From: a bacterium | GTDB lineage: Bacteria; BMS3Abin14 | NCBI GenBank assembly: GCA_029210965.1 | Contig: JARGFZ010000001.1 | Coordinates: forward strand, 62,001-126,000 | Reading direction: 5' to 3' | DNA: 64,000 nucleotides | In this document: in pieces, positions 1 through 64,000 of the stretch | Layout of the letters: the number at the start of each line of letters is the position of its first letter | How positions within the stretch are numbered: the first letter of the stretch is position 1 | Program-made: the position numbers and the translations under genes | Notes under the pieces: generated by a model | Databases searched by the model: none | The model's input: the letters and a program-made list of their open reading frames with translations, nothing else | Told to the model about the DNA's origin: nothing

Positions 1-798
1 GTGACTGTCACAAAACGACCCATTGATGAACTTCTCGAGATCATGACGATACTCAGAGGGCCTGAAGGCTGCCCGTGGGACAAAGGGCAGACCCACGAAT
101 CACTGAAGCCCTACGTCGTGGAGGAAGCTTATGAACTGGTGGAAGCGGTGGAAGGAGGTCAGAACGGCGAGATCAAGGAAGAGCTTGGTGACCTTCTGCT
201 CCAGATTATTTTCCACAGCCAGATAGCCGCGGAAGCCGGCAGATTTGACTTCGATGACGTAGTCCAGGGGATCATCGAAAAGCTCCTGCGGCGCCATCCC
301 CATGTTTTTGGCGGGGAAAGGGCCGCCAATGAAGCGGAGGCTCTTCACAACTGGGAGCGTATTAAAGCTGAAACGGAAGGGAAAAAGAAAACAAAAAGGC
401 ACCCGGGCACCCCTATCCTCCACCGCGCGCTGCGAATGCAGGAAAAGGCAGTGAGTTTCGGCTTCGACTGGGAGGAGACATCCCAACTGTTCGAGAAGTT
501 GGAAGAGGAGATCACAGAAGTACAAGAGGCCGTCGCCAGTGGCAACCGTGAGGAGATCACCGAGGAGATAGGCGACCTGCTGTTTATGGCGGTCAACTTG
601 TCCCGCTACCTCGATATCCATCCCGAGGACGCACTGGAAAGGTCCATGAACAAGTTCACCAAACGGTTTCGATCTATGGAAGAAATGGCCGCATTGGATA
701 ACCGGCCCCTTGAGGATATGGAGCTTGGCGAGATGGAGAAGTATTGGGAAAGAGCAAAAATTCAGAATGCAGGACGCAGAACGCAGAACACAGAATGA
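1..798 (+). CDS. mazG: Nucleoside triphosphate pyrophosphohydrolase MazG
   Basis: 265 codons, the usual length of the two-domain MazG family (E. coli about 263). MazG hydrolyses (d)NTPs to the monophosphate and pyrophosphate in the cytoplasm. The first all-alpha domain has CPWDKGQTHESL followed by EEAYE (residues 41-45) and EELGD (60-64), the Mg-binding carboxylates; a second copy near residues 165-205 has EEEITEVQEA and EEIGDLL. It starts with GTG at base 1, so the ribosome-binding site lies outside the window, but the N-terminus aligns with full-length family members. The last residues (KIQNAGRRTQNTE) are encoded by a 7-bp tandem array, so the C-terminal tail is probably not conserved. Confidence 0.93.
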   Translation: MTVTKRPIDELLEIMTILRGPEGCPWDKGQTHESLKPYVVEEAYELVEAVEGGQNGEIKEELGDLLLQIIFHSQIAAEAGRFDFDDVVQGIIEKLLRRHPHVFGGERAANEAEALHNWERIKAETEGKKKTKRHPGTPILHRALRMQEKAVSFGFDWEETSQLFEKLEEEITEVQEAVASGNREEITEEIGDLLFMAVNLSRYLDIHPEDALERSMNKFTKRFRSMEEMAALDNRPLEDMELGEMEKYWERAKIQNAGRRTQNTE

Positions 799-873
799 GA
801 ACAAAAGCGGATAGCCGATCATTTTGAATCTCGAATCCATTTTGAGAACTGAAATTTGAGGTTTGAGATTCGT
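762..873. repeat. Degenerate 7-bp tandem arrays
   Basis: Two arrays. 762-798 has units GCAGGAC, GCAGAAC, GCAGAAC, ACAGAAT and forms the end of mazG including its stop. 824-873 has words of the type TTTGAGA/GAATCTC. They fill the mazG to next-gene gap. Confidence 0.8.
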
Positions 874-891
874 TTTAACCGGGAGAAAAAA

Positions 892-1482
892 ATGAAAAAA
901 ACAGATCTTCTGACGCTTGTACTGATCTTTGCTTTCACCATCGCACCTACTACACTACTGGCAGGTGAACTTGCCGGGGTTACCCTGGACAACACCCTCC
1001 GGATCGGAGGGGATACCGTTACTCTGGCAGGGATGGGGATCAGGACCAAAACTTTTCTCAAGGTCAAAGTCTATGTTGCAGGCCTGTACATGAAAAACCG
1101 GTCCAACGACCCAGCTGCTGTTATAGGATCGGAGCAGGCCAAGGCCATTGTAATGAGCTTCCTGTACAAAGAGGTTGAAGGAGAAAAGCTGCAGGAAAGC
1201 TGGCGCGAGGGATTTGAAGCCAATACTCCATCAGCCGGGCCGGAGCTGAAAAAACAAATGGACCAATTCGTATCCCTTTTTTCAGCATCGGCCATGGAAG
1301 GTGATAAATATATCTTCGCCTATGAACCCGGTATCGGTACAACAGTCAACCTCAAGGGCGACATTAAGGCAACAATTCCGGGAGCGGATTTTGCCAGCGC
1401 TCTCATGGCCATTTGGTTTGGTGACAAGCTGGGGGACGGAGGGTTGAAGACCCTGAAAAAAGACCTACTCAAGGGCATTTAA
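892..1482 (+). CDS. Secreted chalcone isomerase-like domain protein
   Basis: 196 aa from ATG 892, which has GGGAG about 7 bases upstream; a longer frame from TTG 856 would read through repeat DNA and lacks a good site. Residues 1-24 (MKKTDLLTLVLIFAFTIAPTTLLAG) form a signal peptide. The mature part matches the chalcone-isomerase-like (Chalcone_3) pattern: LRIGGDTVTLAGMGIRTKT, then VKVYVAGLYMK, and near the end a segment like GIGTTVNLKGD followed by FASALMAIWFGD. Bacterial members are periplasmic and of unknown activity; true chalcone isomerase activity is not expected. It stands alone between repeat-filled gaps. Confidence 0.75.
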   Translation: MKKTDLLTLVLIFAFTIAPTTLLAGELAGVTLDNTLRIGGDTVTLAGMGIRTKTFLKVKVYVAGLYMKNRSNDPAAVIGSEQAKAIVMSFLYKEVEGEKLQESWREGFEANTPSAGPELKKQMDQFVSLFSASAMEGDKYIFAYEPGIGTTVNLKGDIKATIPGADFASALMAIWFGDKLGDGGLKTLKKDLLKGI

Positions 1483-1493
1483 CGAACCGTAAC

Positions 1494-1632
1494 GGGGTAT
1501 CGAAGACCGCCTGACGCGGTGACACGGCGACGCGGCGGAAAAAAATACGCACAACTGGCCATAACTATAAACGGCAACACCGTGTATTTGAGGATTGCTC
1601 CCCGACACACCGATACCCCGACATTTCGATAC
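1494..1632. repeat. Degenerate 8-bp tandem arrays
   Basis: 1494-1538 reads GGGGTATC, GAAGACCG, CCTGACGC, GGTGACAC, GGCGACGC; 1601-1632 reads CCCGACAC, ACCGATAC, CCCGACAT, TTCGATAC. The period is exactly 8 in both. They occupy the gap before the osmoprotectant operon. Confidence 0.8.
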
Positions 1633-1686
1633 ATGTGTCTCGCGCTGGTTTTTTAGACAAAGCGAGACCAGACCAAGGAGGTAAAA

Positions 1687-2607
1687 ATGAGACGAATGAG
1701 CCTGATATCCTTTACCGTTGTCATCATCCTTATTCTAACGATCTCACCTGCCCTGTCAGCAGACAAGGTCGTCGTGGCCTCCAAGATCGACACGGAGGGT
1801 GCTCTGCTTGGGAACATGATTATCCTCATGCTGGAGAATGGCGGCATCGCCACTGAAAACAAGACAGAGTTCGGCCCCACGCCCATGGTCCGGAAGGCCA
1901 TCGCAGCTGGACAGATAGACATCTATCCGGAATACACTGGTAACGGTGCCTTCTTCTTTGGTCTTGCCGACGATCCTCTTTGGAAAGATGCGGCTAAAGG
2001 CTTTGGGAAGGTCAAGGAACTTGACATGGAGAGCAACAGCATTGTCTGGCTGACTCCTGCCCCTGCCAACAATACCTGGGCCATTGCCGGGCGAAAAGAT
2101 GTGGTGGACAAAAACAAAATACATAGCCTCGAGGATTTCGCCAGGTTCGTCAACGACGGGGGCAAGGTCAAACTCGCCGGAAGCGAGGAGTTCGTGAACA
2201 GCGCTGCCGCCCTGCCGGCGTTCCAGGAAGCCTACGGGTTCAATCTGCGCAAGGACCAGCTCCTCACTCTGTCGGGAGGCAATACGGCTCAAACAGAAAA
2301 GGCCGCCGCCCAGGGAGTGAACGGTGTGAACTTTACCATGGCCTACGGAACCGATGGCCAGCTGGCAGCTCTTGGCCTTATCGTTCTGAAGGATACCAAA
2401 GCTGTTCAGCCGGTTTACGAACCGGCTCCCATCGTGAGGAAGGAGGTCCTGGACAAATATCCCGGGATCGAGGTTATTCTGAAACCGGTTTTCGAATCCC
2501 TCGACCTGGTGATCCTCCAGACACTCAACGCAAGGATCCAGGTTGAAGGTTTGGACGCGAAAGCGGTGGCCAAGGGCTACCTGAAGGAAAAAGGGTTTAT
2601 TAAGTAA
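1687..2607 (+). CDS. yehZ: Osmoprotectant ABC transporter, substrate-binding protein
   Basis: 306 aa with an AAGGAGGT site 5 bases before ATG. Residues 1-24 are a signal peptide (ends SPALSA). The mature protein begins VVVASKIDTEGALLGNMI and continues EFGPTPMVRKAIAAGQIDIYPEYTGNG, the hallmark of the glycine-betaine/choline binding family (OpuAC type). It should capture a quaternary-amine compatible solute in the periplasm and deliver it to the two permeases encoded downstream. First gene of a four-gene unit in the order binding protein, permease, ATPase, permease, as in E. coli yehZYXW. The substrate cannot be told from sequence; YehZ-type systems are low affinity and OpuC types are high affinity. 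Confidence 0.85.
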   Translation: MRRMSLISFTVVIILILTISPALSADKVVVASKIDTEGALLGNMIILMLENGGIATENKTEFGPTPMVRKAIAAGQIDIYPEYTGNGAFFFGLADDPLWKDAAKGFGKVKELDMESNSIVWLTPAPANNTWAIAGRKDVVDKNKIHSLEDFARFVNDGGKVKLAGSEEFVNSAAALPAFQEAYGFNLRKDQLLTLSGGNTAQTEKAAAQGVNGVNFTMAYGTDGQLAALGLIVLKDTKAVQPVYEPAPIVRKEVLDKYPGIEVILKPVFESLDLVILQTLNARIQVEGLDAKAVAKGYLKEKGFIK

Positions 2608-2611
2608 AATG

Positions 2612-2690
2612 AGTCAGTACCCGGGAGCCAGGATCCAGGAGACATAACCTCCTTGCGGCTGACTCCTGACAACTGGCTACTGGGTCTTTT
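2612..2690. repeat. 7-bp tandem array between binding protein and permease
   Basis: Units include AGTCAGT, ACCCGGG, AGCCAGG, ATCCAGG, then CTGACTC, CTGACAA, CTGGCTA, CTGGGTC. The array ends two bases before ATG 2692, which argues that the permease starts there and not at TTG 2653 inside the array. Confidence 0.75.
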
Positions 2691-2691
2691 C

Positions 2692-3861
2692 ATGCGGGGT
2701 CTTTTCTCCATCAAAAAAGTACCCTTCAGCGCTGCTGCGTTGGGATTGGCAGCCATGTTTTTTTCCGGCTTCGTCACCTTCCGACCCAACAGAATTGCTG
2801 TGGGAAAAGCGGTGTTTCTAACCCAGACCCAGGGGTATCTATGGGTCGCAGTAGTAATATTATGGACCATACTTATCCTCCTTTCCGCCCTGCGCATCCC
2901 CGGTCGGATGCACCTCTTCTCCACCGGTTCGCTTTCGTCGACCCTCATCCTTTTACTTATGGCCACCGCCGCAAGGCACGCCTCATGGACGACCCAGAAT
3001 GCCGGATCCATAGCCCGGACCTCCCTCGGTCCGGCCTTCTGGACACTCCTGTTTGCCCTCATCGTCATCCTGACAGATACATGGCAAAGATCGGGCAAGG
3101 AGAAGAATTTCATCACTACAATGGGAATTGTCACTGGGGGGATCCTCCTGGGGATGCTGGTCTCCGGCGACCTTGATATGCTTTCCATCATGCGTGAATA
3201 TGCCAATCGGAAGGAACGTTTCTCTGGTGAACTGTTAACACACCTGGCACTTGCTGGCTCATCGGTGGGGCTTGCCCTTGGCCTGGGGATTCCACTGGGC
3301 CTGCTGGCACACAGAAAAAAAACCTTGTATGCACCTACATTCTTTACCCTCAATACCCTGCAAACCTTTCCGAGTCTTGCCCTCTTCGGCATACTCATAC
3401 CGGTCCTGGCGGCGGCGACTCTGAAATTTCCAGTCCTTACCGATATGGGGATAAAAGGTATTGGGGCCGCCCCGGCCATCATTGCCCTCACCGTCTATTC
3501 TCTCCTACCGGTGGCACGTAACACCTATATCGGGTTTACGACGGTGGATCCTGGGGCTATCGAAGCGGGAACGGGAATGGGCATGACCCGATCGCAGCTC
3601 CTTTTCAGAGTTGAGATCCCCATCGCCTCTCCAGTTATCCTCAACGGAATACGGGTTGCTCTTGTGCAGGCCATCGGCCTTACCGCGGTAGCGGCACTCA
3701 TTGGCGCCGGAGGGTTGGGGGTGTTTATTTTCCAGGGGCTGGGACAGGCAGCTAACGATCTGATCCTCCTGGGAGCCATCCCGACGATCTTCATTGCAGT
3801 CCTCGTCGATTCCCTTATGGGTGGCATTATTCGGATACTGCAACCGAAAGGTCTCAGATGA
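2692..3861 (+). CDS. yehY: Osmoprotectant ABC transporter permease (long form)
   Basis: 389 aa from ATG 2692 (no clear ribosome-binding site; a TTG at 2653 lies in repeat DNA). The N-terminal half (about 1-190) has several extra membrane segments. The C-terminal half is the BPD_transp_1 domain, with the EAA loop near EAGTGMGMTRSQLLFRVEIPIA and the segment ALIGAGGLGVFIFQGLG. The extra N-terminal membrane domain and the length near 385 aa are typical of YehY. It forms the inner-membrane channel with the second permease. The stop overlaps the ATPase start (ATGA), so the two are translationally coupled. Confidence 0.85.
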   Translation: MRGLFSIKKVPFSAAALGLAAMFFSGFVTFRPNRIAVGKAVFLTQTQGYLWVAVVILWTILILLSALRIPGRMHLFSTGSLSSTLILLLMATAARHASWTTQNAGSIARTSLGPAFWTLLFALIVILTDTWQRSGKEKNFITTMGIVTGGILLGMLVSGDLDMLSIMREYANRKERFSGELLTHLALAGSSVGLALGLGIPLGLLAHRKKTLYAPTFFTLNTLQTFPSLALFGILIPVLAAATLKFPVLTDMGIKGIGAAPAIIALTVYSLLPVARNTYIGFTTVDPGAIEAGTGMGMTRSQLLFRVEIPIASPVILNGIRVALVQAIGLTAVAALIGAGGLGVFIFQGLGQAANDLILLGAIPTIFIAVLVDSLMGGIIRILQPKGLR

Positions 3862-4940
3862 TAAGCCTGAACCAGGTGACAAAGGAATATCCCGGAAAAA
3901 TCGCAGTGGATGAACTTACTTTCGAGGTCGAGGACGGTGAATTCTGCGTGATCATCGGACCCTCCGGGTGTGGTAAATCAACGACGCTCAGAATGATAAA
4001 CCGGCTCATCCCGGTTTCCGGAGGGAGTATCACCCTCGACGGGAAGGATATATACAATTACCGTCCAGAGGAACTGCGACGCCAGATAGGGTACGCCATC
4101 CAGAGTGTGGGGCTGTTCCCCCACATGACAGTGGCAAGGAACATCGGGATTGTGCCCCAGCTCATGAATTGGGATATGTCAAGGATCAGACGGCGCACTG
4201 ACGAACTCCTTGATCTGCTTAACCTGGACCCTGGTGTCTACCGGGACCAGTACCCCCGTCAACTTTCAGGAGGTGAAGCACAGCGGGTGGGTGTGGCAAG
4301 AGCTCTTGCCGCTGACCCTGCCATCCTCCTGATGGATGAGCCGTTCGGGGCCATCGATCCCATCACGCGGGAGTCTCTCCAGACCGAATTCGCCAGAATC
4401 CAGAAGGAACTGAAGAAAACCATCGTTTTTGTCACCCACGACATCGATGAGGCGATCCGCATTGCCACGCGTATCCTGGTTCTCAAAGATGGGAAACTGG
4501 TGCAGTACGACACGCCGGAAAACATAATGACCGCCCCGGCCGGACGGTTCGTCACAGAGTTCATCGGTACCGATAGAGCTTTGAAAAGGCTGTCCCGGCT
4601 GCCTGCGGGCAACTATATGAAAAATGCTCCAAATATAAGGGATTCGGATCCCCTCCAATCTGCAGCCGGGCTGATCGCCGAGCATTTTTACCTTTGGGTC
4701 CTCGCCCATGACGGCACAGTTCTTGGCTGGCTGGATGAGAACAGTTTGAAAAGTGGTGAACCAACAGCTGGTCTTGCCATGACCAGCTTGGATTTCAGGA
4801 TGTCAGCTGTCGATACCGATTCAACCCTCAAGGAAGCTCTTTCCCGCATGGTCCAACAGGGGATCCGCAGCGCTCCCGTTGTGGACATGAAAGGAGTGCT
4901 TCTGGGTGAGATCAGGATGGGAGATATTCTTGAGGCGTGA
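3858..4940 (+). CDS. yehX: Osmoprotectant ABC transporter ATP-binding protein with CBS domain
   Basis: 360 aa. Walker A is GPSGCGKST (about residues 35-43), the signature is LSGGEAQRVGVARAL, Walker B is AILLMDEPFGAID and the switch histidine is in VFVTHDIDEA. After the nucleotide-binding domain (to about residue 240) there is a C-terminal extension ending in one clear CBS motif (TDSTLKEALSRMVQQGIRSAP, then VLLGEIRMGDIL). In OpuCA/OpuA proteins tandem CBS domains sense ionic strength; a second CBS unit may be degenerate in residues 255-310. It overlaps the upstream permease by 4 bases. Confidence 0.88.
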   Translation: MISLNQVTKEYPGKIAVDELTFEVEDGEFCVIIGPSGCGKSTTLRMINRLIPVSGGSITLDGKDIYNYRPEELRRQIGYAIQSVGLFPHMTVARNIGIVPQLMNWDMSRIRRRTDELLDLLNLDPGVYRDQYPRQLSGGEAQRVGVARALAADPAILLMDEPFGAIDPITRESLQTEFARIQKELKKTIVFVTHDIDEAIRIATRILVLKDGKLVQYDTPENIMTAPAGRFVTEFIGTDRALKRLSRLPAGNYMKNAPNIRDSDPLQSAAGLIAEHFYLWVLAHDGTVLGWLDENSLKSGEPTAGLAMTSLDFRMSAVDTDSTLKEALSRMVQQGIRSAPVVDMKGVLLGEIRMGDILEA

Positions 4941-4942
4941 AA

Positions 4943-5032
4943 GCCAGAATGTAGAACGTAGAACACAGAACGCAGAATAAAATCAACAGCTGACGATATA
5001 TTCCAATAGTGCACCGGTGCACATGTGCACAA
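4943..5032. repeat. 7-bp array followed by triple GTGCAC palindrome
   Basis: 4943-4979 has GTAGAAC, GTAGAAC, ACAGAAC, GCAGAAT. 5009-5030 holds three GTGCAC words separated by CG and AT, an 8-bp period that also makes two overlapping perfect 14-bp palindromes. It precedes the last gene of the transporter operon. Confidence 0.75.
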
Positions 5033-5061
5033 AAAATTTTGCATGTTGGATATTAAAAACC

Positions 5062-5814
5062 ATGACATCAACCACAAAAAAACAGATCCTTACTCTCGGT
5101 TCCCTGACGGTGGTTTTCCTCGTTCTCACCTTCTGGAAAGAACCGTGGCTGATATCGATGTCATGGCTTTTCCCCTCACTGGACCCCAAACTCGATAAAG
5201 TCATCTACGATATGGCTTTCTTCAGCCAGCTCGTCCTGGAACATGGGATACTGGTACTGGTATCAAGCGGTCTGGCAACCGTACTCGGTCTCGCCGCCGG
5301 GATCGCTGTGACCCGTTCCTGGGGTCGTGATTTCCTGCCCGCTGTGAGCGCCCTGGCCTCCATGGGCCAGACCTTTCCACCGGTAGCCATCCTTGCCCTG
5401 GCCGTACCTGTGATTGGTTTTGGGTTCAAACCCACCATAATTGCTCTCTTCCTGTACGGCCTCCTCCCCATCCTTCGCAATACGATAACCGGGATCGATG
5501 CGGTGGCTTCAGACGTACTGGAAGCAGCCTACGGAATGGGCATGACACCGTACCAGGTCCTCCGCCAGGTGGAGATCCCCCTTGCCATGCCGGTGATCCT
5601 TGCCGGCATACGTATTTCCACCGTGATCAATATTGGAACGGCCACCCTGGGGGCCACCATCGGTGCCGGGGGCCTGGGAAAACCCATTATCGCCGGCCTG
5701 ATCAGCGAGAACCCCGCCTTTGTACTGGAAGGGGCCATACTCGTAGGGTTGTTCGCCATTATCGTGGACACGGCACTGGGAGTGCTCTCTGTAAAAACAG
5801 GGTCCGGGGTTTAG
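5062..5814 (+). CDS. yehW: Osmoprotectant ABC transporter permease (short form)
   Basis: 250 aa from ATG 5062; a longer frame from GTG 5017 starts inside the GTGCAC palindrome and is unlikely. Five to six membrane segments; the EAA loop is EAAYGMGMTPYQVLRQVEIPLA and the family segment ATIGAGGLGKPIIAGL follows. It pairs with the long permease to form the transmembrane channel of the importer. About 120 bases separate it from the ATPase gene, filled by repeats, so it may depend on read-through. Its TAG stop lies within the first units of the next 7-bp array (GGGTTTA, GGGTCTG). Confidence 0.85.
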   Translation: MTSTTKKQILTLGSLTVVFLVLTFWKEPWLISMSWLFPSLDPKLDKVIYDMAFFSQLVLEHGILVLVSSGLATVLGLAAGIAVTRSWGRDFLPAVSALASMGQTFPPVAILALAVPVIGFGFKPTIIALFLYGLLPILRNTITGIDAVASDVLEAAYGMGMTPYQVLRQVEIPLAMPVILAGIRISTVINIGTATLGATIGAGGLGKPIIAGLISENPAFVLEGAILVGLFAIIVDTALGVLSVKTGSGV

Positions 5815-5926
5815 GGTCTGGGTTTCGGGTTTTTGGTTTTGGAGGCGTGTACTTCAGGTTTATATTCTGCGTTCTGGGTTCTGTGTTCTTTTTCCAGATA
5901 CCAGACACTAGATCCTGGACACTGCC
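5807..5926. repeat. Two 7-bp arrays between convergent genes
   Basis: 5807-5843 has GGGTTTA, GGGTCTG, GGTTTCG, GGTTTTT, GGTTTTG. 5864-5926 holds nine clean 7-bp units: ATTCTGC, GTTCTGG, GTTCTGT, GTTCTTT, TTCCAGA, TACCAGA, CACTAGA, TCCTGGA, CACTGCC. The word drifts along the array while the period stays 7. No separate terminator was seen between the converging genes. Confidence 0.8.
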
Positions 5927-5930
5927 CTTC

Positions 5931-7592
5931 TTACATCCCCTTATGACACCCGAGGCAGATCATCATTATGTTGTCCCCGGAAAGCCTGAGACGTTTTTTG
6001 TTCCCCGCGCCCTTGGCAGCAGCCTTATGTTTGATCACCCCTGCTTCATGGGGATTGTGGCAGGTGACGCAGGTTACACGGTTATTATAAAGAGGCAGCT
6101 TTACACCGATCTTTTCCACAGCTCCTTCTATAACGGCTAACACATCATCTGAAGGTTCTACGAGGTGGTCACCACCCACCGGATGACCTTTATCCAAGCC
6201 TTCGTGGCAGCATGTGCAGTATTCATCTATGGACTCGTCCTTAAACCCGGCGCTCTCGATCCCCAGCACCTGTTGATCCGGAAGAGAAGTGTGGCAGAAG
6301 AGACAGGACTGGGGTCTGACAATACCCCATTCGTCCAGCTGCAGATGGGCGTTCAGTTTTCCAAACTGTTCCGCCTTGTGGCACCGGAAGCAGAACTCGT
6401 TACGAACCGTGTAGCCGCCTCGTAAAAAATCCGGATTTACCTTCCCCACCGATTTTTTTTCCTCCCCACCTTCCTGCAGGGATGAGTCGTGGCAAGTGAC
6501 ACATGTGACTTTTCCTTCGGCCAGAGGCATTTCGAGGGGTATGACAACGTTTGATGATGGAACCATACCCACGGGATGGATATCTCTTCGTGCGAACCGC
6601 CCGTTATGACACCGATCACAAACGGCGCTGCGATCGCTTCCTGTCAGGAGCATGGGGTTTCCGTCCACCGGATCACCGAAATGGCATGAGATGCACATCA
6701 CATTCTTCCAGTGGGGGTTGATGCGATCCGAAGCTATTGCCAACGAAAGATAAACGGGACGGAGCATCTTCTTTTTACGATTAGCAGTATCGTGGGGATC
6801 GTGGCAACTGACACAGGTAAAGCGTCCCTGGATCAGGGGGATCCCCAGGGCCTCGAAATCCCACGTCTTGTCCGGATCGCCGAAGGGGTTGACCGCAAGA
6901 TAATGTCCGTTGCCCAGAGCATCGTGGCAAAAATCACAACTGGCTTGAACGTTGGAGTTGAGGATCTCGGATAATTTCTGGCCCTCTTCGGGTCTCGATA
7001 TGTGACAAAAGGTGCACGACTCGCTCGTCTCATCGTGGGGGGAACGGGTGTACATAGATCCTTTGTGACAGGCCGAACAAAGGTTGTCCTGCCTTGTTTT
7101 CTTCTTCTCAGTGTCGCCTCTGAGCAGGAAAGGTCTGTATTCGTCGGAGTGCATGTAGTGACAGCTGAGGCATATGACCTGGTCGCCAAGGGTTCCTTTT
7201 CCCAGAGGCAGCCAGATCTGAAGGAGTACGTCGGTATCGCTGGACGCGGGAACTCCCACCGGATGGAGGTGTGAAGGGGTGTGACACTCGAGGCAAAGAG
7301 AGATCGTATCGTCGTCCACCAGATACTGAAGGAACCGGCCATTTCCCAGTTGGACGTGACACTCGGAACAGGATATTTCGTGGGGGTTTTTTATCCGTTC
7401 AACTTTCTTGGCGTACTGTTCCAGACGACCTGTGAGGTCAAGGTCACCTGTGGTGGCGCAGTAAGCTGTTTCAGTTAACGTTGTAGCGAACAAAACAGCA
7501 ATGACACAGAAGACTGCAGCGGATGGGAAAAAGCGGCCCGGATTATAAGTATTTATCCAGCACAAAACAGATCTGGCCTGAATAAACCTCAT
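5931..7592 (-). CDS. Fifteen-haem c-type cytochrome
   Basis: 553 aa. A basic N-terminus and hydrophobic stretch (about 24-45, PSAAVFCVIAVLFATTLTETAYC) form a signal peptide or anchor. I count 15 CXXCH haem-attachment motifs, from CSECH near residue 60 to CLGCH at the very C-terminus; many are followed by DPH or NPH, and distal HPVG motifs occur, as in doubled-CXXCH multihaem proteins. It should be matured by the Ccm/Ccs system in the periplasm and carry electrons to or from membrane or extracellular partners. No catalytic site is recognisable, so a named reductase activity is not claimed. It faces the 8.1 kb small gene divergently. Confidence 0.9.
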   Translation of the reverse strand: MRFIQARSVLCWINTYNPGRFFPSAAVFCVIAVLFATTLTETAYCATTGDLDLTGRLEQYAKKVERIKNPHEISCSECHVQLGNGRFLQYLVDDDTISLCLECHTPSHLHPVGVPASSDTDVLLQIWLPLGKGTLGDQVICLSCHYMHSDEYRPFLLRGDTEKKKTRQDNLCSACHKGSMYTRSPHDETSESCTFCHISRPEEGQKLSEILNSNVQASCDFCHDALGNGHYLAVNPFGDPDKTWDFEALGIPLIQGRFTCVSCHDPHDTANRKKKMLRPVYLSLAIASDRINPHWKNVMCISCHFGDPVDGNPMLLTGSDRSAVCDRCHNGRFARRDIHPVGMVPSSNVVIPLEMPLAEGKVTCVTCHDSSLQEGGEEKKSVGKVNPDFLRGGYTVRNEFCFRCHKAEQFGKLNAHLQLDEWGIVRPQSCLFCHTSLPDQQVLGIESAGFKDESIDEYCTCCHEGLDKGHPVGGDHLVEPSDDVLAVIEGAVEKIGVKLPLYNNRVTCVTCHNPHEAGVIKHKAAAKGAGNKKRLRLSGDNIMMICLGCHKGM

Positions 7593-7662
7593 TATATACC
7601 CCCAATGCCCAAATCTGGAACTTTAACAAAAGCGGAAAATGTCTCCTCGGACCATTTTACAT

Positions 7663-7712
7663 CCGGTGGTGAGGCCCTTGGCGTGCCCCCACTCCTGTAG
7701 CCTCACCTCCGG
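7663..7712 (-). promoter_or_regulatory. Structured 5' leader of the 15-haem cytochrome gene
   Basis: A 50-base inverted repeat: GGTGAGGC pairs with GCCTCACC, flanked on both sides by CCGG. It lies about 70 bases upstream of the cytochrome start, with no U-run on either side, so it is not a standard terminator. I could not match it to a known riboswitch. The rest of the 507-base divergent gap (7593-8099) is AT-rich and shows no gene I can support. Confidence 0.45.
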
Positions 7713-8099
7713 AACCCTTATATGATACCGGACTCTTGTCGGCCGTTCAAGAAGGAGTTATGTGTCATTTTCGCCCCACACTATTGTTGCATAATCGCCA
7801 CATGTTTCCCCACCTATGGATAATTACCGCCTGTGAAGGAGAGGTTTCCATGAAAATAGAACCATGCCCTGATGTGAGCTCCGTCTTATATCCATTGATC
7901 ATTTCTCCCTTTATTAATATTTTCCTATATATTTTCAGCATGTTAGACAACATAACTTTTGTATCTGATCCCGTTATACTGCTTATTACCACCTGAATAC
8001 CCGGTGCAAATGTATTCTGTTGGCAGGACCACTTTCCCGGCACGGTTGTTGCTCTTACCTCTCATCAGATACCTACTGAACAGTGTGAAAGGAACTGAA

Positions 8100-8345
8100 A
8101 TGAAGAACTGCGAAACACTGGAAAGAATGCTCAAAATGTCAGCCGGCGACCGGGCAAAAACAGGAAAGATCGTGGCCCGTTCTTTCTATAAGATCCTTCG
8201 CGACAACGAATTTACACACGCTGAGATCATGGATGTGACAGGACACATACTGGACGGTGTGATCAAAGATATGAAGTCCAACGGAAAAGATGCTAAAAAA
8301 CCGGTTGATCTGATTTCCCGGCCATCTTCCAAAGAGGTTGCTTGA
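8100..8345 (+). CDS. Small conserved-looking protein of unknown function
   Basis: 81 aa from ATG 8100, with AAGGA about 7 bases upstream; a longer frame from 7959 has no ribosome-binding site. The protein is polar, probably alpha-helical, with residues LERMLKMSAGDRAKTGKIVA then SFYKILRDNEFTHAEIMDVT. No signal peptide, membrane segment or metal-binding motif is visible and I do not recognise the family. It is the only plus-strand gene in a cytochrome-rich minus-strand region. Confidence 0.6.
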   Translation: MKNCETLERMLKMSAGDRAKTGKIVARSFYKILRDNEFTHAEIMDVTGHILDGVIKDMKSNGKDAKKPVDLISRPSSKEVA

Positions 8346-8362
8346 ATCAACCCCTTCGTCAG

Positions 8363-8501
8363 TCCAAAGACCAAAGCCCAAAGACCAAAGAAGCCGTCAG
8401 TATGTCCCTCTACGCTAAGCCCCCCGATTTTTTGCCCTATAATTTGGGATATTAGTATTTTGTCCATGCCCTAAAGTTTGATTCCTTTGGACTTTGGACT
8501 C
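8363..8501. repeat. 7-bp arrays downstream of the small gene
   Basis: 8363-8392 repeats CCAAAGA/CCAAAGC four times; 8486-8501 repeats TTTGGAC, the reverse-complement word, so the two arrays could pair. Between them is AT-rich DNA with no gene. Confidence 0.7.
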
Positions 8502-10761
8502 ATTCTGCCAGAGGCAGAATGTATCCAAGCGTGTCCCCGTACTCCACCCGGTCCCTCACCTCAGCGGTGAATACGCTCATGATACCGTCCCTGGGCGCTA
8601 CGACAGTGTAGACATTATCAACTCTGTCTTCCAAAAGGACCAGCTCCTGTTCTTCCATCACTTCATCGCCCGCTTTAACCAGCCACTGGACAACGTCCAG
8701 ACGGCCCGGGTCTTCATCAAGGCCATACAGGAACACAGCGCCCTCAGCAGCCGAGATCTCATCATCGGTGGGAACGCGGCTTGTGACGGTACCACGCACC
8801 GTCACAATTCCTGGAAAGTTTCCCGCTGTAAACACGGCATCGGCGATGCCTTCACCGTCCGTGGCAACGCTGACGGCGCTAATCTCACCGGTACCCGCCG
8901 CGATCTCATAGAGTACATCCACACTGCTGTTGGGGTTTCCGTTTGCATCGGTTACCCTGGCCGTCACCTTCGTCTCCCCTCCTGTCGTCACCTCGCCGGG
9001 TTTCGCCAAAAGCACGATCTTTGCGGGAGCGTCTGGACGCAATTCGATGGGAACTACTGTCACCATGCCTGAGGTCAGGTTCCGCACTTCAACCTGGACC
9101 TGGCCCATTACGATACCGGCAATATAGTCCGCGAAGGCCCGGCCCCTGGAATCGGTTTTTCCCTGGACAACGCGGATCGAGCCATTATCTCCCAGAAGGG
9201 TAAACCGCACAGTGTGGCCTGACACAGGTTCTCCGTCCGCGCCCCTAACCACTGCGGTTATCCGGCTCCGGCTCCGCCCGTCAGCAGTCAGCCACTCCCT
9301 GGACAGGGATATGTCCATGGTGCCGGCAACCGATAGAGCCCTCACCTTGGGTTCTGTGACCACGATATCAACAGATCCCTCAATAAAGGAGCGTACATAA
9401 CCGATACCCACATCGCCAGAAGTCATATTCTTGGCGCTTACCAGGATCGTCTTGGCCGCAAAACCGCTTACATACCGGGCTGTCACCGCACCGAAGGAAT
9501 CGGTCATACCGCCCCAGTCCACATCCAGGTCACCGCCCACGAGGTCTTCCAGGGTGCCGCTGCCAGCGATCCCCGTGTACTCGTCTGTCGTAGACATCGT
9601 CAGTTTCAATTCGTGTCCCTGGATCGCATTGCCGTTGGCATCTGTGATTATAACTGATACGTCGGAGGAAGAACTTTCATCGGCCGGAAGAATTTCCTCT
9701 GCCACTTTCACATCGGTGAAAACCCTTGCGTCCACATCAACCACCCGCTCCGAAGGAACCTGTGCAGCCTCCAACCCCTCAGGGCTCACAAGATGGCCAA
9801 CAACGGCTTCCTGTATTTCACCGTCCGACCAGCCTATAGAGAGGCTTCCTGTGTAGGTACCCGACGATCCGGGGAGCTCGTTCATGGGAACACCAATATG
9901 ATGACCCAGGTCGAAGCTGGCAGTCTGGTAGGCATCCCCCTTGAGTGTTACGGACACCGTGTCGCCTGTTACCAGTTTCCCCGAGTATCCGGCCACATGA
10001 AAACCGTTATGCCTGACGAGGCTTATGACCGGTACGAAGGGGTTTATGGGTTCATCATAGGTGCGAAGGAAAAGCAGGGGGCTGTTGAGATGTTCATAGC
10101 CTCCATCCGTCCCCTGGATCGGTTCTGCCCCTACCACGAGGCGGTTTGTCCGCTTCAGGATTTCATCCATTTTAAAAGGCTGGGGTACGACTATGGGCAA
10201 GGTGCGTCCGTTGAGGTGAAAGCCACAATCCCCCTCTTCCGGACCCCAGGTCATGGCGACGTGAAGGACACCGCCAGGAGCAATGGGTTCACCAAGAGGC
10301 AGGGTCGATGCAACGACCCTGGACTGACCGAAGCGAGGCGCTGACCAGTCACTGGACCATACATGATCGCTCATGAACCCCTCGAAGTTGATCTCCGGAG
10401 AGCCCTTAACGAAAGTCCCTTCCCAGAAAACCTGCGCCATGAACAGCGGAGCCCCCCGATCATCCACCAGGGTGAAGAGGGTCTCTATGGGTCTTACGTT
10501 CCTGCGAATCAGCCGCAACTCTATGGTACCGCTATCCTCGCTGAGGGCATCGTATGAGGGAAATGTGAGGAAATCACCCTTACTGGTACTGCTCGAAACA
10601 ACGGCTGAGCTCCAGCCCGCAGACTGGCCTGTGCCGATGTTGGAAGCCATGAAATCAACGTCCAGCAAAACATCGGCGGTCGCAGGTCCAGAGGCGGCGA
10701 CCAGGATCGACAGGGTGAGGAAGGAAAACCTTCCAATATGTGCCCATAAAGTATTCATCAC
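8500..10761 (-). CDS. Secreted Ig-repeat protein with lamin-G-like N-terminus and lipoyl-like C-terminus
   Basis: 753 aa. Residues 1-29 are a signal peptide (ends GPATA). About 30-225 looks like a concanavalin/lamin-G jelly roll (VLLDVDFMA, EDSGTIELRL, GGVLHVAMTW, GDCGFHLNGR). Then come three invasin-type (Big_1) Ig domains marked by ITDANGNAIQGHEL, VRGADGEPVSGHTV and VTDANGNPNSSVDV. The last 65 residues (VVQWLVKAGDEVMEEQELVLL to YGDTLGYILPLAE) read like a biotinyl/lipoyl barrel-sandwich hybrid, but the modified lysine is absent. It starts 95 bases after the end of the 19-haem cytochrome gene on the same strand. Probably a cell-surface or periplasmic structural protein; function unknown. Confidence 0.75.
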   Translation of the reverse strand: MMNTLWAHIGRFSFLTLSILVAASGPATADVLLDVDFMASNIGTGQSAGWSSAVVSSSTSKGDFLTFPSYDALSEDSGTIELRLIRRNVRPIETLFTLVDDRGAPLFMAQVFWEGTFVKGSPEINFEGFMSDHVWSSDWSAPRFGQSRVVASTLPLGEPIAPGGVLHVAMTWGPEEGDCGFHLNGRTLPIVVPQPFKMDEILKRTNRLVVGAEPIQGTDGGYEHLNSPLLFLRTYDEPINPFVPVISLVRHNGFHVAGYSGKLVTGDTVSVTLKGDAYQTASFDLGHHIGVPMNELPGSSGTYTGSLSIGWSDGEIQEAVVGHLVSPEGLEAAQVPSERVVDVDARVFTDVKVAEEILPADESSSSDVSVIITDANGNAIQGHELKLTMSTTDEYTGIAGSGTLEDLVGGDLDVDWGGMTDSFGAVTARYVSGFAAKTILVSAKNMTSGDVGIGYVRSFIEGSVDIVVTEPKVRALSVAGTMDISLSREWLTADGRSRSRITAVVRGADGEPVSGHTVRFTLLGDNGSIRVVQGKTDSRGRAFADYIAGIVMGQVQVEVRNLTSGMVTVVPIELRPDAPAKIVLLAKPGEVTTGGETKVTARVTDANGNPNSSVDVLYEIAAGTGEISAVSVATDGEGIADAVFTAGNFPGIVTVRGTVTSRVPTDDEISAAEGAVFLYGLDEDPGRLDVVQWLVKAGDEVMEEQELVLLEDRVDNVYTVVAPRDGIMSVFTAEVRDRVEYGDTLGYILPLAE

Positions 10762-10827
10762 ATCATTAACCCGTAAAGGGGAAATATAACAAAGCTGCTA
10801 ATATATTACACACATTACACCCTAAAT

Positions 10828-10845
10828 AGTTACATTTTTGTAACT
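10828..10845. promoter_or_regulatory. Inverted repeat upstream of the Ig-repeat gene
   Basis: AGTTAC, six bases, GTAACT: a perfect 6-bp dyad 67 bases before the start codon and 11 bases after the cytochrome stop, set in AT-rich DNA. It could be an operator or a weak processing hairpin; there is no U-run typical of a terminator. Confidence 0.35.
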
Positions 10846-10855
10846 GATGTCTCAT

Positions 10856-13800
10856 CTATTGATTTCCTGGAAACTCGGCCCACGGTGTGACCCTGTTCCA
10901 TCCTTCACCGAAGGCGTTGTCGTAGTTGCTCAGGCGATGACAGTTCTGAGCGGATGTGGAGTTGCCCCAGGTCACCCCCGAGTTCTCCGGGCTTATATTT
11001 TCCCCTGCCCGGTTCGTTTCGGTACCGGTGAAGGGGAGTGAATCGATACCAGCCCTCGGGTCGTCCCAGGTGTTGTGGTTGGTATCCAGGCAGTTGGTTA
11101 TCATCAGGCGCTTGAGCCGGGAGGCGTGGGGGCTGTGACACTTGGAGCACGTAAACCGGTGATAGGGGTAGTCCACTACACCTGCACCAGCCGTCGTCCC
11201 CCACGAGAAGTGCCTGAAGACGTATGGAAAATTCATGGCCGTGTCCACATATAGTTGGGTTTTAAATGCGTGGCCCTGTGCGCCTCTAAACCCCAGAGCC
11301 CTGTCGTTGGTCCCCAGCAGGAAGTTCTGATAAGCCATGGCCGGCGCCCCTCCTGGTACCCCCACGGCAGTGGAGAGTTTATACCCCGTTGTACCCAGCC
11401 TCAGCCCGTCATCGAAGACATTGGCTGCCCCGGTTCCGTCTCCGCCTGTCACGGCCGCCGCATGTCCATTGCTTCCTACCCAATCCGACGCTGCGTTACC
11501 AAAGGTATTAAGTGTATTGATCTCGTCGGCTGACCACAGGCCATCTCCGTCACCGTGGCACGGTTCACAAAGTCCCGCCACCTTATCTGCCGAATTGAAG
11601 GAGGGGTTACTTGTAGGTGAACCGCTGTTCTGGTCAATGAAATAGCCTCCCGGTTGGGTATTGGCAGTAGATCCGCGAGGGACTGCACCGAAGGTGCCGC
11701 TGACATCGGGGTATATATGCTGATCTCCTCCCGCATCAAAACGTGGAGCTCCATCCTCCGGATAAGGGTTACCCATCCAGGTACCTCTCAGATAGGGCGA
11801 CACGGCCGGAGACCCTGCCTTTGTGTTATGGACATCGTGACAGTAGGAGCACCTGATGGAACCCACGGCGTCCACACCGGGACCTGAGGCCGCAAAATCG
11901 GCGGCGTGAGTGGACTGGATGGGCCCGCCCTTGTAAAGGTATTCGGCGCTTGTCCAGGTGGCGGCCGTCCAGTCGGTCACATCCACGCTGCCGGAATCGT
12001 AATCGGGGAAAGTTCCGTTGGTGTCCATGGTCGGCAGCCCCCACTCAGACACACCTACTGTATCGTGGCACCCCCAGCACATCTGGGCCTCTGTGGCCGC
12101 ACCGAACCTTACCGTCGCAGTCCCGCCCAACTGGATGGCGTTTCCGTGACTCGAGAAGCCCCCGCCCGTATCGAAAACAGGGATCAGCTGCCCGGAAGCA
12201 AGAACCGTTGATATCTCCACATCGTTGACACCAGTTACGCCGTCCGCATGACCACCATGACAATCCACACATACACCCGCAACGTAGCCTGATCCTGTCG
12301 GCCCGTCGGCATCCACATGAGAGGAACTGGCCAGGACAACAGGGGCCCCAGCCAGACCGCTATCATGGCATCCGTTGCAGTCGCTGGGAGCAAAAGCTCC
12401 GCGATGCCAGTGACATACGGTGCACCTGGTTCCCCCCGCAGGAGTGTTCATGTGACCATTCTTGGACGTATCGCTCACTACGTGCCACATGAGAGCGGGA
12501 TCATTGTGGCAGACCTGACACACCCCGGTGTACGCATCCACCGGCGCATAGTCGGTCCCCTTTCCAGTGAGAGGAGTAAATATGACCGCGCTGCCTGTTG
12601 GGGTGATCAACTGTCCGGTGGTGATTGATGATGCCGCAGAGGGGTATTGCCAGATCAGCTTGGCGTTGTCGGTGAAAGATCCGTTACCGTGGGGGTTATG
12701 GCAATCCCAGCACCACCCGCCTCCGTCCGCACCAGTGTGCCTGAGACCCCAGTGAGCAGTATCCATATTGACGGAAGAGTTGGCCGTGGAGAGGGGACTA
12801 GCAGAGCTGTCCACTGATATCCCTGCCCCCGCGGAGCTATGACACACCAGACACACCTGGCTACCGGGGCTGCCTGGCCCATAAGTTCTCAATCTGTAAG
12901 GGTTGTTTGCAACATCCAGAGGGTTTGAGGGGTGCTGGTCTGCTGTCGTCAGATGGCAATAGACGCATTCCCTGCCCTGCTGCAGCCCCCAGGCAGGGTT
13001 CCCGTGACCGTCACTGTCAAAATCTGTGGCGTTGATACCCAGAGGAAGATCCTCGGCCGGTGTTTCCCTCTCGGATACTTTGGGGGCACTGTGGCATGCC
13101 AGGCAGCCTTCCCCAGGAAGCTGTACATTGTTATGGCCATGACAATCGGTGCACGGCTGGGTGCTGTCGCTGCGATGGGACCATATTGTATTCGGCGGAG
13201 GAAAGGACGGTGACCCGTCCGGATGTAAAGCCGTCCTCACCTTTATCCCATAAATTGTTAGAACGGGATCTCCCGCTGTAACGATGAGAGGATTAATGCC
13301 TACGCTGAAGGAAAGAGTTGATTCGTCCCAGTCGGAGGACCCGTGGCACCAAAGGCACATTTCACGGCCGGTGCCGTCATCTTCCCCCACTGCCTGCCCG
13401 GCCCTGCTCACGGCACTGGTCTTGAAAACCTTCCCGGTAAAGTAACTGTCGTTGTTGGTAGCGACCTTGTCCTCACCGGCATAAACTTCCCGGGCAAAGA
13501 ATGCCTCATCATCGGAGGCAGAGTTGATCTCCCCCATGTGCGGATCATGGCACAACTGGCAAGGTATCTTATCCCCGATACTGATCTCGTAGAGAAACCG
13601 TCCCGTGGGTGTCCGAACCTGGTAATTGTCAATTTCTGTTCCACTGTCCATGGAGGTCATGACGTAGTGTCCCCCCGGTACATAAATATCCGGGGATCCT
13701 GTCACCTTGAAAAAATCAGTGGCGTCGAGAGGGCCGTCCGGTTCCCGGCCATCGGGAACCTCATAATAACCTACCACTCCGCCAGGTGCGCTCTGTCGGT

Positions 13801-14419
13801 CCCCGCCAAAGGCGATGTCCTGCGGATTGTTGTCGAAATCAAATACGGTATCGGGAAAGCTGTCGATGTGGTTGCCCGAGTGACAATCGAAGCAAAGGGC
13901 GGTAGTGCCGATGAGATAATCTGGTCTGACAGAGGCCGACTGGCCAAGATCCCTTTTCTGAAAGAGATCGTTAAACTCTTCCGTCAGGTCCCTGGTCCAG
14001 AGACTGGTCACGGGGATGACCACACCCTCAAAACCCAGAGTCCCTGGATCGGGCAGGTGCAGATCGTGACAGGCACTGCAGGCACCTCTCGGGGCAACGG
14101 TTTCCCCTGAAAAATCGTGAAGTGAGCCATTAAACCGTCCAACATCCCTGGCGTTTAAAGCCCACGAGGGAGGGGTCCCATCGTGACAATCCAAGCACAG
14201 GTCGCCCGGGGACACTGCGTCCGGCGTTAGATCCCTGCACCAAAGGGTCAGCTCGCAGGAACCGTGAGAGGTGTGACATTGACCGCATAGTCCACTGCCA
14301 CCTGATGCGATGTAAGCCGGGCTGGCTGAAAGATCGTGAACCGTTCCGCCAAGGGGTGCTGCCCCGGAGTTTGAAACGCAGCTGAGCACAGCAACACCGA
14401 TGACGGCAACGCGTGCCAT
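10856..14419 (-). CDS. Giant nineteen-haem c-type cytochrome
   Basis: 1187 aa from ATG 14419 (AGGA nine bases upstream; the frame extends to TTG 14476). Residues 1-21 form a signal peptide (MARVAVIGVAVLSCVSNSGAA). I count 19 canonical CXXCH sites, from CGQCH to CSKCH, spaced widely in Gly/Ser/Asp-rich sequence. The C-terminus has a non-canonical AQNCHR followed by GWNRVTPW, a tail I associate with delta-proteobacterial multihaem cytochromes. The long haem-poor linkers suggest a surface-exposed electron carrier, probably in metal or extracellular electron transfer; this is inference. It is followed at 95 bases by the Ig-repeat gene, possibly in one transcript. Confidence 0.88.
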   Translation of the reverse strand: MARVAVIGVAVLSCVSNSGAAPLGGTVHDLSASPAYIASGGSGLCGQCHTSHGSCELTLWCRDLTPDAVSPGDLCLDCHDGTPPSWALNARDVGRFNGSLHDFSGETVAPRGACSACHDLHLPDPGTLGFEGVVIPVTSLWTRDLTEEFNDLFQKRDLGQSASVRPDYLIGTTALCFDCHSGNHIDSFPDTVFDFDNNPQDIAFGGDRQSAPGGVVGYYEVPDGREPDGPLDATDFFKVTGSPDIYVPGGHYVMTSMDSGTEIDNYQVRTPTGRFLYEISIGDKIPCQLCHDPHMGEINSASDDEAFFAREVYAGEDKVATNNDSYFTGKVFKTSAVSRAGQAVGEDDGTGREMCLWCHGSSDWDESTLSFSVGINPLIVTAGDPVLTIYGIKVRTALHPDGSPSFPPPNTIWSHRSDSTQPCTDCHGHNNVQLPGEGCLACHSAPKVSERETPAEDLPLGINATDFDSDGHGNPAWGLQQGRECVYCHLTTADQHPSNPLDVANNPYRLRTYGPGSPGSQVCLVCHSSAGAGISVDSSASPLSTANSSVNMDTAHWGLRHTGADGGGWCWDCHNPHGNGSFTDNAKLIWQYPSAASSITTGQLITPTGSAVIFTPLTGKGTDYAPVDAYTGVCQVCHNDPALMWHVVSDTSKNGHMNTPAGGTRCTVCHWHRGAFAPSDCNGCHDSGLAGAPVVLASSSHVDADGPTGSGYVAGVCVDCHGGHADGVTGVNDVEISTVLASGQLIPVFDTGGGFSSHGNAIQLGGTATVRFGAATEAQMCWGCHDTVGVSEWGLPTMDTNGTFPDYDSGSVDVTDWTAATWTSAEYLYKGGPIQSTHAADFAASGPGVDAVGSIRCSYCHDVHNTKAGSPAVSPYLRGTWMGNPYPEDGAPRFDAGGDQHIYPDVSGTFGAVPRGSTANTQPGGYFIDQNSGSPTSNPSFNSADKVAGLCEPCHGDGDGLWSADEINTLNTFGNAASDWVGSNGHAAAVTGGDGTGAANVFDDGLRLGTTGYKLSTAVGVPGGAPAMAYQNFLLGTNDRALGFRGAQGHAFKTQLYVDTAMNFPYVFRHFSWGTTAGAGVVDYPYHRFTCSKCHSPHASRLKRLMITNCLDTNHNTWDDPRAGIDSLPFTGTETNRAGENISPENSGVTWGNSTSAQNCHRLSNYDNAFGEGWNRVTPWAEFPGNQ

Positions 14420-14640
14420 AAGGCCATTCCTGCACCTGCTGTAAAATTGAGCCCTTATCCTCACGCTACCACCCAAAACCTGAAAAGATCACGCCCAACA
14501 TCTGTTAATTTGTCAGATAGCAGTGCTGTTCGTATCGCCAACCCCAGACTTTGAAAATGTCTGTATTATCAACATGTTGCAAAGCCAATGCCACCACAGG
14601 CACATAGTTGTAATCCTATAACCGCTTGAAAACAAAGAAA

Positions 14641-14675
14641 AAGGCCGCCACGGGATCAACCCCTTTGGCGGCCTT
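14641..14675 (-). terminator. Intrinsic terminator after fabH
   Basis: AAGGCCGCC and GGCGGCCTT pair perfectly around a 17-base loop; on the minus strand the stem is followed by TTTCTTTG. It lies 45 bases after the fabH stop and separates fabH from the 19-haem cytochrome gene. Confidence 0.8.
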
Positions 14676-14719
14676 AATTACCAAAAAGCCTATAATTGAC
14701 AATCAGGTTCCGAAATTCG

Positions 14720-15703
14720 TCACCAACGCAGTATAGTCCCTCCCCACGTCAGTCCCGCTCCGAACCCGGCAAGGGCCACGATATCCCCCTTTTTTATCCT
14801 TCCATCACGGTTCGCCTCGTCGAGAGCTATGGGTATGGTGCCTGCCGAAGTGTTGCCGTATTTCTCAAGGTTAACAATGAACTTCTCCCTGGGTATGTCC
14901 AGCGCCTTGGCTGCCGCGTCGATGATCCGGAGATTTGCCTGGTGAGGTATGATCCAGTCCACGTCAGCCAGGGTAAGCCCGTCTGTCTTGTTAAGGGCCC
15001 CCCGCACGGCATCGGGGAGTGCCCTGACGCCGAACTTGAACACTTCCTTTCCTTCCATTGTGATAGCGAAATCCTTACTGACCTTGTCCCCGAGGGGTGA
15101 AAGGTCAGATACTCCAGGCGTCACCGCAAGCCACGGCGGGGGAGCTGAACCGTCGGACTTCATGTAGGACGACAGGATCCCGTGGTCGCCGCCTTCATGT
15201 CTCAGAATGGCCGCCCCACCCCCATCCGCGAAGAGAACACATGTGTTTCGGTCGGTCCAGTCCAGAACACGGGACAGGGTCTCGGCCCCTATAACGAGAG
15301 CTGTCCTGACACCCTGATCAGGCATCATCCCGTTGGCAACGGCAAGTCCGTAGACAAAACCTGAGCAGGCCGCCTCAAGGTCGAAACAGAACGCGTTTTT
15401 TGCACCGATCTTCCCCTGGACCAGGCAGGCGGTGGAAGGAAGAAGTCTGTCGGGGCTCAAGGTTGCCACGATGATCAGATCGATCTCCTCCGGCTGAACG
15501 TCGGCCATTTTCATGGCCTCGATCGCTGCCCTCACACTGAAATCGGAGGTTGCCTCATTATCTGCCGCTATGCGCCTTTCCCTAATACCGGTCCTGGAGA
15601 CGATCCATTCGTCCGTGGTGTCAACGATCTTGGCCAGGTCATCGTTAGTAACAATACGGGAAGGAACACCCATTCCTGTCCCTATTATGCGGTTTCCCTT
15701 CAT
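14720..15703 (-). CDS. fabH: 3-oxoacyl-[ACP] synthase III (FabH)
   Basis: 327 aa, full family length. It condenses acetyl-CoA with malonyl-ACP to begin fatty-acid synthesis in the cytoplasm. The catalytic triad is visible: Cys113 in LEAACSGF, His254 in WIIPHQANLRI and Asn284 in EKYGNTSAGT; the N-terminal TTDEWIVSRTGIRERR is also diagnostic. The start has a strong AAGGAG site. It begins 3 bases after the methyltransferase stop, so the two are likely cotranscribed. It is away from the usual plsX/fabD neighbours, and more than one FabH per genome is common. Confidence 0.93.
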   Translation of the reverse strand: MKGNRIIGTGMGVPSRIVTNDDLAKIVDTTDEWIVSRTGIRERRIAADNEATSDFSVRAAIEAMKMADVQPEEIDLIIVATLSPDRLLPSTACLVQGKIGAKNAFCFDLEAACSGFVYGLAVANGMMPDQGVRTALVIGAETLSRVLDWTDRNTCVLFADGGGAAILRHEGGDHGILSSYMKSDGSAPPPWLAVTPGVSDLSPLGDKVSKDFAITMEGKEVFKFGVRALPDAVRGALNKTDGLTLADVDWIIPHQANLRIIDAAAKALDIPREKFIVNLEKYGNTSAGTIPIALDEANRDGRIKKGDIVALAGFGAGLTWGGTILRW

Positions 15704-15706
15704 CCT

Positions 15707-16504
15707 TTATCTCCTTTTTTCCCCAGGCTTTCTTGCTGTTATCAATACTCTTTTATTCATGAAACCGTAATCCCCGTTTTTCTCATGAGGACTGAAGTTA
15801 CGATGGACATTGACATCAACGAAACCGGATTTATAAACAAGAGCTTCCAGTTCATTGGGGCGATATATTCTAATAGCGTAGGACTGGTCCCGTACCAGGC
15901 CATTTTGCCTGGAGAAAACCATCTCCCGGGCCTTTATCCTGCAGCCGTTCAGTTCCCTGTGCCTGCATACGACAAGATCCTCATCCACCTGGTGCCAGGC
16001 GTTGGGATTGAGTTCATCCAGTACCTTGTCCCCATCAGTGACATCCACAAGGATAGCCGCATCCGGTTTGAGAAGACGGTAGGACTCAGTCAGGATCCTC
16101 CCGTCGTCATCTTCATCCGGCAGGTATCCAAGAGAGTTGCCGAGAATGAGGATGTGATCGAAACTGGCGGAGGACAAGCCGGTATCCCTTGCATCCCTCT
16201 GAATGAACCGGACCCCACAACAGTTCTTCTCACCGGCCGTTCTTCTACCCAGTTCTACCAGATGGTGAGAATAGTCCACAACCGTGCAATCTGCGTAACC
16301 CCGCTCCCAGAGCTCCAGACTGTGCCGTCCCTGTCCTCCGCACATGTCCAGGATCCGGTGCCCGGGTTCCGGAGAAAGGAGACTGCAGATAAGGTCCACC
16401 TCACGCATGGAGATCTCCTGGTCGCAAACCGACCGGGCGTCGGTCTTTAGGTAGATCTCATCAAACAGTGTCTTCCACCAGTCTGGATCCACAACGATGC
16501 CCAT
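15707..16504 (-). CDS. Class I SAM-dependent methyltransferase
   Basis: 265 aa. Motif I is ILDMCGGQGRHSLEL (about residues 51-65), the acidic strand after it is TVVDYSHHLVELG, and FDHILILGNSLGYLPDEDDD forms motif IV, followed by LLKPDAAILVDVTDGD. This is the Methyltransf_25 type, cytoplasmic. The substrate cannot be told; small-molecule and lipid methyltransferases share this pattern. It ends 3 bases before fabH and starts 6 bases after the ATP-grasp-like gene, so the three form a tight unit. Confidence 0.82.
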   Translation of the reverse strand: MGIVVDPDWWKTLFDEIYLKTDARSVCDQEISMREVDLICSLLSPEPGHRILDMCGGQGRHSLELWERGYADCTVVDYSHHLVELGRRTAGEKNCCGVRFIQRDARDTGLSSASFDHILILGNSLGYLPDEDDDGRILTESYRLLKPDAAILVDVTDGDKVLDELNPNAWHQVDEDLVVCRHRELNGCRIKAREMVFSRQNGLVRDQSYAIRIYRPNELEALVYKSGFVDVNVHRNFSPHEKNGDYGFMNKRVLITARKPGEKRR

Positions 16505-16510
16505 GGATCG

Positions 16511-17917
16511 TTAACCTTCCACCGGGTGGGCACCAAAGGAGAAGAGACCGTCGGATGCAAAGACTGCCGGACCGCCCTTCCACGGCTGCATGCCGGCTAT
16601 TTCAAGCTCCTCCGCTTCGATACAAATATAGTCACCCAGAGCACCTGCAAGCCACATCTTTTCGAGGGTCTGACTATCGGTCCACATGCACTTGCAGTAC
16701 CTGGCCAGCGCCGCCAGATGCCCTTCGCTAATAATGCGCGGTCTGATAGCCATCCTTATCGGCCCCAGAAGGTAGGTGAACTTTTCATCCAGAGCCATTC
16801 TCTCTTGCTGCCCAACGACATCCCGAAGGTCTCCGTATCCAATACTCATGATCGCGTCATTGATCTTCTCTACAGCCTGCCTCACCGTCATGTTGGATCT
16901 CAAAACCGCAAGGGGCTGGACTCCGCCGCCGCTTCCGACGTTGGTGGGCACACCCCCGAAGCGAACAAGGAACCCGAACAGCCCATCCGGACCCATGAGG
17001 CACCTGAAATCTGTCTGGTAGCGCTCCAGGACAACGCTTCTGGACTCAGGATCCACGGCAGGGTTATCCTCGGCCCAGAGGTTGAGAGGGATCTTCTCCT
17101 GCAGGATGTAGCTGCCCTTTGACAGAGCAAGATCAATGGCCTCGGCGGCATCCGGGTTCACACCTCCTACGCGCACTCCCATGCCCGAATATCCTCTTTC
17201 GGGTTTCAAAACCAGGTTGTCCCAGTTGACGTAGGCCCACTGAATGAGATCATCTATCTTCTCACCTGCAGGGCCTGTAGCCGCCCCTTCACGAAACCGT
17301 CTCGTCCACGGTGTCCTGCGAACCGTTTCCTCACTGAAATGCTTTCCCAGAGGCCCGGTGAAGACCTCGAACATGCTTTTTACGTTTATGGGCTCTGTCC
17401 CCCTGGGGTTGACGACTCTACCCTCCCTCACCGCCTGGAGAACCGGTGTGAGATCCTGCTTTCGGTGAAGGTTGAGAAGGACGTCTGAATTAAAGTCCAT
17501 GAAAATAGTTGAAACAGGCTGGCCCCTGTAGGAAACCCTGCCGTTGTGCAGTCCCAGTTCATGGGGAGCCATGAGCGCCCCGGTTATGCCCTCCACAGCG
17601 GAAAGGTGCCCTGCCAGGTTGATGTTTTCGGTAACATCCACCAGGGTCTCCTCCTCGGCTACCACGGCAATGAGCCCGGGAGCACTACCTTCCCTGGACC
17701 TGTGAACAGCAACGAGCATATCCACAAAACCGTACACCGGATACAACAGAGGATGGAGAAAATCCAGGTCAACACCCGGATCCTTGATCTGGAGGATCTT
17801 GTCCCATACAACCTTGCCAATATTCTGGGTGATCCTCTGATAATCCCATCCCCCGGGACTGCCAAGGTTCCACTCGGAGTGATATCCGAGAAAATCGTTT
17901 TTTATGTCAAATTCCAA
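16511..17917 (-). CDS. ATP-grasp-like protein of unknown substrate
   Basis: 468 aa, starting at TTG 17917 with AAGGA nine bases upstream. The central part has NWDNLVLKPERGYSGMGVRV (about residues 230-250), a glycine-rich ATP-grasp loop with an ATP-binding lysine, followed by GSYILQEKIPLN, the hinge. The C-terminal QTDFRCLMGPDGLFGFLVRF and GGVPTNVGSGGGVQPLAV suggest the metal/phosphate end of the fold, like the circularly permuted or glutathionylspermidine-synthase-like ATP-grasp group. It would ligate a carboxylate to an amine or thiol using ATP. Substrate unknown. The neighbouring methyltransferase and FabH may act on the same compound. Confidence 0.55.
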   Translation of the reverse strand: MEFDIKNDFLGYHSEWNLGSPGGWDYQRITQNIGKVVWDKILQIKDPGVDLDFLHPLLYPVYGFVDMLVAVHRSREGSAPGLIAVVAEEETLVDVTENINLAGHLSAVEGITGALMAPHELGLHNGRVSYRGQPVSTIFMDFNSDVLLNLHRKQDLTPVLQAVREGRVVNPRGTEPINVKSMFEVFTGPLGKHFSEETVRRTPWTRRFREGAATGPAGEKIDDLIQWAYVNWDNLVLKPERGYSGMGVRVGGVNPDAAEAIDLALSKGSYILQEKIPLNLWAEDNPAVDPESRSVVLERYQTDFRCLMGPDGLFGFLVRFGGVPTNVGSGGGVQPLAVLRSNMTVRQAVEKINDAIMSIGYGDLRDVVGQQERMALDEKFTYLLGPIRMAIRPRIISEGHLAALARYCKCMWTDSQTLEKMWLAGALGDYICIEAEELEIAGMQPWKGGPAVFASDGLFSFGAHPVEG

Positions 17918-17937
17918 AGTTTAAATTCCTTAAGAGC

Positions 17938-18098
17938 CGTGATTCGTAACTTGTGATTAGTGATTAGCAGCCTTAAACGTCACACCCAAGACCTGCACTA
18001 GGACTTGGATCAGTTTTTTCTGCCCGACACTCCGATACCCCGTCACCCCGTTACAGGTTTTTCCCCCGCTCCCCCACTCTCCCTCTCTCCCTCTCGGG
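17938..18098. repeat. 7-bp and 8-bp arrays between peptidase and ATP-grasp genes
   Basis: 17938-17972 has CGTGATT, CGTAACT, TGTGATT, AGTGATT. 18023-18054 has CCCGACAC, TCCGATAC, CCCGTCAC, CCCGTTAC, and 18064-18097 continues with CCCGCTCC, CCCACTCT, CCCTCTCT, CCCTCTCG. The last part encodes the C-terminal tail and stop of the DUF885-like gene. Confidence 0.78.
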
Positions 18099-19656
18099 AG
18101 CTTTTAAGGGCACATTCCAGATCCTCGAACAGAACCTCCCCCTGAGTGAGGACGGTGTTCACAAATCCCCCCACACTCTCCTGCCCATAGGAGTCAAATA
18201 AGCGCTGGAACCGTCGACGACCGATAGTGTAACACATCTGATATGCGGGCCGTAGGGCATATTTCCTGACGGTGCCCAAAGCCCTGTTTCGAGAGAATCC
18301 GGCAGTCATAAGCTCCCCTGCAGCTTCCTCCAGACCCATTTCGCCTGAGTGGAGCATGAGATCTACCTTTCCTCTTACGGCATGTCTGAACCGTCGCCTC
18401 AGGAGGATCAGACGATCATAAGAGCGATCAAAAGCCCCTGTGTGTAGCATCAGGTCCTCACCGAAACAGGCCCACCCCTCGTAAAACAGAGGGTACTCGA
18501 GGGAGCGCAGGGCAGGTTGGGGGTTGTTCCACCTGGAAAGGTCAAGAAGGTGGTGCCCGGGATAGGTCTCATGGGCAACCGTCATTCGGAAGACGGGGTG
18601 GAGCGATCCAGATGAGCTGCCCAGACTCCCGTCCCCAAAAATATAGAAGATGCCCCCCCTGAAAGGATGTCCCGGTATGGCGTTGTAAGAGTCAGCGGCG
18701 CGAATTGAATCGAGGGATGATGGGAGGAACTCTATGGAGAGGGAATCTGGTTCCGTGGAGCTCTCACTTGGAAACCCGTGGCAAAGGCAATGATCCCTGA
18801 GCCTCTCCATCTCCAGACGAAGCAGCCCCTTTTTCCCATCTGCTGGTACCTGTTCCCCGGTGATATCCGAAAAAGCTGATTCCCAATCCCTGCCATACCC
18901 AAGATTTCCGGCCTCCGCAGTCAGCAGCTGCTTTGTAACAGCGGCTTCATCCTCAAGTTCGCATAGGACCTCACTCATGGTAAGCGCACTGCCTGTATGA
19001 TTGTGAACAACATGCTCAAACAGGTCCGGTGGGAGAGCAAACTCCCTGGTAACAGGTGTCATCGACAGCCGATCGGTAAAACTATCAAGAGCCTTCAGAG
19101 CCAGGCCTGACTGTGATGCGCGCCCAATGGACTGTATCCACCCGGTGAGACTTGCGGCCATTCCCATGCCAAGATCACGGTATAATTCCGGAACCTCCTG
19201 CAACGATTCCAGGGCCCCTTCAAGGAACTCGGGGAGTGCGCGGATCCTTTCAAACCAGGCCCTATCCCCACCGCTCTGCAGCGCCTGCACCAGTCCCACC
19301 GTAGCTACGGTGAGGGCAAAGGTTGGCTGGGTAGCATGGGTTTTCACCAGGGTGAACTGTTCCTCAAGAGTCCGGGTAACCCATACCAGCACGGAAACGA
19401 GGGCCCTCTCACCATGTACCCCCGCATTTTCGGATGTCGCAAAGTCACCCAGGCGCCTGCGGAACCATCCCAGACTGGTTACCACATCTTCCACCGACTC
19501 CGGGGAAAGGTCGTCCCATCGGGACCAGTCCGTCTCCTCTTGGACAGCCTGAGGGAAGAACACGAACTCGTCGCTCCAGCAGCAGACGGGGAAACGCCGG
19601 GCCAGGAATGCGTAAAGTTCAAAGGCAAGATCCTGCAACGATGAAGCTTTTTCCAT
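18043..19656 (-). CDS. DUF885-family metallopeptidase-like protein
   Basis: 537 aa, no signal peptide, so probably cytoplasmic. The C-terminal half has MTVAHETYPGHHLLD, which matches the zinc-binding HE-x-x-PGHH signature of DUF885 proteins, and then PLFYEGWACFGEDLML, the conserved EGWA segment carrying a further metal ligand, followed by RPAYQMCYTIGRRRF. The N-terminal half (residues 1-270) is poorly conserved and helical. Family members are zinc carboxypeptidase-like enzymes of unclear substrate. The final residues REGERESGGAGEKPVTG come from 8-bp repeat DNA. Confidence 0.7.
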   Translation of the reverse strand: MEKASSLQDLAFELYAFLARRFPVCCWSDEFVFFPQAVQEETDWSRWDDLSPESVEDVVTSLGWFRRRLGDFATSENAGVHGERALVSVLVWVTRTLEEQFTLVKTHATQPTFALTVATVGLVQALQSGGDRAWFERIRALPEFLEGALESLQEVPELYRDLGMGMAASLTGWIQSIGRASQSGLALKALDSFTDRLSMTPVTREFALPPDLFEHVVHNHTGSALTMSEVLCELEDEAAVTKQLLTAEAGNLGYGRDWESAFSDITGEQVPADGKKGLLRLEMERLRDHCLCHGFPSESSTEPDSLSIEFLPSSLDSIRAADSYNAIPGHPFRGGIFYIFGDGSLGSSSGSLHPVFRMTVAHETYPGHHLLDLSRWNNPQPALRSLEYPLFYEGWACFGEDLMLHTGAFDRSYDRLILLRRRFRHAVRGKVDLMLHSGEMGLEEAAGELMTAGFSRNRALGTVRKYALRPAYQMCYTIGRRRFQRLFDSYGQESVGGFVNTVLTQGEVLFEDLECALKSSREGERESGGAGEKPVTG

Positions 19657-19702
19657 TGCTCAATTTAAGGGGAAAATGAACGAGAGTTCAAGGGGAAAGG
19701 CG

Positions 19703-20063
19703 CCGAACACGGTGAAACGAGGACGCGGAGACACGGGGAAACAATCGATTTGGCGACTCTTCGACTAGTTCAGGGAAGGCAGAGCGACTCTGCGGAGACA
19801 CAGAAAAAACCGTATGGGTGTAACTGAGAGAAAAATCTTGATTCGTGAACCGTGAACCGTGATCCGTAAAACCTGGAACCTGAGGAGCGAAAGCTCCGAG
19901 CGTTTAACAGGGATAAAAGGGATACAGGGGATTAAGAGGGCTAGTATGGGGGTATGGGGGTGTCGGAGTATCGGGGAAAATTACCGTGACTCGTGATTTG
20001 CGATTGGCAGAAGCTCGAATCACTAATCGCGGCTTTCCCTTTGGACTTTATACTTTGGACTAT
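19703..20063. repeat. Gap built of several 7-bp and 8-bp arrays
   Basis: The 449-base gap between lpxC and the DUF885-like gene holds at least five arrays: 19703-19742 (period 8, GGACGCGG/AGACACGG), 19843-19875 (period 7, GTGAACC), 19944-19975 (period 8, GTATGGGG twice, GTGTCGGA, GTATCGGG), 19984-20020 (period 7, CGTGATT type) and 20041-20063 (period 7, TTTGGAC). No gene is seen in it. Confidence 0.75.
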
Positions 20064-20105
20064 TTTTTTCGCCAGAAAGGGCGGGGAAAAGGGGTTACTA
20101 CCCCC

Positions 20106-21044
20106 TTATAATGCGTAAGTTGAAGGCTGTGCCTCAGCTGCGTCCATTTCGAGGTACTGGCCGGAACCGTCCTCTTTCTCCTGCACAAGCACCAGGTCCC
20201 AGTGGTCGGGGTGGGCAAGAACTTCCTGCATGAGAAGCCTGTTGATCCTGTGACCAGCTTTGTAGCCGGAGTAGGCACCAATGATCGGGATACCCAGAAG
20301 GGACAGGTCACCAATGGTATCAAGAACCTTGTGCCTCACAAACTCATCCGGAGAACGAAGTCCACCGGGGTTGAGGACTTTGTCTTCTCCTACGACAACA
20401 GCGTTTTCCAGAGACCCACCAAGGGCTAAACCCTGATCCACCATCATCTGAACATCTTCGAGAAACCCGAATGTTCTGGCAAAGGCAATATCACTTCTGA
20501 ACGATGCGGCGGTGTAATCAAATTCCAGTTTCTGATTTCCCACAACCGGATGCATGAAATCAATGGTAAATGAGACCTGGAAGGTTTCAGATGGTACCAA
20601 AGAAGCGCTGGCACCGTTTTCCGATGTCTCGATCTTCTTAAGGATCCTGAGCATTTTCTTTGGTACTTCCTGATCCACAAGGCCTGCATTCTCAATACCC
20701 CTGACAAAGGGAGCCGCACTGCCGTCCATAATGGGGATCTCGTCTCCGGATACCTCTATGGTGGCGTTATCGATCCCGCAACCGGCCATGGCCGAGAGAA
20801 GGTGCTCCACAGTTTTGATTGTGGCCCCATTAAACCCAAGGCTCGTAGCAAGCAGAGTGTCCCTGATGTTATGAACGCTGGCTTCCACTTCAGGGTGCCC
20901 TGGAATATCGGTTCTTCTAAAACGGTAACCGGTATCCGGATCGCCAGGGAGAATGCGAACGGAGGTTTCTTTCCCGGTGTGCAACGCCACACCGGCAAAT
21001 TCAATGGTACCGCCAACGGTTTTCTGTCTCACAAAGTTTTCCAT
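20106..21044 (-). CDS. lpxC: UDP-3-O-acyl-N-acetylglucosamine deacetylase (LpxC)
   Basis: 312 aa. It catalyses the committed, zinc-dependent deacetylation in lipid A synthesis, so the organism should have a lipopolysaccharide outer membrane. The zinc ligands are visible as His81 (TVEHLLSA), His238 and Asp242 (RHKVLDTIGD), with the catalytic His265 (KAGHRINRL); N-terminal GVALHTGKE is also diagnostic. It stands as a single gene with repeat-filled gaps on both sides, not in the mur-fts cluster where many proteobacteria carry it. Confidence 0.95.
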   Translation of the reverse strand: MENFVRQKTVGGTIEFAGVALHTGKETSVRILPGDPDTGYRFRRTDIPGHPEVEASVHNIRDTLLATSLGFNGATIKTVEHLLSAMAGCGIDNATIEVSGDEIPIMDGSAAPFVRGIENAGLVDQEVPKKMLRILKKIETSENGASASLVPSETFQVSFTIDFMHPVVGNQKLEFDYTAASFRSDIAFARTFGFLEDVQMMVDQGLALGGSLENAVVVGEDKVLNPGGLRSPDEFVRHKVLDTIGDLSLLGIPIIGAYSGYKAGHRINRLLMQEVLAHPDHWDLVLVQEKEDGSGQYLEMDAAEAQPSTYAL

Positions 21045-21176
21045 ATCGCGGGATGTAACGCAATTGTCGTACCAACATATAAAATTTCCGGGAATTTTTT
21101 TATGCTAATAGAATCAGGAACTTATGAGCTATTGAAAAACCAGGCTTTAAAAAAACTGTTAAAACACCAAAATTAA

Positions 21177-21240
21177 TGTAGCGGATACGCCACATGGTGT
21201 GTCGTATCCGCTACAGTGAACTACCACGGGCTTACGCCCG
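21177..21240. repeat. Two hairpins between rnfE and lpxC
   Basis: 21177-21215 is a near-perfect palindrome: TGTAGCGGATACG pairs with CGTATCCGCTACA around a 13-base centre. 21227-21240 is a smaller hairpin, CGGGC/GCCCG. On the minus strand they follow the rnfE end by about 100 bases and precede lpxC; AT-rich DNA follows, so they may terminate the rnf transcript. Confidence 0.6.
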
Positions 21241-21301
21241 CAGAATTACGAAGGTGCATTAAAAGGCTGTATTTTTGGTGGGGATTCCAATGCTTAATCA
21301 G

Positions 21302-21338
21302 CTCTGCACTCTACACCCTACACTTTACACTGCTTTCA
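21302..21338. repeat. 7-bp array at the end of rnfE
   Basis: TCTACAC, CCTACAC, TTTACAC and variants, immediately abutting the rnfE stop codon. Confidence 0.7.
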
Positions 21339-21926
21339 CGAGCGCTCCAGACTATTAAACGCCCCCAGCATGATCCCCATAGCCAGGAAAGCCCCAGGTG
21401 GCAGGATCAATACGAGGATATCGTTATAGCCACTTCCCAGAATCGGGTACCCGAAAAAGGTACCACTCCCAAGGATCTCACGCACGGTTCCCAGGAGAAA
21501 TAGTGCGAGAGTAAACCCGAGACCCATACCAATGCCATCCACCATCGAACGCAAGACAGGGTTTCGCGAAGCAAACGCCTCAGAACGGCCCAGGATGAGA
21601 CAGTTGACAACGATAAGTGGAATGAAGAGTCCCAGGGTCTTGTGAAGCTGGTGAGCCCAGGCGTTCATGGACAGGTCCACGATGGTAACGAAGGAAGCGA
21701 TGACGATGATAAAGGCCGGGATTCTCACCTTGCTCGGGATTATGGAGCGAAGGGATGAAACCACGGTGTTGGAGCACACCAGCACGAAGGTGCTTGCAAG
21801 CCCCATGGCAATACCGTTGATGGCGGTGCTGGTCACAGCCAGAAGGGGACAGAGGCCCAACACCATCTTGAATACGGGGTTGTCCTTCCAGATGCCTTTT
21901 GTAAACTCCTGAATATATCCGCTCAT
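21336..21926 (-). CDS. rnfE: Rnf electron-transport complex subunit E
   Basis: 196 aa from ATG 21926, which overlaps the rnfG stop (ATGA); the frame is open further upstream but that part is a shadow of rnfG. It is an integral membrane protein with about six helices: MVLGLCPLLAVTSTAINGIAM, then IPAFIIVIASFVTIVD, and IPLIVVNCLILGRSEAFAS, the family signature. It carries part of the sodium/proton path and an intramembrane iron-sulphur site shared with RnfA. It is the last gene of this operon; the next expected subunits, RnfA and RnfB, are not encoded after it. Confidence 0.9.
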   Translation of the reverse strand: MSGYIQEFTKGIWKDNPVFKMVLGLCPLLAVTSTAINGIAMGLASTFVLVCSNTVVSSLRSIIPSKVRIPAFIIVIASFVTIVDLSMNAWAHQLHKTLGLFIPLIVVNCLILGRSEAFASRNPVLRSMVDGIGMGLGFTLALFLLGTVREILGSGTFFGYPILGSGYNDILVLILPPGAFLAMGIMLGAFNSLERS

Positions 21927-22546
21927 GACGTTTCTCCAGAGGTTGTAACAGGTTTTTCTCCAGCGGCCGCATCCAGGACAGCATCCCGGTTTTTCCCGAA
22001 CCAGATCAACCCTTTCTCTACAGCGCCGGAAACGGCTCTGGGTGAGATGGTGGCACCGGTTAGCTGGTCGATGTCTCCGCCGTCCTTCTTGACCTTGAAG
22101 TTTGTGTCGGCCAGGGATCGTCCCTGGAATATACCCTTCCATGATTCATTCACAATGAGGGAACCCAGGCCGGGTGTTTCAGCATGGCTCAGGATCTCAA
22201 TACCCCCAAGTTTACCGTCGGGGAAAACCCCCATCATGATATAGATGTTTCCGCTGTAGCCATCCGGCGCAACGACCTGGAATGCAGCTCCAGCCACCTC
22301 ATCCCCACCCTCATTCGGGGCCCTGAAAACTCGCACGGATGACCCGTCCTCGCGTTCCATATCCAGGAAAAAGCTGTCCGGATCGGTGGCGAGTCCCGGC
22401 AGAACCGCTTCCAGGGACCTGATAACTTCCAGTTTCTTCTGGTAAGCGATGGGTTCTTTCGTAACTTCGTAAACGCCGGCAAGGCCCAGCCCCGCTATCG
22501 CGCAAATACCGCCAAGTACGACGACCAATCTCCAGGTTAATGTCAT
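21923..22546 (-). CDS. rnfG: Rnf complex subunit G, FMN-binding
   Basis: 207 aa. One N-terminal membrane helix (about 5-25) anchors a periplasmic domain. DQLTGATISPRAV (about 161-173) contains the flavinylation motif; Thr166 should carry covalent FMN. PGLGSLI and the following SWKGIF segment also fit the FMN-bind domain. It overlaps rnfD and rnfE by four bases each, so translation is coupled. Covalent attachment needs ApbE, which is not in the window. Confidence 0.92.
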   Translation of the reverse strand: MTLTWRLVVVLGGICAIAGLGLAGVYEVTKEPIAYQKKLEVIRSLEAVLPGLATDPDSFFLDMEREDGSSVRVFRAPNEGGDEVAGAAFQVVAPDGYSGNIYIMMGVFPDGKLGGIEILSHAETPGLGSLIVNESWKGIFQGRSLADTNFKVKKDGGDIDQLTGATISPRAVSGAVEKGLIWFGKNRDAVLDAAAGEKPVTTSGETS

Positions 22547-23544
22547 GCTCGGGCCTCCTTCCGTGTCGGGTAACCGAAGACACGAGGCCTGGTATACCTG
22601 TCAATGATGGGGGTGGCGGCGTTCATGAGGAGGATCGCAAAAGACACCCCCTCCGGGTAACCGCCGAAAAGTCTGATAAATACCGTGAGAACACCGCACC
22701 CGACCCCAAAGATGACCATTCCCTTTCCTGTGACAGGGCTGGTCACGTAATCGGTGGCCATAAAAAATGCTCCAAGCATGAGACCACCGGTCACAAGGTG
22801 GAAGGTGGGGGGCGCATAAAGCTCTGGATTGATAAGCCAGTAGATTCCAGTCATCCCGAAAACAGTGGCGAGAAAACTCACCGGGATGTGCCATGTAATG
22901 ATCTTTCTGACCAGGAGGTAGATACCTCCCAGGGCCAGGGCCAGCGCTCCAATCTCGCCAAGGCTGCCCCCCATGTTTCCGATGAGAGGGTCAACAAGAC
23001 TCATGTTCGCTGCGGCCCCGACGTTTCCCTCCATCATCAGCGAAGTTTTCATCGCTCCCAGAGGGGTCGCTCCGGTTATGGTATCAAGGGAGAAAGACAA
23101 GGGCTTCGGAACAGGCCAACTCGTCATGGCAACAGGGAAGCTTATGAGGAGGAATACCCGTGCAACAAGAGCAGGGTTGAAGGGGTTATAGCCCAGGCCT
23201 CCGTATACCTGTTTCCCGATCCCGATAGCCACGACCGCACCCATAACGACCATCCACCAGGGAATATTCGACGGCAGGTTCATGGCAAGAAGGAGCCCCG
23301 TGAGAACCGCACTGCCGTCCTTGAGAGGGGACATATCCATGCCCCTGATCTTCAGGACCATGGCTTCAAAAAGGAGGCAGGCGATTATGGATATGGTCAT
23401 GACTTTTAGCGCATTCAGGCCGAAAAAACAGGCTCCCACCAGCGCTCCCGGTAGAAGAGCTATGATAACGCCGTACATGGCTGTTTCTATGGTCACTGAA
23501 GACCTGACGTGGGGTGAGGGTGCGAGTACCGTACTCATGATCAT
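22543..23544 (-). CDS. rnfD: Rnf complex subunit D
   Basis: 333 aa, a polytopic membrane protein of the RnfD/NqrB type. TITGATPLGAMK (about 156-167) is the covalent FMN site; GLGYNPFNPALVARVFLLISFP is a family signature. With RnfG it moves electrons across the membrane between ferredoxin and NAD while pumping Na+ or H+. It overlaps rnfC and rnfG by four bases. One oddity is the short N-terminus beginning MIMSTVLAPSPHVRS, which is normal for the family. Confidence 0.92.
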   Translation of the reverse strand: MIMSTVLAPSPHVRSSVTIETAMYGVIIALLPGALVGACFFGLNALKVMTISIIACLLFEAMVLKIRGMDMSPLKDGSAVLTGLLLAMNLPSNIPWWMVVMGAVVAIGIGKQVYGGLGYNPFNPALVARVFLLISFPVAMTSWPVPKPLSFSLDTITGATPLGAMKTSLMMEGNVGAAANMSLVDPLIGNMGGSLGEIGALALALGGIYLLVRKIITWHIPVSFLATVFGMTGIYWLINPELYAPPTFHLVTGGLMLGAFFMATDYVTSPVTGKGMVIFGVGCGVLTVFIRLFGGYPEGVSFAILLMNAATPIIDRYTRPRVFGYPTRKEARA

Positions 23545-24851
23545 TTCCCCGCAAGGGCAAGCAGTTCCGCTTTGCCCTGTCTGATGAACTGCACCATGTT
23601 ACGGTCTGCCGGGCAAACGAAAGCACAGGAACCGCACTCGATACAATCAGTGATGTTAAATTCACGAAGCTGGTTGAAAAGCCGAAATTCCACCATGCTC
23701 CCCAGGGTGTGGGGCAGGAGCGATGCGGGGCAGACACTGATACAGGAACCGCACCTGATACACGCCCTCTGCCTTAAGGTCCGAAGCTCACCCGGCCCGA
23801 AAGCGAGAAGTCCACTGGTGCCCTTTGTAACCGGACTTTCAAGCCCGGCCAGGGCCTGCCCCATCATGGGGCCGCCGTTAATGAGGCGCGCGGCGGGGCC
23901 TTTCAGCCCTCCGGTCTGCTCGACGACATGGGAAAGAGAGGTCCCGATGGAAACCATATAGTTGCCAGGACCGTTGGGAAGCGGACCACCGAGGGTCATG
24001 ACCCTCTCGACCATGGGACGACCTTCTTTGATCGCCTGGTTCATGGTGGCAAGGGTCCCCACGTTCTGAACGACGACCCCTACATCCATAGGGAGACCAC
24101 CGGTGGGTACCTCCCGTCCCGTGAGCGCCTGGATAAGCTGTTTTTCAGCGCCCTGGGGATACATGACCGGCAATACCTCCACGGTTACCCCCTCGGGAAG
24201 ATCTGCCTTGCGCATAACCTCGGCAGCATCGGGTTTATTGGCCTCAATGGCCACCACTGCCTTTTTCGCCCCCACAATTTTCATTGCGAGGAACAGGCCT
24301 CCCAGAATCTCGTCAGGAGATTCCAGCATCAGCCTGTGGTCGGCGGTAAGGTAGGGCTCACACTCCACCCCGTTGGCCACGATCATGTCAATAGGTTTGT
24401 CTTCCGGCGGGCTCAGCTTGACGTGGGTAGGGAACGCCGCCCCTCCCATGCCGACGATACCAGAGTCACGGATCGTCTCCTTCCAGTTTTCGGGACTGCG
24501 AGCCAGTCCCGGGTCAGCCTTGTCAGTCCGATCCAGCGCCTCATCAAGACCGTCCGGCTCAATGATGATCGCCGTGACCAAACGGCCGCTGGGATGGGGA
24601 GCCGGTTCGATGGCCTTGACCGTTCCGGATGTGGGAGCGTGCAATGCCATGGAAACAAACCCGCCGGGACTTGCTATGGGCTGATATTTGAGCACACGGT
24701 CGCCCACGGAAACTTCCGGGCGAGACGGGGCGCCGATATGCTGTGAGAGACTAAGAATCAAACGTTCAGCAGGTTGAAGCCCGCTTATGGCCTGCTTGCT
24801 GGTATGCTTGCTGTCGTCCGGATGGACTCCTCCCCTAAAACGATTAGCCAC
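23541..24851 (-). CDS. rnfC: Rnf complex subunit C, NADH-binding iron-sulphur protein
   Basis: 436 aa. N-terminal FRGGVHPDDSK is the RnfC signature; a Rossmann-like NADH/FMN domain (IVGMGGAAFPTHVK near residue 150, and MIVANGVECEPYLTADHRLM) resembles the 51-kDa subunit of complex I. Two [4Fe-4S] sites follow near the C-terminus: CIRCGSCISVCP and CIECGSCAFVCP. It is the peripheral subunit that exchanges electrons with NAD(H). First gene of rnfCDGE. Confidence 0.94.
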   Translation of the reverse strand: MANRFRGGVHPDDSKHTSKQAISGLQPAERLILSLSQHIGAPSRPEVSVGDRVLKYQPIASPGGFVSMALHAPTSGTVKAIEPAPHPSGRLVTAIIIEPDGLDEALDRTDKADPGLARSPENWKETIRDSGIVGMGGAAFPTHVKLSPPEDKPIDMIVANGVECEPYLTADHRLMLESPDEILGGLFLAMKIVGAKKAVVAIEANKPDAAEVMRKADLPEGVTVEVLPVMYPQGAEKQLIQALTGREVPTGGLPMDVGVVVQNVGTLATMNQAIKEGRPMVERVMTLGGPLPNGPGNYMVSIGTSLSHVVEQTGGLKGPAARLINGGPMMGQALAGLESPVTKGTSGLLAFGPGELRTLRQRACIRCGSCISVCPASLLPHTLGSMVEFRLFNQLREFNITDCIECGSCAFVCPADRNMVQFIRQGKAELLALAGK

Positions 24852-24900
24852 AGTTGGATCCCTCTCTAGTTTTTGACGGACTCACAATAAGTCCATCAAG

Positions 24901-25140
24901 CAGGATGTGCGCAAAGCGTGCATCCTGGGTGGGGGTGAACCAGGCGAATTCACTTCGCCTGGCGGGGGAGGGGTAGCCATCCCCCGCCTCGTAAAATTCC
25001 TCGGTGAGGTATTTTACGAGGTTGTCAATAATTGTTGGCCACGCCTGGGGCGTGGTACGGAGTCACTTCGCTCCCTCGACAAACTCGGGATGGTGAGCCT
25101 GCCGAATCCACTGGCGCGGAGGAGCCACGCTTTCAGCGTG
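24901..25140. repeat. String of seven consecutive hairpins
   Basis: The 400-base gap between nrdR and rnfC contains, in order, perfect or near-perfect hairpins at 24901-24927 (CAGGATG/CATCCTG), 24940-24962 (CCAGGCGAA/TTCGCCTGG), 24962-24987 (GCGGGGGA/TCCCCCGC), 24988-25020 (CTCGTAAAAT/ATTTTACGAG with an inner CCTC/GAGG), 25039-25055 (CCACGCC/GGCGTGG), 25059-25074 (GGAG/CTCC) and 25126-25140 (CACGCT/AGCGTG). No ORF or known RNA was recognised. Confidence 0.7.
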
Positions 25141-25251
25141 ACCACCAATTTCAATAAACCTCAAAGAGACTTTTTGCATGGTTATCAAGTCACAAGAACA
25201 GGGCTCAGAGCAAACAGAAGTGGTATAAAGATGTTCCCCCCTCCAAAAGGT

Positions 25252-25743
25252 TCACCGCCGGGTCTTTTCCTCCTTCATGCGTCGGCTTTCCTCTTCCTCC
25301 AGCATGTCCTTCAGTTCATCCATAAATTCGTTGATATCCTTAAATGATCTATAGACCGATGCAAAACGTACGTACGCTACCTCATCCAGGTCATGTAATT
25401 CAAGCATTACTGTTTCACCGATAGTGCTGCTATTGATCTCCTTGTCCCCTTTTTCCTGAACAGACTTCTCGATCCGCTCTACGATCTCCTCCATCACGGC
25501 GACAGGTACGGGTCGTTTCTGGCAGGCCGTCTGTATCCCTGACAGAACCTTGTTCCTGTCAAAGGGCTCTCTCCTGTCGTCCTTCTTGATGACCATGGGG
25601 AGGATGTCCTCAACCCGCTCGTAGGTCGTAAACCTGCGGCCGCACCCCAGACACTCTCTCCGCCTCCTGATCACGTCGCTCTCACCGGAAAGACGGGAAT
25701 CCACTACCTTGTTGTCAAAATCGGTGCAAAACGGGCATTTCAT
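25252..25743 (-). CDS. nrdR: Transcriptional repressor NrdR
   Basis: 163 aa, standard length. It binds NrdR boxes and represses ribonucleotide reductase genes in response to ATP/dATP. The N-terminal zinc ribbon has CPFC (residues 3-6) and [13 protein letters not shown] with the second pair of cysteines; the ATP-cone follows at about 49-139 ([20 protein letters not shown]). The C-terminal tail is rich in Glu and Arg. Its start overlaps the dCMP deaminase stop by four bases, so the two deoxynucleotide genes are coupled. Confidence 0.95.
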
Positions 25744-26207
25744 TTTTGCTCACCCCCGTAGTAATCCAGTTTAAGTCCTGCTTCAGACAGCATCTCCACC
25801 GAAAGTGCATCGGGGTAACCCTGTCCTGAAACGATCCGCTCAACACCGACGTTAATGAGCATTTTTGCACAAATAACACAGGGATGGTCTGTCGTGTAAA
25901 CTGTGGAACCCGACAGAACGGTCCCATGCTTGGCCGCCTGGATGATACCGTTCTGTTCGGCGTGAAGGCCGCGGCAGATCTCGTGCCTTTCCCCCGACGG
26001 GATACCCAGTTTTTCACGCAGGCACCCGATCTCGGAACAGTGGCGTACACCAGCCGGTACCCCGTTATAGCCGGTAGCCAGGATGTTTTTGTCCTTAACA
26101 AAAAGGGCTCCCACCTGTCGGCGCAGACAGGTGGAACGGGTGGCGACCAGCCTGGTGATCTCCATGAAATATTCGTCCCATGCGGGGCGTGTCAGGGGCT
26201 GACTCAC
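25740..26207 (-). CDS. Deoxycytidylate (dCMP) deaminase
   Basis: 155 aa. It converts dCMP to dUMP, feeding thymidylate synthesis. The zinc site is visible as GLHAEQNGI (His and catalytic Glu) and [12 protein letters not shown] (two Cys); the N-terminal [18 protein letters not shown] and GYNGVPAG also match the ComEB/dCMP deaminase family. It starts with GTG at 26207. Located immediately upstream of nrdR and downstream, in coordinate terms, of glyA, which also serves thymidylate synthesis. Confidence 0.9.
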
Positions 26208-26288
26208 AAGTATCCCAACCCCACAGCGTGTCGGTTAATCTCGATAACACCAACGGGGCGGCCAAAGTTTGTCGGAATACATCTATTG

Positions 26289-26317
26289 ACTAATTTCAAC
26301 TTAATAATAGTTGTCAA
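26289..26317 (-). promoter_or_regulatory. Candidate sigma-70 promoter for dCMP deaminase-nrdR
   Basis: TTGACA (complement of 26312-26317), 17-base spacer, ATTAGT (complement of 26289-26294), about 80 bases before the dCMP deaminase start. The -35 box is consensus, the -10 is weak. Confidence 0.45.
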
Positions 26318-26410
26318 AACCTTATCCCAGCAGAACAACTCCTTAAAGATCTAAAAAGGAGCTTATTCGATTCAAAAGCTGGAAGCCTGATGAATTTCCT
26401 GAGCAGGCTT

Positions 26411-27658
26411 CTAGAGCCGGTGGCTGTAGAACGGGAACATTTCGCAAAGTTCTCTGATCTCACCCTTGACCTGGGCCAGGAAAGCTTTGTCATCCCTTTT
26501 CTCAAGAATTTTACTGATCCACTGTCCTATCAGGGCCATCTCAGCTTCCTTCATCCCCCTGGTGGTGATGGCGGGTGTGCCCAGGCGAAGACCGCTGGTG
26601 ATAAAGGGGCTTCTCGTCTCAAAGGGTACAGTGTTCTTGTTGGCGGTGATACCAGCCTCGTCCAAAGCCTCTTCGGCGTCTTTCCCGGTATACTCCGCCT
26701 CCCTGAGGTCCAGAAGCATGAGGTGGTTATCGGTCCCTCCTGAGACCAGTTTGAAACCCTGCCTTGTCAGTTCATCAGCCAGAGCGGCAGCGTTCCGCAC
26801 GATCTGTCTCTGGTATTGTTTGAACTCAGGAGTCAGAGCCTCCTTGAAAGCGACTGCCTTGGCGGCAATGACGTGCTCCAGGGGGCCGCCCTGGGATCCC
26901 GGGAAAACACGGCTGCCCAGCTTTTTGGCCCACTCCTCGGTGCTCATGATCATCCCGCCCCTCGGCCCGCGCAGGGTCTTGTGGGTGGTGGTGGTCACAA
27001 TGTGAGCATGGGGAACCGGGCTCGGATGCTCACCGGCAGCAATTAGGCCAGCGATATGGGCCATGTCCACAAAGAAAACAGCCCCCACCTCGTCACAGAT
27101 CTCCCGGAACTTCTCGAAATCTATGGTTCTCGGGTAAGCGGACGCACCAGCTATGACCATCTTGGGTTTATGCTTCCTGGCGAGATCCCGCACCTCATCG
27201 TAGTCTATCCTCTGGTCGTCCTCACGGACACCATAGGCCACAACATTATAAAGAAAACCTGAGAAGTTCACCGGACTGCCGTGGGTAAGGTGACCACCGT
27301 GAGAAAGGTTCATCCCCAGGATGGTGTCCCCCGGCTCGAGAACGGCGAAGTACACGGCCATATTGGCCTGGGCGCCAGCGTGGGGCTGAACGTTGACATA
27401 ATCGGCACCGAAAAGCTCTATTGCACGATCTATGGCAAGCTGCTCGGTGACGTCCACGTGCTCACAACCACCGTAATACCGTTTCCCGGGATAGCCCTCT
27501 GCATACTTGTTGGTCATGACGCTGCCCTGGGCCTCAAGGACCGCCTCGCTCACCATATTCTCTGAGGCGATGAGCTCCAACTGGTACTCTTCCCTCTCGG
27601 TCTCACCGCGAATGGCCGCGTAAACTTCAGGATCGAAATCTTTCAGGATGCTTGGCAA
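26411..27658 (-). CDS. glyA: Serine hydroxymethyltransferase
   Basis: 415 aa from TTG 27658, which has GGAGG six bases upstream; the frame extends five codons to TTG 27673. It interconverts serine and glycine with tetrahydrofolate and [38 protein letters not shown] and the PLP-lysine motif [14 protein letters not shown] are all present, the length is normal, and the C-terminal substrate region ([20 protein letters not shown]) is intact. It sits between the dCMP deaminase and rpiB genes. Confidence 0.96.
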
Positions 27659-27680
27659 TGCTTTCCTCCGCAATAGTCAT

Positions 27681-27752
27681 CGATTATCGGTTAACGGTTA
27701 TCAGTGCCTTATTCTGCGTACTGCGTACTGCGTGCTGCGTCCTGCGTTCTGG
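27681..27752. repeat. 7-bp arrays between glyA and rpiB
   Basis: 27681-27704 has CGATTAT, CGGTTAA, CGGTTAT; 27711-27752 has ATTCTGC, GTACTGC, GTACTGC, GTGCTGC, GTCCTGC, GTTCTGG. It ends a few bases from the rpiB stop. Confidence 0.78.
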
Positions 27753-27757
27753 AAAGT

Positions 27758-28210
27758 TTATTCGTCGAATTTATTGATCCTTTTTAAGTGCCTGTCTCCC
27801 TCAAAGGGAGTATCCAGCCAGGTATCCACGATATCCTTTGCCAGATCGGTGCCCAGGATCCTTCCACCCAGAACCAGGACGTTGGAATCGTTATGGCTTC
27901 TGGCAGCCCGTGCTGTGAAATGATCGTGGCAAAGGGCACCCCGGATACCCTTGTACCGGTTGGCCATCATGGACATACCCAAGCCTGTACCGCAGATCAG
28001 GATCCCTCTATTTGAACTCCCGGCAAGTACCGATTCGCAAACCTTCCTGGCAAAATCGGGATAATCAACGGACTGGGTCGAATCGGTGCCCAGATCAAGT
28101 GCTGTTACGCCCTTGACTGAGAGGTGTTCCTTGATGATCTCCTTGAGTCCGAAACCGGCATGGTCAGAGGCAAGAGCGATCCTGCAGTCACAACCTTCGC
28201 TACAGCTCAT
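27758..28210 (-). CDS. rpiB: Ribose-5-phosphate isomerase B
   Basis: 150 aa from ATG 28210, which overlaps the end of the upstream cytochrome gene by 11 bases. It interconverts ribose 5-phosphate and ribulose 5-phosphate. IALASDHAGFGLKE, DLGTDSTQSVDYPDFA, GILICGTGLGMSMMANR (phosphate and catalytic region) and SHNDSNVLVLGGR are all typical of RpiB/LacAB. The adjacent order with glyA is common in this group of bacteria. An upstream extension of 19 codons is possible but reads through the cytochrome gene. Confidence 0.93.
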   Translation of the reverse strand: MSCSEGCDCRIALASDHAGFGLKEIIKEHLSVKGVTALDLGTDSTQSVDYPDFARKVCESVLAGSSNRGILICGTGLGMSMMANRYKGIRGALCHDHFTARAARSHNDSNVLVLGGRILGTDLAKDIVDTWLDTPFEGDRHLKRINKFDE

Positions 28211-28667
28211 TCTTGTCGACCATGGCCTCATGGCAATAGGCGCAGAAAGCTCCCATCTTGCGCCCATCGTTGGTGCCGACTCTCAGATATTTGTAGTTGG
28301 GGTTGGAGGGGTGCGGGTCGTGGCAACTGCCACAGGTCAGTTCGCCGTTATTACCCAGGACCTCCTGAGGAACGAAAGCTTTTTTGGGCTTCACACCCAC
28401 AGGATGGCTCTTCGTGAGATGGATGGGCATAATCCCCTCATCCTCATTGTGGCAACCGAGGCACAGGGCATCGGTCCCGCTCACAGTCTGGCCAGTGGCG
28501 GTGTATTTTTCGCTTTGGTTGGGAGCTACCCCGAAGGAGAAATTTCCCTGGGTATCGTGAAGGCTGTGGCACTCTGTACAATCGTTGTCGTGTGGACCGG
28601 CAGCGTAAATAACGGTCGGTGACGCAAGAATCGCCAGGGCGGCAATAAAGAAGAAAGCCCTTCTCAT
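28200..28667 (-). CDS. Tetrahaem periplasmic c-type cytochrome
   Basis: 155 aa from ATG 28667, preceded by AAGGAGGACACG. Residues 1-22 are a signal peptide (ends PTVIYAA). Four haem sites are present: CTECH, CLGCH, CGSCH and CAYCH, and SHPVGVKP resembles a distal-ligand segment seen in the larger cytochrome at 5.9 kb. It is probably a small soluble periplasmic electron carrier. It is encoded just before, and overlapping, rpiB; the overlap suggests cotranscription despite unrelated roles. Confidence 0.9.
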   Translation of the reverse strand: MRRAFFFIAALAILASPTVIYAAGPHDNDCTECHSLHDTQGNFSFGVAPNQSEKYTATGQTVSGTDALCLGCHNEDEGIMPIHLTKSHPVGVKPKKAFVPQEVLGNNGELTCGSCHDPHPSNPNYKYLRVGTNDGRKMGAFCAYCHEAMVDKNEL

Positions 28668-28864
28668 CGTGTCCTCCTTGTAAACGGCTCCGGAATCGGA
28701 TTTTTTACCTGCCACGCCAAGATCGGCGTCACTGGCAGAACATTACGAGCAGTCACCCCCAAGGGCAACTGAACTAGTGAAACTATACTTTCAGGCCCTT
28801 TTTTGTCAAGCAACCTTCAATTTTTTTTAGCCTATAACAGGCTAAAACTGTTAAAAAATTGAAG

Positions 28865-30532
28865 ATGGACTATCTATCTCTGAAAGCGGCTGTTAGGGAG
28901 GCGGAAAAAAGGTTTGCGGGGCAAAAAATATTCGACGCCTGGCAAGCCGGCCCCGGTGAAGTTATCCTTGTGACCCGCAGCGGTTCGGGATTACTGTTTT
29001 CTATCAACCCCGACCGACCCGGCCTGTTCCTTGCCGATCCCGGTGAACGGCCCGATAGAGTTTTTTCCCCCTTCAACGACCTTTTGCGCGTCCGGATCAA
29101 AGGGACCAGCGTCGGATCAATATATTTGCAAAAGGCTGGTGAACGGATCGTCACCCTCACCTTTGCCGCCGCCTGGCCCGCCAGGGAGGGCACCCCCCTC
29201 AAAATGGTGTTGGAGATCATGGGGCGGCGAAGCAACCTTTTGATTCTGGCAGAGGAACGGATCCTGGTACCTTTAAAAGCGGTGCCGAAGGATAAAAGCC
29301 CTGCACGTCCTGTAATGGCAGGGGAACCTTATCGACCTCCTCCCCCCCGGGAAGGCACCCCCGTGGAAGAAGTGACTACGGAGGCGCTGCCCATGATCAA
29401 CTCTCGGGAAGTTGGCAAAACACTCCTGGAAAATATCCAGGGGTTATCCCCCTACACCGCGAACCAGGCCGTCCAGCTTGCCCTTCAGAAACGCCCGAAA
29501 GAAGACAGGTCGGATAACAGGGAAGGGATTACTATCACCATCAGGGAAATGGTTGCATCGTGTACCGGCGAAAAAGGGTTTCTGCTTGGTAGCAACGGGA
29601 AATTTTATCTCTCACCCTTCCAACCGGTTCCCCTGGGACCATCCGACACGGTGGAGGAATTCAGCCCCTTTTCCTTAGCTGCGGCCGCATGGATGAGCTC
29701 CGACCCTTCATACACCAGAGAAGGTCACAGCGAACCCGGGTATCTTAAAAGGGGGCTGGAAGACCGGCTGGAACGGATAAGGTCTGCCCTCCAACGTGTG
29801 GATACCGAGGAGGAGCGCTGCCGGACCCACGACGAGATCAGGATCATGGCAGAAGCGCTGCTTATTAATGCCGTGGGGATCGACCACGGGATCGAATCGG
29901 TTCTCCTGCCGGACCCCTACAACCCGGGTCTGGAACTTACTATTCCCATGGACCGGACCAAAACCCCCCACGAGAACGCCAACGACCTGTTTTCCAAGGC
30001 CCGCCGCCTGAAAAGAGGCCTTGAAGAAACCAGATCCAGACGAGGAAAGCTTGATGAGGAGCTAAAAGAGATCCGGCAGGCCATGGAAGCATTGGACGAC
30101 AAAAACGACCCCGGGCCTGCCCGGGAACTGCTTTCGGTGGGAACATCCGTCACTGTGAAAAAAGGGAAGGTGTCCCACACCTCCTACAGCGGACCCGGGC
30201 ACAGACATATGTTAGACGGGTTCACCATACTGGTAGGGAAAAGCTCCACCGACAACGAAAAGGTGACCTTCAAGGCAGCCGGCCCCAACGATCTGTGGCT
30301 TCACGCCAGGGATTTTCCGGGATCCCACGTGGTCATTCTCACAGAAAAAAGACAGGTGCCTGACAAGGTTCTTTACACGGCCGCGGCCCTTGCAGCAAAA
30401 GGAAGCGGGGCAAGGAACGACACGGCGCCTGAGATCATGGTCACCGAAAGGAAGTGGGTGCGCAAGCTCAAGGGGGCCAAGCCGGGAATGGTGACGGTGG
30501 AAAGGTTCAGGACAATAAGGCCCAGAATGTAG
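28865..30532 (+). CDS. NFACT family protein (RqcH/FbpA-like)
   Basis: 555 aa from ATG 28865. The N-terminal NFACT-N domain begins MDYLSLKAAVREAEKRFAGQ, continues with LLFSINPDRPGLFL and MVLEIMGRRSNLLIL. A coiled coil lies about residues 375-415 (KARRLKRGLEETRSRRGKLD). The C-terminal NFACT-R domain contains GFTILVGKSSTDNEKVTFK and NDLWLHARDFPGSHVVIL. Bacterial homologues (RqcH) bind split 50S subunits and add alanine tails to stalled nascent chains. Whether this one is active in ribosome quality control is inferred. The stop TAG lies in the first unit of a 7-bp array. Confidence 0.85.
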   Translation: MDYLSLKAAVREAEKRFAGQKIFDAWQAGPGEVILVTRSGSGLLFSINPDRPGLFLADPGERPDRVFSPFNDLLRVRIKGTSVGSIYLQKAGERIVTLTFAAAWPAREGTPLKMVLEIMGRRSNLLILAEERILVPLKAVPKDKSPARPVMAGEPYRPPPPREGTPVEEVTTEALPMINSREVGKTLLENIQGLSPYTANQAVQLALQKRPKEDRSDNREGITITIREMVASCTGEKGFLLGSNGKFYLSPFQPVPLGPSDTVEEFSPFSLAAAAWMSSDPSYTREGHSEPGYLKRGLEDRLERIRSALQRVDTEEERCRTHDEIRIMAEALLINAVGIDHGIESVLLPDPYNPGLELTIPMDRTKTPHENANDLFSKARRLKRGLEETRSRRGKLDEELKEIRQAMEALDDKNDPGPARELLSVGTSVTVKKGKVSHTSYSGPGHRHMLDGFTILVGKSSTDNEKVTFKAAGPNDLWLHARDFPGSHVVILTEKRQVPDKVLYTAAALAAKGSGARNDTAPEIMVTERKWVRKLKGAKPGMVTVERFRTIRPRM

Positions 30533-30551
30533 AATGCAGAACGTAGAATAG
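30523..30551. repeat. 7-bp array at the NFACT stop codon
   Basis: AGAATGT, AGAATGC, AGAACGT, AGAATAG. The NFACT stop codon is part of the first unit. Confidence 0.75.
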
Positions 30552-30893
30552 GATCAAGGGCTGATTCAACAGGGATGAAGGGGATAAGGGGGATGAATAT
30601 ACGAAAAGAAACCGCTGTTTCCCAAAATCCATGGGTAAATAACGTTTATGATGATTGGATTATTAAATCCAGTTTTTCAGGATTTAGCAACTCTTATAGC
30701 CTTACCTTTGTGTAACCCTGTGGAGCAGCCTTCCGATGGCTGCGCTGTGGTAAATCAGCTCTTGCCAATTTTTATAGAAGGAATGACTTACCCCGGTTTT
30801 ACTGATTTTCCCCGTGTAAAACTGCGATGGCTTCCTGTTATTATATTTGCGGCCCACTGCATTGAGGCTTGGGTCGTGTGCATATAAACCTGG

Positions 30894-31094
30894 ATTGCTT
30901 CGGCATAGTCCACAGGCTCGCAATGACAACCACGGGAGCGCTCCAAAGTTGATGACTTCGCAAAAAGCCATCAATGCGCCCCGAGGGGGGCGCCCAAATC
31001 AATGACTGGCGAAATAAGTCATTGATTTGTAAGGAAAGCGAAAATGACACTTTTCGCTTTCCGTGGAGCAAAAAGCCGATAACGGACTTTTTGC
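30894..31094. repeat. String of six consecutive hairpins
   Basis: In the 675-base NFACT to SDR gap: 30894-30924 (ATTGC/GCAAT), 30949-30974 (TTGATG/CATCAA), 30976-30993 (GCGCCCC/GGGGCGC), 30996-31028 (12-bp perfect stem AAATCAATGACT), 31033-31062 (12-bp perfect stem GGAAAGCGAAAA) and 31068-31094 (GCAAAAAG/CTTTTTGC with inner CCG/CGG). 30552-30890 is otherwise non-coding with no supported gene. Confidence 0.7.
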
Positions 31095-31207
31095 GACCCT
31101 GTCAAAGTTACGCTTTAATGAATCCCCCAAAAACCTGTTTACACTATTTATCCTCTGTGTTCTCTGTGTACTGTGAGTAAACAATACTGATGTACAAGGA
31201 GTTGAAA

Positions 31208-31996
31208 ATGATTTTAAAAGATAAGATCGCACTCATCACTGGCGCAGGCAGGGGGCTGGGAAGAGCCACCGCGGTGGCCCTGGCAAGAGAGGGCGCCTGG
31301 GTGGCTCTCCTGAGCCGCACGAAATCAGAGCTTGCGGAAACAGCTGAGCTTGTGGAGAAAGAGGGCGGCAAAACCCTTATCCTCCCAGTGGACATCTCCG
31401 ACGAAAAAGCGGTCCGGGAGGCGGTAGAAAAAACTGTTTCTGACCTGGGAACCATTCACATCCTGATCAACTGCGCCGCCGTTGTCGGCCCCGCGGCCCC
31501 TCTCCACGAGGTGGACCCGGACGACTGGGACCGAACTTTATCGATCAACCTCAACGGTGTCCGGCAGATCTGCCAGGAGGCCATCCCCCACATGATCAAC
31601 ACTGGTGGCGGCAGGATAATCAACGTCACCTCGGGCCTCGCCCAGATCCCAATGCCCCTCTTCGGAGCCTACTCGGTAAGCAAAGCGGGAGTGAACCACA
31701 TGACCCGCATCATGGCCGAGGAGCTGAGCATATTTAACATCCAGGTCAACTGCCTTGACCCGGGGGTGATGGACACCAGTATGCAGAGGGAGATTAGAGA
31801 CCTGGGACCGGAGGTTCTTGGTAAGGCCCTCCATGACCAGTTCGTTTCCTTCAAGGAGGGCGGGCACCTGAAGCCCCCTGAGGAGGTGGCCTCCCTGGCG
31901 GTCTTCCTGGCTTCGGACCACTCGGTAGGCATTACCGGGGAGATCGGGGGAGCGGCGGAGTATCGTGATTTTGGGTACGGACTAGCGGAGGAATAA
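31208..31996 (+). CDS. Short-chain dehydrogenase/reductase
   Basis: 262 aa from ATG 31208 with AAGGAG seven bases upstream. The NAD(P)-binding motif is TGAGRGLG (residues 11-18), NCAAVVGPA forms the NAG-type region, the catalytic Ser is in INVTSGLA and the Tyr-Lys pair is in AYSVSKAGVNHM. This is a classical FabG-like SDR, cytoplasmic; the substrate cannot be predicted. It is preceded by the hairpin string and no operon partner is seen. Confidence 0.87.
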   Translation: MILKDKIALITGAGRGLGRATAVALAREGAWVALLSRTKSELAETAELVEKEGGKTLILPVDISDEKAVREAVEKTVSDLGTIHILINCAAVVGPAAPLHEVDPDDWDRTLSINLNGVRQICQEAIPHMINTGGGRIINVTSGLAQIPMPLFGAYSVSKAGVNHMTRIMAEELSIFNIQVNCLDPGVMDTSMQREIRDLGPEVLGKALHDQFVSFKEGGHLKPPEEVASLAVFLASDHSVGITGEIGGAAEYRDFGYGLAEE

Positions 31997-32026
31997 TCAC
32001 CGCACGATTCACACGGGTGATCATTC

Positions 32027-32066
32027 AGAAGAGGTGAAGAGGAGAAGAGGGGAAAAGGGGAAAATG
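32027..32066. repeat. 8-bp array downstream of the SDR gene
   Basis: Five exact-period units: AGAAGAGG, TGAAGAGG, AGAAGAGG, GGAAAAGG, GGAAAATG. It ends at the stop of the converging four-helix-bundle gene. Confidence 0.8.
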
Positions 32067-32067
32067 C

Positions 32068-32457
32068 CTAAATCTTCACGGGAATGATCCATTTGTCGGC
32101 TGTCAGGATCATTTTGACTATCTGCCTGATAACCGTCTCGAATCTATCCAAAAGTTTATCTTTTTCATCCATTTCGATATAACCACACTGGAAAGCGTAA
32201 TCCAACCATACCAGTGTTTCACAGGCCTCGCTCTCAACATCGTTAAGTTTAGCGATAAAGGCGGCTTTGTACCTTCTTTTGCGCCAAGCCTCAGCCAGAT
32301 TAGCACACACCGACCTCGAAGAACGACGTATCTGGTCGGTCATTAAATACCTCTCTTCACGAGGAAAATTCTTGGATAAGTGGAAGATCACCATGGAGGC
32401 TTCCATGGCAGTATTGAATACGTTTAAATCTCTGTAGGATCGGATTTTTTCGGGCAT
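32068..32457 (-). CDS. Four-helix-bundle protein (23S rRNA intervening-sequence protein family)
   Basis: 129 aa. IRSYRDLNVFNTAMEASMVI, then LMTDQIRRSSRSVCANLAEA and CETLVWLDYAF match the family of small four-helix proteins first noticed in 23S rRNA intervening sequences. Here it is free-standing, between an SDR gene and a cation-efflux gene, with no rRNA nearby. Function is unknown; a pentameric helical bundle with possible RNA or DNA contact is the usual suggestion. Confidence 0.85.
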   Translation of the reverse strand: MPEKIRSYRDLNVFNTAMEASMVIFHLSKNFPREERYLMTDQIRRSSRSVCANLAEAWRKRRYKAAFIAKLNDVESEACETLVWLDYAFQCGYIEMDEKDKLLDRFETVIRQIVKMILTADKWIIPVKI

Positions 32458-32515
32458 ATGCAGGTCCTTTCGTTAAATGGATTTTGTACGGATTGACCTG
32501 CAATATATATACCTA

Positions 32516-32567
32516 CCTCCCCATCCCCTTTCTCCTCTTCCCCTCTTCTCCTCTTCCGCCTTTACTC
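32516..32567. repeat. 8-bp array between helix-bundle and cation-efflux genes
   Basis: TCCCCTTT, CTCCTCTT, CCCCTCTT, CTCCTCTT, CCGCCTTT and variants; the array overlaps the stop of the cation-efflux gene, whose tail (EEGPEEE) is encoded by related sequence. Confidence 0.75.
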
Positions 32568-33518
32568 CTCTTCCGGCCCTTCTTCCGGCTCTACATGCAC
32601 CAGCACATCGAACACCCTCTCGTCCCTTTCCATAATGGCGTTCTTCACATCTTTGGCCACATCGTGGCTCTCGCGCACCGGCATTTCCGGATCCAGGCCC
32701 AGGTGGAGCTCCACCGCGATACGATGCCCTACATACCTCATTTTGAGGTCCCGGACGCTCCTGGTTCGAGGAACCATCAGGATCATCTGTTCCATCCGGC
32801 TCATATAGTCCCTGGCCGGGGCTGTGTCCACAAGCCTTGCCGACGCCTCCCAGCCGATCCCCAAACCCACTTTGATTACCACTACCGCCACCAGCGTCCC
32901 CATAAGGGCGTCGGCCACCGCGAAGGAGGGCCGGATCATGGCCAGCCCCGCACCTGCCATCACCCCCATGGAAGTCAGCGAGTCGCTCCGGTGGTGCCAC
33001 GCGTTGGCCATCAGTGAAGAGTGCCCCGTTTTCCGTGCGGCCTTCATGGTGACCCGAAAGAGGTATTCCTTAAGCAGGACACTTAGTAAGGCTACCGGGA
33101 GGACTACAATTGACGGGGACCTCGCCTCACCCGACAGAATGACCCGGACCGAATCCAGCATGATCCCGAGACCCGCGGCGATGAGGATCATGCCGAGGAT
33201 CAACTCGGCCATGAGTTCCACCTTGGCATGACCGTAGTGGTGGCTGTCATCGCTCGGACGGCTGCCCACGATGAGACCCCAGGCGACAACGACATCGGAG
33301 ACAAGATCGGACAGGGAATGGGCCGCGTCCGCCACAAGGGCGCGGCTGCCGCCGGCAACCCCCACCGAGAACTTGAGAACCACCAGCAGGAGGTTTACGG
33401 AGGCACCGAGGGCAGTGACCCGCAGGCCCTCTTTGGGATCAGGAGCGGGGAAAGGTATGTGGTTTGTGTGAGATAATATAAGATTCAAGTTTGAAGTTTG
33501 GGGTTGGAATCTATCCAA
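32562..33518 (-). CDS. Cation diffusion facilitator (CDF) family transporter
   Basis: Up to 318 aa. VADAAHSLSDLVSDVVV carries the metal-binding Asp/His of helix 2 and HHYGHAKVELMAE the matching loop; six membrane helices lie in about residues 30-225 and a cytoplasmic ferredoxin-like domain follows (RDLKMRYVGHRIAVELHLG). It would export divalent cations (Zn, Fe, Co, Mn or Cd) using a proton gradient. The start is uncertain: TTG 33518 lies in a 7-bp array that encodes the first residues (RFQPQTSNLN), and TTG 33488 is an alternative; neither has a clear ribosome-binding site. Confidence 0.85.
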   Translation of the reverse strand: MDRFQPQTSNLNLILSHTNHIPFPAPDPKEGLRVTALGASVNLLLVVLKFSVGVAGGSRALVADAAHSLSDLVSDVVVAWGLIVGSRPSDDSHHYGHAKVELMAELILGMILIAAGLGIMLDSVRVILSGEARSPSIVVLPVALLSVLLKEYLFRVTMKAARKTGHSSLMANAWHHRSDSLTSMGVMAGAGLAMIRPSFAVADALMGTLVAVVVIKVGLGIGWEASARLVDTAPARDYMSRMEQMILMVPRTRSVRDLKMRYVGHRIAVELHLGLDPEMPVRESHDVAKDVKNAIMERDERVFDVLVHVEPEEGPEEE

Positions 33519-33540
33519 GGTCTAAAATCCAAGATCCGAG
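33481..33540. repeat. 7-bp arrays at the start of the cation-efflux gene
   Basis: AGTTTGA, AGTTTGG, GGTTGGA at 33487-33510, then TCTAAAA, TCCAAGA, TCCGAGA to 33540. The coding frame may begin inside the array. Confidence 0.75.
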
Positions 33541-33614
33541 AGAACAGTTGCTAATAACTGTCAGTGGGCAAAGGAAAGTCCATGAATTTTCCCTGCGTTC
33601 CGTGTTCTATCATT

Positions 33615-34550
33615 TCACTGAACCAACCCCAGCTCCTCGGAAAGGCTGTCCCCTATGGTTTTTAGCGGATCGAGCCCGCGGATCTCTTCAAGAGTGAGGT
33701 TGACGCGGCCGACAGCAAGCCCGTCTCCCAGGAGAAGAAGCCTCTTTATATACGGCTCCTGATTCTCCTGCGCTCTCTGCAGGAACTCTGAACCGTCGCT
33801 CACAGCGATCCGGTTGATGATAAGCCCGTGGACCGAGAAACCCGCGCCCGTGAGTTTCGTCAAAGTTCTCTCAGCCTGCCTGACCACGAGGGACTCCGGA
33901 TTAGCCACTAAATAAAACATGGTATTCTCCTGGAGAAACCGGGCGATACTCTCGGATCTAACTACCCACTCCTCCATGATCCCTGCCAGGGACCGCCGTC
34001 TTGAGATAACGCCAGCGAGCCGATCCATGGCCTCGTAAAGCCTGGCACCAGCTTTGAGATGCTTTTTCATGAGCTTCGGCATGTGCAGGAGGTTCAGCGT
34101 CTCGCCGGTGGGTGCCGTATCCCATATGATCCTCTCATACTTCCCGTCAGCCGCCATCTCCACGATCATGTCCAGCAGGGTCTCTTCTCTGAGGGAGGGC
34201 GCTGTCCCGATGTAATCCAGAAGGTCCAGGTCACCGTTTTGCTCCATGCTTTCCGTATCCAGGAATTGAGAAAGTATGGCAGTAAAGTCAGGTCCGAACT
34301 TCTCCTTCCAGGTCCGGGCGATGCTTTCCTGGCTGAACTCCACCGCATCCAGGTTTGGAGCTACAGAGGTGAGCCTGTCCCCTATATCCATCTCGTAGAT
34401 ATCACCCAGGGAGGGAGCCATGTCAGAAGTGATATGGAGAGTACGGACACCCTGCGATGCAAAGCTCACAGCCACAGCCGCAGAGCAGGTCGTCTTTCCC
34501 ACACCGCCCTTTCCGCCGAACAGTAAAAGTTTTGAATCAGTGTTTCCCAT
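33615..34550 (-). CDS. ArsA/Get3-type ATPase
   Basis: 311 aa. The deviant Walker A is FGGKGGVGKTT (about 11-21), followed by HITSDMAPSLGDI (switch I, where many family members have DPAHSL) and YERIIWDTAPTGETLNLL (switch II). ArsA-family ATPases power arsenite pumps or target tail-anchored membrane proteins. There is only one ATPase half and no arsB or arsR nearby, so an arsenite role is not supported here. The DMAPS change at switch I is worth noting. Confidence 0.85.
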   Translation of the reverse strand: MGNTDSKLLLFGGKGGVGKTTCSAAVAVSFASQGVRTLHITSDMAPSLGDIYEMDIGDRLTSVAPNLDAVEFSQESIARTWKEKFGPDFTAILSQFLDTESMEQNGDLDLLDYIGTAPSLREETLLDMIVEMAADGKYERIIWDTAPTGETLNLLHMPKLMKKHLKAGARLYEAMDRLAGVISRRRSLAGIMEEWVVRSESIARFLQENTMFYLVANPESLVVRQAERTLTKLTGAGFSVHGLIINRIAVSDGSEFLQRAQENQEPYIKRLLLLGDGLAVGRVNLTLEEIRGLDPLKTIGDSLSEELGLVQ

Positions 34551-34660
34551 GTTTTCTCTGTCCCTTGTTCCGGCTCTTGAATAGGGAAATGAATATCACA
34601 AAGCAACGATACTCTTCAATTCCATAATCTCTCACTACATGAACCAGGGCTGCTATTTGT

Positions 34661-34695
34661 AATCCTCAATACTCCATCCGGAATCCTGAATTATA
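34661..34695. repeat. 7-bp array at the end of the thioesterase gene
   Basis: AATCCTC, AATACTC, CATCCGG, AATCCTG, AATTATA, running into the stop codon of the thioesterase gene. Confidence 0.65.
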
Positions 34696-35089
34696 AAAGT
34701 TCCTCCGGCATTCTCCTGGGCTTCAGGTTTGTCCCGATGCAGGCTACCTTGACTGTACCTTCAACCAGGATTGCCTCCTCCCCTTCCCGTTTAATCCTCT
34801 GGCCGAAGGTAACGCTGCTGCGCTTTCCCCCCTGGATCCAGGTTTCGATGACGAGGTCGTCATCGAGACCGGCCGGAGAGCGGTACTTTACGTTCACCTC
34901 AACAACGATGAAAAGAATACCAGCATCCTGGTACTGCCTGATGGACCGCCCCAGTTCCCTCAGGTACTGGTTCCGGCCCCGTTCCATATAACGGAGATAG
35001 TTGGCGTAATAGACGACGCCCCCCGCGTCAGTATCCTCGTAGCATGTACGGTATTTGACAATTGAAACATGCTCGCGGCTATCCTTCAA
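34691..35089 (-). CDS. Acyl-CoA thioesterase, YbgC/4-hydroxybenzoyl-CoA type
   Basis: 132 aa, TTG start with GGAGG six bases upstream. A hot-dog fold enzyme: YEDTDAGGVVYYANYLRYME contains the catalytic Asp and the family signature, and VKYRSPAGLDDDLVIET follows. It hydrolyses short or medium acyl-CoA thioesters in the cytoplasm; YbgC proteins often associate with the Tol-Pal system, but no tol genes are present here. It lies about 100 bases after the end, in coordinates before, the giant DUF11 gene and reads in the same direction. Confidence 0.88.
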   Translation of the reverse strand: MKDSREHVSIVKYRTCYEDTDAGGVVYYANYLRYMERGRNQYLRELGRSIRQYQDAGILFIVVEVNVKYRSPAGLDDDLVIETWIQGGKRSSVTFGQRIKREGEEAILVEGTVKVACIGTNLKPRRMPEELL

Positions 35090-35190
35090 AAGACCCCTCC
35101 GAAAACGATGAACTCAAGCATAAATGAGCGTGAACAATATGGCACAAGGAAGAGGAAGATTCCAGATTTGAAAAGTATCAACTTAAGATG

Positions 35191-38100
35191 CTATTTGAGA
35201 ATACTTTTCAAATCCTCCTGGTCAAACTTCAACCGGAACTTGATGTAGGGTCCCTGGGCGGTAAAGTCACCCTGGGAAAAGTCGGAATCGGTAAAGCCGT
35301 GGAGGTTGTACCCGAAGCTCAGCCACATATTTTCCATAAGCCCGTAACCAAGGGATGCGCCCACCCCATAATCGGTCGTCCCGGCGTCGATAGCAGTGAG
35401 GATACTGGTCCAGGCGCCAACGTCCCACCGCGGTGTCAGGTCGTAACGTCCCTCGGCACCGAGAAGCTGGGTCAGACCGTCATAGACCTGTCCCTCGACG
35501 GTGTCCTTGACATACTTGGCGCCGTACTGGAAAGAAACCTGGAGATCATCGGAGGCCTTGAGGTTGGCGTTGAAGTTGTTGACCAGCTTCCAGGCGTTGA
35601 GATCGGCAGTTCCGCCCTTTTCCTCGTCGATAACGTAATCAAGGCGGTCGAGCAGCGTCCACTTCCTCTCGAAGGGCCTGTATACGAAGCCCAGTCTCAC
35701 ATCGGTCTCTTTCGTGTTGATCCCGGTGTCAGCCTCGGTCCGGAAATGCTTGAGATCGGTGGAGATACCGATACCGTCTGCAGGCTCACCGAAGAGGCCC
35801 GAGATCACGCCCCACTTATCGCTGGTTTCGGCGTTACGCGCCTCCAGCCTGACATCAAAATCCCACCTCACCCATCTGTAGCCAGCACCAACCGATACAG
35901 CCGCATAGTCCTCCGCGGGTGATACCGGCGCCGCATCCACATTAAGAGGTTCACTGAGGTTCTCATCCAGGACCTTAGCCCCTTCAAAACCGGCGCTCAG
36001 TGCCAGGCGTTCACTGGCCTGCCAGGTCTGTTTCAGCCCGGTGGTGGCGTACACCCTGTCACCATTTTCGTTGTAAGCTCTATCCACAGTGGAGGAGACA
36101 GCCCCTCCTCTCCAGGGTGTCGCCTGGAATCCGACCCTGGACGAATTCACGGAAGTCCCGTCTCCATCTGTGAACTCCTGTTCCGCGTAAAGGGAAGCGT
36201 TGCCGCTCAGGCGGTAATCGGCACCCAGGAGGGTTCGGGTCGGGTAAGCCGTGTTCCCGTTGTCGGCCAGGGACTGATCGTGATCGGCCCTCAACTCCCA
36301 TCGCCGGTCTTCTGAGTGCCAGTCCACACCCGCGGTAAGCTGTTGTGAAATTTCCTCGGTGCCGTCGCTTTCCTCATCTGTTGCCTGCCTTACCGCTGCC
36401 CTGTATCGACTTTGGCCCACTTCATACAAAGCGCCCGCCTCCTCCACATGGCGCTGGTGACCGGTCTCCAGGTTTTCCTGCATAAACACATCCGCAAGGA
36501 GCGAAAGGTTATTATTAAGTCTGTACCTGGCATCTGCCCCCGACTTCCGCATGCCTGCCTCCGAAGCCATTTGCTGGCCGAGGCCGAAATCCGGGTCCTG
36601 TTCCCTCACATAAAGCATTCCCTTTAGCTTGGCTGAATCGTATGCAAGTTCCACGACATACGCCGAACCATCTGAACCTGTCCCCAGCACTTCCTTGTTT
36701 GTTTCAGCAGTCTCGGCCCTGAGCTCAATACTGGCGTTAAGCTTCGCAGAGACATCCACACCTACAAGCTCCCCATCCCCCTCACCCTTGTCTTCGTTAA
36801 CATAGGACACCCCCACAGTGACCAGTGAACCCGGCACTGCAATCTGGGCACGGGCTCCATAGGTGATCCCCGTGGCATCGGGGTCAGACGTCTCATAATC
36901 CACCACGATGTACACCGGGTTGAACCCTGAATCCCGCTCGCTTACAGGTGATTTGAAAAAGAGAGTTCCTTCGTCGTAATCGATGTTGTAGTCGATGTGT
37001 CTGGCAAGTTCCTGAACAGAGAGGATCACGTGGCTCTGGAAGCGGTCCCTCACCTCGATCCTCACCGACTCGGAGTTCACAACCACATCGCTGTTGGATA
37101 GCTTGTACCGTCCTGAAGTACCGTCACCTGGAATCTCATCCTTCATGAAAGCCTGCCTGGTCTCGCTGGCGAAAAGGTTATAGGAGAAAGTCTCTCCGCG
37201 AAGTTCAGACCTCATTCCCGTCATCCGGCGATCGTATCGGGAAAGCTCGGTAACGGTTAACCCGGTGTCCGTGTCTCCGAAAAGGGCGTAGAACTGTTTT
37301 CGCTCGAGTTTCAGGTACAGTTTTCCGGAGGTAGGGGCCTCGTAACCCTGCTCGGTGGAATCACCGTAAAGGGTGTAGTACGTGTCAGGATCGATTGTTC
37401 CGTGCAGACCCTCCCCGGCAGCGCCGTGGGGTCCGGCCGTATCGTACTTCATGGTCAGGAGATACTCACCCTTGACCTTCCCTTTGGCAAAGAACGCGGT
37501 ACGGCCGTCGGTGTAGAGGTCCTCTTCATCGCCTGCGTCTTCGAGAGATTCCATGTTGCCGCTGAGGGTGTTGTAACCCACGGTCCCTTCCGCAAGTCCC
37601 ACGAGGATCCACTCCTGCCGATCCGAGTTGAGCCAGACCGGGAGACTTTCTTTCTCGCCCTCCAGCCACAGATTGACCACAGCCTCACCTGAAAGTGACG
37701 TGGGTTCCAGTTCAAGATAGGCCATTCCATCCTCTCCCACAAAGTAGGTACTGAAAGACCCTCTGCGCCCGGAAAGGTCCTCATTTCTGTCTGCTTCGGC
37801 CTGCTGGAGGGTCCTGTGGGGAGGATCCACGTAGTATTGGCCCATGACTCCCCGTCTAGCCGGGTAACCTGCCATGTCTGTGAGACGAATAGCTATTCTG
37901 GGTGAGTTAAGGCCATCGGCCGTCAGACGGGAAAGGTCGGGTCTGTATTTCATGGTCACCGGTGAGCCCGAATAGTGGACTGTCTGCTCTATCCTCGCCA
38001 CCTCCTTGCCGCTGGCGTCCAAGGCCACCGCGGTCAACCGGTTGTCGCCTTCAACAATGTCGACACCACGCCAGATGCTCAGGGCGGCGATCTGAAGATC

Positions 38101-40821
38101 ATTCTTTACCGTGGAATCAAAGTGGAGGGGGTTTATCTCTTTCCCGTCCAGTTCTATCCTGACCCGCTGGTCGGGAGGGTGAACCACGGCTATCTTGAGG
38201 CTGGGAATATGAGGCAGGAACCCGGTTCCCGGTTTCACCCACCGTAGTGTCCCGTTATCCGATGCGAACCAATCCAGATATTTTAACGGGTCAACATCCG
38301 GTGCCCTCTCCTCGTGTACCACCCTCTCAACAGCAGCGTTTCGCCTTGGACCGGGATGAACCCCCTTGATGATGATCTCGGTAGTGTTCTGATCGTTTAT
38401 GGTCACAAGCTCTGAACGCTTCTCGATGGTGGTGATGATAACGGTGACCTCCACCCGCCTGTTGAGGGTCCTCCCCCTGACAGTGTCGTTGGAGGCCAAC
38501 GGCTCATCTGGTCCTTTCCCATCGATAATGAACAAGCCGGACGGCAGATCCCAGATGCTTCTAAGGTACCGGGCCATACTCCTTGCCCGGGCCCTGGACA
38601 GGGCATGGTTGTCGGCGTAAAGACGCTGCCCCCTCGCGCTGATAGGAACGTTATCCGTGTGACCGGTGACATGCACCCGTCCGATCTCAGCCGGATCAAA
38701 CAGTGCCGAGATGATATCCAGAGCCTTCCTGTCATCCTCTGAAAGGCTGGCCTCGAAGGTCCCGAAATGGGGCCGGAAGACGAACTTTCTGGTCCTCGTC
38801 TCTTCCCGTTCCGCGACCTTCAGGAGCACATTCTCCACCGGCGGGGTGGTCATATCCTTCTGGATCGGAGTGTCGAATATGACACTTGCGCTGCTGACAA
38901 CCTCGTTCATCTCGCCCTGCACCAGTTTGACCGTGTTACTCCCATCCCCGGAGTCCAGGTGCTCGATATCTTCTTCCCGGGACCATTGCCACCCCTCTTT
39001 GAACTTTGTTTCGAAGGTGATCCCCTTCTCCCAGGCGCCGGAGACGTCCCCCACGTTCCACACAAGTGTGCTTCCCTGAACCTCGGGATCGCCGATGGCA
39101 ACCCCCTCCAACATAGCCGTTCCACGCACATATTCCATACCCTCAGAAAGGTTGACCCTGAAACGTATATTTTGAAGAGGTACCTGCTCCCCCGTCATAT
39201 TGGCACTGAAAGTAACTCGATCCTGCAGGGCCATCGTCTTGAGTACAAGGACAGCTCTCCCCTCCATCGGAGTTTTCGGAGTCAGGTTAAAATCAACTCT
39301 CCAGAGGGACCCGCCGGCAAGGTCCACGAACCTGGACCAGGGAGTTCGGGCCTGCCGAGTATCCTCGTCACACGCAACGACATCGTACATTTCCGGGACC
39401 GTTTCCAAGTCCAACTGGACCACATGGGTACCGGAGTGCACGCCCTCGAAATGGTACCTGCCCATCTGATCTGTTACAACATAGGTCCCGTCCTCCAGGA
39501 AGAGCCTGATACCGGCCACACCGCCAGTGTCCCCCTCCCCGCAAACCCCGGACAGGACCCGCCCCATGATCACGTTGCGGCTTCGGAAGAGTTCTTCGGT
39601 GACGCGCACCGTGGCCAGTGCGGTGTTTGAAAGCAAGGCACCCGAGGAAGCGATATTGGGGGCTACAGCCCGGCCGGGCAACGCTCCGGCACCAACTCTG
39701 GAAACGAAGGTGATGGTAACCGTTCCTCCAGGCGGGAGGTCTCCCACGGAAAAGGCCATGGAACGACCGTCCGGCGCAATCATTGGGTCTGGTGAGGAAA
39801 GCCCGCCTATTGATGTGGATCCGGCCTCGTATCTGAACCCCAGGGGAAGGTCTGTGGTAACCACTGTAGCCGGGATCGTTGCCCCGGATGTGTTTTCCAC
39901 CGTAATGGTGTAAGTCAGGTAATCCCCCACCGAAACCGTGTTTTTCCCCGCCGAGGCCGTGGTCCACAGGATCCCGGTCGCGTCAAACACAAAGGATGCC
40001 GAGGATGTGTCGGAACTGTCCGTGGGATCGGTGTATTCTGCCGAGAACTGGGCCCCCGGGAACCCGTAAAGGATTCCGTCGTTGGCGCTTTCTACGGGGG
40101 CTCCCGACCGGATGTAACCGGTAAAAACCCCCGTGTCCAGGCCGGTCTCAGTGAGGAGAAGGGTTTCAATAGTGATCGTTGCCGTATCCTCAACCGTAAC
40201 GGACAGGGTGTCGGCAACGGCCGGGTCCAAGTTCCCATCTGCGTCGGCCAGCCTTGCAAACACGGGATCGTCCGGGCTGAAATTCCCCGCCGGTTCCAGG
40301 GGCACCGGGACGCTGAGGTCGATGCTCGTTGCCGTGGCCGGATCCGATGGCGCCGGGGCTGGCGTGAAAACGGCCCCGTTGAAGTAGCTCGTTATGCCCA
40401 CGGTGAGGAAGATCGAGGGCGAGGACGGAGCGTAACGGAAAAGTTCCAGGGTGGATGAAGTCCCGGGCAGCACCGTCACTGTGCTCACGGAGTTTGAGAA
40501 AACCGTCTGGGGTACGCCGCTGATAAGGAAATCGGCCTGGGCCGTATTGGTAATGATGGTCCCCGGGGGAGCCGCGAAAACCGTACCACAGGAAACGAGC
40601 AGAAGGAAAACCAGCAGTAAAGAAACCTGCATGGGCCTGGGACCCGACTGAAAAAGCCTGGAACCAGGCGCGTGCAGGGCCCGCCCGGCGGTTCTGTCTC
40701 CGCCGGACGGACCGGTAATACTCCTTATGGACCGGCCCGCCCTCAACGCGCACCAACCCCTTTTCCCGGAATTAAACATTCGGGAACAGAGCCTGGCTAT
40801 GTCGGAGGTGAACAGGGCCAT
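35191..40821 (-). CDS. Giant outer-membrane protein: DUF11, SdrD-like, OmpA-like and beta-barrel regions
   Basis: 1876 codons. The longest frame starts 4 bases after the upstream stop; a typical signal peptide begins at Met64 (MQVSLLLVFLLLVSCGTVFAA, from 40632), so that may be the true start. Domain order: GTIITNTAQADF module (about 87-120); DUF11 repeat (about 285-400); SdrD-like Cna-B region (415-510, RVLSGVCGEGDTGGVAGIRL, DQMGRYHFEGV); second DUF11-like segment (520-650); OmpA-like peptidoglycan-binding domain (680-795, GHTDNVPI, LSRARARSMARYL, NRRVEV); Ig-like stretch (about 860-1060); and a long beta-rich barrel (about 1100-1876) that ends in YIKFRLKFDQEDLKSILK. It should sit in the outer membrane and touch the cell wall. 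Last gene of a five-gene secreted-protein cluster. Confidence 0.75.
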   Translation of the reverse strand: MALFTSDIARLCSRMFNSGKRGWCALRAGRSIRSITGPSGGDRTAGRALHAPGSRLFQSGPRPMQVSLLLVFLLLVSCGTVFAAPPGTIITNTAQADFLISGVPQTVFSNSVSTVTVLPGTSSTLELFRYAPSSPSIFLTVGITSYFNGAVFTPAPAPSDPATATSIDLSVPVPLEPAGNFSPDDPVFARLADADGNLDPAVADTLSVTVEDTATITIETLLLTETGLDTGVFTGYIRSGAPVESANDGILYGFPGAQFSAEYTDPTDSSDTSSASFVFDATGILWTTASAGKNTVSVGDYLTYTITVENTSGATIPATVVTTDLPLGFRYEAGSTSIGGLSSPDPMIAPDGRSMAFSVGDLPPGGTVTITFVSRVGAGALPGRAVAPNIASSGALLSNTALATVRVTEELFRSRNVIMGRVLSGVCGEGDTGGVAGIRLFLEDGTYVVTDQMGRYHFEGVHSGTHVVQLDLETVPEMYDVVACDEDTRQARTPWSRFVDLAGGSLWRVDFNLTPKTPMEGRAVLVLKTMALQDRVTFSANMTGEQVPLQNIRFRVNLSEGMEYVRGTAMLEGVAIGDPEVQGSTLVWNVGDVSGAWEKGITFETKFKEGWQWSREEDIEHLDSGDGSNTVKLVQGEMNEVVSSASVIFDTPIQKDMTTPPVENVLLKVAEREETRTRKFVFRPHFGTFEASLSEDDRKALDIISALFDPAEIGRVHVTGHTDNVPISARGQRLYADNHALSRARARSMARYLRSIWDLPSGLFIIDGKGPDEPLASNDTVRGRTLNRRVEVTVIITTIEKRSELVTINDQNTTEIIIKGVHPGPRRNAAVERVVHEERAPDVDPLKYLDWFASDNGTLRWVKPGTGFLPHIPSLKIAVVHPPDQRVRIELDGKEINPLHFDSTVKNDLQIAALSIWRGVDIVEGDNRLTAVALDASGKEVARIEQTVHYSGSPVTMKYRPDLSRLTADGLNSPRIAIRLTDMAGYPARRGVMGQYYVDPPHRTLQQAEADRNEDLSGRRGSFSTYFVGEDGMAYLELEPTSLSGEAVVNLWLEGEKESLPVWLNSDRQEWILVGLAEGTVGYNTLSGNMESLEDAGDEEDLYTDGRTAFFAKGKVKGEYLLTMKYDTAGPHGAAGEGLHGTIDPDTYYTLYGDSTEQGYEAPTSGKLYLKLERKQFYALFGDTDTGLTVTELSRYDRRMTGMRSELRGETFSYNLFASETRQAFMKDEIPGDGTSGRYKLSNSDVVVNSESVRIEVRDRFQSHVILSVQELARHIDYNIDYDEGTLFFKSPVSERDSGFNPVYIVVDYETSDPDATGITYGARAQIAVPGSLVTVGVSYVNEDKGEGDGELVGVDVSAKLNASIELRAETAETNKEVLGTGSDGSAYVVELAYDSAKLKGMLYVREQDPDFGLGQQMASEAGMRKSGADARYRLNNNLSLLADVFMQENLETGHQRHVEEAGALYEVGQSRYRAAVRQATDEESDGTEEISQQLTAGVDWHSEDRRWELRADHDQSLADNGNTAYPTRTLLGADYRLSGNASLYAEQEFTDGDGTSVNSSRVGFQATPWRGGAVSSTVDRAYNENGDRVYATTGLKQTWQASERLALSAGFEGAKVLDENLSEPLNVDAAPVSPAEDYAAVSVGAGYRWVRWDFDVRLEARNAETSDKWGVISGLFGEPADGIGISTDLKHFRTEADTGINTKETDVRLGFVYRPFERKWTLLDRLDYVIDEEKGGTADLNAWKLVNNFNANLKASDDLQVSFQYGAKYVKDTVEGQVYDGLTQLLGAEGRYDLTPRWDVGAWTSILTAIDAGTTDYGVGASLGYGLMENMWLSFGYNLHGFTDSDFSQGDFTAQGPYIKFRLKFDQEDLKSILK

Positions 40822-40827
40822 GGCGTC

Positions 40828-41844
40828 CTAGTCGATGGTGACGTCAAACTCCACAGTCATGGACGAACCGCCTGTCAACGTCGCCCCTGTGACCGTAATG
40901 GGGCCGGCGTCACTCTGGCCGGTCGGTGCGCCACCTGTCACAGAGAGAGTTCCGGCCACATAGGTGGTGTTTGCCGGGAAAGCATCCGAAAGATCAATGT
41001 TGTTAGCGTCTCCCGTCCCTGTGTTGGTCACGGTGATGGTGTAGTGGATGGTAGCCCCGGGGATCGCCTTGGCGTTGGGCGGTCCATTGCCCAGCCCGTC
41101 ATCGGTCACTTGAGCAGTCTTGGTGGCTGTGAGAGTGGCGTTGACCACCTGGAACGCGGCGTAGGCTTCGTAGTTCGCATCACCCGCGGCGTCGCTGTAG
41201 CCGGCGCCGTCGTTGTAGACGTTCTGGACCTGGGTGGAAATCTCGGCGTTGCCGCTGTCGTTAGCCAGAGCGGCGCCCAACCCCGCGACTCCTCCTTCTC
41301 TGGTCACAGAGGCGATCACATAGGTGTAGGCATCGGCGGTGGTGGCTGCAGTCGGTACATCGACCACCATAAGCACGTTGCGGACCTCGTCTTCAGCCAT
41401 ATCATCAAGGTAAAAACCGCCAGATCCAGCCGGCAGAGCGGTATCACCGCCATCGAGGACCCCATCACCGTTCACATCGAGATACAGAATCTCTGTACTG
41501 GGAGCGGGTGCCGAGGCCGGGAAAGACAGGAGCAGGTCCACAGTACCGTTGGTGACATTCTGCACCGAGAAGGCGATGGCGTTGCCCGTGGAACCCGGGA
41601 AGACCCCCACTGTTGCCGCGGTGCTTGGAGCAATTGTCCAGTCGAGGACCCTGTCCACCAGAAAATCCACCGATGCGTTGGTGGTGATGGTGGACAGGCC
41701 GGCCCCGTACTGGATCGTGACGCTGTTGGTGATGGTGGTGCCGTAGTTGGTATCGGCACCCGCGGCCAGCGCCAACTGAGGCACGGCCAGAGCCAGAACG
41801 GCCACCATCAGGACAGCGAGCCCAAATGATGTTTTTGTTTTCAT
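40828..41844 (-). CDS. Secreted DUF11-domain protein
   Basis: 338 aa from ATG 41844, preceded by GAAAGGAGAAAGAA. Signal peptide about 1-28 (VLALAVPQLALAAG). The mature N-terminus is GTTITNSVTIQYGAGLSTIT, a module shared with two neighbours. The C-terminal DUF11 domain includes AIPGATIHYTITVTNTGTGD and ends MTVEFDVTID at the stop. A DVNGDGVLDGGD stretch resembles a dockerin-like calcium loop. Four bases separate its stop from the longest frame of the giant downstream gene. About 213 bases upstream to the next gene hold GC-rich inverted repeat sequence around 41905-41920 and no gene. Confidence 0.78.
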   Translation of the reverse strand: MKTKTSFGLAVLMVAVLALAVPQLALAAGADTNYGTTITNSVTIQYGAGLSTITTNASVDFLVDRVLDWTIAPSTAATVGVFPGSTGNAIAFSVQNVTNGTVDLLLSFPASAPAPSTEILYLDVNGDGVLDGGDTALPAGSGGFYLDDMAEDEVRNVLMVVDVPTAATTADAYTYVIASVTREGGVAGLGAALANDSGNAEISTQVQNVYNDGAGYSDAAGDANYEAYAAFQVVNATLTATKTAQVTDDGLGNGPPNAKAIPGATIHYTITVTNTGTGDANNIDLSDAFPANTTYVAGTLSVTGGAPTGQSDAGPITVTGATLTGGSSMTVEFDVTID

Positions 41845-42057
41845 TTCTTTCTCCTTTCGATAATACAAATACACCGTCAGTTTATTTTCATTTCAGGGTT
41901 TGCCGCGTGCGGCCCGGAGTATGCCTGTCGCGGTCTTTTTATTTCTCCTTCGATTCAGAAATGACCACCTCTTTTTCAACAGTTTTATTTTTCGCCATAA
42001 AGTGGGAGCCAAAAAAGGTACTCCCGACCTGTTTCGCTCTTCGAGGTACTAAAGGCT

Positions 42058-42552
42058 CTACTTCACCCTGGCCCTGAAGGTCACCGTGCCGCCCCCTCGG
42101 GCGGGTACGGGCTCAACCAGCTGCCAGCGGATATGCGTGTAATCGTACGGTATGGCCTTGCGCTTTTGGCCATCATCACCGGTCACTGTGAGGAATTCCG
42201 GCAGTCCATAGGTGCCTCCCCCGTCCACAGAATAGGTAGTATTAGCCCCTTCTCTTTCAGCACTTCCCCCCTGGTAGACCATGTGCTCGGGGATGGGGTT
42301 CGTAAGGATGATGTCTGTGGCCTCCTCATCACCTTCGTTGATATAATTTATTTTTAAAGTGAGGACCTCACCCGGCATGGCGCTCGTTGCCGGAACGAGC
42401 TGCGTGATCTTTGTGCCGGATCCGTCCACAGTCACAACTTCCCTGAGGACCTCCGACGTCAATTTGACCATGGCCCCATCCTGGCCCATGGCTGCCGCTA
42501 CAGTGACCGTGGAAAGAAAAAGGAGAGTCAGGGCTGTAAAAGTGTGTTTCAT
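42058..42552 (-). CDS. Small secreted DUF11-like protein
   Basis: 164 aa from ATG 42552 (GAGGAG site seven bases upstream). Signal peptide to about residue 22 (FLSTVTVAAA). The mature protein is a single DUF11-like beta domain: LVPATSAMPGEVLTLKINYI, NEGDEEATDIILTNPIPEHM and a terminal GGGTVTFRARVK. The start overlaps the region of the upstream stop, so translation is coupled to the preceding gene. Probably a small component of the same surface assembly. Confidence 0.72.
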   Translation of the reverse strand: MKHTFTALTLLFLSTVTVAAAMGQDGAMVKLTSEVLREVVTVDGSGTKITQLVPATSAMPGEVLTLKINYINEGDEEATDIILTNPIPEHMVYQGGSAEREGANTTYSVDGGGTYGLPEFLTVTGDDGQKRKAIPYDYTHIRWQLVEPVPARGGGTVTFRARVK

Positions 42553-42563
42553 GACATCACTCC

Positions 42564-43664
42564 TCAATCGATGGTGACCTGGAACGTTATGGTCCGCGTA
42601 CCCGCTGTCAGATCACCAAGTCTCACCCTTATTGCCCCACCCGTGAACTCTCCGCGGTCGGCCGGGTGATCCGCACCCGTGTCGGTCATCCCTGCCGGGG
42701 GTGCAGGACCCGGGCCGTCCGGGTCGAAGGTCAGAGAACCGGTCACGTAGGTCGTATTTGCCGGAACGGGATCGGTAACGGTCACGGCAGCCGCAGTACC
42801 TGACCCGGCGACGATGACGTCCAGTTGATAGGTGATCCGCGCCCCGGTAATGGGTATGGTAACAGGCAACCCCCCCACTGTTCCGGCAATGGCAGCCACC
42901 GACTTGACCACCGAGAGGGTGGTGGTCACGATGACGTATGCCCCCCTTGCCGCAGCATGACCGCCGCTGGCACCAAGAACGAGATCGGTGCCGCCAGGGC
43001 CTGAGCCAATGTAGATAGTACCGGGAGCCGTACTTGCCGGAGCGTTCTGGTGAACAGCTTCCAGGGTCACCCGCCCGATGTCTCCCGGGCTCAAAACCGT
43101 ATCCAGGATATCGCTTATCACCCACACGTAGATGGTGGTTTCACCCGGGACCGGAATGGGACCCGAGTAGAGAGTGTCAGTCCCGGTGCCCTCAAAGGAG
43201 CCCAGGGTGCCGGCGTCGATGGCGACCACCGGGTTGTCCGGATCGAAGTCGTTCCCTGCAACAACCCCGTTAACCGTCAAAGCGAAATTCTCAGTGCTGT
43301 TGCCCGAGTTTGTCACCGCAAAATAGAGAAGTTCCCCAAAGGTGGGGAAGGGAGGTGCCACAGGGGTCGTGCCGGCCATGGCAGGAGCTACCGAGACATC
43401 CACGATCTCCGCCACGGGCGTCAGGGTCGTGGAGCTGTAGATATTGATGTTCAACCCGCTCATGGTGTAATTCACCGCGGCCCGGTTCTGAATGACGGTT
43501 CCTGCGGGAGTCAGGGCCCAGGCTGGATGGGCACTGAAACCTGCCGCCGCGGCAAGCACCAGGACAATCAACGCCCTGGACACAATCCCCAACCTCAGGC
43601 TACCGGGGTTTTTCCAGTGAAGGTGCCTTGGCGCGGCCCCTGTTCGCAAAGGGCATGGCATCAC
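42564..43664 (-). CDS. Secreted DUF11-domain protein
   Basis: 366 aa; GTG 43664 or ATG 43661, both near a GGTGAGGTGA site, directly overlapping the upstream stop. Signal peptide near residues 25-48 (IVLVLAAAAGFSAHPAWA). The mature N-terminus is AGTVIQNRAAVNYTMSGLN, the same module as in the neighbours. DUF11 follows, with ITGARITYQLDVIVAGSGTA and VPANTTYVTGSLTF, and the protein ends TITFQVTID at its stop. Likely a surface or periplasmic structural protein. Confidence 0.75.
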   Translation of the reverse strand: MMPCPLRTGAAPRHLHWKNPGSLRLGIVSRALIVLVLAAAAGFSAHPAWALTPAGTVIQNRAAVNYTMSGLNINIYSSTTLTPVAEIVDVSVAPAMAGTTPVAPPFPTFGELLYFAVTNSGNSTENFALTVNGVVAGNDFDPDNPVVAIDAGTLGSFEGTGTDTLYSGPIPVPGETTIYVWVISDILDTVLSPGDIGRVTLEAVHQNAPASTAPGTIYIGSGPGGTDLVLGASGGHAAARGAYVIVTTTLSVVKSVAAIAGTVGGLPVTIPITGARITYQLDVIVAGSGTAAAVTVTDPVPANTTYVTGSLTFDPDGPGPAPPAGMTDTGADHPADRGEFTGGAIRVRLGDLTAGTRTITFQVTID

Positions 43665-43665
43665 G

Positions 43666-45300
43666 TCACCTCACCCTTATCCGCGGCGAGAGCGTAAAGC
43701 TCGACGAGGGGTTGAATGCCCCCTTGGGGTTGATCCTGAAGCCCGTGACAGCGCTGTCGTACCCATCCGGGACACCTGAGGGGTTATAGGTGTAGGCGGG
43801 TGACGGGCCGCTATCGCTGGTAAAGGAGATGTCGTCCCCTGGACTACTGAGAATGCCAAAGCTGTAGGTGAGGCCGCTCCCCGCCCCGGACCAGATCACG
43901 GGTGAGGCAGACCCGTTCCCCACGTACATCTCGGTTCCTGACGGGACCGTGTCGGTGATCACCACCGAATCGGTTATCGTCCACCCGTTTCCCACGTTGG
44001 AAACCTGGATGGAGTAGGTCACCGAGGCCCCCGGGATCGCCTTGGAGTTAGAGCTGTTAAAGGCCCTAACGTCGGCAACGCCGGATATGGACTTGATGGT
44101 CAAAAGGTCGGGCACCAGAACCTCTACGGTGTCCACAACCAGATCGGATATTGTAAAGGATTGGGTGAGACTGAACTGGGAGGTGGCCGTGGTAGTTACT
44201 GTGGCCACTCCAAACGCTACAGGCCCGATGCCGTAGACAATAATGACATCCACAGACCCGCCCCTTGCCACCGCCACGGTTCCGGCGATGACTGAATCCC
44301 CCGTGTCGAAGATGGCGTCCCCGTCGTCCAGGTAGAGGGTTACCGTAGGGGAATGGGGTCCCGCAATGGTGTAGGCAAAAGCGAAGGCATCGTCCCCGTT
44401 GCCCAGGTTCACCAGGTGGTGTACACCGAATACGGTACTGGACTGGGCCCCCTGGAGGGAGTAGGCACCCGAAAAGTCAAGATTCGCATACTGGGTGGTA
44501 CCCCCGCCGCCGCCGCAGCCCCCCAGGTTGTCGTCTATCTGAGCCCCCAGACCGCTGGCGTTCTTGTTGGCGTTGGTGCTCGATACGTGGATGATGTGGC
44601 CAGTTGGTCCGCTCAGCCCCAACCTTGCCCACTCGAACCTGTATTCCATAGCCAGGCCGTTGGCTGACCCGTAGGTACCGGATGAGGTACTTATTGCGCT
44701 GGAGATGTTCTTGAGATTCCCAGGCAGGGCGTAACCATCACCCCATCCTGCAGAATCGACGGTAGAGTCCCCGTTGGTAGCATCCACAGGGTTGTAATCG
44801 GCAATATAGATGTTCAGATTCCGGTTGTTTCCCTGCCACTCGGTCACGATGACAGGCTCCCCGTCCTCCTGATAACCATCATTATCCACATCAGCATAAA
44901 AGAGGAAGGTCTGGGTGTTGCTGACGCTGCCTGTCCGCTCGGTGTAGAAATAGAGGTAGTTGTTGTCAAAGGTGTAAGCAAACTGGATGATGTCCCTACC
45001 CGTCGACTGGACCGGAGCATCAAGGTCGGTCAGACCACCCGAAGGACCATCGCAGACGTTGTTGTCTTCGTCGTTGAGGATGGTTCCAGCCTGGGAGGTC
45101 GTCCCCCAGTCCGCCACGCTGCCGTCCATCGTCAGCGGAGCTGCGGTGGAGTACGTGAGGGGTATCCCGTCGCCGCCGCCGCAGACGCACACCGCCCACG
45201 ATACCGACGGCAGCAGGAGGAGAGAGCTGAAAAGGGCCGCCAGGATCAAGCAGCTATTTACACGAAACCTGGATGATCTGGCCCAAGAACTGTTCCTCAC
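43666..45300 (-). CDS. Secreted beta-rich protein with C-terminal DUF11 domain
   Basis: 544 aa from GTG 45300, which has GGGAGG four bases upstream; ATG 45315 lies five codons earlier without a site. Signal peptide ends near VSWAVCVCGGGDG. The N-terminal half (about 45-300) has LTMDGSVADWGT and YLYFYTERTGSV, similar to carbohydrate-binding or DOMON-type domains, and a calcium-loop-like DVDNDGYQEDGEP. The C-terminal half carries DUF11 sequence (KAIPGASVTYSIQVSNVGNG, ITDTVPSGTEMYVGN). First gene of the five-gene secreted cluster; the next gene starts before its stop is passed. Confidence 0.75.
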   Translation of the reverse strand: MRNSSWARSSRFRVNSCLILAALFSSLLLLPSVSWAVCVCGGGDGIPLTYSTAAPLTMDGSVADWGTTSQAGTILNDEDNNVCDGPSGGLTDLDAPVQSTGRDIIQFAYTFDNNYLYFYTERTGSVSNTQTFLFYADVDNDGYQEDGEPVIVTEWQGNNRNLNIYIADYNPVDATNGDSTVDSAGWGDGYALPGNLKNISSAISTSSGTYGSANGLAMEYRFEWARLGLSGPTGHIIHVSSTNANKNASGLGAQIDDNLGGCGGGGGTTQYANLDFSGAYSLQGAQSSTVFGVHHLVNLGNGDDAFAFAYTIAGPHSPTVTLYLDDGDAIFDTGDSVIAGTVAVARGGSVDVIIVYGIGPVAFGVATVTTTATSQFSLTQSFTISDLVVDTVEVLVPDLLTIKSISGVADVRAFNSSNSKAIPGASVTYSIQVSNVGNGWTITDSVVITDTVPSGTEMYVGNGSASPVIWSGAGSGLTYSFGILSSPGDDISFTSDSGPSPAYTYNPSGVPDGYDSAVTGFRINPKGAFNPSSSFTLSPRIRVR

Positions 45301-45315
45301 CGTTTCCTCCCGCAT

Positions 45316-45656
45316 TGGATGGATCTGTCTATGAATCCACCTAACAAACCAACCCCGCCCGATGGCCCCTTTTCACAGAGAACAGAGCATCGATGAAAGC
45401 ACCTTTAAACGGTTGGAATAACAGCAAATACCGTTCCAACATCCTTCTGACCAACCCATATCGCAACTATTCGAAATCAATATGTTTTTTACATATCAGA
45501 TACACTGCTGGTTAAACTCTTGTTACAAATCTGAAATTATTTCACACTATGTGCAAATATTTACATAAATAACATTTACAACATAACTGACACTGTATGG
45601 ATACACCCACCCCTTTCACTGTCGCTGATAATATTTGCATACCGACAGGATCCAGA
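45316..45656. other. AT-rich gap upstream of the DUF11 cluster
   Basis: 341 bases between the HD-GYP gene end and the first DUF11 gene. The part 45475-45600 is strongly AT-rich (GTTACAAATC, AATATTTACATAAATAAC) and should hold the promoter and any operator of the DUF11 cluster. I cannot pick a single clear -35/-10 pair. No gene is seen. Confidence 0.5.
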
Positions 45657-47855
45657 TCAGTGGTGCATTTCGCCTTCGAGTTCCTCAGCCTCTATGATCT
45701 TCAGGAGGCTGCCAACGACCGCCGAATCGAACTGTGATCCAGCAGATCTTTTCAATTCCGCCGTGGCTTCATCTACACTCAAAGCCGAACGGTAGGGTCG
45801 CGAGTGGATCATTGCGTCAAAGGCGTCAGCAACTGAGATGATGCGTGTCTCCAGGGATATTTCGTGGGCTCGAAGCCCGAAGGGATAGCCTGTACCGTCG
45901 CAGCGTTCATGGTGGGTCTGGATACACACCTTCACCGGCTCCAGATAATCTATAGGGTCAAGGATCCTCTGGCCAATGAGTGGATGTTCCTTTATGCGTG
46001 CCCACTCGTCATCATCCAGTTTGTCCGGCTTGTCAGTGATAGTGCTGGAAATAACGATCTTGCCTATGTCGTGCAGGACTCCGGCATAACGGATGGTGTC
46101 CTTTTGATTCTCGGAGAGACCAAGATAATCGGCCATCTTGAGACTGTAGTTCGTGACGTTATCGGAGTGGTCCTTGGTCCAGGTATCCTTGGCCTCCACC
46201 GCGTTCACAAGAGCCTTTATTGTCTTGAAATAACTCTCCCGGATCGCTGTATAAAGCCGCGCGTTCTCAATGGCAATGGCGGCGTGATTGCCAAGGATGG
46301 TCAAAAGGAACAGATCCCTTTCATCAAAGGAACCTCCTCCTTTCCGGTTGGTGGCGTTAAGGACACCGGATACTATCCCCTTGATCTTGAGGGGCACACA
46401 CAAAAGGGAATCGGTGTGGTAAATCGTCTTCTTGTCTGGAGCATCTTTTTTAATGCTACCCACATCCTTGACCAGGATCGGTTTGCCCTCCTCCAGCACC
46501 CAACCCGATATCCCCTCCCCCGGCCTTACCTTTGTAGCGTTTATGATCTCGCTACTCAGGCCCCCGGCATGTTTGATGATAAGACAGCCATCGCTGTCCT
46601 TGAGCATAATCGACACTGTTTCCGCCTGCAGAAGAGATGACGTCTCAACGATGATCCTTCTGATGAGCTTCTCGTCCTCAAGCTCTGAACCGATGACCTG
46701 GCTCACCTCATGGATAACGCTGAACTGCTTCACCATATCCTCGAGGGAACTGTTTTTGTCCGCGATCTCCTTGGCCATTTCACGGATCTTCCGGTTCGAC
46801 TCCTCCTTTTCCTGAAGCCGCATTTTGAGCTGCAGGTTCTTCTCCTTCAAACTATCTGTGGCCACCTGAACCTGGGCTGACAGTTTCTCCTGAAAACTGT
46901 CCTCCCGCTCGAAAGACCTCATTCCAGCGAGGGCAAGAGCTGTCTGACGTCCAACCGAAGCGATAACATCTTTGTCCCTTTCGCTGAAGCTGGCGCCATC
47001 CAGGCGGTTGGCAGCCACGAGAGCTCCCAGTTTTCGATTTCCTACTGCAAGAGGGGCCATGATCATACAATTAAGCTGCCCTCCATCGTACCCCTGTTCG
47101 TATCCGGGAAGGAGCTTGGACACTGCCTCACTGCTGTCAAGCCTGGCTGGCTTTCCACTTTCCAGGCATTCCTGGGCTGCCGCTCTGAGGATAGCATCCC
47201 TGCTGCGACTGCCGGGCTGCCACAGCTCCATCTGAGGCCGCCCTTCTGTAAAACCAAGGTCCCTGGCATCCACCAGGCTACTGCTTTCATCATCGTAAAT
47301 GTAAAGGCTGCACATCTCGCAATCCAGAGCTCTGCGCACGACCTTCAGGGTAAGGTTCAGGATCCTGCGCATATCGAAAACAGTGGACATGGCTTCGCCC
47401 AGGCGCTCCAGTATCCCTACAGCACTGTTTCGCTGGTCAAGAGCGGTCCGCAGGCGATCGTTCTCCTTTTCAAGGCGGTGCATTTCAGCCGCTTTCCCGA
47501 TATTGTGAGTGATCACGTCAGGATCGTCCTCGAGAAAGAACATGGAGTGCGCGCCGTGCTTTATAAAGTTGGAAAGAAGTGAGATGTTTTCCTTTGGACC
47601 GAAAACAATGACGGGAGGAGGCAGAGCCATCTGCCTGACTGCATCGAAAGATTTTTTGTTGTCGAGAGACGGTATGGAAAGATCGAGAAGAACGACGTCC
47701 GGTTCAGCACCCTTGAGTATAATTTCCAGCTCATTGACGCAGTCGGCCATATCCAGTTCAAAGATACGTTCCGGCAAGATCTTGCGAAGTGCCTCATCCT
47801 GAGCACCTGGACTCCGGCGGACTAACAACCTGAGTGTCGGTTTCAATTGACTCAC
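45657..47855 (-). CDS. Receiver-GAF-GAF-HD-GYP phosphodiesterase
   Basis: 732 aa from GTG 47855, with GGAG five bases upstream; the longer frame to 47963 would overlap the MerR gene by 77 bases. Order: a receiver-like domain with DVVLLDLSIPSLDN (Asp present, later part divergent); GAF domain (about 165-315); coiled coil (SAQVQVATDSLKEKNLQLK); second GAF (about 375-520); HD-GYP at the C-terminus with LHDIGK and HHERCDGTGYPFGL. HD-GYP domains hydrolyse cyclic di-GMP. It is transcribed after the MerR-like gene, which likely controls it. Confidence 0.9.
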   Translation of the reverse strand: MSQLKPTLRLLVRRSPGAQDEALRKILPERIFELDMADCVNELEIILKGAEPDVVLLDLSIPSLDNKKSFDAVRQMALPPPVIVFGPKENISLLSNFIKHGAHSMFFLEDDPDVITHNIGKAAEMHRLEKENDRLRTALDQRNSAVGILERLGEAMSTVFDMRRILNLTLKVVRRALDCEMCSLYIYDDESSSLVDARDLGFTEGRPQMELWQPGSRSRDAILRAAAQECLESGKPARLDSSEAVSKLLPGYEQGYDGGQLNCMIMAPLAVGNRKLGALVAANRLDGASFSERDKDVIASVGRQTALALAGMRSFEREDSFQEKLSAQVQVATDSLKEKNLQLKMRLQEKEESNRKIREMAKEIADKNSSLEDMVKQFSVIHEVSQVIGSELEDEKLIRRIIVETSSLLQAETVSIMLKDSDGCLIIKHAGGLSSEIINATKVRPGEGISGWVLEEGKPILVKDVGSIKKDAPDKKTIYHTDSLLCVPLKIKGIVSGVLNATNRKGGGSFDERDLFLLTILGNHAAIAIENARLYTAIRESYFKTIKALVNAVEAKDTWTKDHSDNVTNYSLKMADYLGLSENQKDTIRYAGVLHDIGKIVISSTITDKPDKLDDDEWARIKEHPLIGQRILDPIDYLEPVKVCIQTHHERCDGTGYPFGLRAHEISLETRIISVADAFDAMIHSRPYRSALSVDEATAELKRSAGSQFDSAVVGSLLKIIEAEELEGEMHH

Positions 47856-47886
47856 ACTGGCTCCATGGACTGGTAAAAGAGCAGGA

Positions 47887-48156
47887 TCAATTCTCGAACT
47901 TGAGTTCGAGGAACTGTCCCCGCTCTTTTTCCTCTTCAAGGATACGTTCTCTGATCTCCGCAATGGTGAGTCTCTCGGACTTAAGCTCCGAGATCCTGGC
48001 GAACCTTGACCGGATCAAATCGGAGTCGTAAAGACCGTAGCCCCCCCGGGTCCGCCCCTCCAGTGGGAACAGTTCCTGGGTGGTGTAGAAGTTCACCTTG
48101 GACGGGGAGATTCCCAGCATGCGACAGATATCCTTACGCTTGACCAGCTTCAACAT
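47887..48156 (-). CDS. Short MerR-family DNA-binding protein
   Basis: 89 aa. The winged helix-turn-helix is KRKDICRMLGISPSKVNFYT followed by GRTRGGYGLYDSDLIRSRF; there is no effector domain, only a short helix (LTIAEIRERILEEEKERG). Such short MerR proteins act as repressors or as partners of other proteins. It precedes the HD-GYP gene by 31 bases and has its own promoter with an inverted repeat, so it probably regulates itself and the HD-GYP gene. Confidence 0.8.
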   Translation of the reverse strand: MLKLVKRKDICRMLGISPSKVNFYTTQELFPLEGRTRGGYGLYDSDLIRSRFARISELKSERLTIAEIRERILEEEKERGQFLELKFEN

Positions 48157-48179
48157 GACCGCACCTCACCCAAAAGTGT

Positions 48180-48234
48180 TAAGTGTTACTCTCCGCTTAC
48201 ACTTAAAAATAGGCAATTTCTCGTTGTAAGTCAA
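48180..48234 (-). promoter_or_regulatory. Promoter and inverted-repeat operator of the MerR-HD-GYP unit
   Basis: TTGACT (complement of 48229-48234), 17-base spacer, TATTTT (complement of 48206-48211). Directly downstream is TAAGTGT, 12 bases, ACACTTA (48180-48205), positioned to block transcription at the start site. This fits autorepression by the MerR-like protein; the spacer itself is of standard length. Confidence 0.6.
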
Positions 48235-48252
48235 GGGTTTTTAGAAATTTAT

Positions 48253-48870
48253 TTAAAGTGCCTTGGGAACAGACAGGTGCCTACTGCCCGGTTTTTCAAG
48301 AGGTTTGCCTTCACGGCACATAGGACAGTCGGAAGGATCATAGGCTGGTGCGTGGACAGGAATGAGAGAAAGGTGGGGGAAATTGGTGGGATTTACCGGT
48401 TTATCAGTATAGCGATGGACGAGAGAGGCGGTGCCCACAACTGCTCCACCGCACTGTAAGGCAAGTTCCACGGTTTCCCTGATGGAACCGCCGGTGGTAA
48501 CCACATCCTCTACAGCGAGAAGGCGTTCCCCCTCCCCTATTTTGAAGCCCCTGCGGAGTTCCATCCGGCCATCGACCCTTTCACTGAATATGGCTCTCGC
48601 TCCCAGGCCGGCGGCTACCTCCTGCCCGATGACGATGCCGCCGATGGCTGGTGAAATAACGGTATCGATATTCCCCTGCCCCGCTCCGACAAAGGTCTCC
48701 CGGGCAAGGTCAGCAAGCTCGATACCGATTCGGCGTGCTATATCCGGATACTGAAGAACAAGGGCGCACTGCAGGTAGATGGAACTGTGTCGACCGGAGG
48801 TCAGGCCGAAGTGCCCCTTTAAAAGTCCTCCGCAGTCGCCGAAAACATTGATCAGGTCACTGCTTGCCAT
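48253..48870 (-). CDS. pyrE: Orotate phosphoribosyltransferase
   Basis: 205 aa. It adds phosphoribosyl to orotate, giving OMP. The PRPP loop is LLAVEDVVTTGGSI; LKGHFGLTSGRHSSIYLQC and IVIGQEVAAGLGARAIFSER are the other family signatures. The C-terminal tail has DCPMCREG, a CXXC often seen in this PyrE subgroup. Its start overlaps the CheY-like gene by 14 bases, so the two are cotranscribed, 3' to the rest of the pyr genes. Confidence 0.93.
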   Translation of the reverse strand: MASSDLINVFGDCGGLLKGHFGLTSGRHSSIYLQCALVLQYPDIARRIGIELADLARETFVGAGQGNIDTVISPAIGGIVIGQEVAAGLGARAIFSERVDGRMELRRGFKIGEGERLLAVEDVVTTGGSIRETVELALQCGGAVVGTASLVHRYTDKPVNPTNFPHLSLIPVHAPAYDPSDCPMCREGKPLEKPGSRHLSVPKAL

Positions 48871-49243
48871 CGCGGTTCTCTATAAGCTCCTTGATCTTGC
48901 TCTGCAGAACTTCGTTCTCATAGGGTTTGGTGAAGTAGGCGTCGGCCCCCATTGCCATACCTTTTTTGGCATCCTCATCGGAGTAGTATACGGCCGAGAT
49001 CATAACGACGATGATATCCTGCAGGGTCGGTTCCTCCTTGATCTGCCGGCAGAGCTCGAAACCGTTCATGCCGGGTATATTGACATCGAGAAGGACGACA
49101 TCGGGGATCTCCTCGTGGAGCTTCTTCAGGGCATCCATCCCCTCCTGGGCAGTAATGATCTCATAACCCTCCATTTCAAAGATCTGTTTCTGCATAGTGA
49201 GGATCACGATGTTGTCTTCCACTATGAGTATTCTCTTGGGCAT
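48857..49243 (-). CDS. CheY-like single-domain response regulator
   Basis: 128 aa, one receiver domain and no output domain. IVEDN at 7-11 forms the acidic pocket, Asp53 (LLDVNIPGMNG) is the phosphorylation site, SAVYY follows the Ser/Thr position and Lys106 lies in YFTKPYENE. No cognate kinase is nearby. It sits between pyrF and pyrE with a promoter of its own and an AGGAGGT site, so it may be expressed independently of the pyr genes. It overlaps pyrE by 14 bases. Confidence 0.93.
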   Translation of the reverse strand: MPKRILIVEDNIVILTMQKQIFEMEGYEIITAQEGMDALKKLHEEIPDVVLLDVNIPGMNGFELCRQIKEEPTLQDIIVVMISAVYYSDEDAKKGMAMGADAYFTKPYENEVLQSKIKELIENRDGKQ

Positions 49244-49272
49244 CGGTACAACCTCCTATGAATAATCTTGCT

Positions 49273-49302
49273 ATTATACTTTGAATCGCAGGGATCAATC
49301 AA
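49273..49302 (-). promoter_or_regulatory. Sigma-70 promoter for the CheY-like gene and pyrE
   Basis: TTGATT (complement of 49297-49302), 18-base spacer, TATAAT (complement of 49273-49278); the -10 is consensus. It lies 30 bases before the CheY-like start and overlaps the pyrF stop. Confidence 0.6.
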
Positions 49303-50003
49303 TCCCTTTCCCTGTGCGCATCCCCCAGTTTCATCTCTTCCAGAATCAGCCTTACAGCCTCCTTCCGATCCGAGGCCATCACTATGGGCCTGCCAATAAC
49401 AAGATAGTCAGCCCCATCAGCCACCGCACTTTCCGGCGTGGCCACCCTGGCCTGGTCATCGATGGACGCACCGGCCGGTCTTATACCTGGGGTTACCAGG
49501 ACGCATCCGTCGTCCAGAACACTGCGCAGTGACCTGACCTCCAGGGCAGAGCACACGATACCGTCGGCACCTGCCAATCTTGCCATGGCGGCCAGGTTAA
49601 CGACCTGATCCCTGACTTCGCCATCCCACCCTATCTGGCTAATAACCTGTTTGTCGAGGCTGGTGAGAATGGTAACTGCGAGAATTTTTACGTCTCCCGC
49701 AGCCTCCTTGGCTGCCCGGATCATTTCTGCCCCACCGGAAGCGTGAACCGTGAGCCAGGACACACCCATCTCCGCTGCCCCTTTTACTGCCTTGGCAACG
49801 GTGTTGGGAATATCGTGGTACTTCAGATCCAGGAAAACGCAGCCGCCGGATCCAGTTATGCGGTGGACAAGTTCCGGGCCGTACCGGGTGAAAAGCTGTG
49901 ATCCTACTTTCAGAGCAGCCACAAGAGGGCCGATCTCAGCGGCAAGCTGGACAGCCTCTTCACCCTCGTCCATGTCAAGTGCCACCATGAGACCGCTGCT
50001 CAA
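49299..50003 (-). CDS. pyrF: Orotidine 5'-phosphate decarboxylase
   Basis: About 234 aa from TTG 50003, which has GGGAGAG five bases upstream; ATG 49988 and a frame open to 50063 are alternatives. It decarboxylates OMP to UMP, the last pathway step. LMVALDMDE, AALKVGSQLFTRYG and FLDLKYHDIPNTVAKAV carry the catalytic Lys/Asp set, and CVLVTPGIRPAG with DYLVIGRPI are the phosphate-binding segments. The long palindromic element begins a few bases upstream of the open frame. Confidence 0.93.
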   Translation of the reverse strand: MSSGLMVALDMDEGEEAVQLAAEIGPLVAALKVGSQLFTRYGPELVHRITGSGGCVFLDLKYHDIPNTVAKAVKGAAEMGVSWLTVHASGGAEMIRAAKEAAGDVKILAVTILTSLDKQVISQIGWDGEVRDQVVNLAAMARLAGADGIVCSALEVRSLRSVLDDGCVLVTPGIRPAGASIDDQARVATPESAVADGADYLVIGRPIVMASDRKEAVRLILEEMKLGDAHRERD

Positions 50004-50067
50004 AAACTCTCTCCCTGTAGGTATATGCTTTTGATTAACAGCATTACAACCTAAAATCAACACTCCA

Positions 50068-50315
50068 CTAGCCCGGACTATTCACGAGGTTCTTTTCCGT
50101 TCTGGCGGCGTTGCTCTGTCGTTCCCTTGTGCGACATACTCCAGTATGCCTCCGCGCTCACTGAACAGTCGCCTTGCCGGAACGAAAAACTCCTCTCGTG
50201 ACTATGTCCGGACAACCCCGCATAATTCATGATGTTTATCGTGCCATTCCCATTTATCCATATTTGCCACACAGTTAGCTCATATCTCATCACCATCATG
50301 AATAATGCGGGCTAG
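50068..50315. repeat. Long palindromic element between pyrF and pyrD
   Basis: The core (50073-50210) is an imperfect palindrome of about 130 bases centred on CATACT-CC-AGTATG (50135-50148); arm segments such as CACGAGG (50083) and its partner ending at 50200 are symmetric. A second inverted repeat follows: CCCGCATAATTCATGATG (50217-50234) and CATCATGAATAATGCGGG (50294-50311), 17 of 18 matching, and the outer ends CTAGCCCG/CGGGCTAG match too. No ORF. It splits the pyr cluster. Confidence 0.8.
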
Positions 50316-50349
50316 GAGCCTTTCAGAGTTTTTAAAAAGATTCACGGAA

Positions 50350-51303
50350 TCAATTACGGCAAAGGCAAAGGGATCCAACAAGTTCCCTGGCCGATATCTG
50401 CTCTTTCTGGAGATATTCACTTAAGGATTCGAGGACTCGCAGGGGAGCCAGAGGGTCGGTAAAGGTAGCGGTGCCTACCTGCACTGCCGAAGCCCCTGCT
50501 ATAAGAAACTGCAGAGCGTGTTCACCCTCCATGATCCCGCCCAGACCCACCACCGGGATCTTGACGGACCTGAATACCTCGTGAACCATCCTCAGCGCAA
50601 CGGGCCGGATAGCTGGTCCTGAAAGCCCTCCCATCACACCGCCCAGAACAGGGCGCCTTGTTCTGACATCAATCTCCATACCGGTGATGGTATTGATGAG
50701 GGACACTGAGTCGGCCCCGGCCTCCTCCACCGCCCGGGCAATGCCGGCAATGTCGCCGCAGTTTGGGGATAGCTTCACCATAAGGTGCTTGTCGGTCACA
50801 TCCCTGAGTACCTTTACCAGGCCGGCAGCCAACGGCTTCTTCATCCCGAACTGAACACCGCCCTCCTTGACGTTGGGACAGGAAATGTTGACTTCCAGGG
50901 CCAACACCCCATCCACCTTGTCGAGGCGCTCACAAACCCTGGCGTATTCCTCCACACTGCTGCCAAGAACGTTCACGACCACCCTGGCTCCGGTGGCTCT
51001 TAGAAAGGGCATCTTTTCTGAAATGAAGATCTCCATTCCAACATTCTGAAGCCCGATAGAATTGAGCATTCCCGAGGGAGTCTCCACCACCCTGGGGGGC
51101 GGATTACCCTGTCTGGGCTCGGCGGATATCCCCTTGACCACGACAGCTCCAAGGCGTGAGATGTCGAAGTACCCTGAGGCCTCCTCACCGTAGCCGAAGG
51201 TGCCCGAAGCGGTCATGACAGGGTTAGGCAAGTGCAGACCACGGCCGAGATCGACGCTGAGGTCCACCGGGTTTGAAGTTTGATGTTTGCTGTTTGATAT
51301 CAT
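50350..51303 (-). CDS. pyrD: Dihydroorotate dehydrogenase, catalytic subunit (class 1B)
   Basis: 317 aa from ATG 51303 (GGGAG nine bases upstream). It oxidises dihydroorotate to orotate with FMN, and needs PyrK, encoded next to it. ALEVNISCPNVKEGG holds the class 1 active-site Cys; NPVMTASGTFGYGEE, LNSIGLQN and IPVVGLGGIMEGEHAL are FMN-site segments. The first residues (SNSKHQTSNP) come from a 7-bp array, so the N-terminal extension is probably not part of the fold. NAD-linked activity is expected from the PyrK partner. Confidence 0.95.
   Translation of the reverse strand: MISNSKHQTSNPVDLSVDLGRGLHLPNPVMTASGTFGYGEEASGYFDISRLGAVVVKGISAEPRQGNPPPRVVETPSGMLNSIGLQNVGMEIFISEKMPFLRATGARVVVNVLGSSVEEYARVCERLDKVDGVLALEVNISCPNVKEGGVQFGMKKPLAAGLVKVLRDVTDKHLMVKLSPNCGDIAGIARAVEEAGADSVSLINTITGMEIDVRTRRPVLGGVMGGLSGPAIRPVALRMVHEVFRSVKIPVVGLGGIMEGEHALQFLIAGASAVQVGTATFTDPLAPLRVLESLSEYLQKEQISARELVGSLCLCRN
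51265..51302. repeat. 7-bp array inside the start of pyrD
   Basis: GGTTTGA, AGTTTGA, TGTTTGC, TGTTTGA. It lies in the coding region directly after the pyrD start codon. Confidence 0.75.
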
Positions 51304-51393
51304 AATCTTAGCTCCCAGCGATAAGCCATAATCGTAAGCGGTTCTGTTTGACTTTCTTCAAGCCTGTTTTCCATATTCTGAACTATCTGTCCT

Positions 51394-51520
51394 AACTTCA
51401 AACCCCAAACACCAAACTTCAAATTTTCCTTTCCCCGACACGCCGACACCCCGTTTCACCGATACAGGCATGCCTTTTTCCCGCTTCTCCGTTTCGCCGA
51501 GACCCCGTTTCGTTTCGAAG
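51394..51520. repeat. 7-bp then 8-bp arrays between pyrK and pyrD
   Basis: 51394-51428 has AACTTCA, AACCCCA, AACACCA, AACTTCA. 51433-51520 has CCCGACAC, GCCGACAC, CCCGTTTC, ACCGATAC and further CCGTTTCG-type words. Confidence 0.78.
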
Positions 51521-51542
51521 GAACAGGCAGCAAAGAGCCCCC

Positions 51543-52370
51543 CTACACTTCTCCAAAAGAATGTAGGGCTAGCTCGCTGCCATTAAAAACCGGCCCCTCG
51601 CGGCACACTCTCACATAGTCACCGGAGGCCAATTGGGCCGCGCACCCGGAACACACACCAAATCCGCATGCCATGCGGGCCTCCAGGGAATACTGGGCGG
51701 AAAGGCAACGGTGGGCCGCCAGATCCATAACCGCCTTCATCATGGGGTTGGGACCACACACGAAGAGATGACTTCCCTCGCCGTTATCTTTGGCCTCGAG
51801 AAGGCCGGTCACAAGTCCCCGGGTCCCACAACTCCCGTCCTCGGTGCACGTCGCCGTCTCCACACCGGGAAACAGGTCCCTTCCCAGGTCTACAAGACGG
51901 TCACTGCTCGCTTCCCCATAGATCAGGGACAACTCCCCGACTCGGCCCAGCGCTTGCATTTTTCTGGCCAGAGCTAAAAGTGGCGGCAGCCCAGCACCCC
52001 CGGCAACCAGAAGGCTGGAGGTTCCTTCAGGAGGTAGGATGAACCCTCTTCCGAGTGGACCGAGAAAGGTCGCTGACTGGCCGGACCTCCAACGCTCCAT
52101 AACGCGTGTTCCCCTGCCCACGACCCGGTACATGATCTCCACATCGGCTCCCTCTCCCTTTCTTTGGAACCCGGAGATACCGAAGGGCCTGGCCAGGAGA
52201 GGATCGGAATCCTCAGCAACCCTCAACATAATGAACTGGCCAGGGTAAGGATCATCCCCACGCCAGACAGAGGAGGAGAGGACCATCTGCCGCATGCCCG
52301 CTGCAACCGGTTCGTGGAGGGAGACAATCGCTTCCGTCAGGGCGCTCTGAACGCGTTCTTGATGGCACAT
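51543..52370 (-). CDS. pyrK: Dihydroorotate dehydrogenase electron-transfer subunit
   Basis: 275 aa from ATG 52370 (GGAGGT nine bases upstream). It passes electrons from PyrD to NAD. Flavin/NAD reductase fold: PLLARPFGISGF binds FAD, GTSSLLVAGGAGLPPLLALA binds NAD, and the [2Fe-2S] cysteines lie in MACGFGVCSGCAAQ and VRVCREGPVF. Full length for the family. It adjoins pyrD with a repeat-filled gap of about 240 bases. Confidence 0.92.
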   Translation of the reverse strand: MCHQERVQSALTEAIVSLHEPVAAGMRQMVLSSSVWRGDDPYPGQFIMLRVAEDSDPLLARPFGISGFQRKGEGADVEIMYRVVGRGTRVMERWRSGQSATFLGPLGRGFILPPEGTSSLLVAGGAGLPPLLALARKMQALGRVGELSLIYGEASSDRLVDLGRDLFPGVETATCTEDGSCGTRGLVTGLLEAKDNGEGSHLFVCGPNPMMKAVMDLAAHRCLSAQYSLEARMACGFGVCSGCAAQLASGDYVRVCREGPVFNGSELALHSFGEV

Positions 52371-52404
52371 GGTGTTTTTTACCTCCGGCGTATTTAATCT
52401 CAAA

Positions 52405-53835
52405 TCACGAATCACGGAATTTTATTCTCCATCCCCCTTTACCCATGATAAAGGGGAACAGGCGGAACTGATCCTGGTAGCCGCCCACAGCAAGGGTCAG
52501 GTGGTCCACACCAGCGGGGAAATTGCCCAGGGTCGGATCAATAGGGATCCAGTCGCCTACATGCACCTGCACCCATGTGTGGAATCCGTATGCCCCCCTG
52601 TCGGGCAGGTAGACGACACCGTAAGCAAATCGTGCCGGCAGGCCTGCAGCACGACAAAGAGACACCGTAAGAAGGCTGTGAGACTGGCACTCCCCTTCAC
52701 CGGTTTGAAGAACCTGAAGGGCGGAAAAACATTCTCTCATGGATTTTCCAATTTCACTGTTAACCCACCGCCCAATGGCCAGGGCCTTCTCCCATGGGTC
52801 CTCAAGGGAACCTGTTATTTCCATTGACAGCTCCCTGATCCTTGGTGAATCCAGATCAAGGCCGAGCACATCATCCGGCATCAGGGTCATGTCCGGCTGC
52901 CGCAGATCCCTGGAGGGAATAGTGGGCTTTGACAATGTCACTGCAACACCACCTTCAGTAGCGCTCACACGCTGCCACCTTCCCTCCGGGGGCGGGCGGA
53001 ACGACCCCTGAAGCACGATAACAGCCTCATCCCGGTGTCCCAGATCCACGGGAATCCCCAAACCTGGTACAGCGGTCACAGACAGGATCGTCTCCAGTGC
53101 TAAAAAGCCCGACTGCTCATTTCCCTCAGGGGTCCTGGCCTCAACTCCCAGTGCCATTTTCTCCCGGTTCACCATTCCGCTGTCGTCGATCCATATTTTT
53201 TCCTCCATCCCCCAGTAGGACACGGAAAAGAGCCGGCCGTTTCCATTAGCGCCGCGATACTCGAGGGTGAGAGGAAACTCCTGCCCCAGGGTCATATTGA
53301 AAACGCCAAGCTTTAACTTTGCATTCTTTTCAAGCTGGGCCTTTTCAAGATACAAAGGCAGGACATCTGATATGAGGGTGCCGGCAGGGACACTGACACG
53401 GTCCCTGGTTCGAGCTCCGGAAACAACCTGCTCCCGCTCATAGTTACCCTCTCGGACCTTCAGAACCCTGGTTTCCCAGCTTCCCGCGCCGAAATCCATG
53501 GAGCCTATACTGGCTATAAGATCCATTCCCTCACCCACCCATGATGACTGGCTGGATGTAACAGAAAATCGATCACCGCGAAATGAGAGCCGGAGGTGGA
53601 CACTTTCGGAAAGTTGAACAACCGGGCCTTCGCCCTGCCAGTTACCATTCATACGGCCCAGCCGAAGGTCTCCGACTCTATCCTTACCGGAGTATATACC
53701 CAGTTCCCGGACCTGTTCTTCTCCTGACGGCGTAAAGCTGTTCCCAAGGTCCCGGATAGGGGAACGATCTCTGCAGCCCGCAGCGGCCATAATAACCAGA
53801 GCAATAAACCAGATGATGATTGATTTGGGTTGCAC
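52405..53835 (-). CDS. Transglutaminase-like lipoprotein
   Basis: About 476 aa from GTG 53835; the frame is open to 53916, which would overlap the carB end. Near the N-terminus IIIWFIALVIMAAAGC reads as a lipoprotein signal with Cys as lipidation site. The C-terminal transglutaminase-like core has the catalytic Cys in GEGECQSHSLL, the His in YGFHTWVQVHV and the Asp in WIPIDPTLGN. Residues 30-330 are beta-rich with no known fold. It may act as a peptidase or cross-linking enzyme at the envelope. It is embedded in the pyr gene cluster with no pathway reason. Confidence 0.78.
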   Translation of the reverse strand: MQPKSIIIWFIALVIMAAAGCRDRSPIRDLGNSFTPSGEEQVRELGIYSGKDRVGDLRLGRMNGNWQGEGPVVQLSESVHLRLSFRGDRFSVTSSQSSWVGEGMDLIASIGSMDFGAGSWETRVLKVREGNYEREQVVSGARTRDRVSVPAGTLISDVLPLYLEKAQLEKNAKLKLGVFNMTLGQEFPLTLEYRGANGNGRLFSVSYWGMEEKIWIDDSGMVNREKMALGVEARTPEGNEQSGFLALETILSVTAVPGLGIPVDLGHRDEAVIVLQGSFRPPPEGRWQRVSATEGGVAVTLSKPTIPSRDLRQPDMTLMPDDVLGLDLDSPRIRELSMEITGSLEDPWEKALAIGRWVNSEIGKSMRECFSALQVLQTGEGECQSHSLLTVSLCRAAGLPARFAYGVVYLPDRGAYGFHTWVQVHVGDWIPIDPTLGNFPAGVDHLTLAVGGYQDQFRLFPFIMGKGGWRIKFRDS

Positions 53836-53905
53836 TGTTCCGAATCCTTCCAGGTAAAACTCATAATGTACATGACCCTGAAAACCAGCTCGCAGGATAA
53901 TGTGG

Positions 53906-56900
53906 TTATTCGACATCCTGCGAGTGAAAGTCCTGCAGTGCCCTTACGTCCCAATTTTTCCTCTTTAGAGCTTCGATCCCCAGAACAGCTGCCCTGGCAC
54001 CGGGGACGGTGGTGAAATAGGCCACGTTCTGTTCGATGGAAGATCGTCTTATGGAATAGGAATCGTCGATGGCTTCAACCCCCTCCACAGTATTAATAAC
54101 AAGCTGGACCTCACCGTTGACGATGGCGTCTACCAGGTGGGGCCTCCCCTCCCTGACCTTTTTCACGTACTGTGTCTGAATACCGACTTCGGAAAGAAAA
54201 TCCCTCGTACCCTCTGTAGCTTTAATATAGAAACCCATCTCGTGAAGTTTCTTCGCTATCTGGACCACTCCTGGCTTGTCCTTGTCCTTTATGGAGAGAA
54301 GGGCCGTGCCTTCGGTGGGAATCCGCATGCCTGCAGCCAGTTGGGCTTTGGCAAAGGCGATGGGAAAATTGCTGTCAATCCCCATCACCTCACCGGTGGA
54401 CCTCATTTCTGGTCCCAGGAGGGTATCAACACCCGGGAACTTGATAAAAGGAAATACCGCTTCTTTAACGGAGATATGCTTCGGAACGATCTCATCTATA
54501 AAACCCAATTCCTCCAGGGTCCGGCCCACCATAACCCGGGCCGCCATGCCCGCAAGGGGCAAACCGATAGCCTTGCTCACAAAAGGTACCGTCCTGGATG
54601 CCCTGGGGTTCACTTCCAGAATAAATACTTCATCGCCTCTGACGGCAAACTGAATGTTCATAAGGCCTTTGACTTCGAGAGCCTCTCCCAGGAGTTTCGT
54701 CTGGCGCACGATCTCCTGGATCAGTTTCGCATTCAGGGTAACCGGGGGCAGGCTGCAGGCAGAATCCCCTGAATGGACTCCCGCCTCCTCGATGTGCTCC
54801 ATGACACCACCCACAACGACCCGTATACCGTCCGAGATGGCATCCACATCAACCTCTATGGCATCTTCAACGAACCTGTCTATGAGAACGGGATGTTCCG
54901 GTGAAGCGATCACAGCCTGTGTCATGTATTTCTCAAGACGGCCCTCATCGTAGACGATCTCCATCCCTCTTCCCCCCAGTACGTAAGATGGCCGCACAAC
55001 AACAGGGTAGCCGATATCGGAGGCCGCATCTCTCGCCTCCTGAACCGAGGTGGCAATGCCGTTAGCCGGCTGCTTAAGACCCAGTTTGTGCAGGAGTTTC
55101 TGAAAACGCTCCCGATCCTCGGCCAGGTCGATCTTGTCCGGAGAGGTACCGATGATGGGGACGCCCGCTGCCTCCAGACCAAGGGCCAGGCTCAGCGGGG
55201 TTTGCCCCCCGAACTGAACGATGACACCATCAGGTTTCTCCGCTTCGACGATGTTAAGCACATGTTCTAAAGTCAGGGGTTCGAAATAGAGACGATCCGA
55301 AGTATCGTAGTCTGTGCTTACCGTTTCCGGATTACAGTTGATCATGATCGTCTCATAGCCCTCTTCTCTAAGAGCGAAAACACCGTGGACGCAGCAGCAA
55401 TCGAACTCGATGCCCTGGCCGATCCGGTTGGGTCCCCCCCCGAGAATGATGATCTTCTTCCTGTTACTGGGAGCAGTCTCATCCTCCATGTCGTAGCTGG
55501 AGTACAGATAGGGTGTGTGAGCGACGAACTCGGCACCGCAGGTGTCTACTGTTTTAAAAGCGGCTTTTACCCCATCCTTTAACCTTCTGGCGCGCACCTT
55601 CTTCTGGCTCGTCCCCGTCAGCTGACCAAGTCGGATATCCGAGAATCCGGCCTGCTTGGCAATGAGTAGATCTTCTGTGGACAGGTCACTGAGGGACCTG
55701 CCGTCAAACCATGCCTCCGCCCGGATCAGCTGGGAAACCTGATCCAGGAACCAGGGATCGAAAGTCGACAGCTCCAGAATTTTCTCGGTAGATATCCCCC
55801 TGCGGAGCGCCTCAGCCAGATACCAGAGGCGTTCCCAGTTGGGTACTCTGAGCTTATCCAGCATCTCCTTCTCAGTGGCATCGGAACGTTCTTCCAGGCC
55901 CGCCGAGGATATCTCGAGGGAAGAAATAGATTTTAAAAGAGCTTCCTTGAAGGTCCGCCCGATGGCCATGGCCTCCCCCACCGATTTCATCTGGGTCGTC
56001 AGGGCCTGATCAGCCTTTGGGAACTTTTCGAAGGCGAACCTGGGGAACTTCACAACGACATAATCTATGGTAGGCTCGAAGCATGCCGGAGTTTCCATTG
56101 TGATATCGTTGGTTATTTCATCGAGGGTGTATCCCACCGCCAACTTGGCTGCTATTTTGGCAATGGGAAAACCGGTGGCTTTGGATGCAAGGGCACTGGA
56201 CCTGGACACCCGGGGGTTCATCTCGATGATCACCATACGACCTGTTTCGGGGTGAACACCGAACTGGATGTTGCAGCCTCCCGTATCTACCCCTATCTCT
56301 CTTATGATGGCCAGTGAGGCGTCCCGCATCATCTGGTACTCACGATCGGTGAGAGTCATGGCCGGAGCTACTGTAATGGAATCGCCGGTATGGATGCCCA
56401 TGGGATCGAAGTTCTCGATGGGACACACGATGACCACGTTGTCCATGCGGTCCCTCATGACCTCAAGCTCGAACTCCTTCCAACCCAGGATACTCTCCTC
56501 GACCAGGATCTCCCCTGAAGGGGACATGTCGATCCCCCAGGCGATGTATCGTTCGAACTCTTCCATGTTAAAGGCAACGTTGCCTCCCGTCCCTCCCATG
56601 GTAAAGGAAGGCCGGATGATGGCCGGCAACCCCACCTCATCCAGAACTCCCAGGGCATCGTGCATGGACCTGGCAAAACCGCTCCTGGGAAGGTCCAGAC
56701 CCAACTTTTCCATGGCCGCCTTGAACTTGTCCCGATCCTCTGCTTTCTCAATGGCTTTGCGGTCCGCCCCGATCATTTCCACGTTGTATTTTTTGAAGAC
56801 CCCTCTTTCGTCCAGGGCAATGGCCAGGTTAAGAGCAGTCTGGCCTCCCAGGGTGGGAAGGACCGCATCCGGGCGCTCTTTCTCGATGATCTTCTCCACG

Positions 56901-57118
56901 AATTCAGGAAGCAGCGGCTCTATATAGGTGCGGTCGGCCAGATCCGGATCGGTCATGATCGTAGCCGGGTTGGAGTTGACCAGGACGATCTCGTACCCCT
57001 CCTCCTTGAGGATCTTGCAGGCCTGTGTCCCTGAATAGTCGAATTCGCAGGCCTGCCCGATCACGATGGGGCCGGAGCCGACAATAAGGATCTTTTTTAT
57101 GTCTGTGCGTTTGGGCAA
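53906..57118 (-). CDS. carB: Carbamoyl-phosphate synthase, large subunit
   Basis: 1070 aa, full length, TTG start. Two homologous ATP-grasp halves: the first begins [20 protein letters not shown], and the second [20 protein letters not shown] near residue 555. The C-terminal region from about 930 ([20 protein letters not shown]) is the allosteric MGS-like domain where UMP would bind. It makes carbamoyl phosphate from bicarbonate, ATP and ammonia delivered by CarA; this supplies both pyrimidines and arginine. It follows carA closely. Confidence 0.97.
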
Positions 57119-57160
57119 TGAGGTGCCGCTCCATGCAATAATTATTATGCGGAACCAATG

Positions 57161-58354
57161 TCAATATGCATTTCGGGTTTGAAACCGCGATTCTGAATTC
57201 TTGAAGTTTTCCATTAATTCCACAAATCGGTGAAACAGATAGTGCGCATCATGGGGCCCGGGCGCTGCCTCCGGGTGGTACTGGACCGAAAAAGCCGGCA
57301 TCTCAAGGTGTCTGATCCCCTCAACAGTCTCATCGTTGAGGTTGATATGGGTGATCTCCACCTTCTGACCGGCTTTGACAAGGGAGGCCGGATCAACAAC
57401 GAATCCATGATTCTGTGAGGTGATCTCAACCTTTCCGGTAGCCAGGTCCTTTACGGGGTGGTTTCCTCCATGGTGTCCGAACTTCAGCTTGTAGGTGGTG
57501 CCGCCAAGGGCCAGACCGAGTATCTGGTGGCCGAGACAGATCCCGAAGACAGGCACCTTGCCCAGAAGTTCCTTCACGCAGGCCACAGCGCATTTGACCG
57601 GTTCAGGGTCACCCGGACCATTGGACAGGAAAACCCCGTCAGGCTCAAGTTCAAGGATCCTTTCCGATGACGTCCCTGCCGGCACCACCGTGACCTTGCA
57701 GCCGACCCCCGCCAGTTCCCTGAGGATATTCCTCTTTATACCGTAATCCAGAGCAACCACACGCAGAGTCCCGGACACCTCTGAAAACCCGGTGAGCGGG
57801 TGGTAGGGACCCTCTTCCCAATCATACGCTTCAGAAGGGGTAACCTCGGCCACAAGGTCCTTACCTTCCATGGTCCCCCACGAACGTGCCGTATCCACCA
57901 GGTCATCCTCATTTACATCGCCTGTGCCGATAGCCCCGGCCTGGGCGCCATGGTCCCTGATGTACCTGGTAAGAGCACGGGTATCGACACCCTCGATCCC
58001 GATGATACCGTTTCCGGCCAGCCAGGACTCCAGACCCTCCTCCGCTCTCCAGCTGCTTGTCACCGTGGAACTCTCCCGCACAACAAAACCGGACACATGG
58101 GGTTTCTCCGACTCATCATCCCTCGAGTTGACCCCTGTGTTGCCTATCTGAACGGGTGTCATAACGACGATCTGTCGATGATAGGATGGATCGGTGAGGA
58201 CCTCCTGATAACCGGTCATGCAGGTGTTAAAGACCACCTCCCCCACAGTGACACCCTCGGCTCCGAAACCCCAGCCGCGAAAGACAGTCCCATCGGCAAG
58301 GGCAAGGGTGGCACGGGGTTTGTTGTTCTTTAAGATCTGCGCAAGGCTGGGCAT
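57161..58354 (-). CDS. carA: Carbamoyl-phosphate synthase, small subunit (glutamine amidotransferase)
   Basis: 397 aa. N-terminal CPSase domain: ALADGTVFRGWGFG, TCMTGYQEVLTDPSY. The class I glutaminase domain has FGICLGHQILGLALGG with the nucleophilic Cys, and QYHPEAAPGPHDAHYLF with the His/Glu pair. It releases ammonia from glutamine and channels it to CarB. It starts 118 bases after the end of pyrC, with 7-bp repeats in that gap. Confidence 0.97.
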   Translation of the reverse strand: MPSLAQILKNNKPRATLALADGTVFRGWGFGAEGVTVGEVVFNTCMTGYQEVLTDPSYHRQIVVMTPVQIGNTGVNSRDDESEKPHVSGFVVRESSTVTSSWRAEEGLESWLAGNGIIGIEGVDTRALTRYIRDHGAQAGAIGTGDVNEDDLVDTARSWGTMEGKDLVAEVTPSEAYDWEEGPYHPLTGFSEVSGTLRVVALDYGIKRNILRELAGVGCKVTVVPAGTSSERILELEPDGVFLSNGPGDPEPVKCAVACVKELLGKVPVFGICLGHQILGLALGGTTYKLKFGHHGGNHPVKDLATGKVEITSQNHGFVVDPASLVKAGQKVEITHINLNDETVEGIRHLEMPAFSVQYHPEAAPGPHDAHYLFHRFVELMENFKNSESRFQTRNAY

Positions 58355-58370
58355 GGAAATTCCTGCTTAT

Positions 58371-58484
58371 GGAATAGGGAAGGAGGAAGGAGGGAGGAGG
58401 AAGAAACCTCCAATCCGTCCATAATCTGGAATCCTTCCAAGGCTTTGTATTTAAATGTTTTTCCTTCTTCCTTCATCCTTCCTG
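58371..58484. repeat. 7-bp arrays between carA and pyrC
   Basis: 58371-58405 has GAATAGG, GAAGGAG, GAAGGAG, GGAGGAG. 58459-58484 has CCTTCTT, CCTTCAT, CCTTCCT; this second array contains the pyrC stop codon. Confidence 0.78.
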
Positions 58485-59774
58485 TTTTATTATCCCTTTA
58501 TTGCGATCGTACACCATCCTCCCCCCTACAAAGGTGTTCGCCACCTCCCCCGTCAGCTTCATTCCCGCAAAGGGGGTGTTTTTACCCTTGGAAAGGAACA
58601 GGGCAGGATCTACCATCCACTGAGCCTCCATATCCAAAAGGGTCACATCTGCTTGAGCGCCCTCGGCAAGGGTACCCCCCGGCAGTCCGGCGATCCTTGC
58701 GGGGTTCACCGTCCACTTGGCAAGGCCCTCCATCAGGGGCAGACGGCCTTTATGTACGAGACCGAGGGTCAATGCCAAAGCCGTTTCAAAACCGGAGATA
58801 CCGAAGGCGGCCAGGTCAAACTCCCGGTCCTTTTCATCCCTGTGGTGTGGAGCATGGTCGGTGGCGATCACATCCATCGTCCCGTCGGCGAGGCTTTCGA
58901 TGATCCCTTCAACATCATCAGCTGTCCTCAGGGGCGGATTCACCTTCGAGTTTGTATCGAAACCCCTCACAGCCTCGTGATCCAGGGTGAAAAAGTGAGG
59001 GCAGGTTTCAGCAGTTACGGACAGGCCTTCGGCTTTGGCGTTACGGATCAGATCCACCTCGCTTCGCGTGCTTACGTGGGCAATGTGGATCCGACCTCCG
59101 AATTCCCGAACCAGGGCTATGTCCCGGGCTATTTCGGACAACGCGGCAGCTGCCGGTATCCCCTCGAGACCCAGCATGGTGGCCACAAACCCCTCGTGCA
59201 TAACACCCTCACCTGCGATGCTCAAATCCTCAGCGTGAGCAATGACAAGGAGGCCGAAAGCGGCCGAGTATTCGATGGCCCTGCGCATGATGCCGCCACT
59301 GTGCACGGGCCGGCCATCGTCGGACACTGCCACACACCCGCTCTGGGCCAGCTCCCCCATCTCGGACAGGGATTCGCCCTGCATCCCTTTAGTGATCGCT
59401 CCTATGGGGTAGACTCTTGCAAGACCGGCCTGGGACGCCTTGGCCAGGATATGGGCAGTCACGGAGGCGCAATCGTTGACCGGATCAGTGTTGGCCATAC
59501 ACATTACCGACGTAATACCGCCTTTTACGGCCGCCGCACTGCCGGAGGCCACAGTCTCCTTGTATTCAAATCCTGGTTCCCTCAGATGGCAATGCATGTC
59601 AATGAGCCCCGGAACGACAAGAAGACCGGAAGCATCCACATTCTTAACCCCGCGGGTAGCCTTGCCCCCCTGGCCTGTTCCTTTGATCACACCGTCCTCA
59701 AGGAGGAGGTCAGCTACCTCGTCCCTGCCCGAAGCAGGATCCACGATCCGTCCGCCGCTAATCAACCATTTCAT
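58473..59774 (-). CDS. pyrC: Dihydroorotase
   Basis: 433 aa from ATG 59774, overlapping the pyrB stop. It cyclises carbamoyl aspartate. Class I type: [19 protein letters not shown] with metal ligands His61 and His63, then [26 protein letters not shown] and [20 protein letters not shown] with the catalytic Asp region. A carboxylated Lys is absent at the position checked in GAAAAVKGG, where related enzymes vary. The TGA stop lies within a 7-bp array. Confidence 0.94.
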
Positions 59775-60693
59775 CGATTCCTCCACTTAGGAGATAGAGG
59801 ATGGCCATTCTCACTGCCACCCCGTTTTCCACCTGGTCAATAATTACACTGTAAGGTCCATCGGCTATCTCCGAGGATATTTCGATGCCCCTGTTGATCG
59901 GCCCCGGGTGCATGACGAGAACATCCCTATTCGCAGTGGCAAGGCGCTCGGCGTTGAGGCCGAAGAACCTGGCATACTCCCTGAGACTGGGGATCAGCAT
60001 CCCGCTTTTCCTCTCCAACTGTATCCGCAGCATGATTATGATATCGGCGCCTTCAATGGCCGCATCGAAAGACGGCTGGACCGTCGCACCCATGGCCTCA
60101 ATACCGACAGGAACCATAGTCGGCGGGCCCGTAACGTGCACGTTAGCCCCCATGGCGGTAAACCCGTAGATGTCGGACCGGGCCACCCGACTGTGGGTGA
60201 TATCACCGGCAATGACAACTTTAAGACCAGTAAGGTCGCCCTTCCTTTCCCTTGCGGTAAAGATATCCAAAAGCCCCTGGCTGGGGTGCTGATGAGATCC
60301 GTCACCCGCGTTAACGATAGAACAATCCAGGCGATCAGCCAGCATGTAAGGGGACCCGCTGAACTTGTGCCTGATGATGACGACATCGGGAGCCATGGCT
60401 TCGATGTTCCGTGCAGTGTCCACCAGGGTTTCCCCCTTGGAAGTGCTGCTTGCCGAGGCCGAAAAATTCACCGCGTCAGCGGAAAGACGTTTGGCCGCGA
60501 TCTCGAAGGACGTCCGCGTTCTGGTGCTGGGCTCGAAGAAAAGGTTCACGATGGTCTTGCCTCTGAGGGTCGGTACCTTTTTGATCTTTCTGGCTGAGAT
60601 TTCTTTCATCCCGGCTGCCGCGTTCAACACACGGGTGATATCATCCCTGGTAAGACCGTCCAGCCCCAGAAGGTGGTTTGAATTGCCGATCAT
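59758..60693 (-). CDS. pyrB: Aspartate carbamoyltransferase, catalytic subunit
   Basis: 311 aa, GGAGG site before ATG. It joins carbamoyl phosphate and aspartate. [13 protein letters not shown] (about 52-64) is the carbamoyl-phosphate loop, [12 protein letters not shown] the second signature, and HPGPINRG a third. No pyrI regulatory subunit is encoded in the window, so this is probably an unregulated catalytic trimer or a complex with PyrC. It starts about 100 bases after pyrR. Confidence 0.95.
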
Positions 60694-60710
60694 GGTAGTA
60701 CCTCCGATGC

Positions 60711-60797
60711 GATCTCAGATCTCAGATCTCAGAAAGAGGGTTATGATATTCGTAAAAGTTCGACTTTGCGATTTGAGATTTGAGATTTGGGATTCTC
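60711..60797. repeat. 7-bp arrays between pyrB and pyrR
   Basis: 60711-60738 has GATCTCA three times; 60769-60797 has GCGATTT, GAGATTT, GAGATTT, GGGATTC, running to the pyrR stop. Confidence 0.78.
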
Positions 60798-61347
60798 ATT
60801 CCATTTCCCCTTCCTCGATCGCCACCTCGTCAACCTTTGCACCTTGTTCGGTGAGCAGAACCCTGACCTTTTCGTGCAGTCTGGTGGGAATATTCCTGCC
60901 CACAAAATCGGCTCTGATAGGGAGTTCCCTGTGCCCTCTGTCAACCAGGGCAGCAAGCTGGACCCTCGCAGGTCTTCCGTGGTCCATAAGAGCGTCCATG
61001 GCGGCCCGGATCGTACGCCCTGTGAAAAGAACATCGTCAACGAGAACGATCGTCTTGCCCGATATGTCCCCCGGCATATCGGTAGCCTTGGGCATTGGCT
61101 TCGGGCGATCATCGATATCATCACGGTAAAAGGTGATATCGAGACTGCCAGTGGGAACCTTGGCACCTTCCACATTCTCTATGTGTCTGCAGATCCGCTG
61201 CGCCAGGGCCGGGCCGGGGGTAGGTATACCCACCAGAAGGATATCCTCAGGTCCCTTGTTTTTTTCCAGGATCTCAAACGCTATCCGTTTGATAGCCCTG
61301 TCGATCTCTACATGGTCCATGATCTGTCTGCGGCGTCGGCCTCTCAT
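60796..61347 (-). CDS. pyrR: Bifunctional pyr operon attenuation protein / uracil phosphoribosyltransferase PyrR
   Basis: 183 aa. PRPP loop: [21 protein letters not shown]-terminal [16 protein letters not shown] and [37 protein letters not shown] near the C-terminus are diagnostic of PyrR. In characterised bacteria PyrR binds a leader RNA hairpin when UMP is high and causes termination or blocks translation; some also have uracil phosphoribosyltransferase activity. It is the first structural gene of the cluster. A leader ORF ends on its start codon (ATGA). Confidence 0.93.
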
Positions 61348-61478
61348 ATGGTTTCTCCCTGCCTTTCACGGCAATAGATGTGGATGGAACAGTTCCCATT
61401 CTCAGCCTCACCAGGAAAAAAATGGCCTCCCCGCATACGCGGAGAGGCCATGAATACTTTTTTTCTAATGCTGTTCAT
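61344..61478 (-). CDS. 44-codon leader ORF upstream of pyrR
   Basis: ATG 61478 follows GGAAGGGA seven bases upstream and runs 44 codons to a TGA that overlaps the pyrR ATG by four bases. It starts [20 protein letters not shown], so codons 10-21 lie on the terminator hairpin and its U-run. The peptide is basic then neutral and has no known domain, which is what is expected if the act of translation matters rather than the product. E. coli pyrL is also 44 codons long, with a terminator inside it, though its sequence is unrelated and that coincidence may be chance. It is too short to be called by most gene finders. Confidence 0.6.
61416..61451 (-). terminator. Intrinsic terminator within the pyr leader
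   Basis: A 13-bp stem (one G-U pair) with a GTAT loop: ATGGCCTCTCCGC and GCGGGGAGGCCAT, followed by a run of seven T on the minus strand. It lies between the promoter and pyrR, so it must be suppressed for expression: an attenuator. A T-run also follows the stem on the plus strand. Confidence 0.85.
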
Positions 61479-61485
61479 CTACGTT

Positions 61486-61518
61486 CCCTTCCTAATCTCA
61501 CGGAATTAGATTAAAGGG
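61486..61518 (-). promoter_or_regulatory. Candidate PyrR-binding RNA hairpin
   Basis: On the minus strand: CCCTT, TAATCT, AATTCCGTG, AGATTA, GG, AAGGG; the two stems (5 and 6 bp) are separated by a GG bulge. The upper part AAUUCCGUGAGAUU matches 12 of 14 positions of the published PyrR-loop consensus ARUCCNGNGAGGYU as I recall it, and the two differences could form a compensated pair. The 3' arm holds the GGAAGGG Shine-Dalgarno of the leader ORF. Confidence 0.65.
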
Positions 61519-61531
61519 TGGTAACAGACAC

Positions 61532-61560
61532 CTTATCTCGCGAACGGGAGTTGTTGTCAA
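61532..61560 (-). promoter_or_regulatory. Sigma-70 promoter of the pyr cluster
   Basis: TTGACA (complement of 61555-61560), 17-base spacer, GATAAG (complement of 61532-61537). Predicted transcription start is near 61525, a few bases before the PyrR-type hairpin. Confidence 0.65.
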
Positions 61561-61583
61561 GAGGGAAGGGCCGATTTAACGCC

Positions 61584-61735
61584 AATCCCAGATCTCAAAT
61601 CTCATATCTCATATCTCAAAATAAATCCTCAAACATGATGACCTTCAAACTGTGACCTGTTGACATCCTGTGTGTTTGTTCTTGTTCCAGGAGCTTGTAT
61701 TTTCTGAGATCTGAGATTTGAGATATGAGATTTAT
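61584..61735. repeat. 7-bp arrays upstream of the pyr promoter
   Basis: 61584-61622 has AATCCCA, GATCTCA, AATCTCA, TATCTCA, TATCTCA; 61703-61735 has the complementary word (TCTGAGA, TTTGAGA, TATGAGA), so the arrays could pair with each other. Confidence 0.78.
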
Positions 61736-61740
61736 TTTAT

Positions 61741-62091
61741 CTATTTCTTCCCTTTTTCCTCTCTCACGTGGAAATTCCACACATGTGTATACAGATCAAA
61801 GGGCGTTGGCACGGACACGGAGTATTTAACTTCCACCAGGGTATAGTTGGTTTTGGGATCTTTAACGATGACAATATTCTTCTCGGTGATGGGAATATTG
61901 TTACTGCTGGCAGCATTTTTGACCCGGCCCGTGGCTCTGGGGATGGTTCCATCATAATTCAGACCACGGGCGATATTGTCCACCTCGTCCGCGAACATGA
62001 CATTTCTGACGTAAGGCACTCCGATCATCCATCCCGAAATGAGGAGGTACAGGATGACGGCAGCTATGAGGTAGTTTCTTAACTTTTTCAT
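61741..62091 (-). CDS. Small membrane-anchored protein of unknown function
   Basis: 116 aa. One N-terminal membrane helix (about 5-25, NYLIAAVILYLLISGWMIGV), then a soluble, probably periplasmic part with VDNIARGLNYDGTIP and YTLVEVKYSVSVPTPFD ending WNFHVREEKGKK. No catalytic motif is evident; the shape resembles DUF4845-like or single-pass assembly proteins, but I do not recognise it. It has no ribosome-binding site I can name. It is followed by yajQ in the minus direction. Confidence 0.6.
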   Translation of the reverse strand: MKKLRNYLIAAVILYLLISGWMIGVPYVRNVMFADEVDNIARGLNYDGTIPRATGRVKNAASSNNIPITEKNIVIVKDPKTNYTLVEVKYSVSVPTPFDLYTHVWNFHVREEKGKK

Positions 62092-62138
62092 TTGAGAATG
62101 ATTACCACAAAATGAAAAAAAGTCAAAAGTGGAAACCA

Positions 62139-62218
62139 GAAGGAGGAATAGGGAAGGAGGGAGGGGGAATTATTTGCGTTTCTTCGTCCTTCATCCTTCC
62201 ACCAGATCCAGGTCCTCA
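62139..62218. repeat. 7-bp arrays between the small membrane protein and yajQ
   Basis: 62139-62169 has GGAGGAA/GGGAAGG-type units; 62183-62218 has CCTTCAT, CCTTCCA words and reaches the yajQ stop. Confidence 0.7.
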
Positions 62219-62707
62219 GTCTTTCATATTCACATATTGCAGCGGGATCTCCATATCCTTTTCCCTGAGCATGGCAATGACCGACTGGAGATCGTCGATC
62301 TTTTTCCCCGTTACCCTCACCTGGTCATCCTGGATAGCCGCCTGGACCTTAAGCTTCGAATCCTTGATCATTTTGACGATCTTCCGTGCCGTTTCCTTGT
62401 CGATCCCCTGCTGGAAGGCCCCCTCGCATTTGAGATGTCCCTGGCTCGTGGGCTCGTGCTCGGCAAAGTGAAGCCCCTTGGCCTCGATCTTCCTTCTCAC
62501 AAGCTGGGTGATAACGATCTCCTTAATGGCCTTTAACTTCATCTCATCGGCCGCCAGGATCTTGACCTTCTCCTCCTTGCGGTCCAGGTCCAACTCGGAC
62601 CGCGACTGGCGAAGATCGTACCGGGTGGCGATCTCTTTTTTGGCATTGTTAACTGCGTTGTCCACTTCCTGCATGTCAATACGGTTTACGACATCGAAGG
62701 ACGGCAT
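62216..62707 (-). CDS. yajQ: YajQ-family nucleotide-binding protein
   Basis: 163 aa, exact family length. [20 protein letters not shown] and [14 protein letters not shown] at the N-terminus, then [22 protein letters not shown] and [18 protein letters not shown]. YajQ proteins have two ferredoxin-like domains; members in Xanthomonas and Pseudomonas bind cyclic di-GMP and act on transcription. AAGGAG lies seven bases before ATG. It stands alone with repeats on both sides. Confidence 0.95.
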
Positions 62708-62730
62708 GGGAGGACTCCTTGGTATATGTA

Positions 62731-62988
62731 AAAGTATAAGTATAAGTATTAGTAGAGGTAGGAGTAATCCTAACTCCGTTCCAGAACCTTTTTACCAGAA
62801 AAAGCAAGAATGTAGAATGTAGAATGTGGAACGCAGAATATAAGCTAACGATTTGGTGGACTAATGAACCGGTGCACTCCCTAATTCCTGGTTCTCGGAT
62901 TTTGCCCTTGGACAAAGCTCAGGACCCCGAACCTGTCCAGGGGGATCTTGTTTTCCAAGTCATTTTGAGATTTGAGATTTGAGAACGG
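62731..62988. repeat. 6-bp and 7-bp arrays upstream of yajQ
   Basis: 62731-62765 has a 6-bp word (AGTATA, AGTATA, AGTATT, AGTAGA, GGTAGG). 62808-62841 has AGAATGT, AGAATGT, AGAATGT, GGAACGC, and 62961-62988 has TTTGAGA three times. They fill the 308-base gap, in which no gene is seen. Confidence 0.72.
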
Positions 62989-63015
62989 AACGAACATGTG
63001 CCAGTTGTGCAGAGC

Positions 63016-63282
63016 CTAGTACAGAGAAACGAGCCACACCGCGGTGGACCACGCCCACATCGTCCTGCGCCAGAGACCGATGGCAAGAGCCGCATTGATG
63101 CCGGTGTTGCCCGTAAGATCCAAACGCTCAAACCACGATACGGGCTCGTCAAGGGGATGGAGGGCTAAATAGATGGCGGTGATGACGTTGAAAAGGACCT
63201 GGACGGCGAACCAGATGGAGATCAGGCGCAGCGACCAGGGTCGCGGTTTCAGGTTTCGAGTTTCAGGTTTCAGGTTACTCAC
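63016..63282 (-). CDS. Small membrane protein of unknown function
   Basis: 88 aa from GTG 63282, without a clear ribosome-binding site. Two membrane segments are likely (LRLISIWFAVQVLFNVITAI and TGINAALAIGLWRRTMWAWS). The N-terminal NLKPETRNLKPRP is encoded by a 7-bp array (63245-63278), so the real protein may start later or the gene may be spurious. No family is recognised. Confidence 0.45.
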   Translation of the reverse strand: MSNLKPETRNLKPRPWSLRLISIWFAVQVLFNVITAIYLALHPLDEPVSWFERLDLTGNTGINAALAIGLWRRTMWAWSTAVWLVSLY

Positions 63283-63496
63283 GGGATCAGTCTAAACTCT
63301 GGAATTTGTCAGAGTCTACAACCTGTCGATGTTTGTAATCTGAAATCGCGTCTAACATAGCCCGTTTCTATCGGCTGTCAAGAGTGTGCCGGGCACGAGG
63401 CTCGACTGACGAGGCAACCGTGGTCCCGCCAGCGGCGGGATGAGGATTACATAGGTGTGTGATTGCCGTGATCGCATTTGGGTGGAATGCGCTAAC

Positions 63497-63620
63497 CGGC
63501 GCGCTAGAAGGGGTGAGATGCAAGGCCCGAGGGAGCGTGGGACCGCAGACGTACATGGCTGAGTACTTCGAGGATCACGCGCGACTGAGAACGAAGCAGA
63601 TTGCCCGTTATTGCGCGCCG
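63497..63620. repeat. Second copy of a palindromic element, upstream of lepB end
   Basis: Bounded by CGGCGCGC (63497-63504) and GCGCGCCG (63613-63620). The interior has CAAGGC, GGGAGCG, GGACCGCAG, GTACATGG, GAGTAC and GACTGAGAACGAAGCAG in the same order as the reverse complement of the 50.07-50.21 kb element. The remaining 63283-63496 part of the gap holds no supported gene. Confidence 0.55.
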
Positions 63621-63630
63621 AACCCCTTTA

Positions 63631-64000
63631 CTAATCAATTCCATCCCCTATTCGGCCAAACCGCGGCCAGTTTCGCGACTTATCCCACGACCAGTAAATA
63701 ACGATGGCCTTCCCCCTAACATCCGCCAGATCCACAAACCCCCAGAAACGGCTGTCGTTGGAGTTATCCCGGTTATCCCCCATGACGAAAACCTTTCCCT
63801 CGGGAACGGTCACCGGTCCAAAGGTGTCCCGTCCGGTCAAGAACGTCCCTTCATCAAGGAAAACGGCTTGCGGAAAATCAATCGCTTCTCCGTTGATGAA
63901 AACCCGTTTATCCCGGACCTCCACTGTCTCCCCTCCCACACCCACACATCTTTTTATAAAATCCAGTTTTTTGTCCCTGGGGTATTTGAAAACAATGACA
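63631..64000 (-). CDS. lepB: Signal peptidase I, C-terminal part (runs off the window)
   Basis: The frame is open to the window edge, so the N-terminus with the catalytic serine is missing. [15 protein letters not shown] carries the catalytic lysine, [20 protein letters not shown] and [14 protein letters not shown] are the conserved boxes D and E, and the C-terminal tail [20 protein letters not shown] is typical. It cleaves signal peptides of secreted proteins at the inner membrane, which fits the many exported proteins here. Confidence 0.93.

Follow-up and report, generated by a model that had tools for sequence, protein, structure and literature searches.

What can five adjacent DUF11 genes build, and which of their proteins would hold the structure in place? 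In the window (the whole 64,000-nucleotide stretch of contig JARGFZ010000001.1 that was analyzed), five genes, here g1 to g5, follow one another on the minus strand at 45315-35191 (Table 1). The original prediction described a cluster of signal-peptide proteins with DUF11-type domains, ending in an outer-membrane protein of about 1.9 kilocodons, and these features are borne out: all five proteins lie above the NCBIfam cut-off for DUF11 repeats (TIGR01451), signal peptides are apparent in each translation when read by eye, and the last protein has 1876 residues, with an OmpA domain and a C-terminal beta-rich region. At the Pfam cut-off for DUF11 (PF01345, 24.6 bits) only g4 and g5 qualify, g1-g3 scoring 19-23 bits. 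From the comparisons below, we regard it as fairly probable that the five proteins form an envelope fiber, assembled head to tail through complementing split DUF11 (CLIPPER) domains, with g1 at the tip, g2 and g4 in the shaft, and g5 at the base.

Table 1. Features of the DUF11 cluster and its surroundings, in window positions
Feature	Position	Strand	Description
Receiver-GAF-GAF-HD-GYP protein	45657..47963	-	Conserved upstream neighbor; outside the fiber proper
AT-rich upstream region	45316..45656		341 bases, 39% GC; candidate promoter region
g1	43666..45315	-	549 aa; signal peptide, globular N-terminal domain, open DUF11 at the C-terminus; no donor strand; proposed tip/adhesin subunit
g1 acceptor Lys408	44094-44092	-	Codon
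g1 acceptor Asp455	43953-43951	-	Codon
g2	42564..43664	-	366 aa; donor strand directly behind the signal peptide, middle domain, open DUF11 at the C-terminus; proposed shaft subunit
g2 donor Asn60	43487-43485	-	In donor strand GTVIQNRA
g2 acceptor Lys254	42905-42903	-	Codon
g2 acceptor Asp298	42773-42771	-	Codon
g3	42058..42552	-	164 aa counted from the ATG behind AGGAG (longer ORF from 42567); signal peptide, single open DUF11-like domain; no donor
g3-g4 gap	41845..42057		213 bases, ~46% GC; possible second promoter
g4	40828..41844	-	338 aa counted from the ATG behind AAAGGAG; donor strand directly behind the signal peptide, middle domain, open DUF11; proposed shaft subunit adjoining the base
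g4 donor Asn50 (348-aa ORF numbering)	41727-41725	-	In donor strand GTTITNSV
g4 acceptor Lys252	41121-41119	-	Codon
g4 acceptor Asp297	40986-40984	-	Codon
g5	35191..40821	-	1876 aa; signal peptide preceded by a long leader, then donor strand, DUF11, SdrD_B-like, OmpA, Ig-like linker, putative C-terminal barrel; proposed base anchored to wall and membrane
g5 donor Asn92	40548-40546	-	In donor strand GTIITNTA
g5 internal complete DUF11	39682..39957	-	Residues 289-380, Pfam
g5 SdrD_B-like stretch			Residues 426-472; weak
g5 OmpA-type peptidoglycan-binding domain	38461..38763	-	Residues 687-787; PF00691, 34.1 bits vs 27.2 cut-off
g5 putative barrel region	35194..37632	-	~Residues 1064-1876; whole region also conserved in unrelated bacteria

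Organization of the Locus

When starts are picked by Shine-Dalgarno sites, g3 begins 12 bases past the g2 stop and g4 begins 213 bases past g3, so that the overlapping starts and stops of the original prediction largely vanish as start-codon artifacts. Tight packing is limited to g1-g2 and g4-g5, and the interval between g3 and g4 could hold a second promoter. The region upstream of g1, predicted to be the single promoter region of the cluster, is indeed AT-rich (39% GC vs 54.6%, below 99.8% of 341-base windows); a sigma-70 search found no site there above chance expectation. An Rfam search of the same region returned no riboswitch or other RNA family, despite the HD-GYP neighbor. The HD-GYP gene also adjoins g1 in relatives, with one gene standing between them in genome G003. 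Two DUF11 loci are present in the whole genome, the g1-g5 cluster and, on contig 30, one protein of 3512 aa.

A DUF11 Domain Split between Neighboring Proteins

DUF11, now named CLIPPER, is an isopeptide-forming Ig fold whose cross-link involves Lys, Asp, and Asn, with the Asn close to the C-terminal end of the domain (PMC12617251). In g1-g4 and their relatives from about 15 taxa, the last DUF11 domain ends at, or a few residues from, an FxVxI strand and is followed by the stop codon, whereas internal DUF11 domains of similar proteins run on into a closing segment, GTxIxNxAxxxY ... SNxVxxxV. In their mature form, g2, g4, and g5 start with this closing segment, which the C-termini of g1-g4 lack. 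The full triad does not occur in one chain in the C-terminal Ig domains of g1-g4, which stop short of the Asn strand. The proteins can thus be sorted into acceptors only (g1 and g3), donors and acceptors (g2 and g4), and a donor only (g5).

The donor assignment was examined with an HMM trained solely on the closing segments of internal domains in proteins outside the family, which recovers the mature N-termini of g2, g4, and g5 (best E-value 5.8×10−7) and none from g1, g3, or the downstream g6. Twenty of the 34 donors outscore all 200 of their own shuffles, compared with 0 of 26 for g1, g3, and g6. The window's own donors are weak when taken singly, a score as good being reached in 24 of 200 shuffles for g2 and 3 of 200 for g4. 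A donor motif, derived from the same sequences, is present in 30/34 donors, 0/26 other proteins, and 4% of shuffles; its regular expression was loosened during the analysis, so all counts made with it are only indicative. The HMM shuffle test is independent of the motif expression, although its acceptor model was partly built from the same clusters. In further loci, outside those that prompted the idea, the motif is found in 18 of 21 donors (20 by eye) versus 1 of 13 non-donors, and all 29 intact C-termini are open. In ten such loci, donors occur at g2 and g4 in every complete case, the g5 donor is clear in seven of eight and degenerate in one, and g3 and the adhesin-like g1 carry none.

These patterns suggest how the subunits may be joined. 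The acceptor would be the DUF11 domain that ends each of g1-g4, short of its last two strands, and the donor would be those two strands, placed right behind the signal peptide of g2, g4, and g5, such that each donor fills an acceptor on another subunit. Since g1 and g3 are acceptors without a donor, and g5 combines a donor with a C-terminal barrel, these contacts, if no others, must join different proteins. Self-closure in cis could take place in g2 or g4; it would be of no use to g1, g3, and g5.

The triad is divided in the same way, with Lys and Asp on the acceptor and Asn on the donor. Among 30 open C-terminal domains of g1, g2, g4, and g6, Lys is present in 28, and Asp in 28 with Glu in the remaining two; in the further loci, Lys is kept in 16/19 and Asp in 18/19. 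The donor Asn is near-invariant and aligns with the isopeptide Asn (Asn806 region) of the CLIPPER structure 9IFR, in a line-up made with a hand-made DUF11-like query, where the Asp numbering is off by one from the paper; a natural segment used as query did not recover 9IFR. Given this division, a spontaneous Lys-Asn bond could lock neighboring subunits, and the fiber is probably sealed by such intermolecular bonds. The same donor-strand fiber could also be held without a covalent lock, the Lys, Asp, and Asn being structural relics or making hydrogen bonds only. DUF11 domains free of isopeptide bonds are already known, and the g3 triad is degenerate in this lineage (in the window Lys is absent and the Asn of TNPIP replaces Asp). 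We nevertheless consider a purely non-covalent fiber unlikely, since the conservation of Lys and Asp in the acceptors, and of Asn in nearly all donors, exceeds what bare strand fit needs. In the covalently sealed fiber, g3 could act as a cap that binds reversibly, or as an adaptor. That g3 is a universal non-locking cap is a weakened idea, as its Lys and Asp are retained in some lineages (about 3 of 10 further loci).

Conservation of Gene Order and Co-Occurrence

Close g5 orthologs are found only within the same family of genomes. The five-gene order is collinear in G006, with the same HD-GYP gene upstream, and only g4-g5 were found in G002 (81% complete). In G003 (single contig, 100% complete), g1-g4 lie at 437-440 kb and g5 at 1408-1413 kb, 970 kb apart, which indicates that the five-gene block of the original prediction is not obligatory. 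The part that holds is the core g3-g4-g5, whereas g1 and g2 vary. This order is present in Pacificitalea and several other genomes; Novosphingobium has g2-g3-g4-g5 and a final DUF11 gene, with a frameshift; Thermus and Deinococcus have g3-g4 followed by a split g5; and in cyanobacteria and Acinetobacter there are variants with a rearranged order. Ordered g3-g4-g5 with open acceptors and N-terminal donors is seen in the window and at loci L038, L082, L088, L089, L091, L092, L118-L122, L124, and L125. In the further loci, g3-g4 is found in 10/10, and the barrel comes next in all eight in which the contig continues.

Across phyla, g3 is the best conserved gene of the cluster and its best marker. 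Among 374 genomes outside the family, full-length g3 occurs in six, five of which also have a full-length barrel (P = 3×10−7). A second sample of 297 genomes from another phylum, picked once the idea existed and including the previously seen G319, gave the barrel in 10/10 genomes with full-length g3 versus 8/287 others; g3 and barrel share one contig and strand in 9 of 11 loci, the barrel lying 5-10 kb downstream. The viral contigs searched yielded just two relatives, both host-like.

This distribution bears on whether the proteins act together at all. If the domains were circularly permuted, the donors of g2 and g4 would close their own C-terminal domains, giving separate soluble or surface-bound adhesins, and g5 would be an independent OmpA-barrel adhesin. 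Both halves are indeed present on g2 and g4, and g5 is unlinked in G003. Permuted monomers would, however, leave the g5 donor and the g1 and g3 acceptors partnerless and the conserved g3-g4-g5 order across phyla unexplained, and we judge them quite improbable. The domain splitting, the donor and acceptor roles, the triad conservation, and the gene order are strongly supported at the sequence level, and from them we infer that pairing takes place in trans and is probably covalent.

The Putative Base of the Fiber

In the fiber model, g5 would be held to peptidoglycan through its OmpA domain and to the outer membrane through its putative barrel. The C-terminal ~800 residues match no Pfam family, and no relative was found among PDB sequences. 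Forty-six amphipathic strands are predicted in the barrel region, compared with 27 ± 3.5 in column shuffles, with a plug-like insert after about six strands. Several relatives finish in F/Y, like outer-membrane proteins, and the region aligns end to end with proteins of Acinetobacter, Pacificitalea, Synechococcus, and further genomes. A relationship to SprA, suspected from a motif, found no PDB sequence match in support. AlphaFold2 confidence was low: models of the barrel (pLDDT 38) and of a g4-g5 read-through chain (pLDDT 30) are unusable because the alignments had 3-4 sequences, and Foldseek on the barrel model gave only generic barrels (TM ~0.13), a result that we do not count as evidence.

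The OmpA domain of the Acinetobacter cluster is a neighboring protein of its own, and the barrel and the DUF11 part are likewise unfused in Thermus, Deinococcus, and Synechococcus. This suggests that the modules act jointly even where they are not joined in one chain. The barrel may hold the fiber, serve as its exit channel, or both. Judging by the OmpA domain, the N-terminal portion of g5 would be periplasmic, which makes it harder to see how its donor would meet an exported fiber. The surface location, the subunit order, the adhesive role, and the barrel as exporter are likewise inferred.

The original prediction left the choice between a layer, a sheath, and a filament, and the donor and acceptor pattern supports its proposal of a multisubunit assembly with the last protein as holder; of the three forms the filament stands, now sharpened to a strand-complemented fiber with donor and acceptor ends. 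A surface layer or sheath, in which DUF11 proteins tile the outer membrane and g5 is the anchor, would suit the OmpA domain and barrel of g5, and DUF11 proteins have been proposed as S-layer parts in some archaea (PMC10787695). With a single donor and a single acceptor, however, each subunit would extend a linear chain; further contacts of the kind a lattice needs are not seen, the Pfam scans returned no S-layer homology domain, and the layer is very improbable. Least probable of all, hardly to be expected, is that the barrel chiefly serves as an usher-like secretion channel with g1-g4 or other cargo as substrates or gate and no lasting fiber: its length, conservation, and plug-like insert would fit, as would the standalone barrels found beside DUF11 proteins, but neither ushers nor periplasmic chaperones are detected by Pfam in the cluster, and the barrel has no PDB sequence relative.

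Comparison with Known Fibers and Adhesins

The strand-complemented fiber shares parts with several described systems. The CLIPPER fibrillar adhesin of Acinetobacter silvestris (PDB 9IFR; PMC12617251) has the same Lys-Asp-Asn DUF11 triad, an OmpA anchor, and a Gram-negative surface, but all of its domains are complete in one polypeptide, whereas here those at the termini are shared between proteins, with a barrel in addition. The threads of Sulfolobus acidocaldarius (Saci_0406; PMC9715654), likened here by described mechanism only, combine donor-strand complementation with a proposed intermolecular isopeptide bond, as the split triad makes plausible for the present fiber; they consist of one archaeal subunit, in which the N-terminal Asp amine bonds an Asn two subunits on, and have no barrel/OmpA anchor.

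Chaperone-usher pili (Fim/Pap, archaic, and alternative) likewise have a groove-only tip, a shaft of donor-and-groove subunits, and an outer-membrane protein, and a groove with an N-terminal donor strand is found here by sequence in an unrelated fold family. Those pili are non-covalent; here the anchor has its own donor and OmpA domain, and the Pfam scan detected no usher or chaperone family in the scanned neighbors of the cluster either. TasA/TapA and type V (Mfa/FimA) fibers share strand exchange among secreted beta-sandwich subunits and a small accessory protein, but no homology was found, no S-layer or type V fimbrial family appeared in the Pfam scan of the cluster, and the Gram-positive or lipoprotein-precursor route is not seen here. 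The DUF11 giants GhpA/GhlA of the grappling hook (PMC13319060) also form beaded DUF11 filaments, each from one huge chain assembled side by side, in contrast to short subunits placed end to end. SpyCatcher/SpyTag is likewise an isopeptide Ig domain in separate parts, which ligate when they meet; it was engineered from one CnaB domain, whereas here a natural CnaA-like split would drive polymerization. The N-terminal globular domain of g1, the proposed tip, has no Pfam match.

The system was predicted to be undescribed. No paper joining DUF11 and donor strands in such a cluster was found in the open-access literature, which the search covered; the gene set itself is widespread and extends beyond this organism.

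Implications

The gene set spans Pseudomonadota, Cyanobacteriota, Deinococcota, and several other lineages, seemingly with no published name or function. It may tentatively be taken, at somewhat less than even chances, to represent a widespread class of Gram-negative fibers with natural split isopeptide domains, sortase-free covalent locking, and an OmpA-barrel protein as donor of the first strand. If the fiber model is right, it would supply a mechanism and a part list for genes annotated just as "DUF11" or "hypothetical", and would explain the frequent abrupt ends of single DUF11 proteins. Gram-negative fibers would gain a sortase-free covalent polymerization, and the split domains would provide new natural peptide-protein ligation pairs.

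Start of g5 and its junction with g4

Gene g4, for the proposed shaft subunit, ends at a TAG stop that is followed by two codons and then by the ATG of g5, the proposed base, in frame with g4, and both the spacing and the stop codon are the same in a 72% identical relative (L007). Translational coupling or read-through between g4 and g5 is conceivable. About 63 residues of g5 precede a second Met, at which the hydrophobic signal stretch begins, and this N-terminal extension is also kept in the 72% identical relative; these observations leave the true start of g5 uncertain. Elsewhere in the window, a gene encodes a four-helix protein of the 23S rRNA-intervening-sequence type (PF05635, related to bAvd), with no rRNA nearby.

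Barrel homologs and a second locus

In the MAG G004, g5 lies in two pieces nearly 400 kb apart, with runs of N nearby; the split reflects a genomic rearrangement or else an error in scaffolding. In genome G038 the g5 barrel occurs as a standalone copy which, like a DUF11 protein at the same locus, is close to a chaperone-like protein and to a 1000-aa protein that, judged only by eye, is possibly usher-like. Proteins of ~1050–1250 aa, represented by L107 and by similar matches in ~22 genomes, mostly one per genome, have only the plug-like stretch in common with the g5 barrel (A2 columns about 126–310); they have no Pfam match and apparently constitute an outer-membrane family without a name.

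The genome of the window itself bears a g5 paralogue on contig 30. Downstream of it (L045, to 450) are genes for a small protein resembling a coiled coil, for three TPR proteins and for one protein of the MotA/TolQ/ExbB type; the contig 30 locus is possibly an energised relative within the same genome.

Coordinates of g5 features and related loci
Feature	Location	Strand	Content
g5 extension	window:40632-40821	-	
g4-g5 junction	window:40820-40831	-	
g4-g5 junction, relative	L007:9990-10005		
Four-helix protein	window:32068-32457	-	PF05635
g5 pieces	G004 contig 1: 1123359-1128293, 727324-727998		
Standalone barrel locus	G038, L046:1660-10774		
Plug-sharing protein	L107:6398-9811		
3512-aa paralogue	G000 contig 30, L045:8133-18668	-	Five DUF11, two OmpA and two SdrD_B domains; same barrel as g5
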